A DNA stretch of 64,000 bases from Macrocystis pyrifera. Lineage: Eukaryota > Sar > Phaeophyceae > Laminariales > Laminariaceae. Made by a program: the position numbers and the translations under genes. The notes under the pieces were generated by a model. The model saw only the letters and a program-made list of their open reading frames with translations, was not told the DNA's origin and searched no databases. The DNA is taken from assembly GCA_031763025.1 (NCBI GenBank), contig JASSKH010000007.1, forward strand, positions 5,313,930 to 5,377,929, in the 5' to 3' direction. This document shows, piece after piece, positions 1 to 64,000 of this stretch. Each line of letters begins with the position of its first letter. The first letter of the stretch is position 1.

Positions 1-60
1 TGCCGCTGCTGCTGCTGCTGCTGCTGCTGCCGCTGCTGCTGCCGCTGCTGCCGCTGCTGT
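1..60. repeat. CTG/CCG trinucleotide tract
   Basis: An almost pure run of CTG with scattered CCG units opens the window. It lies upstream of the first visible exon of the nucleotidase gene, so it is either intronic or the edge of an upstream exon. Neither can be shown. Confidence 0.9.
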
Positions 61-670
61 GCGTGGGCGTGTCTTGCCAGGGGTCGCCTCTCGCGAACCG
101 TGTTAAACTATTATGTGTGCCTATCCGTCTCAAAATTCAAGGGCTGTTTCGATAAAATATAAGTGTACCATCGGTGCTTGTATCGTGGGACACCGTGGTC
201 CGGTTGTGGTTGCGGCAGAAGCAGCGTTTTTTTTTTTTCCCCCCATCCCCCCCCCCCCTCCCTGAGCGCGCATATTTCGTTGTTACCTGGTGCTGGACGG
301 GGGGTAGCGTATAGGGACTACAGTAGGCTGGTAGAGAGAGGCATGGCGGGATTTTCTTTCCATAAACAAGGGCTCCCGAAAAACGTTTTCCGTCCTCCGT
401 CCTCCTCTCTCACACCCGTGCGCGCTGGTTCGTCTTTTGACGCCTGACGGAACAAAATAGGATGGGCAGGACAGGACTCGTTCCTCTTTTGACGGGAGAG
501 GGAAATGTTAAAATATCGAGATGGCAGGACTCGGTCCCTCTTTGACGCGAGAGGTCGAAAATAGGATGAGACCACAGGCAGAAGGCCCGTCCGCTTCTCT
601 TGACGCGCGAGAGGGAAAACATAGGATAACAGGGACTCGAACAATAAAATAGGGTCATAGCAGGCTGCAG

Positions 671-705
<35 letters not shown>

Positions 706-1306
706 TATCAATGTAGTGATGGCGTAATCCTCGTTTTCTGCTTCTTCTCTCCCGATGGCACTATTACGGGGGACCAAAGTAAGTAGGACCAAATATTTTC
801 GGTAAAAATACGGAAATATATAGTTTTTTGTGTACACCGTAGGTCCTATTTACCAAGCCCTCCCGTAATAACTGTAAGAAAAAAAAATCAATGGGTTAAG
901 GGGTGCCGGTAAAAAAAATAAAATAAAGACAACCACCTGTCGATTTTCGAGACGCAGATAGGGTGGGGGTGTACTAAAACCAGGTGACAAATACTTGGGA
1001 AGAAACGAAGCGTTTCGTCAATCCGTCCAGGAATCCCCCACCCCACCGGCTTGTTTTACATTTTCGACCTTTTCAGGAGGCTTGTTTTACATTTTCGACC
1101 TTTTCAGGAGGCTTGTTGTACATTTTCGATCTTTTCAGGAGCAGTGTGGTGTCGTTCTGTCTGTTTTTGTTGTGCGGCTACCAACCTGTCCTCCCGTGTG
1201 CAAAAATCGCGTTTCGTTTTTTCTGCTCTCCCGTGTGTCGGCCTCACTGACTCGGAAATACATAATACGTCGGGTTTTTTTTTCCACGTGCACGTGCGCC
1301 AAGCAG
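61..1306. other. Intron or upstream sequence of the nucleotidase gene
   Basis: I see no exon here. It holds about four degenerate ~55-bp tandem units (432-640), each opening with TTTGACG, an (AT)n run (673-701), one R1 MITE, and three copies of a 31-bp unit containing ACATTTTCGACCTTTTCAGG (1048-1141). The N-terminal half of the nucleotidase, including its DPIDGT-type metal motif, is not in the window, so this is probably the 3' part of a long intron. Confidence 0.5.
762..870 (+). mobile_element. R1 MITE (palindromic, TA duplication)
   Basis: Reference description of R1. The terminal inverted repeats open with TTACGGGGGACCA and continue about 30 bp, to TAGGACC. The element is 105-112 bp, with an AT-rich core containing AAATATATAGGTTTTTGTG. 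It is flanked by TA on both sides, as expected for Tc1/mariner-type insertion. No coding capacity. This copy has a mismatched right arm. Confidence 0.85.
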
Positions 1307-4300
1307 GGGGGAATATACCTTCGCCTGCCGCGGTGGGGATACGTGGAGAACATTTGGGACCACGTCGCGGGGGCGGTCGTCATTCGGGTGAGAGGGGGTG
1401 TACTCGATAGGAGAGATGTACTCGATCTCATGCATGGCCGTAGTCGTATGACCATAGACCCTCGCATCCCTACAATGCCGGGACGGAGCATGTCGGGTTT
1501 TCACCGACCAGGCAGACATTGCTTGCACCAAGCGCGAAGCGCCGTGAGGTGTCCGGCGAGTCGCATGAAGGGTGAGCTGCATCCTACTAAGAACCGCTTG
1601 TGAGGCGGACTTGCATATGGATGACAGCTTCAATGAGTTAGTTTAATTTCCGGTGTGGACACTTCCAGAGACAGCAATGGGAGTACTATGTAACTGCCTC
1701 TTGGGTGCCGTACCTTGAACACTACGCGATACGATCAATTCCCTTGTGCAGAGTAAAGGTTCTTTACTCCGCACAAATGATCTAACTCGACGACCAGCTG
1801 TGGGCGACCGCCAAAAAAAAAAAAAAAAACGGGTGAGAGGGGGTGGAGATATAGCAAAACCCAACCCCGGAGGCATTTTTTCTGTCCCCTTTAGAAAATG
1901 CACCCAACGGTATTTTGGAAACAAATTTCGTGCTTGAAATTGGTGCAGACCTCGCTGGGGGTGGTGTGGGGTCGGAGGTGGAACGGAAAATAATCCGTGT
2001 TTTTTTTTGCCCTTGAAGGGGTAATAAGAGCGCATATTTCTTCTGAGGCTTTACGCTTGAAGAGCTCTATGTGCCTCCACCCATAAAAAATAACAAACTA
2101 CTCCTTGTGTGTGTGCTTTTTGTTGTTGGATGAAAAAAGCTTTGAAAAAACAAAAATGCCCCGTACGTATCCAACCCAGGAAACCTGTCCCCGAATCGTC
2201 CAGTTTGTACATGCGGCTCTCCCCACGCGGCAGCATGGTTGAGCTGCTGTAGATCGCACAACTACTGCTGTAGGTCAGGAAATGATCTTGTCGTGAAAAA
2301 TGTCTATAGATCATGACGTGGGGGGGGGGGGTCGGTGAGCTGTTCGATCTGTGATACCGTCCGTTCTCACCTGAACCGTTCCTACTCTTTCTTATCCTGC
2401 GTTTACGACATATATTGCTTCCGAAGCTGAGCACTAGGACACATGCTTCCCCCCCCCCGCTCCCTCCCCTCCGTGTCGAAAAGGATGTGTGGCCAATGGT
2501 CAAATGACTGAGGCAAGCACCGTGTGTGTACGCCCCACAGTACTCCCGCCCTCCTCGACCCCCTCCCATATATAGGTTGGGTTGGCGTCTGTTGACGAGG
2601 ACACTGTAAAACATGCCGCTCACTTCGCGAGCTACAGCAGTAGACAGCCAGGGTACATATACACCATTTTCTTTTTGGCGGTGGTTGCAACTGGCGGTCG
2701 AGGTATAGATCATCTCGTGCGCGGGGTGGAGACCCTTTTACTCCGCACAATGGGAGTGATCGTATCACGCAAGGGTCGACGGTAAGGCACCCACGAGGCA
2801 GTTTACATAGAGTAGCCGTTGCTGTCCCCGAAAAGTGATCACACCGGGAAAAAAAAAAAAAAAACACAATAAATTGTTTCGACGCTGTCGTCCCGACGCA
2901 AGAAACTCCGCCTCGCCGGCAGTTCTTCAGTAGGATGCGGCTTACCCTTCATGCGACTCGCCGAATGCGTCACGGCGCTTGCTTCGCGCTTGGTGCTGGC
3001 GATGTCTGCCTGGTCGGTGAAAACCTCACGGGCTCCGTCCGGGCATGGTGGGGATGCGAAGGTCTACGGTCATATGGCTATGACCATGCACGATAAACGA
3101 GTGCACCCCCCCCCCCCCCCCCCCTCGCCTGTCCCCCTCCCCGACCCTCGCGTTGCCTCCTTTCGTGGTTTTCCAGGAAGCCGGGGGCAAGGTTACCGAC
3201 AGCAGGGGGGAGCCGCTTGACTTTTCGCTAGGCGCCAAGCTCCCGCGGGAGGTGAGTTATTACGGAGAATCCGTCGGCACCCCCAAGTTTTTGGAGACCA
3301 AATACTTGGAAGTTAGTGTGGGATGCTTTTTGCGGTAAAAACCTCGAACTTTTTTTTTTTTCTGGGCCTCTTCGCTCGACGATCCCCATGCTGTCAGGAA
3401 GTCACCCCAAACTGGCTTTTGAGGAGGTGTGTAGGCGTTTTTTTTTTTTTTTTTAACTCAGTTATGAGCAGTCTGTGACGAGGTGCTATCGAAAAATTGT
3501 ACGCACAACACGATGACGAGACATGTGTAGCGGTAGTTAGTTTGTCAGGCGAGGGGCTCTCTCACGTCAGCTCCTCGCCTGGTGTCGCGCATGTGGAGCG
3601 CAAGGTCGAGCCTTCTCAACTTCCGCACTGGCTTGGAGTGCCGCTCGCCAGGCTTCCGGCCGGCTAGCAGCTGATCGGAAAAGAAGGGACCCTCTGGGTC
3701 GGAACGAAGTGTCAGGCGGAGAGAGGACCCTGTCCAGCAATGGAGTTTCGGCGTCATCACTTGTCGGAGTATGGCCCATACACGGCTTATTTTCGTTGTC
3801 TCCCACCGCCAATTTATCAACAAGTCCTTGCCTTGCTTGCGTCGATACTACTGTATCAGAAACGATTCGAAGTAATGAACGGTGTGCGAAAGCAGTTGTC
3901 CCGAAAATTGCAGTTCATGTATATCTCTCGCTTGGGGAGACCCTCGTGTGCCAAGCAATCGCTGTGCAAGCGTTTAGGCGAGAGGCGTTTGCGGAGAAAA
4001 AAATGCCAAGAATGGTTTGCGTCCGTCCCGTCCGCCCCTCCTCTCGTTTTTGCTGTGTGGGCCTTCTTTGCTCCGCCAGGTGGTCGGCGTGGTGGCCACG
4101 AGCGGGAAGATTCATGCTGAGGTTCTCCGGGCGGTGCACAACCGCCAGCTCGAAGACTGGGCAAGGTGACCACCCAAGAGATGCCCCCCCCCCCCCCCCC
4201 CCCCCCCCTCCCCGACTACCGTCATGCATGACATGAGTACACCTACCCACCCACCCACCCACCCTTAATGGGACCCGCCCAACACCTCACGGAGCTTCAT

Positions 4301-4728
4301 GATTGTGCCAGCAATGTCTGCCTTCGGTCAGTGAAAACCCGACACTTTCTGTTCCGGTATTGTACGTAGGTGTGCGCCTGAGTCGGGAGAGAAAACACTA
4401 GACTCAGGTGCGTATATCCTCGGAGTGAACCATTCTTTGATGACGGTCAGAGACAGGCCCGATTAAGCCTTTGATTAATAGTACTGCGGTCACGTTTTGG
4501 GGACAAATCACTTGGAATCAGAGTGGTTTGTCCCCAATTTGGGACTCTGCAGTGCTGAAAGGGTTAAGGTGGAAGAAACGAACCGGGTTCGAACCGGTAC
4601 GCAAAAGCTACTCGAAATAAGTGTGGACAGGGGTTTCCTCTCGCTCTCCGGGGCGCAAAAAAAAAAAAAAAACACGTGGGGATGCGAGGACCTGTGGTCG
4701 AACGACTACGGCAATGCATGACATGGAG

Positions 4729-4780
<52 letters not shown>

Positions 4781-6501
4781 CATCTGCTCCGTCTCGAAAG
4801 GGATGCGTGGCTGATCAAGTGACTAAGGCAAGCAACAAACGAGTAACCCCCCCCCCCCCCCCCCCCCCCCCGCCCCCAAGAAATTCTACGAACACCAACA
4901 CTATGACTATTTTCTGTGTATCTCTCGGGTGCCCCCCCCCCCCCCCCCCCCCTACCCCCCATCAAAACGTGACCGCGGCAGGGTGGTAGCGGACGCTAAG
5001 GACGGCGACTGGGAGAGCGGGGACGCGGCGCCGCAGCTACCGGGAGTAGACTGGGCGTACTGGAACAACGGCCGCGAAGGTGTCGGGGAAGAGTGGTGGG
5101 CCAGGGCGGCCGAGCAGCGGCAGCCTCTGGTGATGCGGACGAGCGAGCAGTTCTACGGCACACTCGAACGGTGTGTGTCTCGTCTGTGTGTCGTCTGTGT
5201 ACGTGCGGGGTCGTGAGTGTGAGGGTGGATGTGGGCGTGGATGTTTCGCGTCTTGTGTCTGTGTGCACTTCACGTTGCATACGTACAACCGTTTGGGACC
5301 TCCCGAGATATGTACTCGTACGCGAGCGATGAAAAAACAGTCACCGCTTTTGGAGTTGTCGACCGATGACAACGGGGACACAAAAGGATGTTTCAAAGTT
5401 TTTTATGTTCGAAAAAACAGATTTTTGCTTTCTTTGTATTCAAAACATATGTTTTGCTTTCAAGAAACAGCTGAAGCTTTTCTCTCGTGTATGAATACCG
5501 TCGATCCCGGGAAAAACGAAAAAAAAAAAAACTTTTGTTTTTGTCCTTTTTTGTTCCACACGACTGGGTGCAGGCGGCGCAATTCATTGTTTTCTCGTTG
5601 TACGTTGTCAACACGCTGATTACTATTCAGCGTGCGACGATAGGCCTTCGATCTTGACATAATAGACTCAACCCACGGCCAACCCGCTTCTGAGGTGGGG
5701 TGGGGTGGAGTGGGGCGGGGTAAAGTGGGATGAGTCATGTCGGCTCGTGCCATTTAGACCCGCCCAGGGTACACGTCCGCTGCACCGCCCACCATGCGAG
5801 AGCACGCGAAAATCGTTGTCCACGCTGCACATGATACGCACGCACACCCATCCCTCGACACCCTCGTGCCGCGCTTTACCTCGTCGCCGCGTTTTCCCGC
5901 AGAGGCTGGGACAAGCTGGTCGCTGTCCTCTTCCACGGAAGCTGGACGCAAGAGTCACAACATGCGGTGAGCATCCTCGAATGCCTCGCCGGGCGGCAGC
6001 ACCCGCCGCCTCTTCAGGTTCTGCAGTCGGGTCAGCAGCAACAGCAGCAGCAGCAGCAAGAGGCTGAGAAGAAGCAGCAGCGCGAGCAAGAGCGGCAGCA
6101 AAAGCTGCACTCTTCGTCGCCTTTCTCAGACTTCGAGTGGCAGAAGTCGCAGCCGCCGCCGCCGCCATCGTCATCATCATCAGGCTCCCTCGAGCGTGGC
6201 AGCACCGCCACGGCGGAAGCTCCAAAGGCGGAGACGAAAACGTGCGTGGGGGGGGGGGGTGGCTGGAGACGTCGCCTCGGGCACCATCCCGGTACTCCTA
6301 GCGGAGGCAGACGTGATGAGTCTCATCGACGTCGCCGACAGACAGGCGATCGCGGGGCTCCCGTCCCTCCACCTGCACCTTGGAGGCAGAGAGATAGTAA
6401 GGTTTCCCGTAAACTCTGGCGAGAGCGCCGATTCTCTAGGCGCGAGGATCGACGAGGTGGTCAGCCGGGTGTGCGAGGCGAGGAGGCGGTATCAGCGGTA
6501 G
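1307..6501 (+). CDS. 3'(2'),5'-bisphosphate nucleotidase (SAL1/BPNT1-like) fused to a thioredoxin-like domain, 5'-partial
   Basis: Five exons seen: 1307-1387, 3177-3251, 4080-4165, 4982-5170 and 5903-6501, all with GT-AG borders and matching phases (0, 0, 2, 2). Exons 1-3 encode the C-terminal half of a lithium-sensitive inositol-phosphatase-fold enzyme: GGIYLRLP, then WDHVAG with the metal-binding Asp, EAGGKVTDSRGEPLDFS and a VVATSGKIHAEVLRAV helix. Known members remove the 3'-phosphate from PAP/PAPS in sulfur metabolism. Such proteins normally end at this helix. Here exons 4-5 read on into LVAVLFHGSW-TQES, matching thioredoxin's first strand and active site but with TQES for CXXC, then a Gln-rich insert, then AIAGLPSLHLHL with the cis-proline and GG turn, and a final helix. 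A 12-G run (6248-6259) is one base out of frame, so the last ~80 codons are read one frame over. The stop is TAG at 6499. The N-terminal exons lie upstream of the window. Family call for exons 1-3 is firm. The fusion is inferred from splice phase. Confidence 0.82.
1400..1829 (+). mobile_element. R5 element, near full length
   Basis: Reference description of R5. It opens next to a G-rich run, then GTACTCNNNNTCATGCATGG, a block around CCGTAGTCGTATGACCATAG, then GGGTTTTCACCGACCAGGC, GTGAGCTGCATCCTACTAAG and TTACTCCGCACAA, and ends in poly-A (1813-1829). Length about 440 bp, no ORF shared between copies. TGGCCGTAGTCG resembles a pol III A box. No convincing B box follows, so a SINE origin is only a guess. 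This copy has a short G head. Confidence 0.8.
2461..2535 (-). mobile_element. R5 B-type end
   Basis: Short fragment of the R5 B variant, which carries AAAGGGATGCGTGG and GACTAAGGCAAGCA in place of the A-type block. A poly-C run lies beside it. Confidence 0.6.
2668..3123 (-). mobile_element. R5 element, near full length
   Basis: Reverse copy. The G head is a C run at 3103-3123. The inner blocks run in order back to a T-rich stretch near 2668, the remnant A tail. An extra poly-A run (2850-2866) interrupts it. Confidence 0.75.
3252..4079 (+). other. Intron 2 of the nucleotidase gene
   Basis: 828 bp. Contains a T16 run near 3438. I see no recognisable transposon and no conserved coding sequence, although open frames cross the 3' half. 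Confidence 0.75.
4190..4371 (-). mobile_element. R5 fragments
   Basis: An A-type end (GACTACCGTCATGCATGACA) beside a C run, followed by a second fragment with the inner blocks CAGTGAAAACCCGACA and CAACACCTCACGG (4266-4371). Confidence 0.65.
4483..4567. mobile_element. R3 hairpin element
   Basis: Reference description of R3. About 90 bp, almost perfectly self-complementary: AACCCTTTTAGGACTGCAGT, CCCGTTTTGGGGACAAAC, then the reverse order back to CTAAAAGGGTT. The centre carries AATT. This copy is worn at its left edge. Confidence 0.75.
4670..4777 (-). mobile_element. R5 A-type end with a ~47-base C run
   Basis: ACTACGGCAATGCATGACAT runs straight into an uninterrupted C run at about 4731-4777. 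Confidence 0.75.
4793..4870 (-). mobile_element. R5 B-type end with a C run
   Basis: GACTAAGGCAAGCAACAAAC followed by GAGTAA and a C run of about 22 bases. A further C run at 4932-4952 precedes the exon-4 acceptor. Confidence 0.7.
5171..5902 (+). other. Intron 4 of the nucleotidase gene
   Basis: 732 bp with GTGTGT donor and CCGCAG acceptor. The split codon CG|A gives Arg. Opens with GT-rich sequence. No transposon recognised. Confidence 0.75.
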
Positions 6502-7500
6502 TTTCATTTGGGGTGAAGTTATCGTCGGAGCCGCGTTGCTTGCCGCTTTTGCCGCCGGCCCGCTATCCCGCCCGCCCGCCCGCTGTGGCCCTTTTTTGCT
6601 GTTTTTGCATATGCATTTTTTTGCTTTTGGGTTCGCACTGCCATTTTTTTTTTTTTGTTGTTGTTGTTGTGCTTTGTGTTTCGTGTGTGTTCGTGACCGA
6701 TAAATACGATTACCCAAAAGTTACGGAAGATTGTTAGGAGTTACGAGTGGAGTGATATACCCGGGTGGCGTTGGTGAGGAGGGTAGCCGTGGGGAGTGGT
6801 CGCGGACTACGGTATAGCGGTGGCTGCGGCTGCGGCGGCTGCGGCGGCGGCTGCGGCGGCGGCGGCGGTGGCGGTGACGGTGACGGTGCTGCTGCGTGTT
6901 GTCGCCACTGCGTGTGGAGAAACTATTGCCCGTGAAGGCAAGAAGAGGGGCGGGGCGGGGGGGGGGGGGGGGACGAGGGGTTGCTCTGATTTTGCGCCCG
7001 TGCATTGCGTCCTCCTTGCGTTTGATGTCCCCCGTCGTAATCGCCGATGTGGGTCATGAAACGTCAGGTCTCCCAGCCGACGTTTTGAGAGATTGGCGGC
7101 GGAATCTGTCGTCGTCGCCTTCGATTTTGCTTTTTGTTTGCGGCTCCCTGGTATTTGAAGGGGGTGCCCAAAACTGCGCCGGTGGGGCACGTACAACCGG
7201 ATGGCTCCTTTCCACGAGGAATTTGGGCGTCCGAACGACCAAGAGCGACAACGCCTGGGCGGTTCTATAAAAACCCATTGGAGATTCAGAGGGAAAATAT
7301 GTCGATTGAAAATGATGATTATAGCATGGGCCCGGGCTACCGGGGGGGGGGGGGGGGGGGAGGGGGGATACGGGGGGGGCGCGGGGGGGGTTCCGAACCC
7401 CAACGTTAGGAGCTGCACCACACGCGCACGTAGCATACATGGGGTGATTACCTGGATTGCTGCACGCTCTTTTTTCTAATCGCTTTTGGTAGGATGGCAT
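6502..7500 (+). other. 3' flank of the nucleotidase gene; trinucleotide and G-rich sequence
   Basis: Contains a TTG run (6655-6670), a GCGGCT/GCN-rich stretch at about 6820-6890 that would be poly-Ala if translated, and G runs at about 6958-6971 and 7341-7360. No clear polyadenylation signal or exon. Confidence 0.5.
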
Positions 7501-9000
7501 TCGTCGTTTGCCTTTTTGCTTTTTGGTCAATATTGTGGGACTCCCAAAAAGTAATTTATATTTTGAGAGAGGGCTAGAGAGAAGACACACCTGGTACAAA
7601 GGAAGGAAGCAAAAAAAGCGAATCTGCGACGATTTATTTTTCTGTAACGTACGCCTGTTTTTTTTTAGAAGCGCGCGGCGCGGGTTTTTTTTTTTTTTTC
7701 TCCGCGGGGGGGTGACTCTCCCGTGTTTTTTTCAGATTCTGGGGCACGTTTTGATTGGGTGGTTGGCGCAAGGAGAGGCGACAAAAATATGTTTTTTTTT
7801 CTCCGAGCGGCCTGTAATAGAATTATGACTAGAGGAGTGTGACGTGACGCTAGAGAGAGGAGGAGTAAATGGGTCGACCCGGCCGGAGCTTGCCCCGGGG
7901 TAAGCGTCAGGGCAGCGCGGCACGGTGGCGGGAAAGGGGGGGGGGGGTTGGGGGGGTTCCCTGAGACTCGAAGGACGCATCGTGACGCGACTCGGAACGA
8001 CGTTGGGGCGAACTTTGGCGAGGGGGGGGGAGGGGGGGGGGGGGAGTGCACTCGATATCATGCATGGCCGTAGTCGTTTGACCAAAGACGGAGCACGTCG
8101 GGCTTTCACCAACCAGGCAGACATTGGACGGGGGGGGGTTCGGTGACTCGAGTGGCTCGAAGGATGTGGCGTGAGCGACTCGGGACGACGTGGGCTTTAG
8201 GAGAGCATGCGGCAGATTCCGCCTGCCGTATGATACTCTCTTGGTATTGGTGGCGTTCACTCATCCACAATGGCACTGACGTTTAGCCGTAGAGGAGTAT
8301 ATTATTAAATTTTAGAGCGAGTTACGCAAGCAGCACTCGAGCAGGCCGAAAGAGACACCCGCCAGCGTTTTTTTTTTTTCGCGGTGTGGGTTGCTGCGCC
8401 GACTCGATTGTATAACCAATTACCACCATATCAAACGTGTATCGGCTCATCTGTATACATCTCTCACCCGTGAACAAGGAGAAAACTGGGACGTTGAAAC
8501 GAACAGGCTTTTTTTAGGGCTCTTTTCCCCCAACAAGATAACAACCAAAGGGGGGGAGGAGACCGGTCACAGCGCGTCGAAGTAAAGGAGGCCCGGCACA
8601 AAATCTGGCATTTTTCCAAGATTCAGGTAACTGACTATTAATACCACTCTTGCCGAAGTCTATCTAAACCCCGTTTAGACTCCGATGCTCTGATGTGTGA
8701 ACATGAAACGGTAGGGCTATGAGTGACTATAGTTGAGTTTTCGGCTGGCCTGCTATCAATCTTAAGCTTCATTTTTACTTAAAAAAATGAAGTAGAATAC
8801 AGAAACACCCCAACCATGGTATGGCCTTGGGCCCTTTGGCCATCACGACGATGGGTTTTGATGCGCAATGATTTGCAGTGTAGATCTTTCAGGTCTCTCT
8901 CTCTCTCCCTCTCTGAGCAAGTGGTCTCACGGGGAAATGTGCACACTCGGTAGCAAAGAAGCCTTACATAACCAAGGAAACCCGAGTAGTCGGATAGTTG
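7501..9000. other. Intergenic, mostly without recognisable features
   Basis: T runs, one R5 copy and a CT run (about 8893-8912). Two ~65-bp direct repeats (7960-8025 and 8137-8206) flank the R5 copy. I see no gene. Confidence 0.5.
8020..8130 (+). mobile_element. R5 A-type fragment
   Basis: G run, then ATCATGCATGGCCGTAGTCG and a shortened inner part ending at CAACCAGGCAGACATTGG. The segment holding CTCGCATCCCTACAATGCCG is missing. Confidence 0.7.
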
Positions 9001-9874
9001 GCACCGCTGCAACTAACTACTGTAACTAAAGTACCTACAGCCAACTAAATACCTATTTATAGCTGGCGGCTTTTAGCCATCCAGCTCACAGCTCTTATCA
9101 AACGGGGTTATGCTCCCGACCTGTGTGGAATAAAGCAACGTTCGGTTTGTCACGTGTTGACTATTGTGCACCTCATCTGTCTACCTAGTAGTAACGTCTA
9201 GTATTGATTGTGGGAATTGTGATGTGTCCCCACGCAGATGATGGTGGCAGAGGCTGACGCCCACCGACGTTAGTCGATGTTGTGGTAGCTCGGAGAGCTC
9301 GTAGCAGCAGAAGCACGGCAGTACTTCAGTGCAGAAGACGATGCTTCGACTTTGCAAACACGGCGCTTGTGGCCAACACAGGCAGATAGAACAGAAAGAC
9401 TGGTGGTAGTCCAGGCAGGACGACGGCAGTACCCAGGAGTTGGCAAGGGTAGCTACGGTACCTAGAATATCACAAAAAGTAAGACCCGTGTACCCGAGAT
9501 AACATCGGTTGTTCTACGAATGCTAACACTAATTCCTCCGCATACGTTACATGCCAACCGGCACTAATCACACCGATCATACATGCTTCTACTACATGAA
9601 GTACATAGAACAGTGCTACTGAGCAGTGATCGCAAACATAAGGAAGATGCGTAGGCATTTCCGTAACACTCTCCCTCAATGAAAGTTGCCTGTCATATGC
9701 AACTTTCATCGAGGGAGAGTGTTACGGAAATGCCTACGCATCTTCCTTATGTCCCATATTACTACTATTGTTATTATTATTATTATTATTACTATTATTA
9801 TTATTGTTATTATTATTATTATTATCACTATTATTATTATTATTATTATTCTTATTATTATTCTTATTATTATT

Positions 9875-9915
<41 letters not shown>

Positions 9916-10022
9916 GCTTACCGATCGCACATGCTTCTACTACATGAAGTACATAGAACAGTGCTACTGAACGTTGATCACGAACAGAATGAAGATACGT
10001 AGACATTTATTTCCATAGCATC
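9000..10022. mobile_element. LTR-retrotransposon remnants, head to head
   Basis: Fossil. Two LTR-like ends beginning TGTTACGGAAATG point away from each other (junction 9671-9718), each preceded by a GAGGGAGAG polypurine stretch. A further LTR-like segment lies at about 9919-10022. Family uncertain, possibly Copia. Broken: only end pieces remain, with no coding region. The (ATT)n array within it suggests considerable age. Confidence 0.5.
9763..9915. repeat. (ATT)n microsatellite
   Basis: About 150 bp of TTA/ATT with occasional TTG, TTC and ATC variants. It lies inside the LTR-like remnant. Confidence 0.95.
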
Positions 10023-10305
10023 TAACAATCGTGAAAACACACGTGAACGACCGTGCCAAGTACAAGTCTTTGTGCGTTTTCAATTTCGTGTGTCGACGCT
10101 GCAATCATGGAAGAAAACACCCCCTCCTCCCCCCACCCACCGGCTGCCGATACACCGCAACGAGATCCCCCTTCCCCCCCCCGAAAAAGAAGCCGCTCCC
10201 CTTTCCTCACTGTTGCTTTGCGGCGCAAAAAAAAAAAAACGACATTATGTATAGGCCTACAGCGCAGATCTCCCTAGATCTTCAAAGTCGACAGTTTCAC
10301 GTATA

Positions 10306-10413
10306 TATTACGGGGGACCATAGTAACTAAGACCAAATATTGTAGGAAAAAAGAGGGAAATATATAGGTTTTTGTGTGTACCGTAGGTCCTATTTACTAT
10401 GGTCCCCCGCAAT
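10306..10413 (+). mobile_element. R1 MITE
   Basis: Both arms well preserved (GGGGGACCATAGTAA and its complement). Right end CCCCCGCAAT has one change. Confidence 0.85.
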
Positions 10414-10882
10414 GGTACTTTCCTCCCGCTCGGGCGCTCTCCATACATGTAGCAGTAGACTCGGGCTACAATAGAGGTGGCCCTTTCGGGACTAATTATT
10501 TTTTCTGAATCATGGGGGTTTCTTAACCCAAAATGGTCGGAAATGGCACTCCTATTTTTACGAAATCGTCGGAATGGCAATTCTCCTCTTTGCGATACGA
10601 TTTTTATTACATCTACTGAAGTAGTTCATGAGATTTTTGCATTGGGTTGCACTATCAATTATTTCCGAAATCAGTTGACATGGGTGAAGTGCAAAGCTCC
10701 TCGAGTCACAGGAACCTCGCAGAGAAAAAAAGAAGAGATGCACCTCGTCTTCCTTACACTGGTAGCAACGTACCAGTAGCTATACAGGCAGGCTATCTCC
10801 TACCGCACCTTTTGAACCTCTCGGGGTCAGGCCGGGTAAAACGTGCTCACGCGCCCGAGGTATGAGTACGGCAGCAAGCAAG

Positions 10883-10991
10883 TATTACGGGGGACCATAG
10901 TAAATAGCACCAACAATGGTTAGTAAAAATAGGTAAATATATAGGTATTTGTGTGTACCGTAGGTCCTATTTACTATGGTCCTCCGCAATA
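10883..10991 (+). mobile_element. R1 MITE
   Basis: Same orientation as the previous copy, 470 bp away. Right arm GGTCCTCCGCAATA. Confidence 0.85.
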
Positions 10992-11066
10992 GCTTGTTCT
11001 GCTGCGCATTGCGACGGGAGCGGCACAACGACACCAACTTCATTGGTGGAAAAGTGTGTATGGTGA

Positions 11067-11262
11067 GGTTCTTAACCCTTCCTTTTGTACCGCAGTCTCG
11101 TGTTGGAGACAAACTACTTAGAATTTGAGTGATTTGTCCCCCAAACGGGACTGCAGTTCTATTGATAAAAGGGCAATAACCCTTCCTTTCAGTCCCGTCT
11201 TGGGAACACACTATTTTTTTAGAATTTGAGTGATCCGTCCGAAATAGGGGACTGCAGTATTA
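11067..11262. mobile_element. Two R3 hairpins in tandem
   Basis: First hairpin about 11067-11180 (GGAGACAAACTACTTAGAAT, GGGACTGCAGTTC), second about 11183-11262. Both are worn. The R1 compound element abuts the second. Confidence 0.65.
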
Positions 11263-11484
11263 TTACGGGGGACCATAGTAAATGGGACCAAATATTGTTA
11301 TTTACGGGGGTCCATAGTTAACAGGACCTATGGTGTACATAAAAACCTATATATTTGCCTATTTTTGCTAACAAAATTTGGTCCCGTTAACTATGGACCC
11401 TTACCGTAATAGCATTAATAGGGAAATATATAGGTTTTTGTGTGCACCGCCGTGGGTGCTATTTACTATGATCCTCCGTAGTAG
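11261..11484 (+). mobile_element. R1 MITE interrupted by a second R1 MITE
   Basis: Outer copy: left arm and half core 11261-11299, right half 11412-11484. Inner copy in reverse orientation at about 11300-11411, with GGGGGTCCATAGTTAAC arms. The outer sequence joins cleanly across it (ATATTGTTA / GCATTAATAGGG). Confidence 0.85.
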
Positions 11485-11909
11485 TACACACCAAAGGGTT
11501 ACACGAAGCTTTTGCGTTCCCCAATCCGCAAGAGGATTTCACAAAAAAAAAAAATCGAAAATAAAGACCTTGCAGAACAAAAAACTCTATACGTACTATA
11601 TACTACTCGCAATAAATACGAAACAAAATTTCTAAGAACGGACGGCGAAGAAAGCAGTGCGACCGGTATGCTAAAAAAACTACTACAGCGACGGCACGCA
11701 CGGTGTATTCCCTCACGAAACAACAAAACAAGCTTCTCCATCGCAGAAGGAGCGGGTACGGCTACATTGTACGTGCAGCAGATTTCCATCCCTACAAAAA
11801 CAATATCCGGAAGACGATACAAATCACACATGGTACACCGACCAACATCGCTACAGCAAGCAGTAGGACTACGACTGACTCGCAACAACAATGCTACGCC
11901 CGGTCTACT

Positions 11910-12022
11910 GTTTACGAGGGACCATCGTAGTAAATAGGACTAAATATAGTTAGTAAAAACAGGGAAATGTATAGTTTTTTTGTGTGCAATGTAGCGCTCC
12001 TTTTCACTACGGTTCCCCGTGA
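11910..12022 (+). mobile_element. R1 MITE, diverged
   Basis: Arms read TTTACGAGGGACCAT and CGGTTCCCCGTGA, so this copy is older than most here. Confidence 0.7.
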
Positions 12023-12309
12023 CCCTACCCTGTCCCTCTCGAGGCTCGAACAAAAAAAATCGGCACGACAATACCGCTTGCGGCAGCCGTGCCTGCTTCG
12101 CGAAAAATCCGTACCGCCGCGTACACCACCAGCAGTACCTCGTACCACTCTCTGCCTGGCCGAGAACACAATCCCAGTTTAGAATCTGATGGTACGAGAG
12201 TGATGGCACACCGCGCAGCAATGCAGTTGGACCTGGCTTTGTTGCTACTAGCGTACCTACTTTTGGCCTTGATCTCGATGTGAGACCACGCGAGCCTTGT
12301 CCCTGTTAG

Positions 12310-12397
12310 CACTGCAGTCCCGTTTAGGCGAACAAATTACTCACGATACTGGAGTTTGACTGGTTTGCCCACAAAACGGGACTGCAGTTCCAAAAGA
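12310..12397. mobile_element. R3 hairpin element
   Basis: GCACTGCAGTCCCGTTTAGG and AAAACGGGACTGCAGTTC arms. Downstream (12405-12545) is a degenerate run of ANNCCGAAACCGG units. Confidence 0.75.
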
Positions 12398-12545
12398 CTT
12401 GCCCCGGGACAAGGCCGAAACCGGGAGGAATCGCGTAGGATAAGGCCGAAACCGAAACCGGCCTTGGAAAGCGGGAGAGCCGGGGAGAAACTTGCTTGGG
12501 GATAAGACCGAAACCGGTCTTAACGCGGGAGCAATCGCTCAGACA

Positions 12546-13070
12546 CCGTATGCATATGTATCGAGTATAAATTCGCGACGAGCCGATTTGGCATGCCCTT
12601 ATCTCTACTTTAGGGCTTGTCAATGACGGCCGTATTGCGGCGTACCCACTGATGCTGTATAAATATGAAAACGGGCAAAATATATTTCCGGCCATAGAGT
12701 CGTACTCTCATCGTCACCGAGGAAGGGAGAACAGTAGCGGTCCCTCTGAAGTGCCCGGTATGCGCCAGCAAACGATACCGACGCTATAGCGGGAACCGGC
12801 ACCACTCCGTACACCACCACACTGCTTAATCCTACAGTTATCTGCGCCAATCGATCCCACAAGCACTACGTATCGCGGGGGGCCTGCACTACAGAGGGAC
12901 CATTCCTGTACGTTCAAAGGTGGCGTCAAAACCTAAAAAAGAAGTTGCATGCGACACGACAAAATAGCAGCAGACAGGTACCAAGGGGACATCCATCACC
13001 CCCCCCGTTCCCTCTCCCTATTCCGGAAACAAGGGTTTTTGCACGTCGAGCCCATCCTCGATTCCCACTT
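12546..13070. other. Intergenic, nothing recognised
   Basis: Open frames exist on the minus strand but show no conserved motif or splice-flanked exon. Confidence 0.4.
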
Positions 13071-13074
13071 TCAC

Positions 13075-13235
13075 GGGGCACAGATAGATTCCTGATCTGT
13101 ATGATCTGTATGACCTTAGGTCATGCTGCCGGGTGGGACTTGTACAACCTGCATGATTTACACTGCAGGTTTCCTGGGTTGGATCTATACTGCACAGATC
13201 CTGCGCACTCTGTCACAACGGCAGCTCAAGGACCC
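13075..13235 (-). mobile_element. R4 GATC-rich element, partial
   Basis: Reverse copy of the R4 left part: CTGATCTGTATGATCTGTAT, GCCGGGTGGGAC, GGGTTGGATCTATACTGCAC. Confidence 0.6.
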
Positions 13236-13418
13236 AGATGATGATCTGTGGTACATCGTAATAGGTTCGTTGTGTACAAGGTTACGGCGCGTTGACAGGG
13301 AGAGACCTTTTCCCAGCTCAAGCGTGCGTGGCCATGACTGGAAAAAAAAACCCAACAGCTGCCGTCTCCGTCTTGACCGAGTTCAACCATCCGCCTCCTA
13401 CACTGAGGGCAAGGGGCT

Positions 13419-13420
13419 GT

Positions 13421-13451
<31 letters not shown>

Positions 13452-13505
13452 TTGTACTCATGCCATGCATGGCCGTAGTCGTATGACCAAAGGCGGTGTG
13501 AGGAG
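13419..13505 (+). mobile_element. R5 A-type end with a ~29-base G head
   Basis: G run about 13421-13450, then TCATGCCATGCATGGCCGTA and GTCGTATGACCAAAGGCGG, truncated after about 60 bp. Confidence 0.75.
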
Positions 13506-13853
13506 GGGCGGCGGGAAGGGGTACAAAAAACACCATCCTCCCTACAACGAGATGTCACACTACTTTCTCAGAAAAAAAAACGTCACCACCACAGCCCCGG
13601 ATCGGGCTGTACGTACAATAGCAACCACCTAATTATTTACAAGCAAGAAATACGTATCACAAGCAACAACAACAAAAATACGCCGGCCCACATGTCACCC
13701 TTAACACCCACAAAACGAAACAAGCAGAAAAAAACGGGTTGCGCACCTCGTTCAGCCGCCGAGCGCGCCACATGCAGCGTCGGCACACATACGCACACAA
13801 AGAACACACACACGCCCTCAATGCCTCATGCGGGCGTCGTGCTCGCCAGCCTC

Positions 13854-13868
13854 CCCCCCCCCCCCCCC

Positions 13869-13952
<84 letters not shown>
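13854..13952. repeat. ~95-base C homopolymer
   Basis: Nearly pure C, with a single A near 13869. The longest homopolymer in the window, and it has no R5 core beside it. Length is likely approximate in any assembly. Confidence 0.9.
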
Positions 13953-13954
<2 letters not shown>

Positions 13955-15180
13955 GCCCAGGTCCAAGCGCCGCCGAGAGGGAGCAAGGGCTTAATTTATC
14001 CTGGTACTGCAAAAACTATCACGCACTCAGATTCCAACAAGTATAGATAACTCATTTCTCAAAAACATGGGGGCAATGTCAACAACAAAAAAGGGCATGT
14101 ACCTAGTACATGGAACATAGATCTACGCTCCCACAGGCGACGACCTCCCGTGAATGTTGGCTCCCATATGCAGCAGGAGTAGCCGGTACTTACGCCAGAC
14201 CAACACGACACGGCGCGCGATGTCAGCGCCGCTGGCTTTCTTCGCTCTTCTTCGCGCGAACATTTGCCTCCCCGCCACACGTGCGCGCACCGTCGCACAG
14301 AGCAAATCGGCAGGCTTGGTTTGGCACCATCCAGCGTACCAATTGCGATCTCTCCTTTTGCAAGACTGACAAAAAGCAGCGATGTACCAGGTACCCTAGT
14401 AGGATCTCTCGTGAGAAAAATACACCTCGTAGCTATTTTTGGGGGTTCGATGCCGGGGCCAGAGCCCGCTTCGGCCGCCTACGACGGTCGTAAGCGACGA
14501 GACGGCTTTGGGCAGGCCCATCCCGTCAAATTGCACAGCAGCAGGAGCGGTGACGGCAGTTTTTTACTTCGTATGATACCGCCTTCCACTACGTGAACTC
14601 CATCTATGAACTACAAACACCCTGCAGTCTTCGAGTTGGCTCAAATCACCACCTCTCCCATCTGCACATGCCCTTCCTTGTCTCTCTCGTGCTCCCCGCT
14701 CAGGCTTGTGTACCCACGGAACACGCCAACTACGTTGTATCTGAGAGAGGGGGGGGGGGGGGGGGGGGGGGGGGCAACGAGACAGGCACAAAACGAGAGA
14801 AAACTGAGAGGCGAGGGGTGTGTGGGTGGGCGGTGGCAGGAGGCACTACGTACAGAGGCAGTGTTTGGTTCAATCAGGTGTTACCTCTCGTACCGCAGAC
14901 TCCACATGCACCATGCCTTCGCAGAAACAACGTCACAGCATTTTTTATCGCTTCGCTGCTCGGCGACACACAAGTGGCGTCGTGCATCGGCCTACGATCA
15001 CCAGCATGGCAGCATTGATAGTACTGTTCACGGCTTAGCCCAAGTTCGTCGAAAAAGCGTCGATAAGACCACACTGAACCCCTCGGTACGTCTCCATTCC
15101 CAGAAATTTCACAGAAATTTCCGAGGCAATCGGGGTTAATCTACAATATGTTTAGGGTTTTTGAAGTATACTTATCGCTC
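13953..15180. other. Intergenic, nothing recognised
   Basis: A G run at about 14750-14774 and scattered open frames. A GTAAGT donor-like site on the minus strand near 14195 follows an open frame with no recognisable product. Confidence 0.4.
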
Positions 15181-15243
15181 GGTCCGGAAATGAAATGTAA
15201 GGACCGCTTGCCCAAACCGGCCCTTTTGCATTTCAGGACAGCG
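15180..15243. mobile_element. R2 hairpin element
   Basis: Reference description of R2. Arms read CCGGAAATGTAAGGACCGCT, facing AGCGGTCCTTACATTTCCGG, often with CCACTCTGG at the outer edge and an AT-rich loop. This copy is short and worn on its right arm. Confidence 0.6.
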
Positions 15244-15293
15244 GTGTATTTTGTAAGCGTTGTGTCGAAACTGAGTTAAGTCGGTAACAAGAG

Positions 15294-15500
15294 GGAGGAT
15301 AGAGAAAGAGACAGAGACAGAAAGAGAGACGAGAGGGGGAGAGAGAGACACAGAGAGAGACAGAGAGAAAGAAAAAGAGAGAGCAAGAGATATACACATA
15401 TGTACAAGAGAGAGGCAAGACAGACACAGAGATAGGGAGACAGACAGAGAGAGAAACAAACAAGACAGACAGGGAGAGAGAGACAGAAAGAGGGAGAAGA
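15294..15500. repeat. (GA)n purine tract
   Basis: About 200 bp of GAGA/GACA repeats with strict purine bias, followed by a C run (15531-15551) that ends at the donor of the TMEM220-like exon. Confidence 0.9.
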
Positions 15501-15557
15501 GCAGAAGGGGCAAACGGCTGGCGACCGACCCCCCCCCCCCCCCCCCCCCCCACTCAC

Positions 15558-16766
15558 CGATCGAGCATCAACACGATCGACATCCAGAACGACACCAGCA
15601 CCAGGCCGTAAAAGTCGAAAGCGTCTTCCCCGGACAAACCGCCGCGGGGACGGCGAACCAGCATCCGAGCGATCAGGACGTAGGTGGCCCCTGCAAGGTC
15701 AACCGATGCACTGGTTACAGTCAGCAGCCACTTGCGTATCGTTCGTACAGAGGTTCATCTTCAACAACATCGAGCGGGAGGGAGGGCTGCCACACAATCA
15801 CACAAAACCGGGAGGGGGGGGGGGGAAAAGAGACACGCACCCCCGCCGCACGCGACGTACTGCAGGGGTCGGCCAGGGCTGCATTTCGACGCCATCACAA
15901 CAATCGTAAACCGGCCTTCACAGAGGCATACATCCACCCGCGGAGACTAAGGCATCATCACCGTACACGCGAAGGTCTCAACCTCGGAGATATGATGTAT
16001 CTATCTGATCTGTCTACTGCATATATCATCTAGATTCTACGCCGCCGTTATCAGATGCTGTGCAGGATCTGTCCAGTACAGATCCAACGCAGGAGATTTT
16101 TCCCTAAATCACGCAGATTATACCGGTCCCTGGTGGCAACATGAGCTACGCTATACAGATCATCAACAGATGATCTAATCTGCCTCGAAATGTCTAGATT
16201 ATAGTGAGAATGATCTGTAGATGACCTGTTCGAGGTGTGGAAGCTTTGGGGCGTTTAGTTCCGGCCGTCGCACGCCACGTTAGGCGCGTCGGGAGGGGTG
16301 TATTGTGTACTCATGTTCATGCATGGCAGTAGTCGTTGCATGACCATAGACCCTCGCACCCCTACAACGCCGGGACGGCGGAGCGCGTTGGGCTTTCGCC
16401 GTACCAGACAGACAGTTGCTTGCTTGCACCAAAGCGCGAGACAAGCGCCGGTGAGGTGTTCGGCGAGCAGCACGGAGGGTGAGCTGCATCCTACAGTACT
16501 AAGACCCCCTTGAGAGGCGGTGGGCTTTTCTGGTGCGTGGATAATAGCCGGTGTCGAAAGAAGGGGGCATGCGCCGCAATGCAGGCAAGCTAGTTAGCTC
16601 TTTCTGAAACCGTGTGATATCTCCGAGAGAATGCTCCCTCAAGGCAGGCAAGCGAGCAGGCAGGCCGACGGGAGGCATCTAACGGTGAACAAGACTGATG
16701 ACTTGTGATGCGAAATGAAGCAGAGAGAGGCGTGTTCCAAGAACCTAAAACGAGAGGACGCGAGGA

Positions 16767-16801
<35 letters not shown>

Positions 16802-17310
16802 AGAGGCAAATAAACAAAGCAGCAGAAGCGAATCGAAAGAAGGCAGAGATGCACGAACAGCCATCATCAACGCGCCACGCGACCTCATACTATATACCAT
16901 TTTTTCCGCAAAAGCAAGGACCGCTTGTATTTGTATAGGAACACCCAAATTTTCGGTACATTTACGGACAGAGAGGTACATACCTCGCAAGCGGCAAAAT
17001 ATTATTCGCGTCCACTTTGAAAGGCACCTATTTTTCAACAGTCGACGCCTACGATGCTTCCCGCGCTGTGCTCACCGATCACGGTGGACACCGTGAAGAC
17101 CCACAGCAACGGCAGCACCAAGTACGCCCGCAGCTGTCTCCAGCTTAGCTCCGATAGGATGCAAAACACAGCGGCTGCGTTCCGTCGTGGTATATGTAGC
17201 GTTCCGTCAGGCCCCAGACAACAACAACAACAACAACAGCAACAACAAAAACAAAAACAACAAAACGCGTGCCGCACACACGCACAAGAGGGATCGGCGA
17301 GGGGGAGGCA

Positions 17311-17352
<42 letters not shown>

Positions 17353-18231
17353 ACTCATTATCATGCATGGCCGTAGTCGTATGACCATAGACCTTCGCAT
17401 CCCTACAATGTCGGGACGGAGTACGTCGAGTTTTCACCGACCAGGCAGACGTTGCTTGCACCAAGCGCGAGGCGAAACGTGAGGTGTTGGGCAAGTCGCA
17501 TGGAGGGTGAGCTGCATCCTACTAAGAATCGCTTGAGAGGCGGATTTTCTTGCATATGGATGACAGCATCAGTGAATTGATTTAATTTTTGGTGTGGCCA
17601 CTTCCAGAGACAGCAATGGGTTTACTACTATGTAACTGCCTCGTGGGTGCCTCATCATATACACACTACGCGATACGATCATGCCCCTTGTGCGGAGTAA
17701 AGGTTCTCCCCGCACAATAAATATCTAACTCGACCGCCAGTCGTGGTAACCGTACAAAAAAAAAAAAACCCCAAAAACGACACCCTGGCTGTCTAGCTCA
17801 CGCAATGAGAGGTGTATTTTACAGCGTCGTCGCCAACCGACGCCAACCCAACCTATGTATACCAGGTATATAGTAGGGGGGCGGGGGGGCGAGAAAGACG
17901 GGCACGTGTTCGACGTCAACCCTTCTCGTCGAAGGAGCGAACTTTCCAGAGCATTCATTCATTGCATGGCGTCCCGGAGTCGCCCATACCTACAACCTCG
18001 TGAAAGGCTCGGAAAGGCGGCGCTTGTGCCACCTACCGAACAGCTGCGCTATATGCTCGTATTATGCGCACCAGCCGCACAAAAATGACAAAAGAAACGT
18101 TGTGTCGCGAGTATATCTTACCGGCGAAGTAGATGGTAGCCCAAAGCACCCCCGCGGAGTCGTTGTACTGAAGGGCAGCCGACGCCAGAAAGAGGAGGGC
18201 GACCGCTAGATTAACCAATCGAAACGCCACC
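15558..18231 (-). CDS. TMEM220-family membrane protein, partial at both ends
   Basis: Three exons on the minus strand: 18231-18122, 17174-17076 and 15690-15558, with CAG acceptors, GT donors and phases that join (codons split after base 1 at both junctions). The peptide begins RLVNLAVALLFLASAALQYN, then DSAGVLWATIYFA. QYND followed by W..IY is the TMEM220 signature. It continues through a second hydrophobic helix (LVLPLLWVFTVSTVIG) and a loop with LSGEDAFDFYG leading into LVLVSFWMSIVLML, which aligns with the EEEGRELSGL...AWIIL segment of animal TMEM220. At least three membrane segments are visible. Function of the family is unknown. The start-codon exon and the last exon (a fourth helix in animals) were not found. 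Introns are 947 bp and 1,385 bp. Confidence 0.72.
15983..16245 (+). mobile_element. R4 GATC-rich element
   Basis: Reference description of R4. About 260 bp, dense in GATCTGTAGATGA-like units in both orientations, with inner block GTGCAGGATCTGTCCAGTAC and a right end near GACCTGTTCGAGGTGTGGA. No coding capacity. Confidence 0.65.
16290..16555 (+). mobile_element. R5 element, 3'-truncated
   Basis: TTCATGCATGGCAGTAGTCG through GTGAGCTGCATCCTACAGTA and TTGAGAGGCGG. No A tail. Confidence 0.75.
17175..18121 (-). other. Intron of the TMEM220-like gene
   Basis: 947 bp, half of it the long R5 copy. An ACA-rich stretch lies at 17219-17262. Confidence 0.7.
17309..17768 (+). mobile_element. R5 element, full length with ~40-base G head and A tail
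   Basis: Best copy in the window: G run about 17311-17350, all inner blocks in order, ending at AACCGTAC and A12 (17757-17768). It aligns end to end with the 1400-1829 copy. Confidence 0.85.
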
Positions 18232-18720
18232 CTGTTGAATACGACCGTTCCATTCAGGGGGGGTGCGGGGGGGTCGCGCACAGATCGTTGACATGGAAAC
18301 CCGGCGAAAACAACAAGGCCAGCGCAAAGGTGGGGCGAGGCGGGGAGCGGGGGATGATTCATCCGCGTGATGGCCGAGAAAGTACCACGAGTTGGAACTG
18401 TTGCGGTTGAGAGGGAGACAAGGGCCAGAGTCGACGGATGGTCCACGCTGTCCCAAATAATAGGTAGCGGTGACCAAAGTGAACGCAATCGCGTGTGTGG
18501 ACAGTACTCTAGTTTCGGGGACACAGCTTCGCCCCAAAGCTGGGGCAAACGTCGCGCTCGCAAAAACAAAGCTCAAATAGAGGGCGATCGCATTAACGGC
18601 TCACATGAGGCAGGCTGTACATACGAGCGTTTTCATGCGATCAACCGTCTCTCGCAGAAAGCAATCAGATTCAAAATATGTCAGGAGGCTCTGGCACTGT
18701 CGCCCTCTCCTGACAGACGC
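18232..18720. other. Upstream of the known TMEM220-like exons
   Basis: The missing first exon should lie in or beyond this stretch on the minus strand. I could not choose one. Confidence 0.4.
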
Positions 18721-18723
18721 CAA

Positions 18724-18822
18724 ACTACCACCACTCTGGGATGGACGGAAATGTAAGGACCGCTTAGATATTGATATTAATACCAAGCGGTCCTTACATT
18801 TACGGCCAGAGCATCCATTTTT
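18724..18822. mobile_element. R2 hairpin element, intact
   Basis: Cleanest R2 copy: CCACCACTCTGGGATGGACG, GGAAATGTAAGGACCGCTT, a short AT-rich loop, then AAGCGGTCCTTACATTTACG and GCCAGAGC. Confidence 0.8.
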
Positions 18823-18879
18823 AGCGTGGAACGCTCGGTCCCTACGCCCTTGACCCGTGCAAGTTTTCTACGATGTCGG

Positions 18880-19142
18880 GGAACATAGGTCTGGATTTTT
18901 TGCCGCTATATATTGGATGCATGTGCAGGATCTGTGCACTGCAGATCCAACCCCAAGAAAACACGTGCTACGTGTAAGAAGATCATTCAGATTGCCAGAT
19001 ACGGGCCCCACCCAGGCAAGGTGAGCTAGATCATACAGATCATGCAGATCAAGAATCTATCTGCAGTGAAATATCTAGATCTATGCATCAAGCTGGGATA
19101 GATTATCTGTAGATGACCTGACCTGCTTGAGGTGTGCAACGA
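18880..19142 (+). mobile_element. R4 GATC-rich element
   Basis: GTGCAGGATCTGTGCACTGC inner block and TAGATGACCTGACCTGCTTG right end. Aligns along its length with the 15983-16245 copy. Confidence 0.65.
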
Positions 19143-19525
19143 CTGAAGTTTTTCCCCTTGGGTTGACTGTCTTCTGACGCCTTTGCTCCGAAGCGGGCGG
19201 TGCAGCTGGAGCCAGGCTATCAGCAGCAGCAGCAGCGCATCAAAAGCATATGGCATCACTATTCCAAAACGCCAGAAAAACGGTGTCTTCTCATAGACCC
19301 TCCCCGCCACTGCTCCAAGAATTCGGCGGCCATACACGAGCCAAAAAGGATGAGGCGTTTCTTTTCTGGAACGAGCCTTCCTTGTCTCGTTTGCTTCTCT
19401 CTCAATATAGATACGGACAAAACAGGAGCGATCGCTGTTGTTTCCCTTACTTATGTCCCGCTCAACCGTTGTTTGCCGTTTGATGTCGTGTGTGCGCGGT
19501 GCATGGCGGGTGGCACCGCTGCCTA

Positions 19526-19635
19526 CTATTGCGGAGGACCATAATGAATAGGACCTACGGTACACACAAAACCCTCTACGATTCCCTATTTTTACTGACA
19601 ACATTCGGTCCTATTAACTATGCTCCCCCGTAATA
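19526..19635 (-). mobile_element. R1 MITE
   Basis: Reverse orientation core (GGACCTACGGTACACACAAA). Left arm worn, right arm CCCCCGTAATA intact. Confidence 0.8.
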
Positions 19636-19927
19636 CTACTGCCGATTGCCGACAACGACACTATAGTACTAACAGTACGGCAAAAATGCTGCGTATCAAA
19701 CGAGCCCGTATACTCAGTGTGCGAAGTGTGATACGTATGTACACGACGTCAACCGTCAACCTTGCGAGATTTTCGGAATCAAACCGGGAGTCGAACTGAC
19801 GGTACCGAAAGGTAGGGTCAGGAGGTAGGAATACTATCATCAACACCAGCACTGCTGTACGAACATCATGCCAGGTATCTTATACCGCGGTATAATACCT
19901 GGTACTTAGAACTATTGTATTATATAC

Positions 19928-21073
19928 AAGGCGCTTCGCTCCGTGGGCGGCCTACGCCGCCCGCTACGCTCGCTCAGGAAGGAAAATAAGTACATCAAAT
20001 TATGCGAAGCGGACAGAGGTCCATGATTGAATATTGTTTTTTCCATGACTGCTGTAGTTGCAAACTGGCGACTTGGTAATGCCAAGAGTACCGCGGCCAT
20101 GCTTCATTCATTCAGGAGAAAACAGCTCGGACGCCACATACGCTTCGCGTCGCGGGCGGTTTTCCGCTACGCTCGCTCACATGTCGTACGTACGTACATA
20201 CCCCATGTAGGGTATTTATTTTCTTCTTTCGATATGCTCTGTGTCTGTACTCGTATGTACGAAAGATAAAGCACAGCACGGCACAGTAACACAGCAAAAA
20301 TAATGAAAATTAAACCGAAAATTTCTGAAGGAAAAAAAATCCCCGTCCCCTTTCGTATAATAATTTACTACCTGATTGGAACACCTTGAACCAGTCAAAA
20401 AAAAAAATGAAAAAAAAAAGGAAAAAATCAAACAGCGGAGCTTTTCTCTCAGCCTCGTACGCCGCCCGCCCCTCTCGCGACCATCTCGCCACCGATTCGG
20501 TCCGGGCAAAGCTTTCCTCCCTCTCTTCCACAGTGAGCCCCGTCGCCCGCCTCGCGTGAAGCCCGGTGCTCACCGTGGACCTCGTTCGCCAGCTCGACAA
20601 TGTTGGTGCTCAGACTGCGTAGTTCTCTCGGTGAATTTCAGATTGGTCGCAAAAATATGCACCGCTTGAATTTTATCTTACAATCCCGAACGACCCTTAA
20701 ATAGTCGTACGCACTCTATAAAAAATCACAAATGGAGGCCAGACAGAGCCTATTCATGCATCCCTCGTGTCTCGAGACACACGCGACGCGTAGGCACGAA
20801 AGCGGCGACGGCGCACCTTACAACTCCCCCTCTACCCGCCAGCACCCCCTGACACCCGCGACGGTGCCGGGTTCGCCCGCGGAACCGTGCTTGGAGTACA
20901 CGCACGCACACGAAACGAAAGAAGAAAAAAAAAACGAAGGACTGAAAGTACGAAGAGAAATGGAGAAAACAAAGACTCGCTCGAAAGGTCCGGCAAGTAC
21001 TAAAAGGAGGCGATTTCCAAGTGGGAGTTCTGGGAGGCCAGGGATGTACCAACCGAGCACGCTCAGAGAGTGA
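19928..21073. mobile_element. R7 dispersed repeat, copy 1
   Basis: Starts at AAGGCGCTTCGC followed by a GC palindrome (GGGCGGCC...CCGCCCGC), then A-rich stretches, a GC-rich middle containing CTCGCCACCGATTCGG and AGCCCGGTGCTCACCG, and ends near GGATGTACCAACCGAGCAC. The copy at 23788-24713 shares this order throughout. On the minus strand the middle part is open in both copies, so an old coding origin is possible. Family unknown. Confidence 0.7.
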
Positions 21074-22070
21074 GATCTAAGTATTAATAGTAAGTAGTTC
21101 TACTGCTGTATGTGCATTGGCCATTGGCCCACGTGCGAGTACGGTATGACACCCGTACGTGACAGTCAGCCAGCACGTGCCGAGTACCGTAGGAAGTCTC
21201 GTATATTTGACAAGACTCTTTGATAATGGCAGCGAACGCCTTCGGCTTCAAGTGCTCGGAATTCGGAAATACCCACATGTTGATCGATGCCCACCAAGTG
21301 CAACGAAGTCAAGGTTGGTTGCGATTTCCTCTGCTGCTGTTCTGATCCGCAGCAACGTACCGTATCATATACCAGGTACCTCGTACGTGTATACCAACCA
21401 GCCAATCAGGGTACCATGCGACGAGCGACGAGTATCATACCTAGTACTTTTGCTGTGTTCGGGTATTATCATACCAGGTATTCTACATCACCGATCTGTG
21501 CTGCTGCACAGCATTTCAATGCTCTCCACACAGAGCTTCAGAGAGGAAGAAAACCTGGCTCTTTCCAAGCACAATCATGATGGTCTGTACATACAGTAGT
21601 ACATGCTTGACACCATTACCTGACGTTTCGGCGGCGGAAGCAACGGCTGCAGCGCTCCCCTCTCGGCAAAAGGCGTCGCGCACTGCCCGTCCCGCTCGGT
21701 GGTGTGTCGTCAACGTAACCTGAACCGGCAGAAGCGCCGTGACCTCCGCCGGACGCGAGATCGATCTCTATCTCGTCGTAGTCCTTGCCGGTGTCGGCCT
21801 GTGCGGCGAGATTTGCCATCGCCGCTATCGGCGAACTCAGCGAAGACAAAACGAACAGGAAACTGCCTGGGGCACTTTGCAACCTGGTATATCGTAGGTC
21901 TTCCCCAATTGAAGTAGACTGTACCACTACCGACGCAGCTGTGCCAAGGCCGGGCGAGGGTGGCAGGTGGTGGACAGCTGCGGAATCGAGGATCTGGAGA
22001 TCTGTATCTCCCCGCCTCTAAACCGCCATAACTCCGTATGAACTCTTGAATTTAAAAAAAGCTTTGGGAA
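21074..22070. other. Upstream region of the DUSP12-like gene
   Basis: Several TACCAGGTAC-type palindromes (21373-21384 and nearby). No transposon or exon recognised. Confidence 0.45.
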
Positions 22071-22101
22071 CCAATGGGAATGACTAGTCATTCCCATTGT
22101 T
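22069..22101. promoter_or_regulatory. Perfect palindrome upstream of the DUSP12-like start
   Basis: CCAATGGGAATGACT faces AGTCATTCCCATTG, centred about 90 bp before the likely start codon. The CCAAT half is also read from the other strand. A regulatory role is a guess. Confidence 0.35.
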
Positions 22102-22175
22102 TGGGAATATTGGTGGGTCGTGCATGTCAAGTGCAGAGTCCAGTGAAGTGTGGTGAGCGAACTTTACCACAAAGG

Positions 22176-25100
22176 ATGGCACATACGACGCCAGCCAGTT
22201 CTCTGGGCGCTGGTGCCGTTGATGGCTCGCAGTACCAAGAGATAGACCAAGGCATTTACTGTGTGCTGAAGGAAACACCGGCTAGGCTGTTTCTTGGCAC
22301 CCAGAAGGCCGCTCAGAACCGACGGCTCTTGCGCAGACACGGAGTCTCAAGAATCGTTTGCGTCGGCACTCCTGCGTTTCATCGGGACATGGTTGGGGGG
22401 GAGGAGCCTCTGGAAGGGCGTGATGATTATGGTGGAGAAGGCGACAGCTGCAACACTGTCGGCAACAACAACGGAAGCGGGTTCACCTATCTGGAAGTGC
22501 CTGTTCTAGACCTCCCATCGGAAAACTTGTTGGCGCGTTTGGACGAGTGCACTTCTTTCATCGCGGATGGCATGCGTCGAGGGCAGGGAGTGTTCGTCAA
22601 CTGTGTTTTCGCGCAGAGCAGAAGCGCCGCAGGTGTGACAAGGGTAGGCACGTACTTTTAATAGGCACCCCCTCTTATCATCTCACCATACCCCTCTACC
22701 CTTTCACCCTTCGACTATAGTTCTTCTCCAAGCCAAGGGGTAAGGCGACTGGCGATCAATATTGGTATGTCGTGCCTGCGCGGCGATAGTGCGTCGCATA
22801 TTCCAATCTGTCCGGAAATGTAATGACCGTTATATATCAATTTTAATCTAAAACAGTCCTTATATATCCGGACAGTGATACGCGGCAAAACCTCGATCTT
22901 CCATCTGCGCACATCTGTACAGCAGTGCAGAGCGGGCTTCGCCTTCCTCCAGCGGTTGAGACTATCGGCTATGACTGGCTATGGCTACCAGGTGTATCAT
23001 ACGTATCCCTTTGTCAGAATCCCGCCGACCCGTGGCATGGCGGAGACTACTTCTACTTATGAACCCCGTTTTGTATGCCCCGTGGCCCGTAGGCTTTTCG
23101 GTAGAATCTGTCTAAATAAACCTACCTAACCTCGGACAGGTCATCGATGACCACATTATGAGCTAGATCCTTCAGGGCAGATAGACTCCTGATCTGTACG
23201 GTCTGTATGTATAGCTCATGTTGCCGGGTGGGACCCGTACAACTGCGTTATCTGCCGCAGTAGTATTAACAACACGAATTGTCCTGGGTTGTACCTGTAC
23301 TACACAGCCCCTGTACGTTACCTCTCGGCGGCAGGTTATGATCTAGACGATCTATCTGTAGATGATCTATCTGTAGATGATCTATCTGCAGATGATCTAT
23401 CTGTACATGATCTATCTGTCCGATGTGTGGACGTCATTCACTTCTCAAGTTCACCAAGTACCAGGTACCGGTACCGAATAACAGATATTTCCTTTATACT
23501 ACAGGCAGTACCACGTACTGTATCTCCACCCCACACAGCAGGTCATTGAAACCCTTTTAGGACCGCAGTCCCGTTTGGAGACAAACTACTTGGAATTAGA
23601 GTGGTTTGTCCCCGAAAAAGGGGACTGCAGTCCTAAAGGTGATAACTTATCCCGCATGCATCGCGTTGAGACCGCATGTCTGATGTTTCCAGTTTCCAAG
23701 CGTCACGCAATACAAGGCCTGTGTTTACCCTCCGGTCGTCTCTCAGTGTCCTCAGCATTTGTTCGTACTCTTATCAATATACTCATATAAGGCGCTTCGC
23801 CTAGCGGGCGGCTCCGCCCGCTACGCTCGCTCACAAGGAAGAAGGGAAGGGAACAGATGGTGCAGAAAAAAGGGTGCAAACAGGCGACTTGCAAATGCCA
23901 AGAGCTCCATGCTCCATCCAGGCAAACAACCCGGACGCCGCATGCATGCACGCGCATACTTCTTTTGATACCTGGTGATGTACGAAAGAGAAAACACAGC
24001 ACAGCACCGCAATAAAATAATGAAATGGAACGAAAGTTTGAATTAAAAAAACAACCCCCGTCCCTTCTGATATAGTTATTCCTGCCCGATTGGAACACCT
24101 TGCGCCGGTCAAAATAAAAATTGAACAGCAGAGCTTCTCTCGGCCTCGTACGCTGCCCGTCCCTCTCGCGACCACCTCGCCACCGATTCGGTCAGGGTAA
24201 AGTTTTCCTCCCCCTCTGCCCCCGTGAGCCCCGCCGCCCGCCTCACGTGAAGCCCGGTGCTCACCGTGACCCTCATTCGCCAGCTCGACAATATTGGTGC
24301 TCAGACGCGGAGCTCTCCCTCTGAACTTGAGCTTGTTGGCGAAAATAAGAACTGCTTGAATATTTTTTGGCAAACCAAAGGACCCGTTTAGACTCGTACA
24401 TACGATGTCCAACCCAACATCAGGGAGCCAGACAAAACCCATTCATGCTTCCTCGTGTCTCGATGCGCACGCGACGCCTAGCCACGAAAACAGCGACCGC
24501 GCTCCTTCCGACCCCCCCTCTACCCGCCAGCACCCGCTGACACCCGCGATGACACCGCGCTCGCCCGCGTTGCCGTGCTCTGGGTACACGCACGCACACA
24601 CAAAACCAGAAAAGGGACAAAAGGCTCTCGCCGGCAAGTTATAGAAGGAGGCGCGGTGTTCAAGTGGGAGCTCTGAGAGGCCAGAGATGTACCAACCGAA
24701 CACGCTCAAGAGAAATATGAAAGGAATTCTATGCGCATAAACATACAACGTGAAAATACAAACCCACAGAAAACTTGCTTGCCTCAGCGCTTGTACGCAC
24801 GCGCATAATACTGTTGCTGTTTTCGCACCCCGTTTGGCAGAGAGGCGGAGGAAATTGCACGTACGTGCAAGCCTCTTCAGATTTGCACGTAAATTCAATC
24901 AATGCGGTTGTATGTATAGCAGGAGTTGTTGTAGATATGTATGGCCTACATGGTACCAAATTGGGGTCAGGGTGTGAGGCTGGCCTCCGGCGGCTCCTGC
25001 GGAGGGCCGACTACATTTCTGCACCACTAGGTGGGAACAGGGTGCCAAATGGGATGGGCCCACTGCGGAGGCAAACTACCAAATGGAAACAGGATGCCAG

Positions 25101-28100
25101 GTGGTAAAACAAGCGCGTGCAAGTCGAAGACGCTTGCACGTACGTGCAATTTCTCCGCTGGTGCGCAGGGGGCCCTGCTCCCGCTTGGCACCCTGCGCTC
25201 CCACGCCGACCTGACCCCACCCGGACCTGCGCCCTCCCAACTGACCCCGAGAGTATAGCCTGCCACCGGTAGGGTTGTCAGCGAACCAAGCGGCAGGTCG
25301 GCCGCAAAAATCAGAGTTCATCACCACAGATACCAGCACCACACCGCTGTATATTTGCCCTCGCAATTTGTAAGTTGCCCTATTATTTTTTTTTGAATTG
25401 TATACCGTGTACAGTATAGCGAGACACGTGGTTGTTGTGGTGGGCGAACTCTGATGTTTTGCTACCGACTAATCGCTTCGCTCTCACAGTCCTACCGGCG
25501 GCGATCTATTTCCAGGAGGATGGATTTGTGGAGGGCTGAGGTCCGGGTGGGGTCAGGGTGCCTAGCGGGGGAGCGCAGAGTGCCAAGCCGGGGTGCGAAA
25601 GAGCAAAACACGTGATCGTGGGCGCTGATGAAAGCACGAGAAAAAAGTAGAAGAACAAAAACGGCCGCACGCGAGGAGAATACTCTCATTACACGTACGA
25701 GTACGTGTTTCTACAGCAAAACTACTTTTTTGTGGATTTGCACCTATTACGGGGGACCACAGTGAATGGGATCTACGGTACACACAAAGCTATGCTTTCG
25801 CGTATTCTTACTAACAATAGTTGGTCCTATTTACTATGGTCCCCCGTAAATAGGAACGGGCGAGAACTACCGCTATCTTGTCTCCGGTGAAGGGCGATTT
25901 GTTCTGTATCTCGGGATGAGAGCAGACCCTCTCTCGAGTCGGGAAACGTTTCTGCTCGAAGAGCGGAAAAGCTGTTGACCCCTGTGGGACTGCAGTAGTG
26001 CCGTTTTGGGGACAGACTACTTGGAATTTGAGTGGTTTGTCCCTCAAGAACGGAACTAGCAGTATTAAAAGGGTCAAGGCGGGTAAGTGGGTTCCAGTGC
26101 CCTACGGCGGCTTACGGCATGCGTGGGTCATGGCTGTTTTTTCATGGAGTTGACGCGGGTTAGATCACGGGAGCAATGAAACGAAAAAAAAAAAAACGCT
26201 CCGTCCGCTCACACGCCAGCACCATGTAGATTCCGTACCGGTTGGGAGAGTTATTTCTTACGTCCGTGGTCTCAGGCTGGTTTCAGGTTGCAGCAGAACG
26301 ACATTGCGCAGAAAATCGAGAGAGAGAGAGAGAGAGAGAAATAGAACGAATGATGGATTTTTTTAGAAGTAAAACACAGAAACAATGCCTCTGGGCACAA
26401 CAGCAGCAGTGCGGTGCCTGTTACCAGGGTGATGTACTACCCAGGGTGAAGAATCAGCACGGACACTGGGCTTGCTGGATGTCGACGAGTAGAAGAACGG
26501 TTTAATGTGAAGGAACACACACACTACTGCTGCACATGTAAAGTTGATGTTTCACACGCAGGGTGATATACAATGGCTGTCCTACACTATTAATAGTAGC
26601 GTAGCAACACGATCAGACTGGTTCAGCTGCCGCTATCTCGTTTCCGATACTGCTATATATAGCCCATCAAAGCACATGCGAACGTGCCCCGCTATTCCCA
26701 AGCGAACACGAACGTTTGCCACGGATGCGAAGGTTTGGAGGGCCTGGGGCGTCTGGCTTGATCGCTGCGAAGGGTATACCGCAGACCGCTGTGAGAGAGC
26801 GCTTGCCGCGCCGTTTTGTTCGCAGTCGGGGTCTCCTCACTATTGCAGAGGCGTTAGATACCCGGGGTGAGAGAAAATAAATGAACGAGAACAAAGCAAA
26901 ATCGCTCCTGTCCGTCTGTACATTTTCCGTGCCAAGCTAAAAAAAAAAACGCTCTTTTAACTGCGTGTTATCTCGAGTCGGGAGCTCTGAAACCTTCTAG
27001 GACTGCAGTTCCGTTCCGGTGACAAAACACTCTATTTCTCAGTAATTTGTCCCCCAAACCGGACTGGAGTGCTAAAGGGTTGGGTCGGGGGTACCCCACT
27101 GCTGCTGTAGTCAGTTGTTGAGCATTGTGGTCGGCAAATTTTATACGTCACGGGACAGCCTACGCGGACTTTAATTGCGCGCCGCGCAATGTATGTAAAA
27201 CCCCTCTTTTGGCAGATACTGGAGCGATGTATAGTCATTCCCAGTGATTAGAGCCAACCTTTATGAGAATCCTCGGCAGACATCGATCGACAAAACCAAC
27301 AACACCATCATGAAATCTGAACGGAATGCGCTGGTTAAGGTCTCCGACCCAGCCTAGTGTCACAGTGCTCACACCTCGGTCGGTGATATGTGGCGTGGGC
27401 TGACCAGGCGTCTGATAAAAAAAACATTTTGGCACTGGTCTGTAGAAGACAGACGACAAAAAATCTCTACCCCTCACCGATGGCAAAAAATAGACAATTT
27501 CTCAGGTTTGACATCGATCGACAAACCCAACGATTACGTCACGAACTCTGAATGAAGTGCGCTGGTTAGAGGCTCCCACCCACACTAGTATCGCAGTTCT
27601 CACACCTCGGTGGGTGATATGTGGCGTGGGTGGGCCAGGCGTCTACTAAAGTCATATTTGGCAGCTGGTATGTAGAAAACAGACGACAAAAACTCTCGAT
27701 TCCTCTCCGTTGGCACGAAACAGAACTTTTTGAAAGCTCTGACGAAGAGCATAGGACGCCGCGGCCAACCTCTCGCCCCCTAGACGACGGATTCCAATTC
27801 TACCTCCCAGGCCATAATTTGCACTCATTGGCCTTGCCCGGTACCAAGTTCGTTGACCATGGGTGGAGTATATGTCGAGATCGAAGGTCAATCGTCGCGT
27901 GACTGCTGGCGTGCGAGCTGCGAGCTGTGTCTTTCTTCTTCTAGTTTGGTTTGTGTGCGGCGTGATTTCACGTGGTTCCCGTGGTTCCGGTTTTGTCGAT
28001 CGATGTCTGCCGAGGATTCTCATAAAGGTTGGCTCTAGTCACTGGGAATGACTATACATCGCTCCAGTATCTGCCAAAAGAGGGGTTTTACATACATTGC

Positions 28101-28736
28101 GCGGCGCGCAATTAAAGTCCGCGTAGGCTGTCCCGTGACGTATAAAATTTGCCCACAATGGCAAGTCTAAAATAACACGGGGCAGTTGACGCCAGCTATC
28201 TTTGTGGTCCACGCGGGGGTACTCTGGTTCGGACCCAGCGCCTTCTCTTTTGTGGCGAACGATTTTTATGGCGAACGAACGCTGGCTCTTGGGACCGGCC
28301 TGTTCGTTCTTTCGCGCATACACCAACCAACCTGCCAGAGCGAACGGCCACAAAACAATTACCGAAAAATTCCGCTCGCCGGCTGACCCTCCGGCAACCC
28401 CGCCCGCTTGTTTTGAGCCCTATGACGTTGCGCCCCCTCTTTTTGCGCAATTTGTTGTAATTACAACCCTGTGCTGCTGTTGCTGGTACCATTATTATTA
28501 TTTCTGCGGTATATAGCGATAGCGCGGGTGTTGCGATGGGTGCACAAAGCAGTTTCTTCTCCGCAAGCCCAAGCACAACAAAAATCATGCTGGTATGGCT
28601 GGTATGGGCTACCAGTATGAAAATGATCATCGTCATGGCGACGAGCGACTGCGAAAGCCAAACTCTACAAATATCCGCGATAAAAAGGAAGGCACGTATA
28701 TATGGTACCAGGTACCTGGTATATTATTATATATTC

Positions 28737-28787
<51 letters not shown>

Positions 28788-31700
28788 CGACGGACGGACG
28801 ACACCTTTGACCACGACTTTTTTTTCTTGAGGAAGGTCGCTGGCTGAGGGTAAAGCCTCCTACACAAATAGTAGTGTTAACACGAGTTTTGAGCTGGAAG
28901 AAAAATCTCCTGGACTGGAGGTTGAGCTGGACACCCCCTGCTATGTGTGTACAAGTTGAGCTGGAAATAAAAGCAAACGTGGTTATATTGCGATTATTAT
29001 GCGCACCACTCTCGACACGGGTGTGAGGACCTTTGGGTATTCGCACGTATACGCCAACGGTCCTTACATTTTCGTTCACGGTGGTTGTCATTTTTCTCAA
29101 TCCTAGCTTTGAGCCATTTCATCAATATTTTTGACTTTCGAGTAGGGGTCCATCGCTCTTTTTTTCGTTGTCCATGTCGCGGTGGCGAGGAGGGTCGGCC
29201 ACTACGGCGTACTTGCCCTGGAACGCGGGGGGGGAGGGGGCGCGATAGGAGCGTGGTCTAGGCTGACAAGAGCTGACCCCGGAAGAACGAAATGCTCGAA
29301 CAAAGCACGTCTTGCTGATCGTGTTGTTTTTGTCTTCTGCGGTCAGCTCTCCGCTAGCAAGCCTCGACCACACTCACTCCTGTGGCGTTCTTCGCTGTCT
29401 CCGACTTTTCCATTACAAGGAGAAGGCGCTGGGTGCTCCCTGACCTCCCGGGTCTCGCGGGGTGGCCCAACCACCCAGGAGGGGGCATTGTTGCACGTAT
29501 TTACGTGGCTGCATCTATTACGTGGGACTATAGAGTCAGGATCCATCATGCGCACAAAATGCTATATATACTGGAGTATTTTACTATTAAATAATAAAAT
29601 TGGGACCATACTATTACGGGGGCCGTAGTTAATAGGGCCAAATATTGTTAGTAAATACAGGTTAATATATATGGTTTTGTGTGTATCGTAGGTCCTATTT
29701 ACTATGGCCCCCCGTAATAGTATCTTCCCCCGGAATGGCACGAGACGCGGTCAAAACGGGAGTACCCATCAATTTTAACATTCAGCACTCGAATATATAG
29801 AGTGCCGCAAAAAGCAATCATGGGTATCATGGGAAAGGAATCTCTGCTATATTCGGCGTCCCGGTGGCTTGGTAGGTGGTCCGCGTGCCTATCAAGATCA
29901 ATTTCGTGGGTTCAAATCTCACCGAGTGCATGCTCGTAGGGACTTTTTCTTGCATAAAAAATTGATAAGCGGAAAGCGCGAGAGCGTGAGTTAGCTAAAC
30001 ATTCGATGAAAATCGACGAGCAGTGGGAATGCTGAACCCTATGCGCGATAAAAAATAAAGGCACGTACCGGGGGGGAGAAGGGAAGACACCTGTGACCAC
30101 GGCTTGTCCAGAAGATCGTCGAGGGTAAAACCTCCTACGAGTGGGCTGGAAAGTAGAAGTGATGATGAAAAAAAAAAACAAAAAAACATATATTTACATA
30201 CCGGTGTAGTAGTAGGTGTGTTGTCTATTAATAGTCTACAATACTCGTTTTACCAGGTGTGATACATTTTACGATATGCATACCGGTATGTCATACCAGT
30301 ACCATGTATCACGTCGTGTATACCTGGTATATACCTGGTACACATTTAACAATTCATGTATATGGAGGAGGGGTTTCGCGTACGAGGAGCGCACAAAAAA
30401 AATGTATGCTATATCCGAGCACGAAGTATTGTCAATTGTTGTGAGTGACTCGAATTACGTACATTATTAATAGTTTAACGTAAGACTAATTAATCGCGAC
30501 TATTACTTAAGTAGTTGTTGACAATTCACGACATTCGTTGGTTTAGATCTCCGAGTCGTCGCGCGATATGCTCGAGTAACGAATCTTGATAGTCGAACGA
30601 GCAAATCAATGAAAACGAAAAATGTGAACAACGGACAGAATTCATCTGACGAGTTTCCCCGCGGCCGCCTGTTCGTTCACTGCAATGGGTGGTGGGCGAA
30701 ATTATTTGTTCCGCCACGTTGCACGCACTCGCCCGACGCCAACCGTGGGGCTGCTGCTGTTGGCAGCTGCTGAACGGTTGCCGTGAAGAGAGCGTTGACC
30801 TCGCACAGCGGGGGGGGTGCGCGATCGTTTTTCAGCCCTCGATTTTTTTTTTCTCGACGACGACAAGGGCGCTGACAAAAGTCGAACATTTCTATTTTTT
30901 CGCAAGGCGCGGTCTCGCCAACAGACTTTTTTTTTTTTTTTTTCTTCTTTTTTTTTCCTGAAATCACCGTGTTGTGTACTTGTACGGTATCGACGACCTC
31001 CTCTTCCCGTGCCGGAATAAGTCGAGCGCTGAGAATGATCGTGCCCCTGCTGTGCGAGGCCAGTGCTCTTCTGAAGAGCGGTAACGGTGGGGCCTTGGGC
31101 GGCTACTGACCGGCTGGCCACAACTTGGTCGGTGGCATCTACCGCCCCCGGGTCTGGGGTTGACATTATCGCGGCGGTGGCCCCTAGCACTTAGGCCCGA
31201 AGCGGGGGGAGGAGAGAGGCTTCCCAACGTCTTCATAAATAATACAAAACGTAGGGTCGATGGGAAGCCTATTATAGCATCAACCGCATAATTGCGGCAC
31301 AGAAAACGTTTTCGAATCACGCAGTCGTTCTTGATATACACGCACCAAAGTGGGTGTTTTTGGGCTTGTTTTGGGCCTATGTACTATGGCCCCCCGTGAT
31401 AGCTAGCTGCTCGTTGTGACACCAGGGGGAACGCCGTCGTCGCCGTGAAGGCGTGACGGGCGATTGGTTGTTCCACCATAAATACGCACCTGGTGCCACC
31501 ATAAATACGTACCTGGTGCTGGCGCTGGTACTGGTGCTGGGACACGATCTCGCGACGGAGCAATCAATCGGATTCCTGACGCAGCCTTGAAGATTTTCGG
31601 AGAGTTGTCTTTTGCCATGACGTTGAGGAGAGTGGCTGTATCTATCCCCTCCTCAAACAAGCCTTTCCTGTGTTACACAATCACGGAAGAAAACAAAACG

Positions 31701-34138
31701 TTAAATTTCGTAGACCTATATATGAGACGGTGCTCACTGGAGCGAGACGACCGGACTATGTACACTCCGTATCATGGCTTGAGTGAAACAAAGGCATTTC
31801 GATCAGTATCCTATCAATAGAAGAAACATCGCTCTATAGAATGCACGTGGTGTACCTCAACAATACGCAACGTAGTAAAATTGAAAGTAGAGCTTCATGA
31901 ACGACAATACTTACGTATGGTAGGTCCAGCGATGGACTTACCAAGCTGGAGCTAGAGCTATGCTAGCGCCCCGTGACCCCCCGACTTCAACACCAGCAGC
32001 AGAGAGCTCTGCAGCAGTACTCATGTAGGGCAGTGTGCTCGCGCGGTATCGAGTGCAAATCCGCATGACGTGCGCCAATCGCGTCCAGTCAAGCTTTGCC
32101 AACTTTCCGGCAGCCAAAGCCGCCCCCTACGCTTCACGGACAGACGTTTACATTCCAGTATGCACCGATCGCTTTTTTGCTTCGTGTACGTGCAGATTTT
32201 CGATGCTTCCACCGGCATTTCAGGAGCACGCATGTGCTTCGCGGTGCTCGACAGACCTTTTTCCTCGTAGCTGCAGGGTTGACTGCGTCATCGAAGTTGT
32301 AGCGTGTTTTGAACGGTAAAATGGGGTAGCTCTCTCGCTGTTACGAGGGCACCCAAAGCAGTAGTTTTCGTAAAGAGATGTGGCAGGTAAACGATGGGGG
32401 GGGAAATGTTTGTTAACGATCGGGAGATATTTTTGTTTTGGGTCCATCATGGGCTCCGCTCACTATGCCCCCCCCCCCCCCCCCGAAAATCGGAGCTCGC
32501 GTCGTTAGTTTTTTTTTTTTTTTTTCTTGGATGCTCGTATATTTTCTGTCATATATTTGTAACATTTCTTCTTTTGGATACTTACGTATACCTTGTTATG
32601 CATTTGTTTGTTTTTTTCGCTTGGATACTTACGTATACGCCTGTTACACAAAATATATTATGTACGTAGTGATAAAAACTGTCGCTAACTGCAAACTGCT
32701 GTGTGCGCTGGTTGGAAAGTAACAAATATTAAAAAAAAAAATGCAAAATTGGAGATTTTTTCGATCGTACATTTTCGGTCGGACCTTGCGTACGGACTAC
32801 GGACCTCCACGGCTTCAGATGATAACTTCCCACCACTCTGGCGGGAAATGTGAAGACCGCTTCGTATTCTTATGGATGTGTGAACGATGCTTATAAGGTC
32901 CGCCCACAGTAGTATGTACGAATGATAACATACCATAGTGATGATGGGGTTGTTTCCTACCAGTACTTTCTAAAAAATAAAATAAAAATTGAAAAAAAAG
33001 AAAATAACGGCCCACCCTTTTTCCCCATCATCCTTTGTCGCTTCGTTCGCTAACGCAGTCATTGCTGCCTACCTCATGAAGCACAAGGCCATGCCTTACC
33101 TCCAGGCCGTAGACGAGGTGCGCAGGGCACAGCCCACGGTCCACGTCAACCCGGGGTTCGAGGCCCAGCTGGCACTTTACCGAGACATGGGCTGCAGGCT
33201 TCCGGGCACGCCGCACGAGGAGGGCGATGAACCACGAGCCGGCGTTAACTCCGAGGCGACTTCAACACCGATGGATGATCGTGACCCGACGAGTTTTCGG
33301 GCGGACGCGACCTACCGCTGGTTTCTGTTCGCGTGCGGCGTCACAAACGGCGACCAGGGCTACCTCCAACGGCTACCCTTATTGAACACCGATGGCGAAG
33401 GTTCTTCTCGTGCCGGTAGCGACAGCCGCGGCCCGGCTCTCGTGCGAGAAGGTTGTGGTGGTGGTGGTGGTGGTGGTGCGGCGGCGGCGGCGGCAACGTT
33501 CGGGTCTAGGGCAGCCACGTACCGGTGCAGGGCGTGCCGCGCCCCGCTGTTCTCGGAGGCGAATGTGGTTGATCACCGGCACCCAGTCGTCCAGGCCGCG
33601 AGCGACAGCGTCTATGCTTCCTTTAGCAGGCACGGGGGCGACGGGAGCTCTTGGTTGGCGGCAGAGAGACGCCGCCGCCGCCGCCGCCGGCTCCACCTCT
33701 TCCTTCTCCTCGTCGACCTTTGGCGCGAGAGCACCCGCGTGGAAAACGCCTCGCGGGGGGAAAGGCGCAGCAGTGCCCTCGCGAAGAGTTCGTAGTAGGG
33801 GCGGTGACGAAATTGGCGGCAGGGTTTCCACCGTAGGCCTCGCCTCTCCTCCGGGGGGGTCGGGTTGCTGCACCTCTGTATTCACCGAAGTTTTGGGATG
33901 GGTCGAAATATCGGAGGTGTGCCGAGGGGTTTCTTCCGTGGGTCCTCGCGGGAAGTTCGGCAAGATTTTGTGCCCCGGGAGGAAAGGACGCAGAGGGGGG
34001 GCGGGGGCGGAGGCAGGGACGGAGGCGTTGTGCCGAAGCAAGCTCGGCTCGTGGAGCTTGGACGGCGCCGCCTGCAGCTGCGGCAGGATGGTCAAGCCCG
34101 CGTTGCAGTTCACCCTCAGTCGAATCGAGCGCGCTTGA
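22176..34138 (+). CDS. DUSP12: DUSP12/YVH1 dual-specificity phosphatase with C-terminal zinc domain
   Basis: Exon 1 is 22176-22632; exon 2 is 33059-34138. The start AAAGGATGGC was chosen because it precedes the first conserved block (IYCVLKETPARLFLGTQKAA). The general-acid region is VPVLDLPSENLLARLDEC. The P-loop is N-C143-VFAQS-R149-S: the CX5R pair is intact, but the usual His before the Cys is Asn. Splicing GCAG|TC gives SRSAAVIAAYLM, the exact family length, then EVRRAQPTVHVNPGFEAQLA. The zinc domain follows: YRCRACRAPLF, DHRH, CTSVFTEVLGWVE, LCP...CRSKLGSW and CSCGRMVKPALQF, near the C-terminus as in human DUSP12. YVH1 proteins act in 60S ribosome maturation, and the zinc domain is the essential part in yeast. 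Oddities: the reading frame moves by one between 33585 and 33795 (a G6 run at 33755-33760 is one candidate, a tiny intron another), and about 18 extra residues separate the Cys pair that is CPKC in animals. Confidence 0.88.
22803..22878. mobile_element. R2 hairpin element, diverged
   Basis: TGTCCGGAAATGTAATGACC faces CAGTCCTTATATATCCGGAC. Confidence 0.65.
23150..23440 (-). mobile_element. R4 element with an expanded GATCTATCTGTA array
   Basis: Reverse R4. At about 23345-23430 an 18-bp unit (GATGATCTATCTGTA core) is repeated five times, more than in other copies. Confidence 0.65.
23549..23641. mobile_element. R3 hairpin element, best copy
   Basis: AACCCTTTTAGGACCGCAGT with GGGGACTGCAGTCCTAAAGG, and GGAGACAAACTACTTGGAAT opposite AGAGTGGTTTGTCCCC. 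Arms are nearly unmutated. Confidence 0.85.
23788..24713. mobile_element. R7 dispersed repeat, copy 2
   Basis: Same orientation and block order as copy 1, about 220 bp shorter. Lies in the DUSP12-like intron. Confidence 0.7.
24838..25168. mobile_element. Palindromic element with GCACGTACGTGCAA arms
   Basis: Left arm GGAAATTGCACGTACGTGCA and its complement at the right, about 330 bp apart. Its middle (about 24965-25105) shares CCTCCGGCGGCTC, TTTCTGCACC and CAGGGTGCCAAAT with the centre of the fold-back element at 53.2-54.1 kb. Confidence 0.55.
25169..25744. other. Intronic, nothing recognised
   Basis: Mixed-composition sequence without conserved exons or identified repeats. Confidence 0.4.
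25745..25851 (-). mobile_element. R1 MITE
   Basis: Both arms and TA flank readable. Core CACACAAAGCTATGC is diverged. Confidence 0.85.
25985..26077. mobile_element. R3 hairpin element
   Basis: GGGACTGCAGTAGTGCCGTT left, AACGGAACTAGCAGTATTAA right. Confidence 0.7.
26078..26988. other. Intronic, mostly unassigned
   Basis: A (GA)n run at 26316-26340. Otherwise no repeat or exon recognised. Confidence 0.4.
26989..27080. mobile_element. R3 hairpin element
   Basis: CCTTCTAGGACTGCAGTTCC and GGACTGGAGTGCTAAAGGGT arms. Confidence 0.7.
27123..28160. mobile_element. Non-autonomous DNA transposon with ~175-bp terminal inverted repeats
   Basis: Left arm 27123-27297 and right arm 27989-28160 are near-identical inverted copies: CATTGTGG...GCAAATTTTATACGTCACGG on the left and its complement on the right, extending to CGATCGACAAAACC. 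Between them a ~240-bp unit is tandemly duplicated (27270-27500 and 27510-27725), each opening with CATCGATCGACAAA. No transposase. Long arms suggest a Mutator-like family. I could not see a target duplication. Confidence 0.75.
28739..28787. repeat. ~49-base G homopolymer
   Basis: Uninterrupted G run. Followed at 28795-28860 by a fragment of the R6 SINE tail (GACCACG, GAGGGTAAAGCCTCCTAC). Confidence 0.85.
28861..29611. other. Intronic, mostly unassigned
   Basis: A possible R2 half (29057-29085, AACGGTCCTTACATTTTCG) and a very worn R1-like segment at 29517-29611. Nothing else identified. Confidence 0.4.
29612..29719 (+). mobile_element. R1 MITE
   Basis: Arms GGGGGCCGTAGTTAATAGGG and ACTATGGCCCCCCGTAATA. 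Confidence 0.85.
29855..30187 (+). mobile_element. R6 tRNA-derived SINE
   Basis: Opens GGCGTCCCGGTGGCTTGG. TGGCTTGGTAGG (29865-29876) fits the pol III A box and GGTTCAAATCTC (29909-29920) the B box, at tRNA-like spacing. A body of about 240 bp follows, with GACCACGGCTTGTCCAGAAG and GTAAAACCTCCTACGAGTGG, and an A-rich tail (30168-30187). A second copy is at 47612-47931. Confidence 0.85.
30188..32828. other. 3' part of the DUSP12-like intron, unassigned
   Basis: T runs, TACCAGGTA-type palindromes, an isolated R1 half-arm (31372-31401) and a CACCTGGTG-type minirepeat (31485-31545). A splice-like acceptor precedes a short open frame ending at 32270. It matches no family I know. Confidence 0.4.
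32829..32905. mobile_element. R2 hairpin element, diverged
   Basis: CCACCACTCTGGCGGGAAAT, AAGACCGCTT; right arm TAAGGTCCGCCC. Confidence 0.55.
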
Positions 34139-34501
34139 TGGCTGTTTGAACGGGTTATCAAACCCGCGTTGTAGTTTATTCACCCCAGGTCGAACTTATC
34201 GCGTTTGATGGCTGTTTCGAGCGCTTTTCGTTTCGTTCGGCTTCTTCGTCGCTGAATTGTTGGCGGCGTTTCTGTCTGCCGCGGGGGTACTTGGGGCGAT
34301 AGTGCGTGCGCCCCCCCCGCCGCTTCTTCTGCAGCCTGCGGGGAGGCGTTCACAACCGAAGGTTCCAGGTGAGTCTCGTCGAGTTGTCCTCCGCCAGTTC
34401 GGAAGTACTTGGCAACGAATGATGATAACAGGGAAGCTCTAAAATATTACCAGGTAAGGCCGTTGGAGTTCTTGTCGGTTCAGCCTCCGGGACCCACCAC
34501 G

Positions 34502-34502
<1 letters not shown>
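34139..34502. other. 3' flank of the DUSP12-like gene
   Basis: A ~70-bp direct repeat of the exon end follows the stop: GATGGCTGTTTGAACGGGTT and GATGGCTGTTTCGAGCG. No polyadenylation signal is obvious. Confidence 0.4.
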
Positions 34503-34586
<84 letters not shown>

Positions 34587-34645
34587 TCTCGAAAGGGATG
34601 CGTGGTCAATGGTCAAATGACTAAGGCAAGCAACAAATGAGTACG

Positions 34646-34704
<59 letters not shown>

Positions 34705-34850
34705 CCCCCCTCCCGTAGCGAAAGGGATGCGTGGTCAATGGTCAAATGACTAAGGCAAGCAACAAAATAGTACGCCCCCCCCCCCCCCCTCCCGAGGGTC
34801 TATGGTCGTATGACTACGGCCATGCACGATAATGAGTACACCCCCCCCCC
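34503..34850 (-). mobile_element. Cluster of three R5 ends with long C runs
   Basis: C runs of about 80 (34503-34584, one A) and 58 (34646-34703) bases. Two B-type ends (34585-34645, 34715-34775) share CAAATGACTAAGGCAAGCAA. An A-type end (34796-34840) contains GACTACGGCCATGCACGATA. Confidence 0.8.
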
Positions 34851-35400
34851 CCCTCCCCCTTATGCTTGCACTCGGTTTTCCCTCGGTGGATAAAGTATCT
34901 CTCCTCGTACTTTGAAGGCTGGCTGTCTAGGCGATAGGGCAGCGGAGCTGAGGGACATGCCCAGCTTTCTAGGGGTATTCCATGCCCACATGGTGGTGAC
35001 GCCACAAGCATTCGCATCCCTGATTCCCGCTCGATTCACCCAACGCGATCCGTTTCGATGCAACGGCTCCGCTCAGCAGAGCTCACCTCGTTTTTTGAGG
35101 GGAGAGTGTACGTGCCTTGTTCAAGCTTTCGACAGAATGGTTGAAGTACACTACGTATAGCCTGACCCCGATCGCCTGAGAATTTTCTTGGGACTCAGAC
35201 CGCCTTGGGAAATTTCTTGGAGTGATGATGTGGTGAGGGGTTGCGTATTGATGTGTGGAATATCAACCGTTTTGTTGATGCTGGACCCAGTCTTGATGTA
35301 GAAGTGCAGCTACGTATGTACGGCTTCGGGGCAAAAATACGTGGGATTATGGTAGACTCATTTTTGAAGTGATGAAAGAGTGGAACGCTCTTGCTATGTT
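34851..35400. other. Intergenic, nothing recognised
   Basis: No repeat or exon identified. Confidence 0.4.
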
Positions 35401-35409
35401 ATATTTTCA

Positions 35410-35572
35410 GAGCTGTTCACGGGTGGGGTCAAAACTTGCGGGTAGGGTCGAATGGGGTCACCAAAGCCGACCCGACCCGACTCGACCCGATCAGTGAGAT
35501 CGGAAATCTCCTGCGACCCGACCCGACCCGAGAGTCTTTGAAGACCCCCTGACCCATGAACAGCAGTGATTA
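35410..35572. mobile_element. Small fold-back element of GACCCGACCCGA units
   Basis: GAGCTGTTCACGGGTGGGGT at the left and CCCCTGACCCATGAACAGCA at the right enclose GGGTCGAATGGGGTC and CGACCCGACCCGACTCGACC units in opposing orientation. Same building block as the 54624-55480 element. Confidence 0.6.
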
Positions 35573-35596
35573 TTTTCTGATACCCTCGAACTCCCC

Positions 35597-35618
35597 CCCC
35601 CCCCCCCCCCCCCCCCCC
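35597..35618. repeat. C homopolymer
   Basis: About 22 bases of C, 25 bp beyond the small fold-back. Confidence 0.8.
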
Positions 35619-35884
35619 GCCTCTCCAGTTGGTTCACTAGGCGGTGCAGCTTTCCGGCCTTGGACCTTTTCAAGTTTCAACCGCAGCCAAATGTGCGCGC
35701 TTTGATAGTTTTCTCGGGCGCAGGCAGCTGTTGCAACCAGCAAGTCAGTACATTCGCGGTCGGATTTAGGTTGTGCCGATTTATCTTGTCTCCGGGCGGG
35801 GGTCTGAGACTCTTATCTCCGGGCGGGGGTCTGAGAGGCTTGAGGAGAGGGATGAACAGCGGTGGATCTACAGTACACCTCTGG

Positions 35885-35962
35885 GCGAATATATAAGGAT
35901 GTCTTATTGCATTAACATGAAGACAAGAGGTCCTTATGTTGCCGACCGGAGTGGTAGTCAGA
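35885..35962. mobile_element. R2 hairpin element, diverged
   Basis: ATATATAAGGATGTCTTATT faces AAGAGGTCCTTATGTTGCCG and GGAGTGGTAG. Confidence 0.5.
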
Positions 35963-36059
35963 AATGAGGCCCGTGGACCCCGTACAGCAGTGGGTCGTGA
36001 TGTCTTTTGCGCTCGTCAAGACCTGTTTTGCCCTTAATGTGCTAATCTTATTGTAGAGG

Positions 36060-36668
36060 GCGTGTCAGGTCAGTCGAGGGGTCAAACCGCGGTCATTTTT
36101 GACGCGTCAAGACCTTTCTTGACTGTATTATATCAGCTTTAGTGTAGGGGGCGGCCAGGTCAGTCGAGGGGTCGAACCACGGTCATTTTGGACGCGCCGT
36201 TTCGTTTTTTTTGTGGGTTTTTGTAACGAGAGCGCCTAGTAGCGTGGGTGGGCGAAATTAGACGCGAGTCAACGAGGGAAAACGTGGTTGAAGTCTTGTC
36301 GCGATAATAATGCCTGCCATGGCAAGAACCGTAGTCGGAAGGGGGGGGGGGAGGAGAGCTTGCTATGTGACCCAATGGTTGATCTGAGTTACGACTACTC
36401 TATGTAGGAGGGAGAGAGAAAAGAAAGGGCGAAGATAATAATAACTGGGGAAAAAGAAAGAAAGTGCTGGGGAGGGCTGTCGAGGGGGTCAAACCGCGGT
36501 CATTTTGGGGCGCGTCGAGACCTTTTTTCTCGTTGTGATGGTTTTAGTGTAGGGAGCGGTCAGTCAAGGGGTCAAACCGCGGTCATTTTGGGCGCGTCAG
36601 AGACCTTTTTTCTCGTTATGATGGTTTTAGTGTAGGGAGCGGTCAGTCAAGGGGTCAAACCGCGGTCT
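36060..36668. repeat. ~80-bp minisatellite (GGGGTCAAACCGCGGTCATT)
   Basis: Units joined by GGGCGCGTCA, GACCTTTTTTCTCG and GTGTAGGGAGCGGTCAGTC occur at 36061-36200 and 36475-36668, the last two nearly identical. An unrelated ~270 bp separates the two blocks. Confidence 0.8.
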
Positions 36669-36872
36669 CCTACGTACGTACATACCGGCATATACTGCTG
36701 TAGGACATGTTTCTATTAATAGAGGGTACGCCGAAAGCACTCACCTACCTTGGGTGAAGCAAAACATGGGATTCCGTCTTTTGAGCCTCGAGTAAAGCTG
36801 CTGCTTTTTTGTGTGACACAGGTCATAAAAAGGTGTCTTGATAAGACCTTTGTGTGAAAAGTTGTCGGGGAT

Positions 36873-36876
<4 letters not shown>

Positions 36877-36908
<32 letters not shown>
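36877..36908. repeat. ~32-base G homopolymer
   Basis: G run without an R5 core beside it. Confidence 0.85.
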
Positions 36909-36911
<3 letters not shown>

Positions 36912-37496
36912 GACTAGATATCACAAAACCAGGGATTTCGGATTTGGATGCAGATATGTACCAGGTATGAAGTTTTGCGTGCTGGAGTAAATAGACTGGA
37001 CGGCAATGTTTTTCATTCCGTGTTTGCTGTTGTTTTACTGTTTGGATTTCTTGTTTTTTTTTGTGAATGGGACGAGCGGTTTTTCACGAACGAAAACGGT
37101 TGGAAGAGCCTACCCCCCCCCCCCACCCCTACTTGCAGTCCAAGTGTGAGACCAGACCGCCCGACGGCATGACCGACGCAGCCGACCCAGCAGGCAGGCC
37201 CTCTGCGGCCTAAAACAGAAACAAAAAAAGGAAAATGACGTGTACCGGGCGGGCGATCGAGCTTTTTTCGCTTAACATGTATGGTGAGTTTTATTTTGTC
37301 ATGTATCGCACAGCCGGTATATATCTCAGTTTTTGTACTGTGTCGGGGCCAGAATTTGAGCGCAGAGTGAAGCCATGAAAGTGCCCAAACACCCCGGAAA
37401 TAATCATTGAGCGTGTAGACGGGTAATAACCGGATGTCATGCCTCTCACCGCCTGTTCCGGACGGTTTTGCTTCACACTCCGAATAAAGGAATACC
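36909..37496. other. Intergenic, nothing recognised
   Basis: No repeat family or conserved exon found. Confidence 0.4.
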
Positions 37497-37605
37497 TATT
37501 ACGGGGGTCCATAGTTAATGGGACCATTGGTATACATAGAAACCTATATGTTTACCTATTTTTACTAAGAATATTTGGTCCTATTTACTATGGTCCCCCG
37601 TAATA
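37497..37605 (-). mobile_element. R1 MITE
   Basis: GGGGGTCCATAGTTAATGGG left, TACTATGGTCCCCCGTAATA right: one arm carries the A-type bases, the other the T-type. Confidence 0.85.
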
Positions 37606-37676
37606 ATACATCTTTATATCTTGCCGTGCGCATACTTGTAGATACCTGGACAACGAATTATGAATTGATTATCGGG

Positions 37677-37802
37677 TACTACGGAGGACCATAGTAGATA
37701 GCACCTACGGTATACTGAAAAAAAAAAAACTATCAATATATATTTCCCTTTTTTTACCAACAAAATTTGGTCCCATTCACTCACCATGATCCCCCCGTAA
37801 TA
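37677..37802 (-). mobile_element. R1 MITE
   Basis: Longer than usual through an A12 run in the core and a duplicated CACTCA. Confidence 0.8.
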
Positions 37803-37972
37803 GCTTGTCAAAACAAAACCTGACAATGTTTCCTGCGTACGTACGTACTCTCACGTACGTACTCTCGCGTTTTTATTTGAGCGAAAACGGGACAAAACAA
37901 AATGTATAGGTGACGAGGGGGCAAAATACGCGGAAGATCACCCCACAAGAGCCACTTCCTCCCGAGATCTGC

Positions 37973-38089
37973 TATTACGGGGGTCCGTGGTTAATAGGAC
38001 CTATGGTATACTGGTACATGGAAAAGTTATATATTTACCTATTTTTACTGACAATATTAGGTGCTACTTACTGTGGACCCCCCGTAATA
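37973..38089 (-). mobile_element. R1 MITE
   Basis: Third copy within 600 bp. Core expanded by ACTGGTACATGG. Confidence 0.85.
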
Positions 38090-38465
38090 AACAGCAGGGG
38101 AGGTACTCTAAAACGAAGTTAAAACTACGAATATGAGTATCATCTGTAACGAACTACATCGATCGATCAATGGAACGAACTAATGCATTAGTTCGGAAAT
38201 GTATGTGGGATGCGGACAGACAAGGCAGATCTGCAATTACCAAAATAGAGATTTCAGTTTTCCAAACTTAGAGAATATTTCAGTTAAATTCTCTGCGGTC
38301 GACGCCCATTCTTGTGCGGTTGTGGTGTATGCATGTGGTACACACCCAGGTTTTGAACGGTGCATCGCGCATACACACATAACGGTGTGTGGCAGGCCTC
38401 TTGGGTGCGACCATGAACTTGTGTATATTGAGGCGGTACTATCTATAGGGCAAGGGGATGTGGTA
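38090..38465. other. Intergenic, nothing recognised
   Basis: No repeat or exon identified. Confidence 0.4.
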
Positions 38466-38469
38466 TATC

Positions 38470-38745
38470 CACAGAGCGCGAGCTATAGCAAAGTTCGATG
38501 AAAAGCGACGAGCAGTAGCGATTAAGGACGGCACCGAGACGTTGCACCCTGTCTATCCGCGATATACTGTAGTAAATTCGTACAAGGGGGGGGGGGGGGG
38601 GGGGGGGGGGGGGGAGAGGGGAGGAGATATGTGTGACCACGGCTGAGCTGATTATGCGTGACATGCGAAAAAAAACATATCTTACGTACGTACAAGTCAC
38701 AAGGAGGATACGGCATGTCCGGGAAGTCATCGAGCGTGAAAACTC
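38470..38745 (+). mobile_element. R6 SINE, 5'-truncated and diverged
   Basis: Shares TTCGATGAAAAGCGACGAGC and TGTGACCACGGC with the other copies but lacks the tRNA head. A ~28-base G run (38587-38614) sits where intact copies have GGGGGGGAGAAGG. Confidence 0.6.
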
Positions 38746-38919
38746 ACGTGCCTCTCGCGAATTGAGGAGGAAAGCATAAATGATGGTGGGACCGAAACAA
38801 AAATCACGGAAGGAGGATTGTTTGTGTGATGCTGGGTGGAAAATGAAGAAGAAAACGTTGGATTCTTGACACGCGAAGAGTGCTGGTGCGCCTCATATAT
38901 AGCTGCCCAACGGCACGCC

Positions 38920-38954
<35 letters not shown>

Positions 38955-38960
38955 TCCTCC
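38920..38960. repeat. CTC/poly-C tract
   Basis: (CTC)n merging into C runs. Confidence 0.85.
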
Positions 38961-39500
38961 TGGTCTCTCCTCCCAGCCTACCTCTTGGCGGAAATGCCAC
39001 CTCGAACATCGAACGCTAAACCTAACTTGATCGCGGATAGGGTCCGCGTACACTACAGCAGGTCAAAGCCAAAGCGAGCAACCAAATCATACCTGGTACT
39101 TGGAAATACATATCTAGGGACACAACATCACATCGAGCAAGTCCCAACGGAAAATTCTACTAGAAACACCCCCCCCCTCTACGCGAGGCGGGCTATCCGG
39201 CAGAAACTACGCGTGGGTCCAAGAGCTGGTTGGAAAATATACGGCGCTGTCTGTGTCGCTGTGCGCACCCGGAGAAAGCATCCTTACCTCGCTCTAATAA
39301 ATACGATTTGAAAAAAAAAAAAAAAACGATATTAGTTTCCGATATGATGTACGTCGTATGATACAAGGGATAACATTCTACGAGTACAGAAGAAGAAAAA
39401 GATTACAATAAAAAATCTGAGCTCAAGCGAGCGTCTACACGACCAGCGCCCCTCCATATGCGGTACAATCAAAAGTTCCATGTGGCCCGCGCCCCCCCGC
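38961..39500. other. Intergenic, nothing recognised
   Basis: An A16 run near 39310. The plus strand is open over 39000-39311 but shows no conserved motif. Confidence 0.4.
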
Positions 39501-39526
39501 CCCCCCCATCCCGAGTGCAGGTCCCC

Positions 39527-39655
39527 CCCCCCCCCACCCTCTAGCGCAAGCAATGTCTGCCCGGTCGGTGAAAACCCGACGTGCTCCGTCCCGGCATTGT
39601 AGGGATGCGAGGGTCTAGTCATACAACTACCGCCATGCATGATAATGAGTACCCC

Positions 39656-39692
<37 letters not shown>
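39527..39692 (-). mobile_element. R5 A-type fragment with a ~38-base C run
   Basis: CGGTGAAAACCCGACGTGCT through CGCCATGCATGATAATGAGT into C at about 39655-39692. Confidence 0.8.
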
Positions 39693-39694
<2 letters not shown>

Positions 39695-39749
39695 CGCCTC
39701 CTCCTGGGTCTCTACTACAGTAGGCGCCCCCCCTCTCGCGTTCGCGCTC

Positions 39750-39877
39750 GGTGCAAGCAATGTCTGCTGGTCGGTGAAAACCCGACGTGCTCCGTCCTGG
39801 TATTGTAGGGATGCGAGGGTCTATGGTCATACATACGACTACGGCCATGCATGATGGTGAGTACACCCCCCCCCCCT
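39750..39877 (-). mobile_element. R5 A-type fragment
   Basis: Second copy in the same orientation, 60 bp on. TCATACATACGACTACGGCC has a 4-bp expansion of the A-type block. Confidence 0.8.
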
Positions 39878-39999
39878 CTTCATCAGTCACAACGTGACGA
39901 AACCCTTGTACTATTCCTACTGCAAAAAAAAAAAAGATGATCCGCACGATTTCTAAGTAACTTCCCACAAAAAAAATGTTGGGCGAATTTCTGCAGTAC

Positions 40000-40110
40000 T
40001 ATTACGGGGGTCCGTAGTTAATAGGACCTATGGTATACATAAAAAACTAACTATGTACCTATTTTTACCAACAATATATTTGGTCCTATTTACTATGGTC
40101 CCCCGTACTA
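40000..40110 (-). mobile_element. R1 MITE
   Basis: GGGGGTCCGTAGTTAATAGG and ACTATGGTCCCCCGTACTA arms. Confidence 0.85.
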
Positions 40111-41116
40111 CTGTGGGCGGGAATACAAGGAAAGTTTAGACATGAAAAGGAATGCCAAGCGGTGCTTGTATTCACCGCCCAAGGCGGTTTCACTACAGCA
40201 GTAAAAACCGAGATGTTGCAACGACCAAGGTAACGAACAGCAACAACAACAAAAAACGTCTGCTATTTGTGTTGCTTACAACTATCTACGCAACGCGTTC
40301 TATTGATACAAACGGTGTGATTGATGTCGGCGAAAAGAACTACATCGGGCGGGGGGGGGGGGGGGGGGGGGGGGGGAAAGTCGCAGGCCGAGAGATCAGC
40401 TCGGCCGGACTCATCTAAAAAAAGCTACGATGCGTCTGTGCCCACTCATGGTTCAGCTTACGTACGTACAAAAACAAAGTGCGGGTTCGGACAACAACTA
40501 ATTGTACAGCTTGTTTGGACTTTTAAGACACACATGCCTGGATAGGTATTAGTAGTGGGCCCCTGTACGGTTTTGCAGCAGACAGATGAATCTACATCAT
40601 GGGCCTTTGCCAACCCCCCGCCCCTCTCCCCCCCCGCTCCCAGCGTACGGTTTACAACAGAGGGATCTGCATGGTGGGTTTGTCACCCCCCCCCCCCCCA
40701 CCCCCGCCCGCTCTACGTACTCTTTACAGGAAACAGAGGAATCGACATGTTGCATGTGCTTCTGGTCCCCCCCCCCCCCCCGTCTGTCCCGCCCCCGGCT
40801 GCAGTCGACGGTGCCGAAACAGGGACGATTATCCATAAACGCCTACCAAACTGACCATAAAATGTAAGGCATACATATTCTTGACGTTTTTTTTTTACCA
40901 TCTGAACGTCCCCGAAATTGACTACCAGACTGGTACCTGGTATTATCATTTTATACCGGTGTTGTGTCGGCCTTCTGCAATTGAGTTGCAGACTCTTGCG
41001 ACTCGTCGGCGCCGACTACGCAGCACTCCACAACCAAGGGGGGCAGGGCCGTGTAGATAGTTGAACCATCAGCTGAAAAAAAAAAAAAAAAAAAAACGTT
41101 TCTGAACGGACTCTAC
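40111..41116. other. Intergenic, G/C runs
   Basis: A G run (about 40350-40376) and several C runs (40686-40699, 40769-40782). A partly repeated CTACGTACTCTTTACAGGAA / GCGTACGGTTTACAACAGAG context suggests diverged tandem copies of ~85 bp (40615-40790). No exon. Confidence 0.4.
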
Positions 41117-41226
41117 TATTACGGGGGACCATAGTAAATAGGACCAAATATTGTGAGTGGAAAATAGATGAATATATAGTTTTTTGTGTATACCGTAGGT
41201 CCTATTTACTATGGTCCCCCGTAATA
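41117..41226 (+). mobile_element. R1 MITE, well preserved
   Basis: Both arms match to the TA flanks. Confidence 0.9.
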
Positions 41227-41350
41227 ATAAACGACTACTTTTAAGTAATACCCCCTAACCAAAAAACCGTTTCGGCACACAAGTACAAAAAACGGCACAC
41301 TATTCACTGATGAGTTTTCTTGGAACCTTCGAACTGGAAGGAATACTTAA

Positions 41351-41461
41351 TATTTACGGGAGTCCGTAGTTAATAGGACCTATGGTGTACATAAAAAACC
41401 CATATATTTAACTATTATTGCTAACGATATTTGGTCCTACTAACTACGGTCCCCCGTAACA
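41351..41461 (-). mobile_element. R1 MITE
   Basis: TTACGGGAGTCCGTAGTTAA left arm, ACTACGGTCCCCCGTAAC right arm. Confidence 0.85.
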
Positions 41462-41537
41462 GTACGTAAAAAAGTACCAACCAGTTTTCGCGTTGTACAT
41501 GATACAGGTGCTTTGCTTGAACCGCCTGACTTGTCCC

Positions 41538-41632
41538 TTTCAGAACCGCAGCTCCGTGTTGGCGCCAATCCGCTCTAATTCCAAGCAATTTGTCCCCCAA
41601 ACGGGACTATATACTACAGTCCTAAAAAGGGC
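41538..41632. mobile_element. R3 hairpin element
   Basis: TCCAAGCAATTTGTCCCCCA and CAGTCCTAAAAAGGG. TATAC is inserted in the right arm. Confidence 0.7.
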
Positions 41633-42234
41633 CAAAGCACCACGTACGGATCATCACGTCGACACCTGCCTTGGTGAGATGCGCATACATGCCTGCTTCA
41701 ACTCACTCACACTAAAAAAAAAAAAAACAGCAGTGCCTGCCAGACGAAACACAAAAAGGCACAAGAACACCGTGCCGGCGATCACCGGGAACTTGACGGT
41801 CTCCCGTATCAGAGTAGCAGTAGCAGTAATAAAAGTAGACACCTATAATAACTATTTTCGTACAAACCGCTCGCTCGTCCGTATTATTACCGTGACAAAA
41901 AAAAAAAAAAAAAACGGTATGGTACGACTTTGACGATTGACAAAAGACTCGCACACACACAAACAAAAAAAGAGGAGCGATCAATGCATGTAGTGCATGC
42001 GCGCAAACGACTGAAAAAGGACGTCGACCGGGAACTTACACCGATTTTAGCATGCCATCGACGAACCTTTCAAGCTCTACAGAGGGGAGGAACGGGCGCT
42101 CGCGTACAACCGGGCCGGGGAACACGTGTGCTCTCTGTAGCGCGGCGGGGGGGGGGGGGGGTCGAGACGATCTACCGGTATCTACAGTGATATATCTATG
42201 CCGCAGGCTCGGATATATACTTGGTTTGCCCTTG

Positions 42235-42327
42235 TAACCAAACCTTTAGCTGCGGCAAGACATGTTCCTATACTGATTTCAAGGTTGTTTGTCCCCAAAT
42301 ATATGGGGGCACAGCAGTTCTATTAGG
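42235..42327. mobile_element. R3 hairpin element, very worn
   Basis: ACCTTTAGCTGCGGCA and GTTTGTCCCCAAATATATGG, GGCACAGCAGTTCTATTAGG. Confidence 0.45.
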
Positions 42328-42562
42328 GGGGGAGGGAGAGAGGGAGAGCTCATGGTATGGTAGACTATACGTGACGAAAAAGAATGCGAGCTATCTACTA
42401 GTTTGAGAGCTGCAAAACTTACTCACACACTTGTTGAAACCTCCCCGTGAAACGTGTAGATGGAGCTTCAAGGCCATGTCACCCCCCCCTACCCCCCCCC
42501 CCCCGCCGCCGCTCTACCCCCACCCTCCCTCCGCTCCGCCCTCCGCTCCGTCCCGTCCCTCT

Positions 42563-43605
42563 CTACGAACTATACAAGCGCGTGACAACGATAAGCCCTT
42601 GGCTGCCGATGGAAATTGTCATGCCCGCATGACACGTCGCGCCGCGGCTCGTCATGCGCAGATGGACAAGGATTCCGGACGGCGCTTCTACCGTCTCTCC
42701 GTCTGCCACTTCTCCAACGCCCGGCCCGTCGCCGTCGTTGATGCTCCTCCCGAGCCTCCCTTCCAGCACGCGGAGCACGGTGTGCCTCAAGACGTGATGG
42801 TCTCGGGGGTCGACGATGGTCGCGAGCGACTGCCCCACGATGTCCTCCGGGGCTACTTGCAGCCGCTGGCAGAAATTTTCGCAAAGGAACCTGTGCGCGC
42901 GCGCGCAGGGGGGGGGGGGGGGGGGGAGGGGGGAGGAGGGGGGGGGGGGCGTACTCATTATCATGCATGGCCGTAGTCATTTGACCATTGACCACGCATC
43001 CCTTTCGAGACGGAGCACCGTTCCTACTCCTAATAGAGACACCTCCAACGATTGGGCGCTCATTACGTTGTTTCCATATATTACATAGAAACTTTTTGCT
43101 AAGCTTATCCCCCTCCTGTCTGGCCACCTGTGGCCACCATCTATCTCCTAGGATAGCGATCGTTTTGTCGCTGCAATTTAGTGTATCAAACTCCTCCATG
43201 TCACATTCGTCTATTTCCCTCATCTCCTCTTTTAACACATCCCGTTCCTCCTTGTACATTTCACATTCTCCTACTATGTGAGTTCTACTCTCGGGGGGAG
43301 GGGGGGGGGACGGGGGGTACTCGATGTCGTATGTGGTGCATGGTCGTATTACGGGGGACCATAGTAAGTAGGACCAAATATTATAGGGAAATATATAGGT
43401 TTTTGTGTCTACCGTCGGTCCTATTTACTATGGCCCCCCGTAACAGTCATATGACCATAGACCCTCGCATCCCTTGTTCGAGAGGGAGATGCGCAACCTT
43501 CCTACTTCTAGGAGAGACACCTCCAACATTTGGGCGCTCAAAATCAGCTTTTTTCCATATAATATTACATGCAAACGTTTCGGGGGGGGGGGGGGGGGGG
43601 GGTGT

Positions 43606-43638
<33 letters not shown>

Positions 43639-45508
43639 ACTCATTGTCATGCATGGCCGTAGTCGCATGACCATAGATGGGGGGGGGGGGTGCCTGGAGT
43701 GCAACGGAATGAGATGTATGTAGGACACGAAACGCAGCAGATGATCCTCGTGACACATGCACCTTAAAACTCTTTTAGGGCTGCAGTTCCGTTTGGGGAA
43801 CAAACCGCTCTAATTCCAAGTAGTTTGTCTCCAAAACGGGACTGACCGCAGTCCCCGTTGCGATCGATTTTCGGCGCTCATTTTCGGACAACAAACGGTA
43901 CAAAAAAGGGGGGTTCATAAAACAAAAAGTGAAAAGTCGAACATTCGTCACTTCGGAAGGCTATCGACCGGATCATTCCGAAAAACACCACCACCACAGG
44001 GTTTGTTTGTTCCGTGCCGGCATCCTAGGGCGTTCCGGAAAAACTCGAAGCTGAGAGAACGATCGCGCCCCCGTCCGAGCGAGCGAGCTCTACTCTAGTC
44101 GCGGTACTTGCTGCACACGAACGCTGGCTCTCGCCACAGACGGACGACCACCATCGTATATCGCAAACACACGTGCGCACTTTTCCTTGGGATCTTCGCA
44201 GGGGGCGGGGCTCTAGAGGGGTTATGTATGCGCGCAGACTATTAGTAAGGGGGGGGGAAGGTGAAAGGCCGGAGCTTTAGATTCGCAGGACGACGAATGC
44301 TTTTCACGTCGTGTAGCTAGCGGGTGGGCGGACGAACGCATCCTCGGTGTCTGGTTGATAATTACGCGCCAGTGAAACCCGGCTCAATCCGATCGGTAGG
44401 CAGAACCGGTAATCCCGGGGGAGCGGAGGGGCGGGGGGGGGGGGGGGGGAACCGGGTTCTAGGGCGGTGTGCGGGACCTTGGAGGGGAAATATGGTGCAT
44501 AAACGATTCGTAGGTCTAGCTGGAAGGTGGGGCTCTTGTTTTCTACGTCAGTGACGTGTGAAACAGAAGCATCACGTCAGCCGCCAGCGTAAAGCCAGCC
44601 AACTGAATTGAGGTTTTGTTTTACCGAGCGACATTTTTTTAAGGTCTTGCGTTATTGCGTGCGTGATCGGAAATTATCGGCTATGACCTTCTAATGAAAT
44701 AGATACCTGGTACTATTAATAATATATCACTTGTGATCGATAAGATAATCCCCTTTTGACACTCATATTATTACGGGGGTCCATAGTTAACAGGACCTAT
44801 GGTGTACTTAAAAACTTTGATATTTTACTTTTTTTACTAACAAAATTTGGTCCCGTTAACTATGGACCCCTGTAATAGAATCCCAACGGGGCTTACATCA
44901 CCGTTCAGAGCGATGAACGACGGCAAAATAAAAAAAAGTCATCTTCCTAACCCGTCTCACAGCGCATAAAACAAGGCCAGAACGACGGGGCAAAGAAGGT
45001 ATATGCTTCGTACATCGCGGGATAGAAACCAGCCGGAAGAAACCTCTCTCTGTGGCGCCTTTCTGCAGTACTGTGGCCATATCGCGAGCGAGCGCGCGCG
45101 CGCGAGAGAGAGAGGTTCTACAACCTGCCAACACTTGCGCGCAGGAGGCCCGGCCCCCGGCCCGTACGTGCGGGCGACGGATTTGTGCTGCGGGACACAT
45201 TCACAACAGACCTCACATTAATTCAACATGATGACGCGCGTGTTCAGGGCAAAACAATCACCGCACAACAATCCAAGATCCCAAATCCCTGGCATATCGT
45301 ACCTGTGCATACGTAGTTTGTGTACAAAAAATAACGTTGTGAAGAGGTGACACTCCAGACGATGACGACATAAACAATAATATTGCCGCTACAGCACGCG
45401 CGTGTGTTCAATTGTTGCCTGTCTGTGTAAAACAAGCAAGATTAATTACCCCCCCCCCCCCCCCTAAAACCCCCCCCCCCCCCCCCCCCCCCTAACCAAA
45501 TTTTACTT

Positions 45509-45545
<37 letters not shown>

Positions 45546-48500
45546 AATATACGGAAACAACGTACTGAGCGCCTAATTGTTGGAGGTTTCTCTATTAGGA
45601 GTAGGAACGGTGCTCCGTCTCGAAAGGGATGCGTGGTCGACGGTCGAATGACTAAGGCAAGCAGCAAATAAGTACGCCCCCCCTCACCAAGCGCGTAAGC
45701 AATATCTGCCTGGTCGGTGAAAACCCGACGTGCTCCGTCCTGGCATTGTAGGGATGCGAGGGTCTATGGTCATACGACTACGGCCATGCACGATAATGAG
45801 TACACCCCCCCCCCTTCCCCTCCCCTCCCCCGACCCTTGTCCCTTGCCCTCCTCGAACGTTTTTCCAAGCCGATTTTCTCGACAACGCGGAGAGTGCAAA
45901 ACGCCCCGACCGACGTGTCTTGTTGTGGACAACTTCCATCGAGAGATTATTCCAACGCCATTTGTTAAGGTCTTAGTCCGTTGGGCTAAAGGTAAACGGT
46001 TAACCAATCGCCTACCCAATCTAAGCCTCATAACACTCTCCCCCCCTGGAACGGACCGGATATACGGGTCGATTCGAACTCACGACCAACGACCTACGTT
46101 CTGCCGCCGTCGCCATTTGTTAAGGTCTTAGTCCGTTGGGCTACAGGTAAAAGGTTAACCAATCGCCTACCCAATCTAAGCCTCATAACAAACCCCCCTT
46201 CGTTGTCGCTGGCTGCCCCACTTGTTTCGTCGAGAAAACGTCGAGAAAATTGGCTATGAATTCCATCGCAGGAGGGCATGCGCTACCTTGCGTGTTAGAT
46301 ACGGCGGTAGCTGCTACGAGTGCAAGTGCTTCAAAGGCAGAATATCGACCTCGTACTACTGCAGTATACTGCTTGCTCTTTAGTGTGTACTGTTTTTTTA
46401 CTATTAATCGGGGAAGAAGGTACGTCTGCCATGCCGAGGCCAAGATCACCAACGCCCACCATAACATGAGGCGATACACGTGGCAGCTTTGCTCCAGGTA
46501 TACTGCTGATGTGCCGTTGCTTACCACGCTCGTCTGACACCGAAGCGAGGCTCTATCGTTAAACCGGGGGGCTCACTCGTCGTGTCCGCGTTGGCGAAGA
46601 AGAAGAACAAGATTCTCAAGAAGAAAAAACGCGGTCTTTCACCGTTATATTATAATGATATCCTTTTTAACGATGAGTGTTCCCTTCGGTGACTTCATGT
46701 ACGTGATGTGGCACAAGGATTGATAGTGCAGCCTTTTACGGAGGACCATAGTAAATAACACCTGCGGTGCGCACAAAAACCTATATATTTCCCTATTTTT
46801 ACTAACAAAATTTGGTCCCATTTACTATGGTCCTCCGTAATAGTGATTGAATGTGGGTACGCGTTCATAGCGTCCAGGTAAATAACACGCCACCAGAAAC
46901 TCCATAATAATAGCACAATATGATAGGAGCAAAACAGAGAAAGAAAGGCAGGAAGCAGAATCTGACGTGGCTGCTGCCGTTCTGGTTCCTATACTTGTAC
47001 CTATCATGATGAGGTGTTAGGTATACACTACTGCTGTGGGGTGCCGTCGATGCCTCATGTGGGCAGGACCCCCAGTTCCACTCAAACAGCATGTATAGCG
47101 ATTTCCCCTTCTTTTTAGAGGGCAGCAGGTAACTAACGTGTAAAGGGCACGCCAGGTTTTGGCATAGGATCGGTGCGGACGATCGATCCCACGAAACGGC
47201 CATCAACGATGATGATGGAGAGGAAGATTTCGTGTACGAGGCACGGGCCTTGCTTTCCGATTTGCAGTGATTACTGCTTGCTGTCACGGGATAATGTCAC
47301 TGCTGACTGCTGGCTGACGACAACAGACAGATAGTCCAGGAATATGGGTGACCACAGCAGCAGCAGCAGCAGCAGTCGTGCAATAACTAAGATACGGATC
47401 TCCACGACCTCGGCGAATGGCGGGACCTCCGCGGGACAATACTCATGCGACGGTCTGGTCGAGAACCTGGAACCCACAGTACCGGTACTGCAATCAACAG
47501 CCTCGTGCGTGGTCCACAAGCAAAATGCTTGCTTGCTCGGCCTGCAGGTGGATCTGACAGTATTTCTTCTGTAAAATGGTACAGGGTATGTACATTACAG
47601 ACGGTATACATATTTTTTTCATCATCACTTTTACTTTCCAGCCCACCCGTAGGAGGTTTTACCCTCGACGATCTTCTGGACAAGCCGTGGTCACAGGTGT
47701 CGTCCCTTCTCCCCCCCGGTACGTGCCTTTAGTTTTTATCGCGCATAGGGTTCAGCATTCCCACTGCTCGTCGACTTTCATCGAATGTACAGCTAACTCA
47801 CGCTCTCGTGCTTTCCGCTAATCAATTTTATGCAAGAAAAAGTCCCTACGAGCATGCACTCGGTGAGACTCGAACTCACGAAATTGATCTTGATAGGCTC
47901 GCGGACCACCTACCAAGCCACCGGGGACGCCGGTACTGGTATATAATAGTAAGTAAATACAGCATACCAGGTATAATATAATAATAGTACCTGGTATATC
48001 TATGTTGAGCGACTGTTGCACTTACTTCCGTTTCGGGGACAAACCAGTCAAATTCTAAGTAGTCTGTACCCAAAACGGCGGGACTGTAGTCGTAAAAAAA
48101 GGGCACCAGGTCGCCATTAATTGTGTCAAGTTCCAGGACTTTTTCTTGTGGAAGTTCGGAGTATGAACACACAGATAGTAAGTATTATTACAGATGCAAG
48201 AACACAGCAAAAAAAAGCACCAGCCAGCTGCTGCGCGTTTGGTCGCTTTTTTTGCATGTTCTTCACAAATTCTAACCAAACGCGCGTCAGCTGTATATCA
48301 TGAACAACTGCTGCTGTTCGAAGCATGGGGCCGGGGGGGCGCGGGGAGCAGAGGGGGACTCCACCACACACCGCATCACGCCCCCCACCCATCATAAACG
48401 AGGATGTTTGCATTTTTACTTGTTGTGTAGTAGTATGTATATTATGACACTTCCTTGTCGCGCATTTGACAACCCACCACGGGGCAGAATCATTACTTTT

Positions 48501-50582
48501 TCCATTTTTTTTCCAGATATTTTTTTTTCATGAAGAACTAAGAAGGCACGTCAGCTGTGAGTTCAACCGATCGGCAGATCGGTCGATACTCAACTTTGCA
48601 AGCTGCGTGAACCGTTCGCTTGTTTTCCATTATTTCCCTCGCGATTGGCTACTGGCCACAGCAGTGACTCCTCTGGATGCCACCAGGGTCGACGAGACGA
48701 TAACACTTACTAATGTAACACAACAGCTGGCTCGATTTCCAATCGTGATTTCAGCCAGTACAGAGTACCACTTCGCGCACTGTGAAACAGATATTATTAG
48801 AGAAAAAAGTCCGGGAAAAAAAAACATGATGTACATCTGCCATCAATATATTAATAGTACGAGCGAGTACCCGTCATTTTGTTGTTTTTGTCGTTGTTGT
48901 ACTATTAATAGCGAGTACATGTACTTACTCGTGCGACAGATACGTATTACGTAAAGATGTGTGTGATCATAGATAAATACCCGATAGATGGATACGTGCT
49001 GGATATACGAGTACCTCGATTTTGTTACAAATACCTTTTACAATCTGTGAGCTCGGATCTTCAGGTTGGTAGGTTGTTCAGGCAGTTTGGTTCCTGTTGG
49101 TTGGGATCAAGGCACCGGCGAAGACCCAACCCAACCCCTGCACCCCTGACCCCAAACCGCAGAAAAAACGGGCCAAAACGGGCCATAAATGCGGCTGCGC
49201 CGCGTTTGCATTTTGAACCACGAAATTTCTCAATTGCGGACAACGACTCCGAAGTGCAGACCCCGTTACTCAACCGCTCAATTTTCAGGTCAAAAACACC
49301 CCTAAAGATCCAAGCTCACACATTGTAAAACCTACTCTTTTTTTTTCCAATCGTGCGCGTGGGTGTGTCGTGGTTCGAACAGACTTTTCACCTGAAGGGC
49401 GCGTGCTCCTCCATGCGGTGTAGGGAGAAGAGGTCCGGGCCGTGCTCCACGATGATCTTGCAAAGCTGTAGGATCTCCACCTCCTGCGGAGCATGATCGA
49501 TCGCCGGTCCCGCGGGTGTGCAGCAGCATGGGCGACGGATACTTTCGAGATTTAAAAGGAAAAAAAAATGTCAGAAAATTATGTGATAACTTTATGAAGA
49601 AAGAAAGAGGCCAGAAGCACGTAAAGTACCCAATGGTGATACACACCTTGGTATGTTCGAGCAGCAGATCACAAGGATCACACAGAATTATTGTTGTACA
49701 TCATGGTTGTGCTGTGACTGGAGATTGCGTAGGTAATGAGAAAAGTGTTGAGAGAACTGTCGTGGGGGCGTGGCGAAACATGGCGGATGAAGCCAGGTGG
49801 CAACACACTCATCACCTGCAGTGTTTCCCCCTTGTCTCGTATCGTACGAGCTCGATCGAGGTGTACACAACACTGCTGCGTGATGTTCGTCTGGGTGTAT
49901 TGTATGTTGGCAGTAGTTCGTTCGAACTCCTCGCTGCTATCATTACTTGCTTGCGTGTTGCACAAGAAGGGATTACAAACGTACGTGGTACTATACAAAC
50001 GTACGTGGTACTATACTATAAAACGAACAGCAATCGGTACGAAATCCACAAGCTACGAGTACAACTCACACAACTGCTGCTGTTTGTTGTTGTAGCAGAT
50101 GAGTTATGATGTGACATGGTTGGCCTATCTATAGCAGACAGTAGTAGCTCTACCCACGGGCACCACAAGCATACGCGCACAGTATCACCTGATGGATGTC
50201 GACGAGTACCCTCACAGCGATTCCACAAGTCCCCAACTCCAAAGCAAACACCGACAGGACAGCAAACACACGGTCGTTGTCATACCATGACGTAAACGTC
50301 AACGCAAAGAACAACAAGAGCAAACGAGACCCCCACCTCTCGCAATAGCTGCTCTTTTTTTTTCTTTCTCTCGCGCGTTTCCTTGCAGTGGATGCGGTTG
50401 GCCTCGCGAAGGGCATTGCGGCGCTCGCTGTCCGGCACGGGTCGAGCTTGGGCCGGCGATTTACTGCCGCCGCTGTAGTCCTCCTCGTTGTCATCCCCTT
50501 CTAGGACTGCTTGCACGCCCAGCAGCTGCTGCTGCTGCAATTGTCGTTGCTGTTGTTCGTGTTGATTTTGAAGTCCATCCAT
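42563..50582 (-). CDS. bZIP-PAS transcription factor
   Basis: Minus-strand exons 50582-50337, 49483-49392 and 42890-42563 join in phase into 221 codons plus TAG. Exon 1 starts MDGLQNQHEQQQ, has a Gln tract and an acidic stretch, then RRNALREANRIHCKETRERK. This is a bZIP basic region with the N-x7-R pair at correct spacing but His-Cys where the two alanines usually stand. The zipper is short: EQLLREEVEILQLCKIIVEH. The linker reads PDLFSLHRMEEHAPFRFLCE and leads into a PAS fold: NFCQRLQVAPEDIVGQSLAT, IVDPRDHHVL, a ~25-residue insert, and strands ending SIGSQGLIVVTRLYSS. There is no NCRFLQ flavin motif, so it is not an aureochrome-type LOV sensor. Likely a nuclear DNA-binding dimer. The ligand or partner of the PAS is unknown. 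A 5' exon upstream of 50582 is possible. Confidence 0.85.
42905..43040 (+). mobile_element. R5 B-type end with interrupted G head
   Basis: G runs about 42908-42950, then ATCATGCATGGCCGTAGTCA joined to the B-type GACCATTGACCACGCATCCC: a hybrid of the two variants. Confidence 0.7.
43296..43560 (+). mobile_element. R5 A-type copy split by an R1 MITE
   Basis: GTGCATGGTCGTA (to 43346) resumes at GTCATATGACCATAGACCCT (43447). Without the MITE the two halves give the normal R5 block. Confidence 0.85.
43347..43446 (+). mobile_element. R1 MITE inserted in R5
   Basis: 100 bp, slightly short in the core. Flanked by TA on the left and CA on the right, consistent with a mutated TA duplication. Confidence 0.85.
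43579..43692 (+). mobile_element. R5 A-type end with a ~58-base G-rich head
   Basis: G run broken by T and a single TGT, then ATTGTCATGCATGGCCGTAG. Another G run follows at once. Confidence 0.75.
43768..43858. mobile_element. R3 hairpin element
   Basis: CTTTTAGGGCTGCAGTTCCG and AACGGGACTGACCGCAGTCC. Confidence 0.75.
43859..44766. other. Intronic, unassigned
   Basis: G runs near 44440. No exon or known repeat. Confidence 0.4.
44767..44877 (-). mobile_element. R1 MITE
   Basis: GGGGGTCCATAGTTAACAGG and GTTAACTATGGACCCCTGTA: both arms carry the T-type bases, as in the nested inner copy at 11.3 kb. Confidence 0.85.
44878..45450. other. Intronic, unassigned
   Basis: A GCGC/GAGA stretch (45080-45115). 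Otherwise nothing recognised. Confidence 0.4.
45451..45542. repeat. Three C runs joined by CTAAAAC / CTAACCAAATTTTACTTA
   Basis: Runs of about 15, 20 and 32 C separated by short AT-rich joints. Confidence 0.85.
45580..45815 (-). mobile_element. R5 B-type end followed by an A-type fragment
   Basis: CTCTATTAGGAGTAGGAACG GTGCTC then GACTAAGGCAAGCAGCAAAT (B, to 45680); CCTGGTCGGTGAAAACCCGA to GACTACGGCCATGCACGATA (A, 45690-45815). Confidence 0.8.
45957..46193 (-). repeat. tRNA-like direct repeats
   Basis: An ~85-bp segment occurs at 45957-46045 and 46108-46193, each with TAGCCCAACGGACTAAGACC on the minus strand (A-box like). Between them is GTGAGTTCGAATCGACC (B-box like). A tRNA-derived SINE pair or a tRNA pseudogene duplication. 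The cloverleaf does not close well. Confidence 0.5.
46194..46733. other. Intronic, unassigned
   Basis: Open on both strands in parts but without motifs. Confidence 0.4.
46734..46842 (-). mobile_element. R1 MITE
   Basis: TTTACGGAGGACCATAGTAA and ACTATGGTCCTCCGTAATA: both arms share the GGAGG variant. Confidence 0.85.
46843..47611. other. Intronic, unassigned
   Basis: A CAG run (47355-47378). Nothing else recognised. Confidence 0.4.
47612..47931 (-). mobile_element. R6 tRNA-derived SINE
   Basis: Reverse copy. A box TGGCTTGGTAGG at 47920-47909, B box GAGTTCGAGTCTC at 47877-47865, T run (A tail) at 47612-47619. Its B box is closer to the tRNA consensus than that of the 29.9-kb copy. Confidence 0.85.
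48022..48102. mobile_element. R3 hairpin element
   Basis: TTCCGTTTCGGGGACAAACC and CCAAAACGGCGGGACTGTAG. Confidence 0.7.
48103..49391. other. Intronic, mostly unassigned
   Basis: At 48545-48625 a ~75-bp stretch (CACGTCAGCTGTGAGTTCAA, ACTTTGCAAGCTGCGTGA) recurs at about 54370-54430 and 55605-55670. The rest is unrecognised. Confidence 0.4.
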
Positions 50583-50905
50583 TCCGCCCGTCTGTCGATA
50601 CCTGCTCCGATGGGTCTCACCCTACAGCGGTAGGTGTCGCAGGTCCCGGCTGTTTGTTGTCCTTGTTGATGATGTGTTCCCAGTTTGTTTCCAACGCGCC
50701 CGCCCCACCAAGACAGAAAAAGAGTTTGATCGACAAAACACCGGCGGTCCGGCAGAGGCGGGCGACGAAAAATTTTCGTTCGATTCCCGTTCCTGTGTCG
50801 TACGATGATCGGCGCCACACACACCTGCACCCCGCCCCAAGATGACGAAGTTCGGGGACGTGGTGTGTGTCTCTGGTCGATTGTGCAGCAGCAGCAGCAG
50901 GTGCA

Positions 50906-50938
<33 letters not shown>

Positions 50939-51660
50939 GCAGCAGCTCGTTTGGTTATTAAAAGCGTCCACGCAGCCGTACGAGATCCTGCTGCTGTGTG
51001 TGTCTGGTGTGGCGTGTGGCACGAGGCAGGTATGAAATGATGTACCAAATACGTAGCAGAAGGAAACAAATAAAAACATCCCGGATACCGTACACATACA
51101 TTTCATTTTGGCGCTTTCGAATAATTTGTGTAGAAAATAATATAGGTGGGCAGAGAAGAAGGTCTTGGCGGTGCTCGTGCAAGTGAACAGACTACTCGTA
51201 TTTACTATGGTACGAAGAAGTGCTGGGTTGTTTTACTGTTCAAACGAACACAGATAAAAAGTCGTTGACTTTTTAAAGTTGGCAGCCAAAGATTTAAGAT
51301 TCACGGGGTCTACCTGTTGCAGTGACTGACGTACAAATTTCGAAAGATCCAAGATATTATAGGTTCGAAAATAATAAATTTATTCGGTTGAAGAACACAC
51401 GCACAAATACTTCCAACTCTTTCTAGTCTTCCGTCTCCGCTCGACTGTCGATCTTCCTCGCTGTAGGTGTTGGTCGGCTAAGCTTGCAGCTGTGACATGA
51501 TGATGCAGGAGCTTGCAGCTGTGACATGATGATGCAGGATGTGAGTACCACGACCAGGGTACTAGGTATATACATACGCCGGCAACGCTTTTCGTATCTC
51601 GGATCTCTCCACCACGCCAAGCGTTTTTCTGTTGTCTATTCTATTTCTAGACTAATCTAG
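50583..51660. other. 5' flank of the bZIP-PAS gene
   Basis: CAG/CTG tract at 50887-50946. Open frames on both strands, including a plus-strand Gln run ending at a CAG|GTATGA donor-like site (51030). No family match. Confidence 0.4.
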
Positions 51661-53020
51661 GATGAACCGAGTACTGCTACTGCCTCACGAGCTCACACCA
51701 CCTACCTTGTACCTGTGCTCTATACTGCCAGTAGTACCTGGTTATTATACTACTATCAAAAATGGAGATATATATCACGAATACTGCTGTGCACGTACCA
51801 GCGTACGTACTGCTGCTGTATCGAAGGTACGTACGTACAGCAGTTCCGTTTTTTCGGCATGTATACCGTTGACCGGGCATGGACCGGGGGCTTTTTTTTT
51901 TGCCTATTTTTTATCTTTCAAAAACGCTGATGATTTGTTACTTTTATTAGACTCGCGGACTTCGGGGAAATGAGCTCCAAATGGTACACGAACGAGTTAC
52001 TAGCTACTGCTGTAGAGAATGTACGAGCGACGAGCTATATACCAGCTGCCAGGTACGAGCTACGACTCCCGAGCTACGACAAGTATGTATATAAGTACTC
52101 GTACGTAAGGCGGTAACTACATACCGTACCCGGTACAGTATGCCACACTGCGGCGACACCTCGTCACAGGGACCCGTGGACTGACCCAAGGACCTCTGTC
52201 TTGAGCGTAGGCGGTTCAGTTTTTTCACCTCTTCTCGGACAACCCCTTCCCCCCCTCCATCCTTGAGAGCATCCAGGACGCGGCGCGGCCTCCTGAAGAA
52301 GAGTAGTTATCTTCCATATTTGCGATCACCATCGACCCCACGCGGTCGGCCTTTTACTTTATACTTCTTTCTATACCCACGAGCATTCCATGGCCGCATC
52401 GTTCCTGATCTTCTATTCAGTATTGTGTTGTTTGTTGTCGTGATCGTGATGATGATGGTATTTTCCCGTCAGCCACCCCTTCATTCAATGTTTCATACTT
52501 CAGTCTTACGTACAGCAGTAGTTGTACTCATTATAATAGCTGCCTGCAACTCGTAACGGTCGGTCGTTGTTCGTTTGTTTGTCGTCGACAGCGTTTTACT
52601 GCATGATGATGGCCGACAAGTTTGCAATCTTTTAATATTTTGAATGACCCCCACGCGCATTTGAGCGAATTTTGAGCTCGGCTTTGTCTGATGCGCGGTC
52701 GCACAAGAAGAGCGCATATTATGAGTACTCGAGCAGGACGCGACGCACCCACAACACATGGTTTTGACGAAATTATTACCTTGCGCGAACGTGAGAATGA
52801 GGTGCTTGCCGGCATGCCCTCAGCGTTCAGCCGTATTATAGTTGTGGCGTTGAACACGAAATGCACAGCTCGTCACGCCCATTATTTCCAGAATATTCGC
52901 GAGATACTCTCCCACAGCAGTCGTGTTCGCACGTCGAGCAGCAGGGCACGCGCGGCCGAGCGGTTGGTCTCACGGGTGCCTAAGTCCGTCTAACAACAAT
53001 GAAAGAGAACACTTTTTGAT
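51661..53020. other. Intergenic, unassigned
   Basis: Many CGTACGTAC and TACCAGGTA-type palindromes (51780-52140). A duplicated GCTTGCAGCTGTGACATGAT lies just before (51483-51538). No exon. Confidence 0.4.
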
Positions 53021-53164
53021 GAACTTGCTTGATGCCAGCCATTTTGACTGATTTAATAGCGTCGTGTGGGGGTATCGATCTCCGCGCAGACGGCGATCCC
53101 CAGACCCGAAACCCCGAAAATGGCGAAACGCAGTTTGTCACCTGGTATGTGGGCGGGCTCTTTC

Positions 53165-54140
53165 TACCGCGCGCAGTCGTATGGGGTACATTATTTGATT
53201 TTTTCGTGACATGCCGTGGGCGATGCCGTGGAATGCCGCGGACAGTGCTCAGCCCACGGCTTTGGCCACGACATGCCGCGGAACGACTGCCACGGCAAGG
53301 TCCACGGCAAGCGCCACGGCAACCCTCGCGGCACATCACAGTAAGGCCCCACGGTAACACCGGCACGCCACGGCAAGACCTACAGCAATACTCACGGCAA
53401 GCCCCGCAGCCATTCCCACGGCAACACTTGCGGTAAGTACCGCGATAAGTACCACGGTAAGGTCCCACGGCAACAACCGCGGCAAGTCCCGCGGCAACAC
53501 CCGCGGCATGTCCCGCTGCAACACCCGCGGCACGTCCGGCGGAAAATCTCGCGGTAAGTCCCGCGGTAAGTCCTGCAGCATGCGGCGCGGCAAATACCCT
53601 AGGGAACAGGGTACCACAGGTGGGCCTCCGGCGGCTCATGCGGAGGGAAAGGTATATTTCTGCACCTTGTGGGTGGGAGCAGGGTGCCAAATCGGATGTG
53701 GCCACTGCGGGGTCAAAGTATCACAAGAGAACAAGGTACCAGGTGGGGTCCTGCCGCGGCTCTTGCCGCGGGAATTGCCACAGGCGTTGCCACGGGACTT
53801 GCCGCGGGTCTTGTCACGGGTCTTGCGGCGGGTTTTGTCGCGGGTCATGCCGCGGATCTTGCCGTGGGTCTTGACGTGAGTCTTGCGGTGGGTCTTGTCA
53901 CGGATCATGCCGCGGATCTTGCCATGGGTCCTTCCGTGGTCTTGACGTGGGTTTTGCCGCGAGTCTTGCTGTGTGATTTACCGTGGACATTGCCACGGAG
54001 TTTGCCGTGGGATGCCATGGAAAGTCACACGGAAATATCCGGGGGCACCACCATGGCACATCCCGCGGCAGATGGAAACCCGTGGGCCTTACCGCGGCAT
54101 GCCGCGGGCGTTGCCACGAAAAAGTCAAATGATGTGCATC
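53165..54140. mobile_element. FB fold-back element with inverted minisatellite arms
   Basis: Left arm (53210-53600) is a ~13-bp unit like CACGGCAAGNCC repeated some 30 times. The right arm (53750-54110) is the same unit in complement (GCCGCGGGTCTTG). Outer ends ACATTATTTGATTTTTTCGT and its complement near 54115-54140. A ~150-bp unique centre is related to the 24.9-kb palindromic element. No ORF of its own; frames across it are artefacts of the repeat. Confidence 0.8.
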
Positions 54141-54623
54141 CGTACGCGTGTGCTTAGCGTGGATCAGGTCAGGTTACGTAGTACACCCCTCCTCCTCCTC
54201 TCCTCGGTTTTGCGCTTCGCTTCGCATTTCGTTCGGCGCAACGCAAAATTACGACATTAACCCGGCGCCTCGACTTTTACAGTGAAGTCTTATAGGCTTC
54301 AGCACGCGCCGGTCCAGGTCTTCTCCTGGGTTGGGAGGCCTCGACCTATTACTATTTCTACCAAATGAAATATACGTCCGCTGTAAGTTCGGCCGATTGA
54401 GTGGGATTGCTACCCAAATTTGCAAGCTGCGTGTTCTATCCCGCGGCAGATGGAAACGTGGGCCTTACCGCCGCATGCCGCGGGCATGACCACGAATAAA
54501 TCAAGTAATGTGCATCCGTGCGCATGCGCATAGCGTGGATCAGGTCAGGTTGCGTAATACACCCCTGCTCTTTCTCTCCTCGATTCTACACTTCGCCTTT
54601 CGTTCCGCCCAAAGCAAAATTAT
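54140..54623. repeat. Direct duplication of the FB right flank
   Basis: 54055-54260 (CCGCGGCAGATGGAAAC, GTGGATCAGGTCAGGTTACG, then the CGTTCGGCGCAACGCAAAAT stretch) recurs at 54438-54623, and its continuation (CAACCCGGCGTCGTGACTTT, GCTTCAGCACGCGCCGGTCC) at 55485-55680. Confidence 0.8.
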
Positions 54624-55480
54624 CGGGGTTTTTCGCGGGTCACGGAATGTTCAAAATCTCACGGGTCGGGTCGGGTCGGGTCAGGATTTGTTCAAAATCT
54701 CACGGGTCGGGTCGGGTCGGGTCAAGAGGTTTTCAAATCTCACGGGTCGGGTCGGATCGGGTCAAGAGTTTTTCAAATCTCACGGGTCGGGTCGGGTCGG
54801 GTCAAGAGGTGGTGAAAAGCTCACGGGTTGGGTCAGGTCATGACCCGCGAGAAACGGATCACTCGCGGGTCGGGCCCGCGTAACCCGCGAGTTCTTTTCT
54901 GCTGACCCGCGGGTCGGACCCGCGCATCCGGCCCGCGGATCCGACACTCAAAGCACTTCCCGCCCTCTTACCCAAAGGCTTTTCTCGTACAAATACCCAA
55001 TAATACTCCTTTGGTATCTTATTCAAACATTAAAAAACACTTCTAAATCCCTATACGCATGCCTGCATCCACTAATACCCACTACAGCCAGGCCACATAT
55101 CGCTTGTGGGCACAAATTAGTGAATATTAAATTGTTTTTGAAGTGTCGACCCACGGGCCGGATCCGCAGGTCGGACCTGCGGGTCAAGATAAATAGTCTC
55201 GCGGGTCAAGGTGACCCGGCCCGCATGAAACCCGTGTCTCACGGGTCAATCCGAAGGTGGCGGGTCCGGTCGGGTCGGGTCAGGAGGTTTTGAAATCTCG
55301 CGGGTCGGGTCGGGTCGGGTCAGGATATTTTCAAATCTCACGGGTCGGGTCGGGTCGGGTCAACTTTTTTAACCTCGCGGGTCGGGTCAAGAGGCTTTCA
55401 AAATCTCGCGGGTCGGGTCGGGTCTGCTGACCCGACCCGACCCGACCCGTGAGATTTGACCTGGCCCGCGAAAAGCCCTG
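54624..55480. mobile_element. hAT-like fold-back element with 8-bp target duplication
   Basis: Flanked by AAAATTAT at 54616-54623 and 55481-55488. Ends read CGGGGTTTTTCGCGGG and, from the right, CAGGGCTTTTCGCGGG. Inside, ~35-bp units of CACGGGTCGGGTCGGGTCA plus AAATCTC run inward from both sides around an AT-rich middle (55000-55140). No transposase. Confidence 0.85.
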
Positions 55481-55488
55481 AAAATTAT

Positions 55489-56135
55489 GACATCAACCCG
55501 GCGTCGTGACTTTTACAGTGAACTCTTACAGGCTTCAGCACGCGCCGGTCCAGATCTTCTCCTAAGTTGGGAGGTTTCGACCTACTATTTCTACATGATG
55601 ATCACATGTACGTCGGCTGTGACTTCGACCGATTGAGAGTGATCGATACTCAAATTCGCAAGCCGCGTGATACGTCGAGCGTGCGTGTTCTATGGTATAT
55701 CCCATCTAGCCCGTTTGGGACGCATGTATCTTGATTATAGTACACCGACAAAAGAAACGACGAGCGCGATCTTGTCAAGCGTCGAACTAAAAGCGCACAG
55801 CTGCTGTTGCTGCTGCTGCTGCTATTGCCAAACGTGCCTGTGCGCGTGCCGTGCAGCCCCTCACATTGCGGTCCAGACGCATATCCCCCTATCCCCTACC
55901 CCAGCAGCATGCCTCCTTGTGTTCCTTCGTATGGCCAATGCCGTAATCGTCAAAATACAACCGAGAATTTTTTTCCCTCTGAAGGCTGTGAACTCGACCG
56001 GTGCGCGTACAGCAGTGTAGTTGATACTACTCTTTGTGACGGACCTGCGAACCACCGCGCAGAGGTGGTCCCCATCTAGGCCCTGGCCGCCTTGAAAGCA
56101 AACTTGACGCCTTTTTCCGAAGAGAGGTGCCCTAC
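55489..56135. other. Continuation of the duplicated flank, then unassigned
   Basis: Duplicate sequence to about 55680, then a CTG run (55800-55826) and unremarkable sequence. Confidence 0.4.
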
Positions 56136-56139
56136 CCCT

Positions 56140-56227
56140 TTTAGAACTGGACTGTACAGAAACCAAAACCTGACTCGAGTTCCAAGTGATTTGTCCCCAC
56201 GACGGGGGTGCAGTCCTGAAGGAGTTA
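56140..56227. mobile_element. R3 hairpin element, worn
   Basis: CCCCTTTTAGAACTGGACTG left, GGGTGCAGTCCTGAAGGAGT right. Confidence 0.55.
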
Positions 56228-57239
56228 AGAGCTGTTTCGAGCCTTAAACGCTACTTCAGTGGCGGTTTTCATGCCCGAAAACAACGCCTTCAGGCTAGAA
56301 CCCCCTAAATCAGGGGATATAGTCGCCCTCATCCCTTCTCCGAAGAAACATCTCTCCCTGCGCGCCAAAAGCACGTTTCAAGTAAGTAGCCTTTGGCCTC
56401 TTGTTTTGGAAGTCCGTCTGAAGGTTTCATGTTTGGACACGATAGTCACCGTGAAGGCAAGTACTAAAACTTGGCACTACCAAGAAATATTTCACTCTAA
56501 TTTCGAATAGTTTCCCGACGAGATACGCGCGCATGAACCTTAAACCGTGCCTTGTCTCTGGTTCTTCGCCGCAGCGCAAGCCTTATCCAAAAGCCTTATC
56601 GTTTTCTGCGGTAAGCCTTCAAGGCTACGGCCTATCCCCGTCGCTCCCTCAGTCGGTCGAGCCCATCCTCGAGGCCCCGCTCCTGCTCTCAGAGCGTAGC
56701 CCTTGCCTCGTCAGGGGTAGCTCTAGGTCTGATGATGCTTCTGTTGACTACTGTGGCTAGCCTACAGAGTCACGTGATTACAGTACATATATATGTATAA
56801 TTTAGGCTATTAATAGTGACTAGTACCTTCACCACCAAAAGCCATCCACAGCGGGACGACCGACCTCTCCCTCTCTCAAATCGACGTTTGGTCGCGACAT
56901 GCATCTGGCTCATGGGCACTGGATCCCGCCAAATCTTACTCAGACGTGGGATCGCATGATACCAGTCGGTGCTGCCACCTCTATTAATAGATGTGAGCGG
57001 AAGCCCGCTCCCCGCTCCTCGTTTCCTTCGAACTCGGACGGCAGTCCGACAGGCCAACGTGGTTCCTCGCGGGTCCCCACGGTGTGGGTATGCGTTGCCT
57101 CTCCGATGCTTATTTACGTAGCACGATGTATTTACTGATGGGTAGCGATAGCTGGATTGACTTTAGTCCAAGATCCTACCGCTCTTTGCACCCTCGTCCC
57201 TCCGGAAATCGTGTTTTTTAGCGGGCTATTAATCGTGTT
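56228..57239. other. Unassigned
   Basis: Open frames of 75-95 codons on both strands with no recognised domain. Confidence 0.35.
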
Positions 57240-57460
57240 ATCGTTCGACGCTGTCATCCGATGCAAGAGAACCCCGCCTCACAAGCGATTCTTAGTAGGA
57301 TGCAGCTCACCCTTCATGAGGCTTGCCCAACACCTCACGGCGCTTCGCCCTTGGTGCAAGCAGTGTTTGCCTGGTCGATGAAAACCTGACGTGCTCCGCC
57401 CCGGCATTGTAGGGATGCCAGCGTCTATGGTCATACGACTATGGCCATGCATGACCCTCG
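57240..57460 (-). mobile_element. R5 A-type copy without a C run
   Basis: AGTAGGATGCAGCTCACCCT to GACTATGGCCATGCATGACC. The homopolymer head is absent, unusual for this family. Confidence 0.75.
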
Positions 57461-59638
57461 TCCCGACCGGCGCCTCGGCATTCGTGCCCGAGACCCTCGC
57501 ATCTAGTGACGGTTTTCACCTTCGGTTCGATGGTACTGCTGTCGGTGTTACGCTGTCTCACCAGCCGTAGCTCTTCGCGGGTAACTTGGTCCGCGGTAGA
57601 ACATCTTTTCAGCATCAACCGCTCGTTATTACCTGATCGATATGCTGATCGATATGTTGCCACAGTCTGAAATATTTCTGTCGAGGAACACGTTGTCGCA
57701 TCATTCATGACAGGCTCATTTATTAATAGGTGGTGCCGCGAACCTTGAGCCTGGTACATAGTCGACATTATCGTAGTGTATGTGCAGCTGTTTCTACGAA
57801 ACCCAACGTCTACTCCTCAGCAGATCCGCCAAAAGATCGCCAGCATCTATCTGGAGCTGCTGCAAGCGTCTTAGGATCGTCGTACTACATCCTCAGTAGA
57901 CCGCACCGCTACACGAGACACTTTCGACTTCCAAGTACCCGAGGGCTGCGAGAATCGGAAGCTCCAACGTGACCGGCAACATCACCATGCCCGCGCGAGA
58001 ATTTTCCGTGATAGAAAAGGCAGGCCAGGCCGATCGACCGACGAACCGGGTAATGCTAGAGCACAACGCCTCGCCAGAAGAGCGACTGCGTGGTGCCTAT
58101 CAAGAACGACGACAAGAGGGGTGACAAACGGCGAGAAGCTGGCCATCAATGTCTACGACAACTTGCACGACGACTCCAGCTCTAAAAGCGCCGTAATCTT
58201 CGTAATAAGGAGCGACATTGACTTACGTAGGCTCGCTAGAGCGATATCATTGCCTAGGATCGCCGTCACCATCATCACCATCACCATCGTCACTATCAGC
58301 ATATTTACAGGAGCCGCCGGGATATCAACATCACCAGGGGCCGTCTCAACGCGGGGTCGCAGGGAATACGTTTCACGGGTTGCCGAAACAACACCTTTCG
58401 GAATCGCCACAGGACTGCTTTGCACTTGGGGCCGCCGGAGCTTCCGGAATCGCCGCAACAGCTATGTGCGTCGCCTGAGAAGTGTGTTTAGGGATCGGGC
58501 CACAATATATTGTTTTTCAATGGGCGTGGGAAAACGTCTTCTGGAATTCATGCGTCATCATCGACCCTTTAGGGCTGCTGGAACATCGCTTCTGGGGTCT
58601 CTGAACATCAGCTTTGTTCAACGACTCCGGAACATCGCTTCTGGTGTCGCTGCAATGTCCTCGTTTGGGACTATTGAGTGTCCTTTCTGGGGTCGTTGCA
58701 GCATCATCGTGTCGGACTACCGAACACCGTTTTGGGGTCACTGTACCACTGTCATGTGGATCGTCAGGAGGGCATTTGCATCGCCTGGGCCGCACCGGCT
58801 TGACGGTAAGATAATATTTCATCGTAGTGCCACTTGTCTTCTTTGCACGGGGTGGGCATAACATGGTACCCTGCTAGTTGGTTATATTTCTCAGTCAAAC
58901 TGATCGTTGAAATATTGAAGTTCTTGCAATAGATGCAATACCGGCATTTACAGTAAGTACTACAACCATGCCTTCAAATGGTCATCCACATTTTGGGCAC
59001 TACAACGCCACGGGAGCATGGATTGTGTTTCAGGAAAAAACTATAAATAGTTAATACTGCTGTTCGACTGTCTGGTAAATGTATAGTTGGACCCACGCGG
59101 TTTCAAACGGGTCCAAACCGCAAGGTTTGTGTGTGACATTTTTGCGGTTTCACGCTCGTCCCTGCTTCTAACCTAGCACACGTTATGCCTTTAAGCTCCC
59201 AGGATACGCATTCTAGTATTGCGATAGCTGTAGAAGGATTGATCGCCCGCCGCAAATGAAACAGGAACGGCTGATGTTGTTGGAGCGCGGCAGAGTAATG
59301 GCCTTTGTTGCGGCATATCAACGAATCCACACAAAACATACAGACGAGCCAGAGCGCGAGGTATCAAGAGGTGGATTTGTGCAGAAGACAGCAGAAATAG
59401 TACTATCAAGCAAGAGTGCGTTACGTTAGACCGAGCTGATTGAGCAACTGTTTTCGCTGGCTAAGAGTAGTATTATTTCTTGCACCTCCATCGAGGGGTC
59501 GTGTTGATGTACATACTTTAATACAGCAAAAACAGTAGCCAATAGCCTACCGAGTCGCTGATCGGTAGCAATGTATGTAACAGGTAGGCGCGTTACGCAG
59601 ACTACCTGCAGTAGTAAATACTCGGTAGCACGGAGTAC
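57461..59638. other. Unassigned, coding-like but decayed
   Basis: Plus-strand stretches around 57780-58100 read like protein in alternating frames, and 58560-58740 holds diverged repeats of GGAACATCGCTTCTGG. No family was recognised. Confidence 0.3.
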
Positions 59639-59746
59639 TGATACAGGGGGCCATAGCAAATAGAACCAAATATTGTTAGTAAAATAGGTGAATATACAGG
59701 TTTTTGTGTGTACGGTAGGTCCGATTTAATATGTTCCCCCGTAATA
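59639..59746 (+). mobile_element. R1 MITE
   Basis: Left arm worn (ACAGGGGGCCATAGC), right arm GTTCCCCCGTAATA. The only R1 in the last 17 kb. Confidence 0.75.
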
Positions 59747-60499
59747 TTTTGAAATAAGCAGGGTATGAATTACGCATATTTTGTACGTAAGCACGATCGA
59801 CAGTATCTTGTGGTCTGTCTGCTTGGTATACATCAAGTAGTCGTCAATATGCACGTAACTACAGTACAAGTACAATGTACGAAAACTTTTCAAGGAGAGT
59901 CTCAGTCGTGGGTCGTCGGTAGTCAGGACATTGGCAATACTCGTCGCACGGATTATGTAGCTGGCTTGCCTCCAGGAAATATCGACCTCTCACAAGCAAG
60001 TATCAAGGAGAGTTGCGGAGGGGTAGTCAGCACAATGCTTACTGTATTCGAGGATGGAGATGCACCCTTGATCACCCCTTCTCTTTTTCTCATTATCTCG
60101 CCGACTCTCGATGACGTTCGTGGACTCTAATCTATTGTTTCGTCTTCTTACACCTTGGCGCAGAGAGAGAGCCACCCTTCAACACAACGTACTCCTTCTG
60201 AGCCAAGCTAAAAAGCTCGCTTGGTAGGGGCTCGCGCCCAGCCTCTGCACTATTAACGGCACATCCACTACACTGTCCCGTGCGGACACTTCGCTAACAG
60301 GTTAATAGCCTTAACGCGATTGTCGCTTCAACGCAGAGCTACGTCCCATCGGGTACGTCAATTAAAGACTATGCCTGAGGCCTGAGTTGCTACGTACTCG
60401 TACCCTCGTTCGTCGAGGAAAACCTGGTATCTAGCCGCGGTATATCAACCTACAACGGCTATGCACCTCTTCGGATTACCTACACCCGCGAAGGTTCGT

Positions 60500-63250
60500 A
60501 TACAGCTCAAACGTTTTCGTCGCCCATAGCCAAAAGCCTACCCCGATGGCAATCTTTACTTCCCTCCACGGAAGCGATCTCATAGGTCAGGCTTCGAGTT
60601 TCCCTTGCCACATTTCTTTCGCCGTCGCTGCTCGAAGACCCCCTCCACGGTAATATCGCCTTCCGACGCAGCTTTTTTTGGGTGCGCACTCCCTGCACGA
60701 CACCACCCGCCGTGTGGCCAACAACGAACATCGACAGGTGTCGGACATCCCTGTTCCGTTAGGTAACCCTTGCCCTGTCTCATCAGATCCGACGGACCAA
60801 AACATCATATCGGTCCATCTCTGGTACCGTCTTCCGGAGCACCTCCGCCTCTCCACGTTCAACCTCTATTTATTTTCGTGGAATTAGTCGTTCGCTACCG
60901 GTCATCCACAAAGATCGGAAGATGTGCTCCCTGATTTTCTCGATGTTTCGGTATGTATGTTCCCAGCCCGGTAGTGCTCCCACCGCTTCTCGTCCAAGGC
61001 TTTTCTACTGTTCTTCCCCAACTGGGACGAGTTTACCAACACGAATGTCGACCCTGCGGCTTGAAACGTGATGCTCTGGCAAATACAGTTCGAACCACGC
61101 TCGAGCAAGAAAAGGCGGATGTCTCCGCCTACCCCATCGGCTGGACCAACCGCACCACGTTGTCGACTCGAAACGCTTGCCGGACCCCCCTCGATCTCGA
61201 CGCTTGGAAAGCGTTGTCCGGGACATAAAAACGGACAGGTTTTTGGCGGCCGTGGTCCACCTGGACAAGCATATTCCACCACCACTGCAAGACCCTCCTG
61301 GACATTTCCAAGGTCCGTGAACACACGGCTATATACATCTACAGGTAGCTCTGCTTTAAGACCCTCGTAGCACTACCGAGAAGATGTTGACAATAGTAGC
61401 TCCTATACTTATTCTCCTGTATATCGCTAACACTACCCTGATTTTCAATGGTTCTGCCCTCAACAGCCTCGCAACGACCCACATCGCCATCGGGGCACCC
61501 CTCGTCAAAGGTTTGCGGCCTCGCCCTCCGCGATTAGCATATTCCAGGCGTTGGCATACCCCCTACTCGTTTCTACCACAATCGGATATATGTTCTCGCT
61601 ACGCTTCAATACCCTTTACTACCCTTCGGTCGAGACTTCGGCGGCTCTGGGTGGTACCGGGTTTTAGGCTCCTTCCGTCGCTCTCCCACTCTCTTCTTCT
61701 ACATCGTCCACACACACGTTTTTCTCCGAGAAAGGCACCGTGAATGCTGGGACTCGTCGTGGAGTGGCCCTCGCAATGCCCGTCCTTTCCATCCCGCTCA
61801 CTTCTGACACCTCCCGGACCCGGTCTCCCCTGGACTTTTTATCGGGCCAAACAAATCCCGGGTGGACCCATGGGCTATTGATAATAAGCTTCCCACCGCT
61901 GTTATGATACTGCCTTGAATGAGGTTGAAAGCTCGGTAATTACCTGGGTTCAGGCACTGGGGTCGTATTTGTAATACTTGGAAGGCGTATCTTAGGTGGA
62001 AATCCAGGGGTTTTTCCACAGGGGCACGAGCTTGATATCAAGCTCCGCGTGCACGAGAGGAATATAGCTGCTCTCTTCTATCTCTAAGCAAACAACACAC
62101 GTGAGTACCAACGAGTACCGACTTAATAGGCGAACCTGTCCAGGGATACAAAGTGTCCCGACCCCTGATCTTAACAAGTGGCGTCGTCGGCTCAGGACTT
62201 TTTTGCTTTTTTGCCAGTACGAGTTTTTTTGTCAGTTGTCTTCGCGTGCTCGTAAGGCATAAAGCTGCTCTTCTTCTGTCTCCAAGCAACCAAGACGCGT
62301 GAGTACCAACGAGTACCGACTTAATAGGCAAACCTGTCCAGGGATACAAAGTGTCCCGACCCCTGATGTTAACACCGCGCCCTCGTGCCGCCTCTGACAG
62401 CCACCCCCAATGTAACGTGTCGGTATCAATGCCTGTCCGTGATAGCGTTCCTCCATCTCGAATAAAAAGTTGCGCAGTCGCGTGAGCTCGTTGTTGCAGC
62501 TGTCGGGGTCTTGTGCCGGCATCATGCTTTATACCTGGTAGTCGCGATTGCCTCCTTTGTGGCGCGTATCATCTCGTTGACGATCGTCGAAATATATCGA
62601 CCCCGCAAAGAGGACACGCCCTCGGCAAGCTATACGGCAGTCGAATCCACAGTGAGAAACACCACCCGTCCGTGGATTCTCTTCAATCCGTTCCCGACGG
62701 CGCCGGGCGAATGTCACCACCCCTCCACCGCCTTCTAGCAGGCATGCCACAATCGTCACACCAAAAATATGATCTCCACCCTTCCTCGACCACTGCGCAC
62801 ACATCGGCTGGGCTCATGGAGGAACCCGCGAGACGCTCATAGCCCATCCTATCATCCCCGTCCTGGGTTGCTCTCCACCGCCGTCCTCGACACTCCTGGG
62901 TTTCACACTTTCGTACCGCCGGCGCTCAAAAACAAAACTCGAAAGCGCGGTTCCTCGTTGGAAAAAAGAAGGAAAATGCCATATCTTTTGTTGCCCACCC
63001 AGTTCTTCTCGCCCTCCCGCCAGCTATTGTATGTCCCACCGTCCAACGCTTCGGCCCTTGTGCTCTCGACAGTCGTCCACGAGCCGAACTTGATGCTTGC
63101 GTGTCTGCGGCAGGTTCGGCTGTTGATGCCCTCCGAACAGTTTTTCGCGTGTACCCTACAACAGACAAGGGAACACCCCGCCCCTGGAATGGATTTCAGG
63201 GACAATTTTCTCCGAAGTCAGGGAGGGGCGGTCACGTCGAGACATTTCCA
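60500..63250 (-). mobile_element. Possible LTR-retroelement remnant
   Basis: Fossil, tentative. Coding-like sequence on the minus strand is spread over several frames, and two ~205-bp direct repeats beginning TGTTAA at about 62030-62365 could be parts of an LTR. It is broken many times and looks old. Family not determined. Confidence 0.3.
62030..62365 (-). repeat. ~205-bp tandem direct repeat
   Basis: Two units share ATCAGGGGTCGGGACACTTT, GTATCCCTGGACAGGTT and GTACTCGTTGGTACTCACG, with over 85% identity by eye. Confidence 0.8.
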
Positions 63251-63353
63251 TTATGCGTATAAAGGCGTCGCCCGGCGTTTTTTTTTTTACTCGCCCCGTT
63301 ATCCGAGAGGGTGGTGTGTTTGATCTTATCGCACGTGTGCTACTGTATACCGC

Positions 63354-63515
63354 TCGGGTGCTGAAATATAAGGACCGTTTGCGAGAAAATATTAAGACCA
63401 AGCGATCGTTACATTTCGGCCCAGAGTGGCACCACTCTGCCTCAACGTATGATGATTTTTTTCGCATGAATATTTAATCGAAACGGTCCTTTTATTGCAA
63501 AACAGAGTGGTGTGT
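63354..63515. mobile_element. R2 hairpin plus an extra R2 half
   Basis: GCTGAAATATAAGGACCGTT faces AGCGATCGTTACATTTCGGC (63354-63432). A half copy, ACGGTCCTTTTATTGCA with AGAGTGGTG, follows at 63482-63512. Confidence 0.6.
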
Positions 63516-64000
63516 ATATATCTATATATAGTCAACCACCTTATCTCGCCTCTTGGGTGTCTTGCGCCACCCGTGCTGCTCCTGCTGTGCCCAAGGTGTT
63601 GTCGATTTTGGTCGGGTTGGTAGGATGTGGACCAGGATAATAATATTTTGTGTATGAAAACATGTACCCGTTCGGAGCGGCGTACCAGTGAGTGCCAGTA
63701 GGCGAGCGAAAGCCATCCGGTAGACGCTCTCGCCGTGGGTCTATCTAGAACAGATTCGCGGTTGTCAAATGAGCCATCTATCCAAAGTGGTCAATAAAGG
63801 GAGTATCCCCGGTCAAAGGGGGGGACATGATAGATAGTGAAAAAAACGTAAATAATGGTTACCAATAGTAGAATCACGAGGGAAAGCCACAAGTTGTAGG
63901 CCAATCACAAGTTGTAGTCGAAACGGGGGATCCCTGTGCCCCCTCCTGCGCCACGGTGTGGTCGCCAGCCCCAACAACGTGCCCCAAGAGAAAGAAACCA
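63516..64000. other. Nothing recognised
   Basis: A TATATCTATATATA stretch, a duplicated CACAAGTTGTAG (63880-63920) and no exon. Confidence 0.4.

Follow-up and report, generated by a model that had tools for sequence, protein, structure and literature searches.

The analysed DNA of the kelp Macrocystis pyrifera contains what we consider, with fair likelihood, to be a single gene in which a HAL2/SAL1-type 3'(2'),5'-bisphosphate nucleotidase is continued in frame by a thioredoxin-like domain in which neither active-site cysteine remains. The window, which is the whole stretch of 64,000 nucleotides that was analysed, corresponds to C221:5313930-5377929, and the genome searched was the M. pyrifera assembly of 537,376,219 bases in 223 contigs, for which the published report gives 537 Mb, a table entry of 223 contigs and PacBio reads (PMC10498591).

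Five exons with GT..AG borders and mutually fitting phases were read on the forward strand of the window. Exon 1 (1304-1387, with the start perhaps at 1307) encodes QGGIYLRLPRWGYVENIWDHVAGAVVIR with the WDHxAG metal site, exon 2 (3177-3251) encodes EAGGKVTDSRGEPLDFSLGAKLPRE, and exon 3 (4080-4165), the final nucleotidase exon, encodes VVGVVATSGKIHAEVLRAVHNRQLEDWA(R) and ends in phase 2; all three were assigned by translation and by matches to SAL1 (8f9y) and TIGR01330. Exon 4 (4982-5170) encodes a linker and then the start of the thioredoxin-like domain (EEWW, TSEQFYGTLE), as judged by translation, phmmer and a coding GC pattern that begins at the acceptor. Exon 5 (5903-6501), which was read from translation, phmmer, and profile and hhalign comparisons, encodes the remainder of this domain and a Q/E/S/P-rich insert and closes with a TAG stop. 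The lengths of introns 2, 3 and 4 taken from these borders are 828, 816 and 732 bp. Pieces of a dispersed repeat (GGGTTTTCACCGACCAGGCAGACATTGC and its neighbours) were recognised by eye at about 1440-1610, 2930-3090, 4250-4345 and 8040-8140; pieces of this type lie in introns of the gene and beyond it, and also in the upstream stretch L010 (C221:5304930-5313929).

The initial annotation had described a SAL1-type phosphatase whose exons end where such enzymes normally stop. Exons 1-3 match SAL1 8f9y with E 5.8e-18 (phmmer) and the HAL2 family TIGR01330 with E 4.4e-21 (profile search), and the end of exon 3 was placed at the end of SAL1 because the 8f9y match reaches residue 343 of 352 and is followed by seven residues. 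The assignment and its terminus therefore held, but the window contains just the 3' part of the nucleotidase. The 5' exons were located at C221:5306884-5310691, about 3.2-7 kb upstream and beyond 2,500 N. In L010 these are an exon for the N-terminal helix at 1955-2096, an exon carrying AEE and DPIDGTKGF that ends at 3036, and an exon carrying GILGCPNLP that ends at 5762, while the N run occupies 6501-9000 and reaches the start of the window. About 98 positions of the TIGR01330 profile (182-279) are absent from the readable nucleotidase exons, and these would presumably sit in the N run. The joined parts without this middle region score 211.9 bits against TIGR01330, compared with 77 bits for the next family; the cut-off is 267 bits, with about 98 positions missing from the query. 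An open exon at L010 979-1271 (C221:5305908-5306200; MSARHGDR...LSLSRPEDS) is in phase with the first nucleotidase exon via a GTGAGA donor; no Pfam family matched when the two were stitched together, and it is possibly an extra N-terminal region or a targeting sequence.

The genome-wide TIGR01330 search, in which seven candidates were scored, gave two matches, both within this gene, which is the sole HAL2/SAL1-type PAP(S) nucleotidase found in the kelp genome. Among the other Inositol_P loci compared, which were those outside C203 and C223 (L026-L031), four gave weak matches to the HAL2 query (L026, L027, L029 and L030; E 1.9e-5 to 4e-4), and the remaining two gave none. The readable motifs AEE and DPIDGT, in the L010 exon ending at 3036, and WDHxAG, in window exon 1, are those that we take to be the metal-binding motifs of HAL2/SAL1 nucleotidases. 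Since these motifs are intact, phosphatase activity of the kelp protein on PAP and PAPS is to be expected from its sequence.

For the tail, two versions of the peptide were used. A version with a surplus Arg where exons 4 and 5 join served in part of the early Pfam scans, in the paralogue search of the kelp's own genome and in the viral-contig search, and the corrected exon 4-5 peptide served in phmmer, hhalign, the whole-peptide Pfam scan, the prokaryotic-genome search and the comparison of APR, generic and TRXL2 profiles. The best phmmer match of the spliced peptide in the PDB was TRXL2-1 (E 0.0015), followed by yeast thioredoxins and TXNDC5 (E 0.04-0.98); the thioredoxin family accounted for 11 of the 17 rows at E<=1, and the other six fall outside it. 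A half-domain construct of the tail was matched best by an LRR kinase (E 0.0031), followed by thioredoxins. Pfam Thioredoxin (PF00085) stayed under its cut-off for the tail (E 0.18 and 0.32), with the unrelated DUF2126 ranked higher, and it was not matched in the scan of the whole exon 4-5 peptide.

Profile comparisons placed the tail above chance. A profile built from six thioredoxins, including a TRXL2/ACHT pair that was put in after an earlier search had pointed to it, matched the tail with E 3.3e-7 for the whole peptide and 3.8e-7 without the insert (E for a search space of one), and the best of 5,000 insert-less shuffles reached 3.2e-4. A profile of three generic thioredoxins gave E 1.6e-7, and the best of 3,000 shuffles gave 5.5e-5. 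The thioredoxin assignment of the C-terminal part in the initial annotation was borne out by hhalign, which with the insert removed returned Probab 90.5 and E 1.3e-6 over 110 columns, with none of 300 shuffles scoring as high and with GLPSL aligned at the cis-Pro. With the insert kept, the values were Probab 28.7 and E 6e-4, and the score of 28.7 fell short of the 30.6 reached by the top insert-less shuffle. For exon 5 by itself, AlphaFold gave a poor model (mean pLDDT 51.8) with a strand-strand-helix end at about 154-197.

The active-site reading of the earlier annotation, TQES for CxxC with an intact cis-Pro, agrees with the translation and the alignment. The W-CGPC of thioredoxin reads W-TQES in the tail, with the Trp at 5943-5945 and TQES at 5946-5957, so that there is no CxxC and both cysteines are lost; the cis-Pro is kept in GLPSL (codon 6361-6363). 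These alignments support the assignment of exons 4 and 5 to a putative thioredoxin-like domain without redox cysteines, encoded directly behind a SAL1-type nucleotidase.

Three matches to the tail at E<=1 were obtained in the kelp genome (10 candidates scored), all of them to the gene itself, and no close relative was confirmed in viral contigs or in bacterial or archaeal genomes by short exact peptide patterns. At least 430 stretches were confirmed as prokaryotic relatives of the nucleotidase; around the best 80 of these (bacterial), with a flank of up to 3 kb per locus, the thioredoxin profile matched none of 4,077 ORFs of at least 60 aa at E<=1e-3 in a scan run without a positive control. 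The initial annotation knew of no description of this architecture, and among the open papers listed, judged by title or the start of the abstract, we likewise found no description of a nucleotidase combined with a thioredoxin fold. At another kelp locus, L025, neighbouring matches to both halves of plant ACHT1 with a CRSC active site were observed at 3523-3702 and 5943-6095 (near C136:892022 and 894421); it looks like a TRXL2/ACHT-type gene, with no nucleotidase adjoining in 8.5 kb. Elsewhere in the window, an open frame at 32986-33792 on the forward strand resembles the end part of a dual-specificity phosphatase; its Pfam DSPc match, at E 9.1e-5, was under the cut-off. On the reverse strand, inspection by eye suggested a piece resembling PAS and a basic region like that of bZIP proteins at 42566-42976 and 50283-50621, perhaps from one bZIP-PAS gene; neither piece matched Pfam at E<=0.1.

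Phase and composition at the exon 3-4 junction make it probable that the nucleotidase and the tail form one fused protein. Exon 4 continues exon 3 in phase, and exon 5 continues exon 4. From its acceptor on, exon 4 is coding-like, with GC of 0.78/0.50/0.78 by codon position over the first 36 codons, like the other exons. Outside the exons, such a pattern occurred in 16 of 1,678 stop-free 36-codon stretches in 1-6900 and in 336 of 19,626 beyond, where the stretches overlap and the larger set contains real genes. Intron 3 also resembles introns 2 and 4 in size.

The principal alternative, which we regard as unlikely, is that two adjacent genes are present, one a nucleotidase that stops at the TGA at 4167-4169 and the other a redox-dead thioredoxin-like gene that contains exons 4-5 and has an overlooked first exon. 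If exon 3 is left unspliced, this TGA falls precisely at the natural end of a SAL1-type enzyme, which speaks for two genes, though a phase-2 intron that starts with GTGA invariably gives an in-frame TGA. An in-frame Met within exon 4 (QPLVMRTSEQ) could likewise serve a separate gene, but it is the only Met of the exon, and both the coding composition and the TRXL2-1-like stretch begin upstream of it. The L025 sequence, with its CRSC site and no match to the HAL2 query in 8.5 kb, also favours the two-gene reading as a kelp thioredoxin-like sequence standing by itself. Against it, no convincing first exon for a separate tail gene was found among 16 listed candidates with an ATG after 4100 and a phase-2 donor. 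For three of these the ATG lies inside exon 3. A +5 G occurs in three candidate donors (GTCAGT, GTAGGT, GTCTGC), which belong to two ATGs, and none of these donors is near the consensus; the search covered coding first exons, and a further 53 candidates with an ATG in 3260-4100 were counted without being listed. The gap of just 816 bp is also small against the genome average of one gene per about 21 kb (25,919 genes in 537 Mb; PMC10498591).

The proposed donor of intron 3 (4166-4171, AAG/GTGACC, from reading of the sequence) is weak, which also favours two genes. Its score of 0.3 is at or above that of 1 of 28 kelp TCP-1 donors; these 28 were selected with an iterative model out of 30 of 54 matches. 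Of the GTs in the window, 12.5% reach at least this score. The +5 G, present in the six other donors of the gene, is missing. The donor of exon 4, which is spanned by the thioredoxin match, scores lower still (-1.1). In favour of the join, a kelp TCP-1 gene (L127, GAG/GTGACC) has the same hexamer, GTGACC, at the inferred edge of an exon, where the match after the edge starts one profile position before the preceding match ends, and GTGAC donors were inferred at another TCP-1 locus (L116, CAG/GTGACA) and at a thioredoxin locus (L019, AAG/GTGACT).

The claim that exons 4-5 continue in phase into a thioredoxin fold stands as to the phases and the above-chance profile and hhalign matches, but it needs qualification within exon 5. 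This exon is not open in a single frame, and the C-terminal half of the thioredoxin-like domain requires a one-base shift in the stretch of 12 consecutive G at 6248-6259, from which one base has to be left out, as read from the translation. The fold is also interrupted between helix 2 and strand 3 by 81 residues of mainly low complexity, rich in Q, E, S and P (6031-6245, approximate limits from the translation). A second alternative, which we consider improbable, is therefore that exons 4-5 are a decayed thioredoxin copy, a pseudogene piece, and that the working protein is an ordinary SAL1; the shift, the TQES and the low-complexity insert would all fit such decay. However, apart from the G run, the parts flanking the insert are open in the expected frame with a coding GC pattern (0.74/0.43/0.74 before the insert and 0.69/0.47/0.77 after it, like the nucleotidase exons), and the cis-Pro is kept. 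We attribute the shift in the G run, tentatively, to a read error or to allelic variation, and homopolymer errors are common in long-read assemblies. Within the insert the pattern is weaker (0.63/0.50/0.74). We also considered, by eye, that a short intron might replace the shift; this is not favoured, because the GC values of the insert, read in the upstream frame, follow the coding order.

That the tail descends from plant-type APS reductase, through the thioredoxin domain of that enzyme, is very improbable; such an origin would link two sulfate-pathway enzymes and is compatible with a fused gene. The by-eye likeness to APR1/APR2 sequences at the active site and the last strand is outweighed by a two-sequence profile of plant APRs that ranked three shuffles above the tail (hhalign Probab 0.13), whereas in the same comparison the generic thioredoxin profile gave E 1.6e-7 and the TRXL2/ACHT profile 7.1e-6.

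The kelp protein shares with APS reductase the layout of a sulfate-pathway enzyme with a C-terminal thioredoxin fold. The plant-type enzyme is a reductase whose C-terminal thioredoxin-like domain keeps its CxxC and acts as an electron donor, whereas the kelp tail has no CxxC, and no sequence kinship was found in the profile test. The TRXL2/ACHT chloroplast proteins share with the tail the WW, the EQF helix and the DKLVxVxF strand, and TRXL2-1 is its best single PDB match, although the tail scores higher with the generic profile than with the TRXL2/ACHT pair. They differ from the tail in their redox centre, which reads TQES in the kelp, and the tail is apparently fused to an enzyme. When light gives way to darkness, chloroplast enzymes are reported to be oxidised and inactivated by ACHT and TRXL2, and Cys-to-Ser variants do not rescue the mutant (PMC11910432). 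The cysteines needed for that rescue are missing from the kelp tail. PDI b domains, phosducin-like proteins and ERp29 are redox-dead thioredoxin folds that serve binding rather than electron transfer, as is proposed for the fold of the kelp tail; we know of none joined to a PAP nucleotidase.

The nucleotidase part belongs to the same sequence family as Arabidopsis SAL1 and yeast Hal2 and has the same metal-site motifs where it is readable. That plant SAL1 is redox-regulated, as the initial annotation had noted, is in print: SAL1 is under redox control, with Cys119 forming the dimer and Cys167 and Cys190 an internal disulfide (PMC9426629). Compared with SAL1/HAL2, the kelp protein has a C-terminal extra of about 260 residues, comprising the linker, the thioredoxin-like domain and the insert. 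In an alignment to SAL1, Cys119 presumably reads Leu in the kelp, Cys167 is presumably kept and the Cys190 region falls in the gap. With Leu at the Cys119 position, and with TQES unable to carry electrons, the tail is unlikely to transfer electrons directly.

In the fused protein that we favour, exons 1-3 and 4-5 would be spliced into one mRNA, and the enzyme part would hydrolyse PAP and PAPS. The C-terminal fold, having lost electron transfer, would keep its cis-Pro groove as a docking surface; since the groove is kept, the tail may suit partner binding, and a redox protein, a sulfation enzyme or another subunit could be recruited or held there. Alternatively, the tail might control access to the phosphatase, or its stability. 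A docking or regulatory role is what we infer from these sequence features. It is also conceivable, though doubtful, that intron 3 acts as a switch: left unspliced, it would give a free nucleotidase of SAL1 length through the TGA of the donor, and spliced, a nucleotidase with a redox-dead thioredoxin dock. If so, splicing at a weak donor would set, in an alga with heavy sulfate traffic, the share of PAP phosphatase that is tethered to a redox or sulfation partner.

Brown algae produce much sulfated polysaccharide, and each sulfate transfer leaves PAP, a toxic by-product of sulfate chemistry that is cleared by the HAL2/SAL1 family. In plants, redox inactivation of SAL1 makes PAP a stress signal (PMC9426629). 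If the sole HAL2/SAL1-type enzyme found in the kelp carries a thioredoxin-shaped module of its own, this module would couple PAP clearance to a partner by a separate route, and would offer a concrete test case for the role of redox-dead thioredoxin domains. If transcripts confirm the join, the protein would be an unusual one, possibly linking sulfur metabolism to a partner protein.
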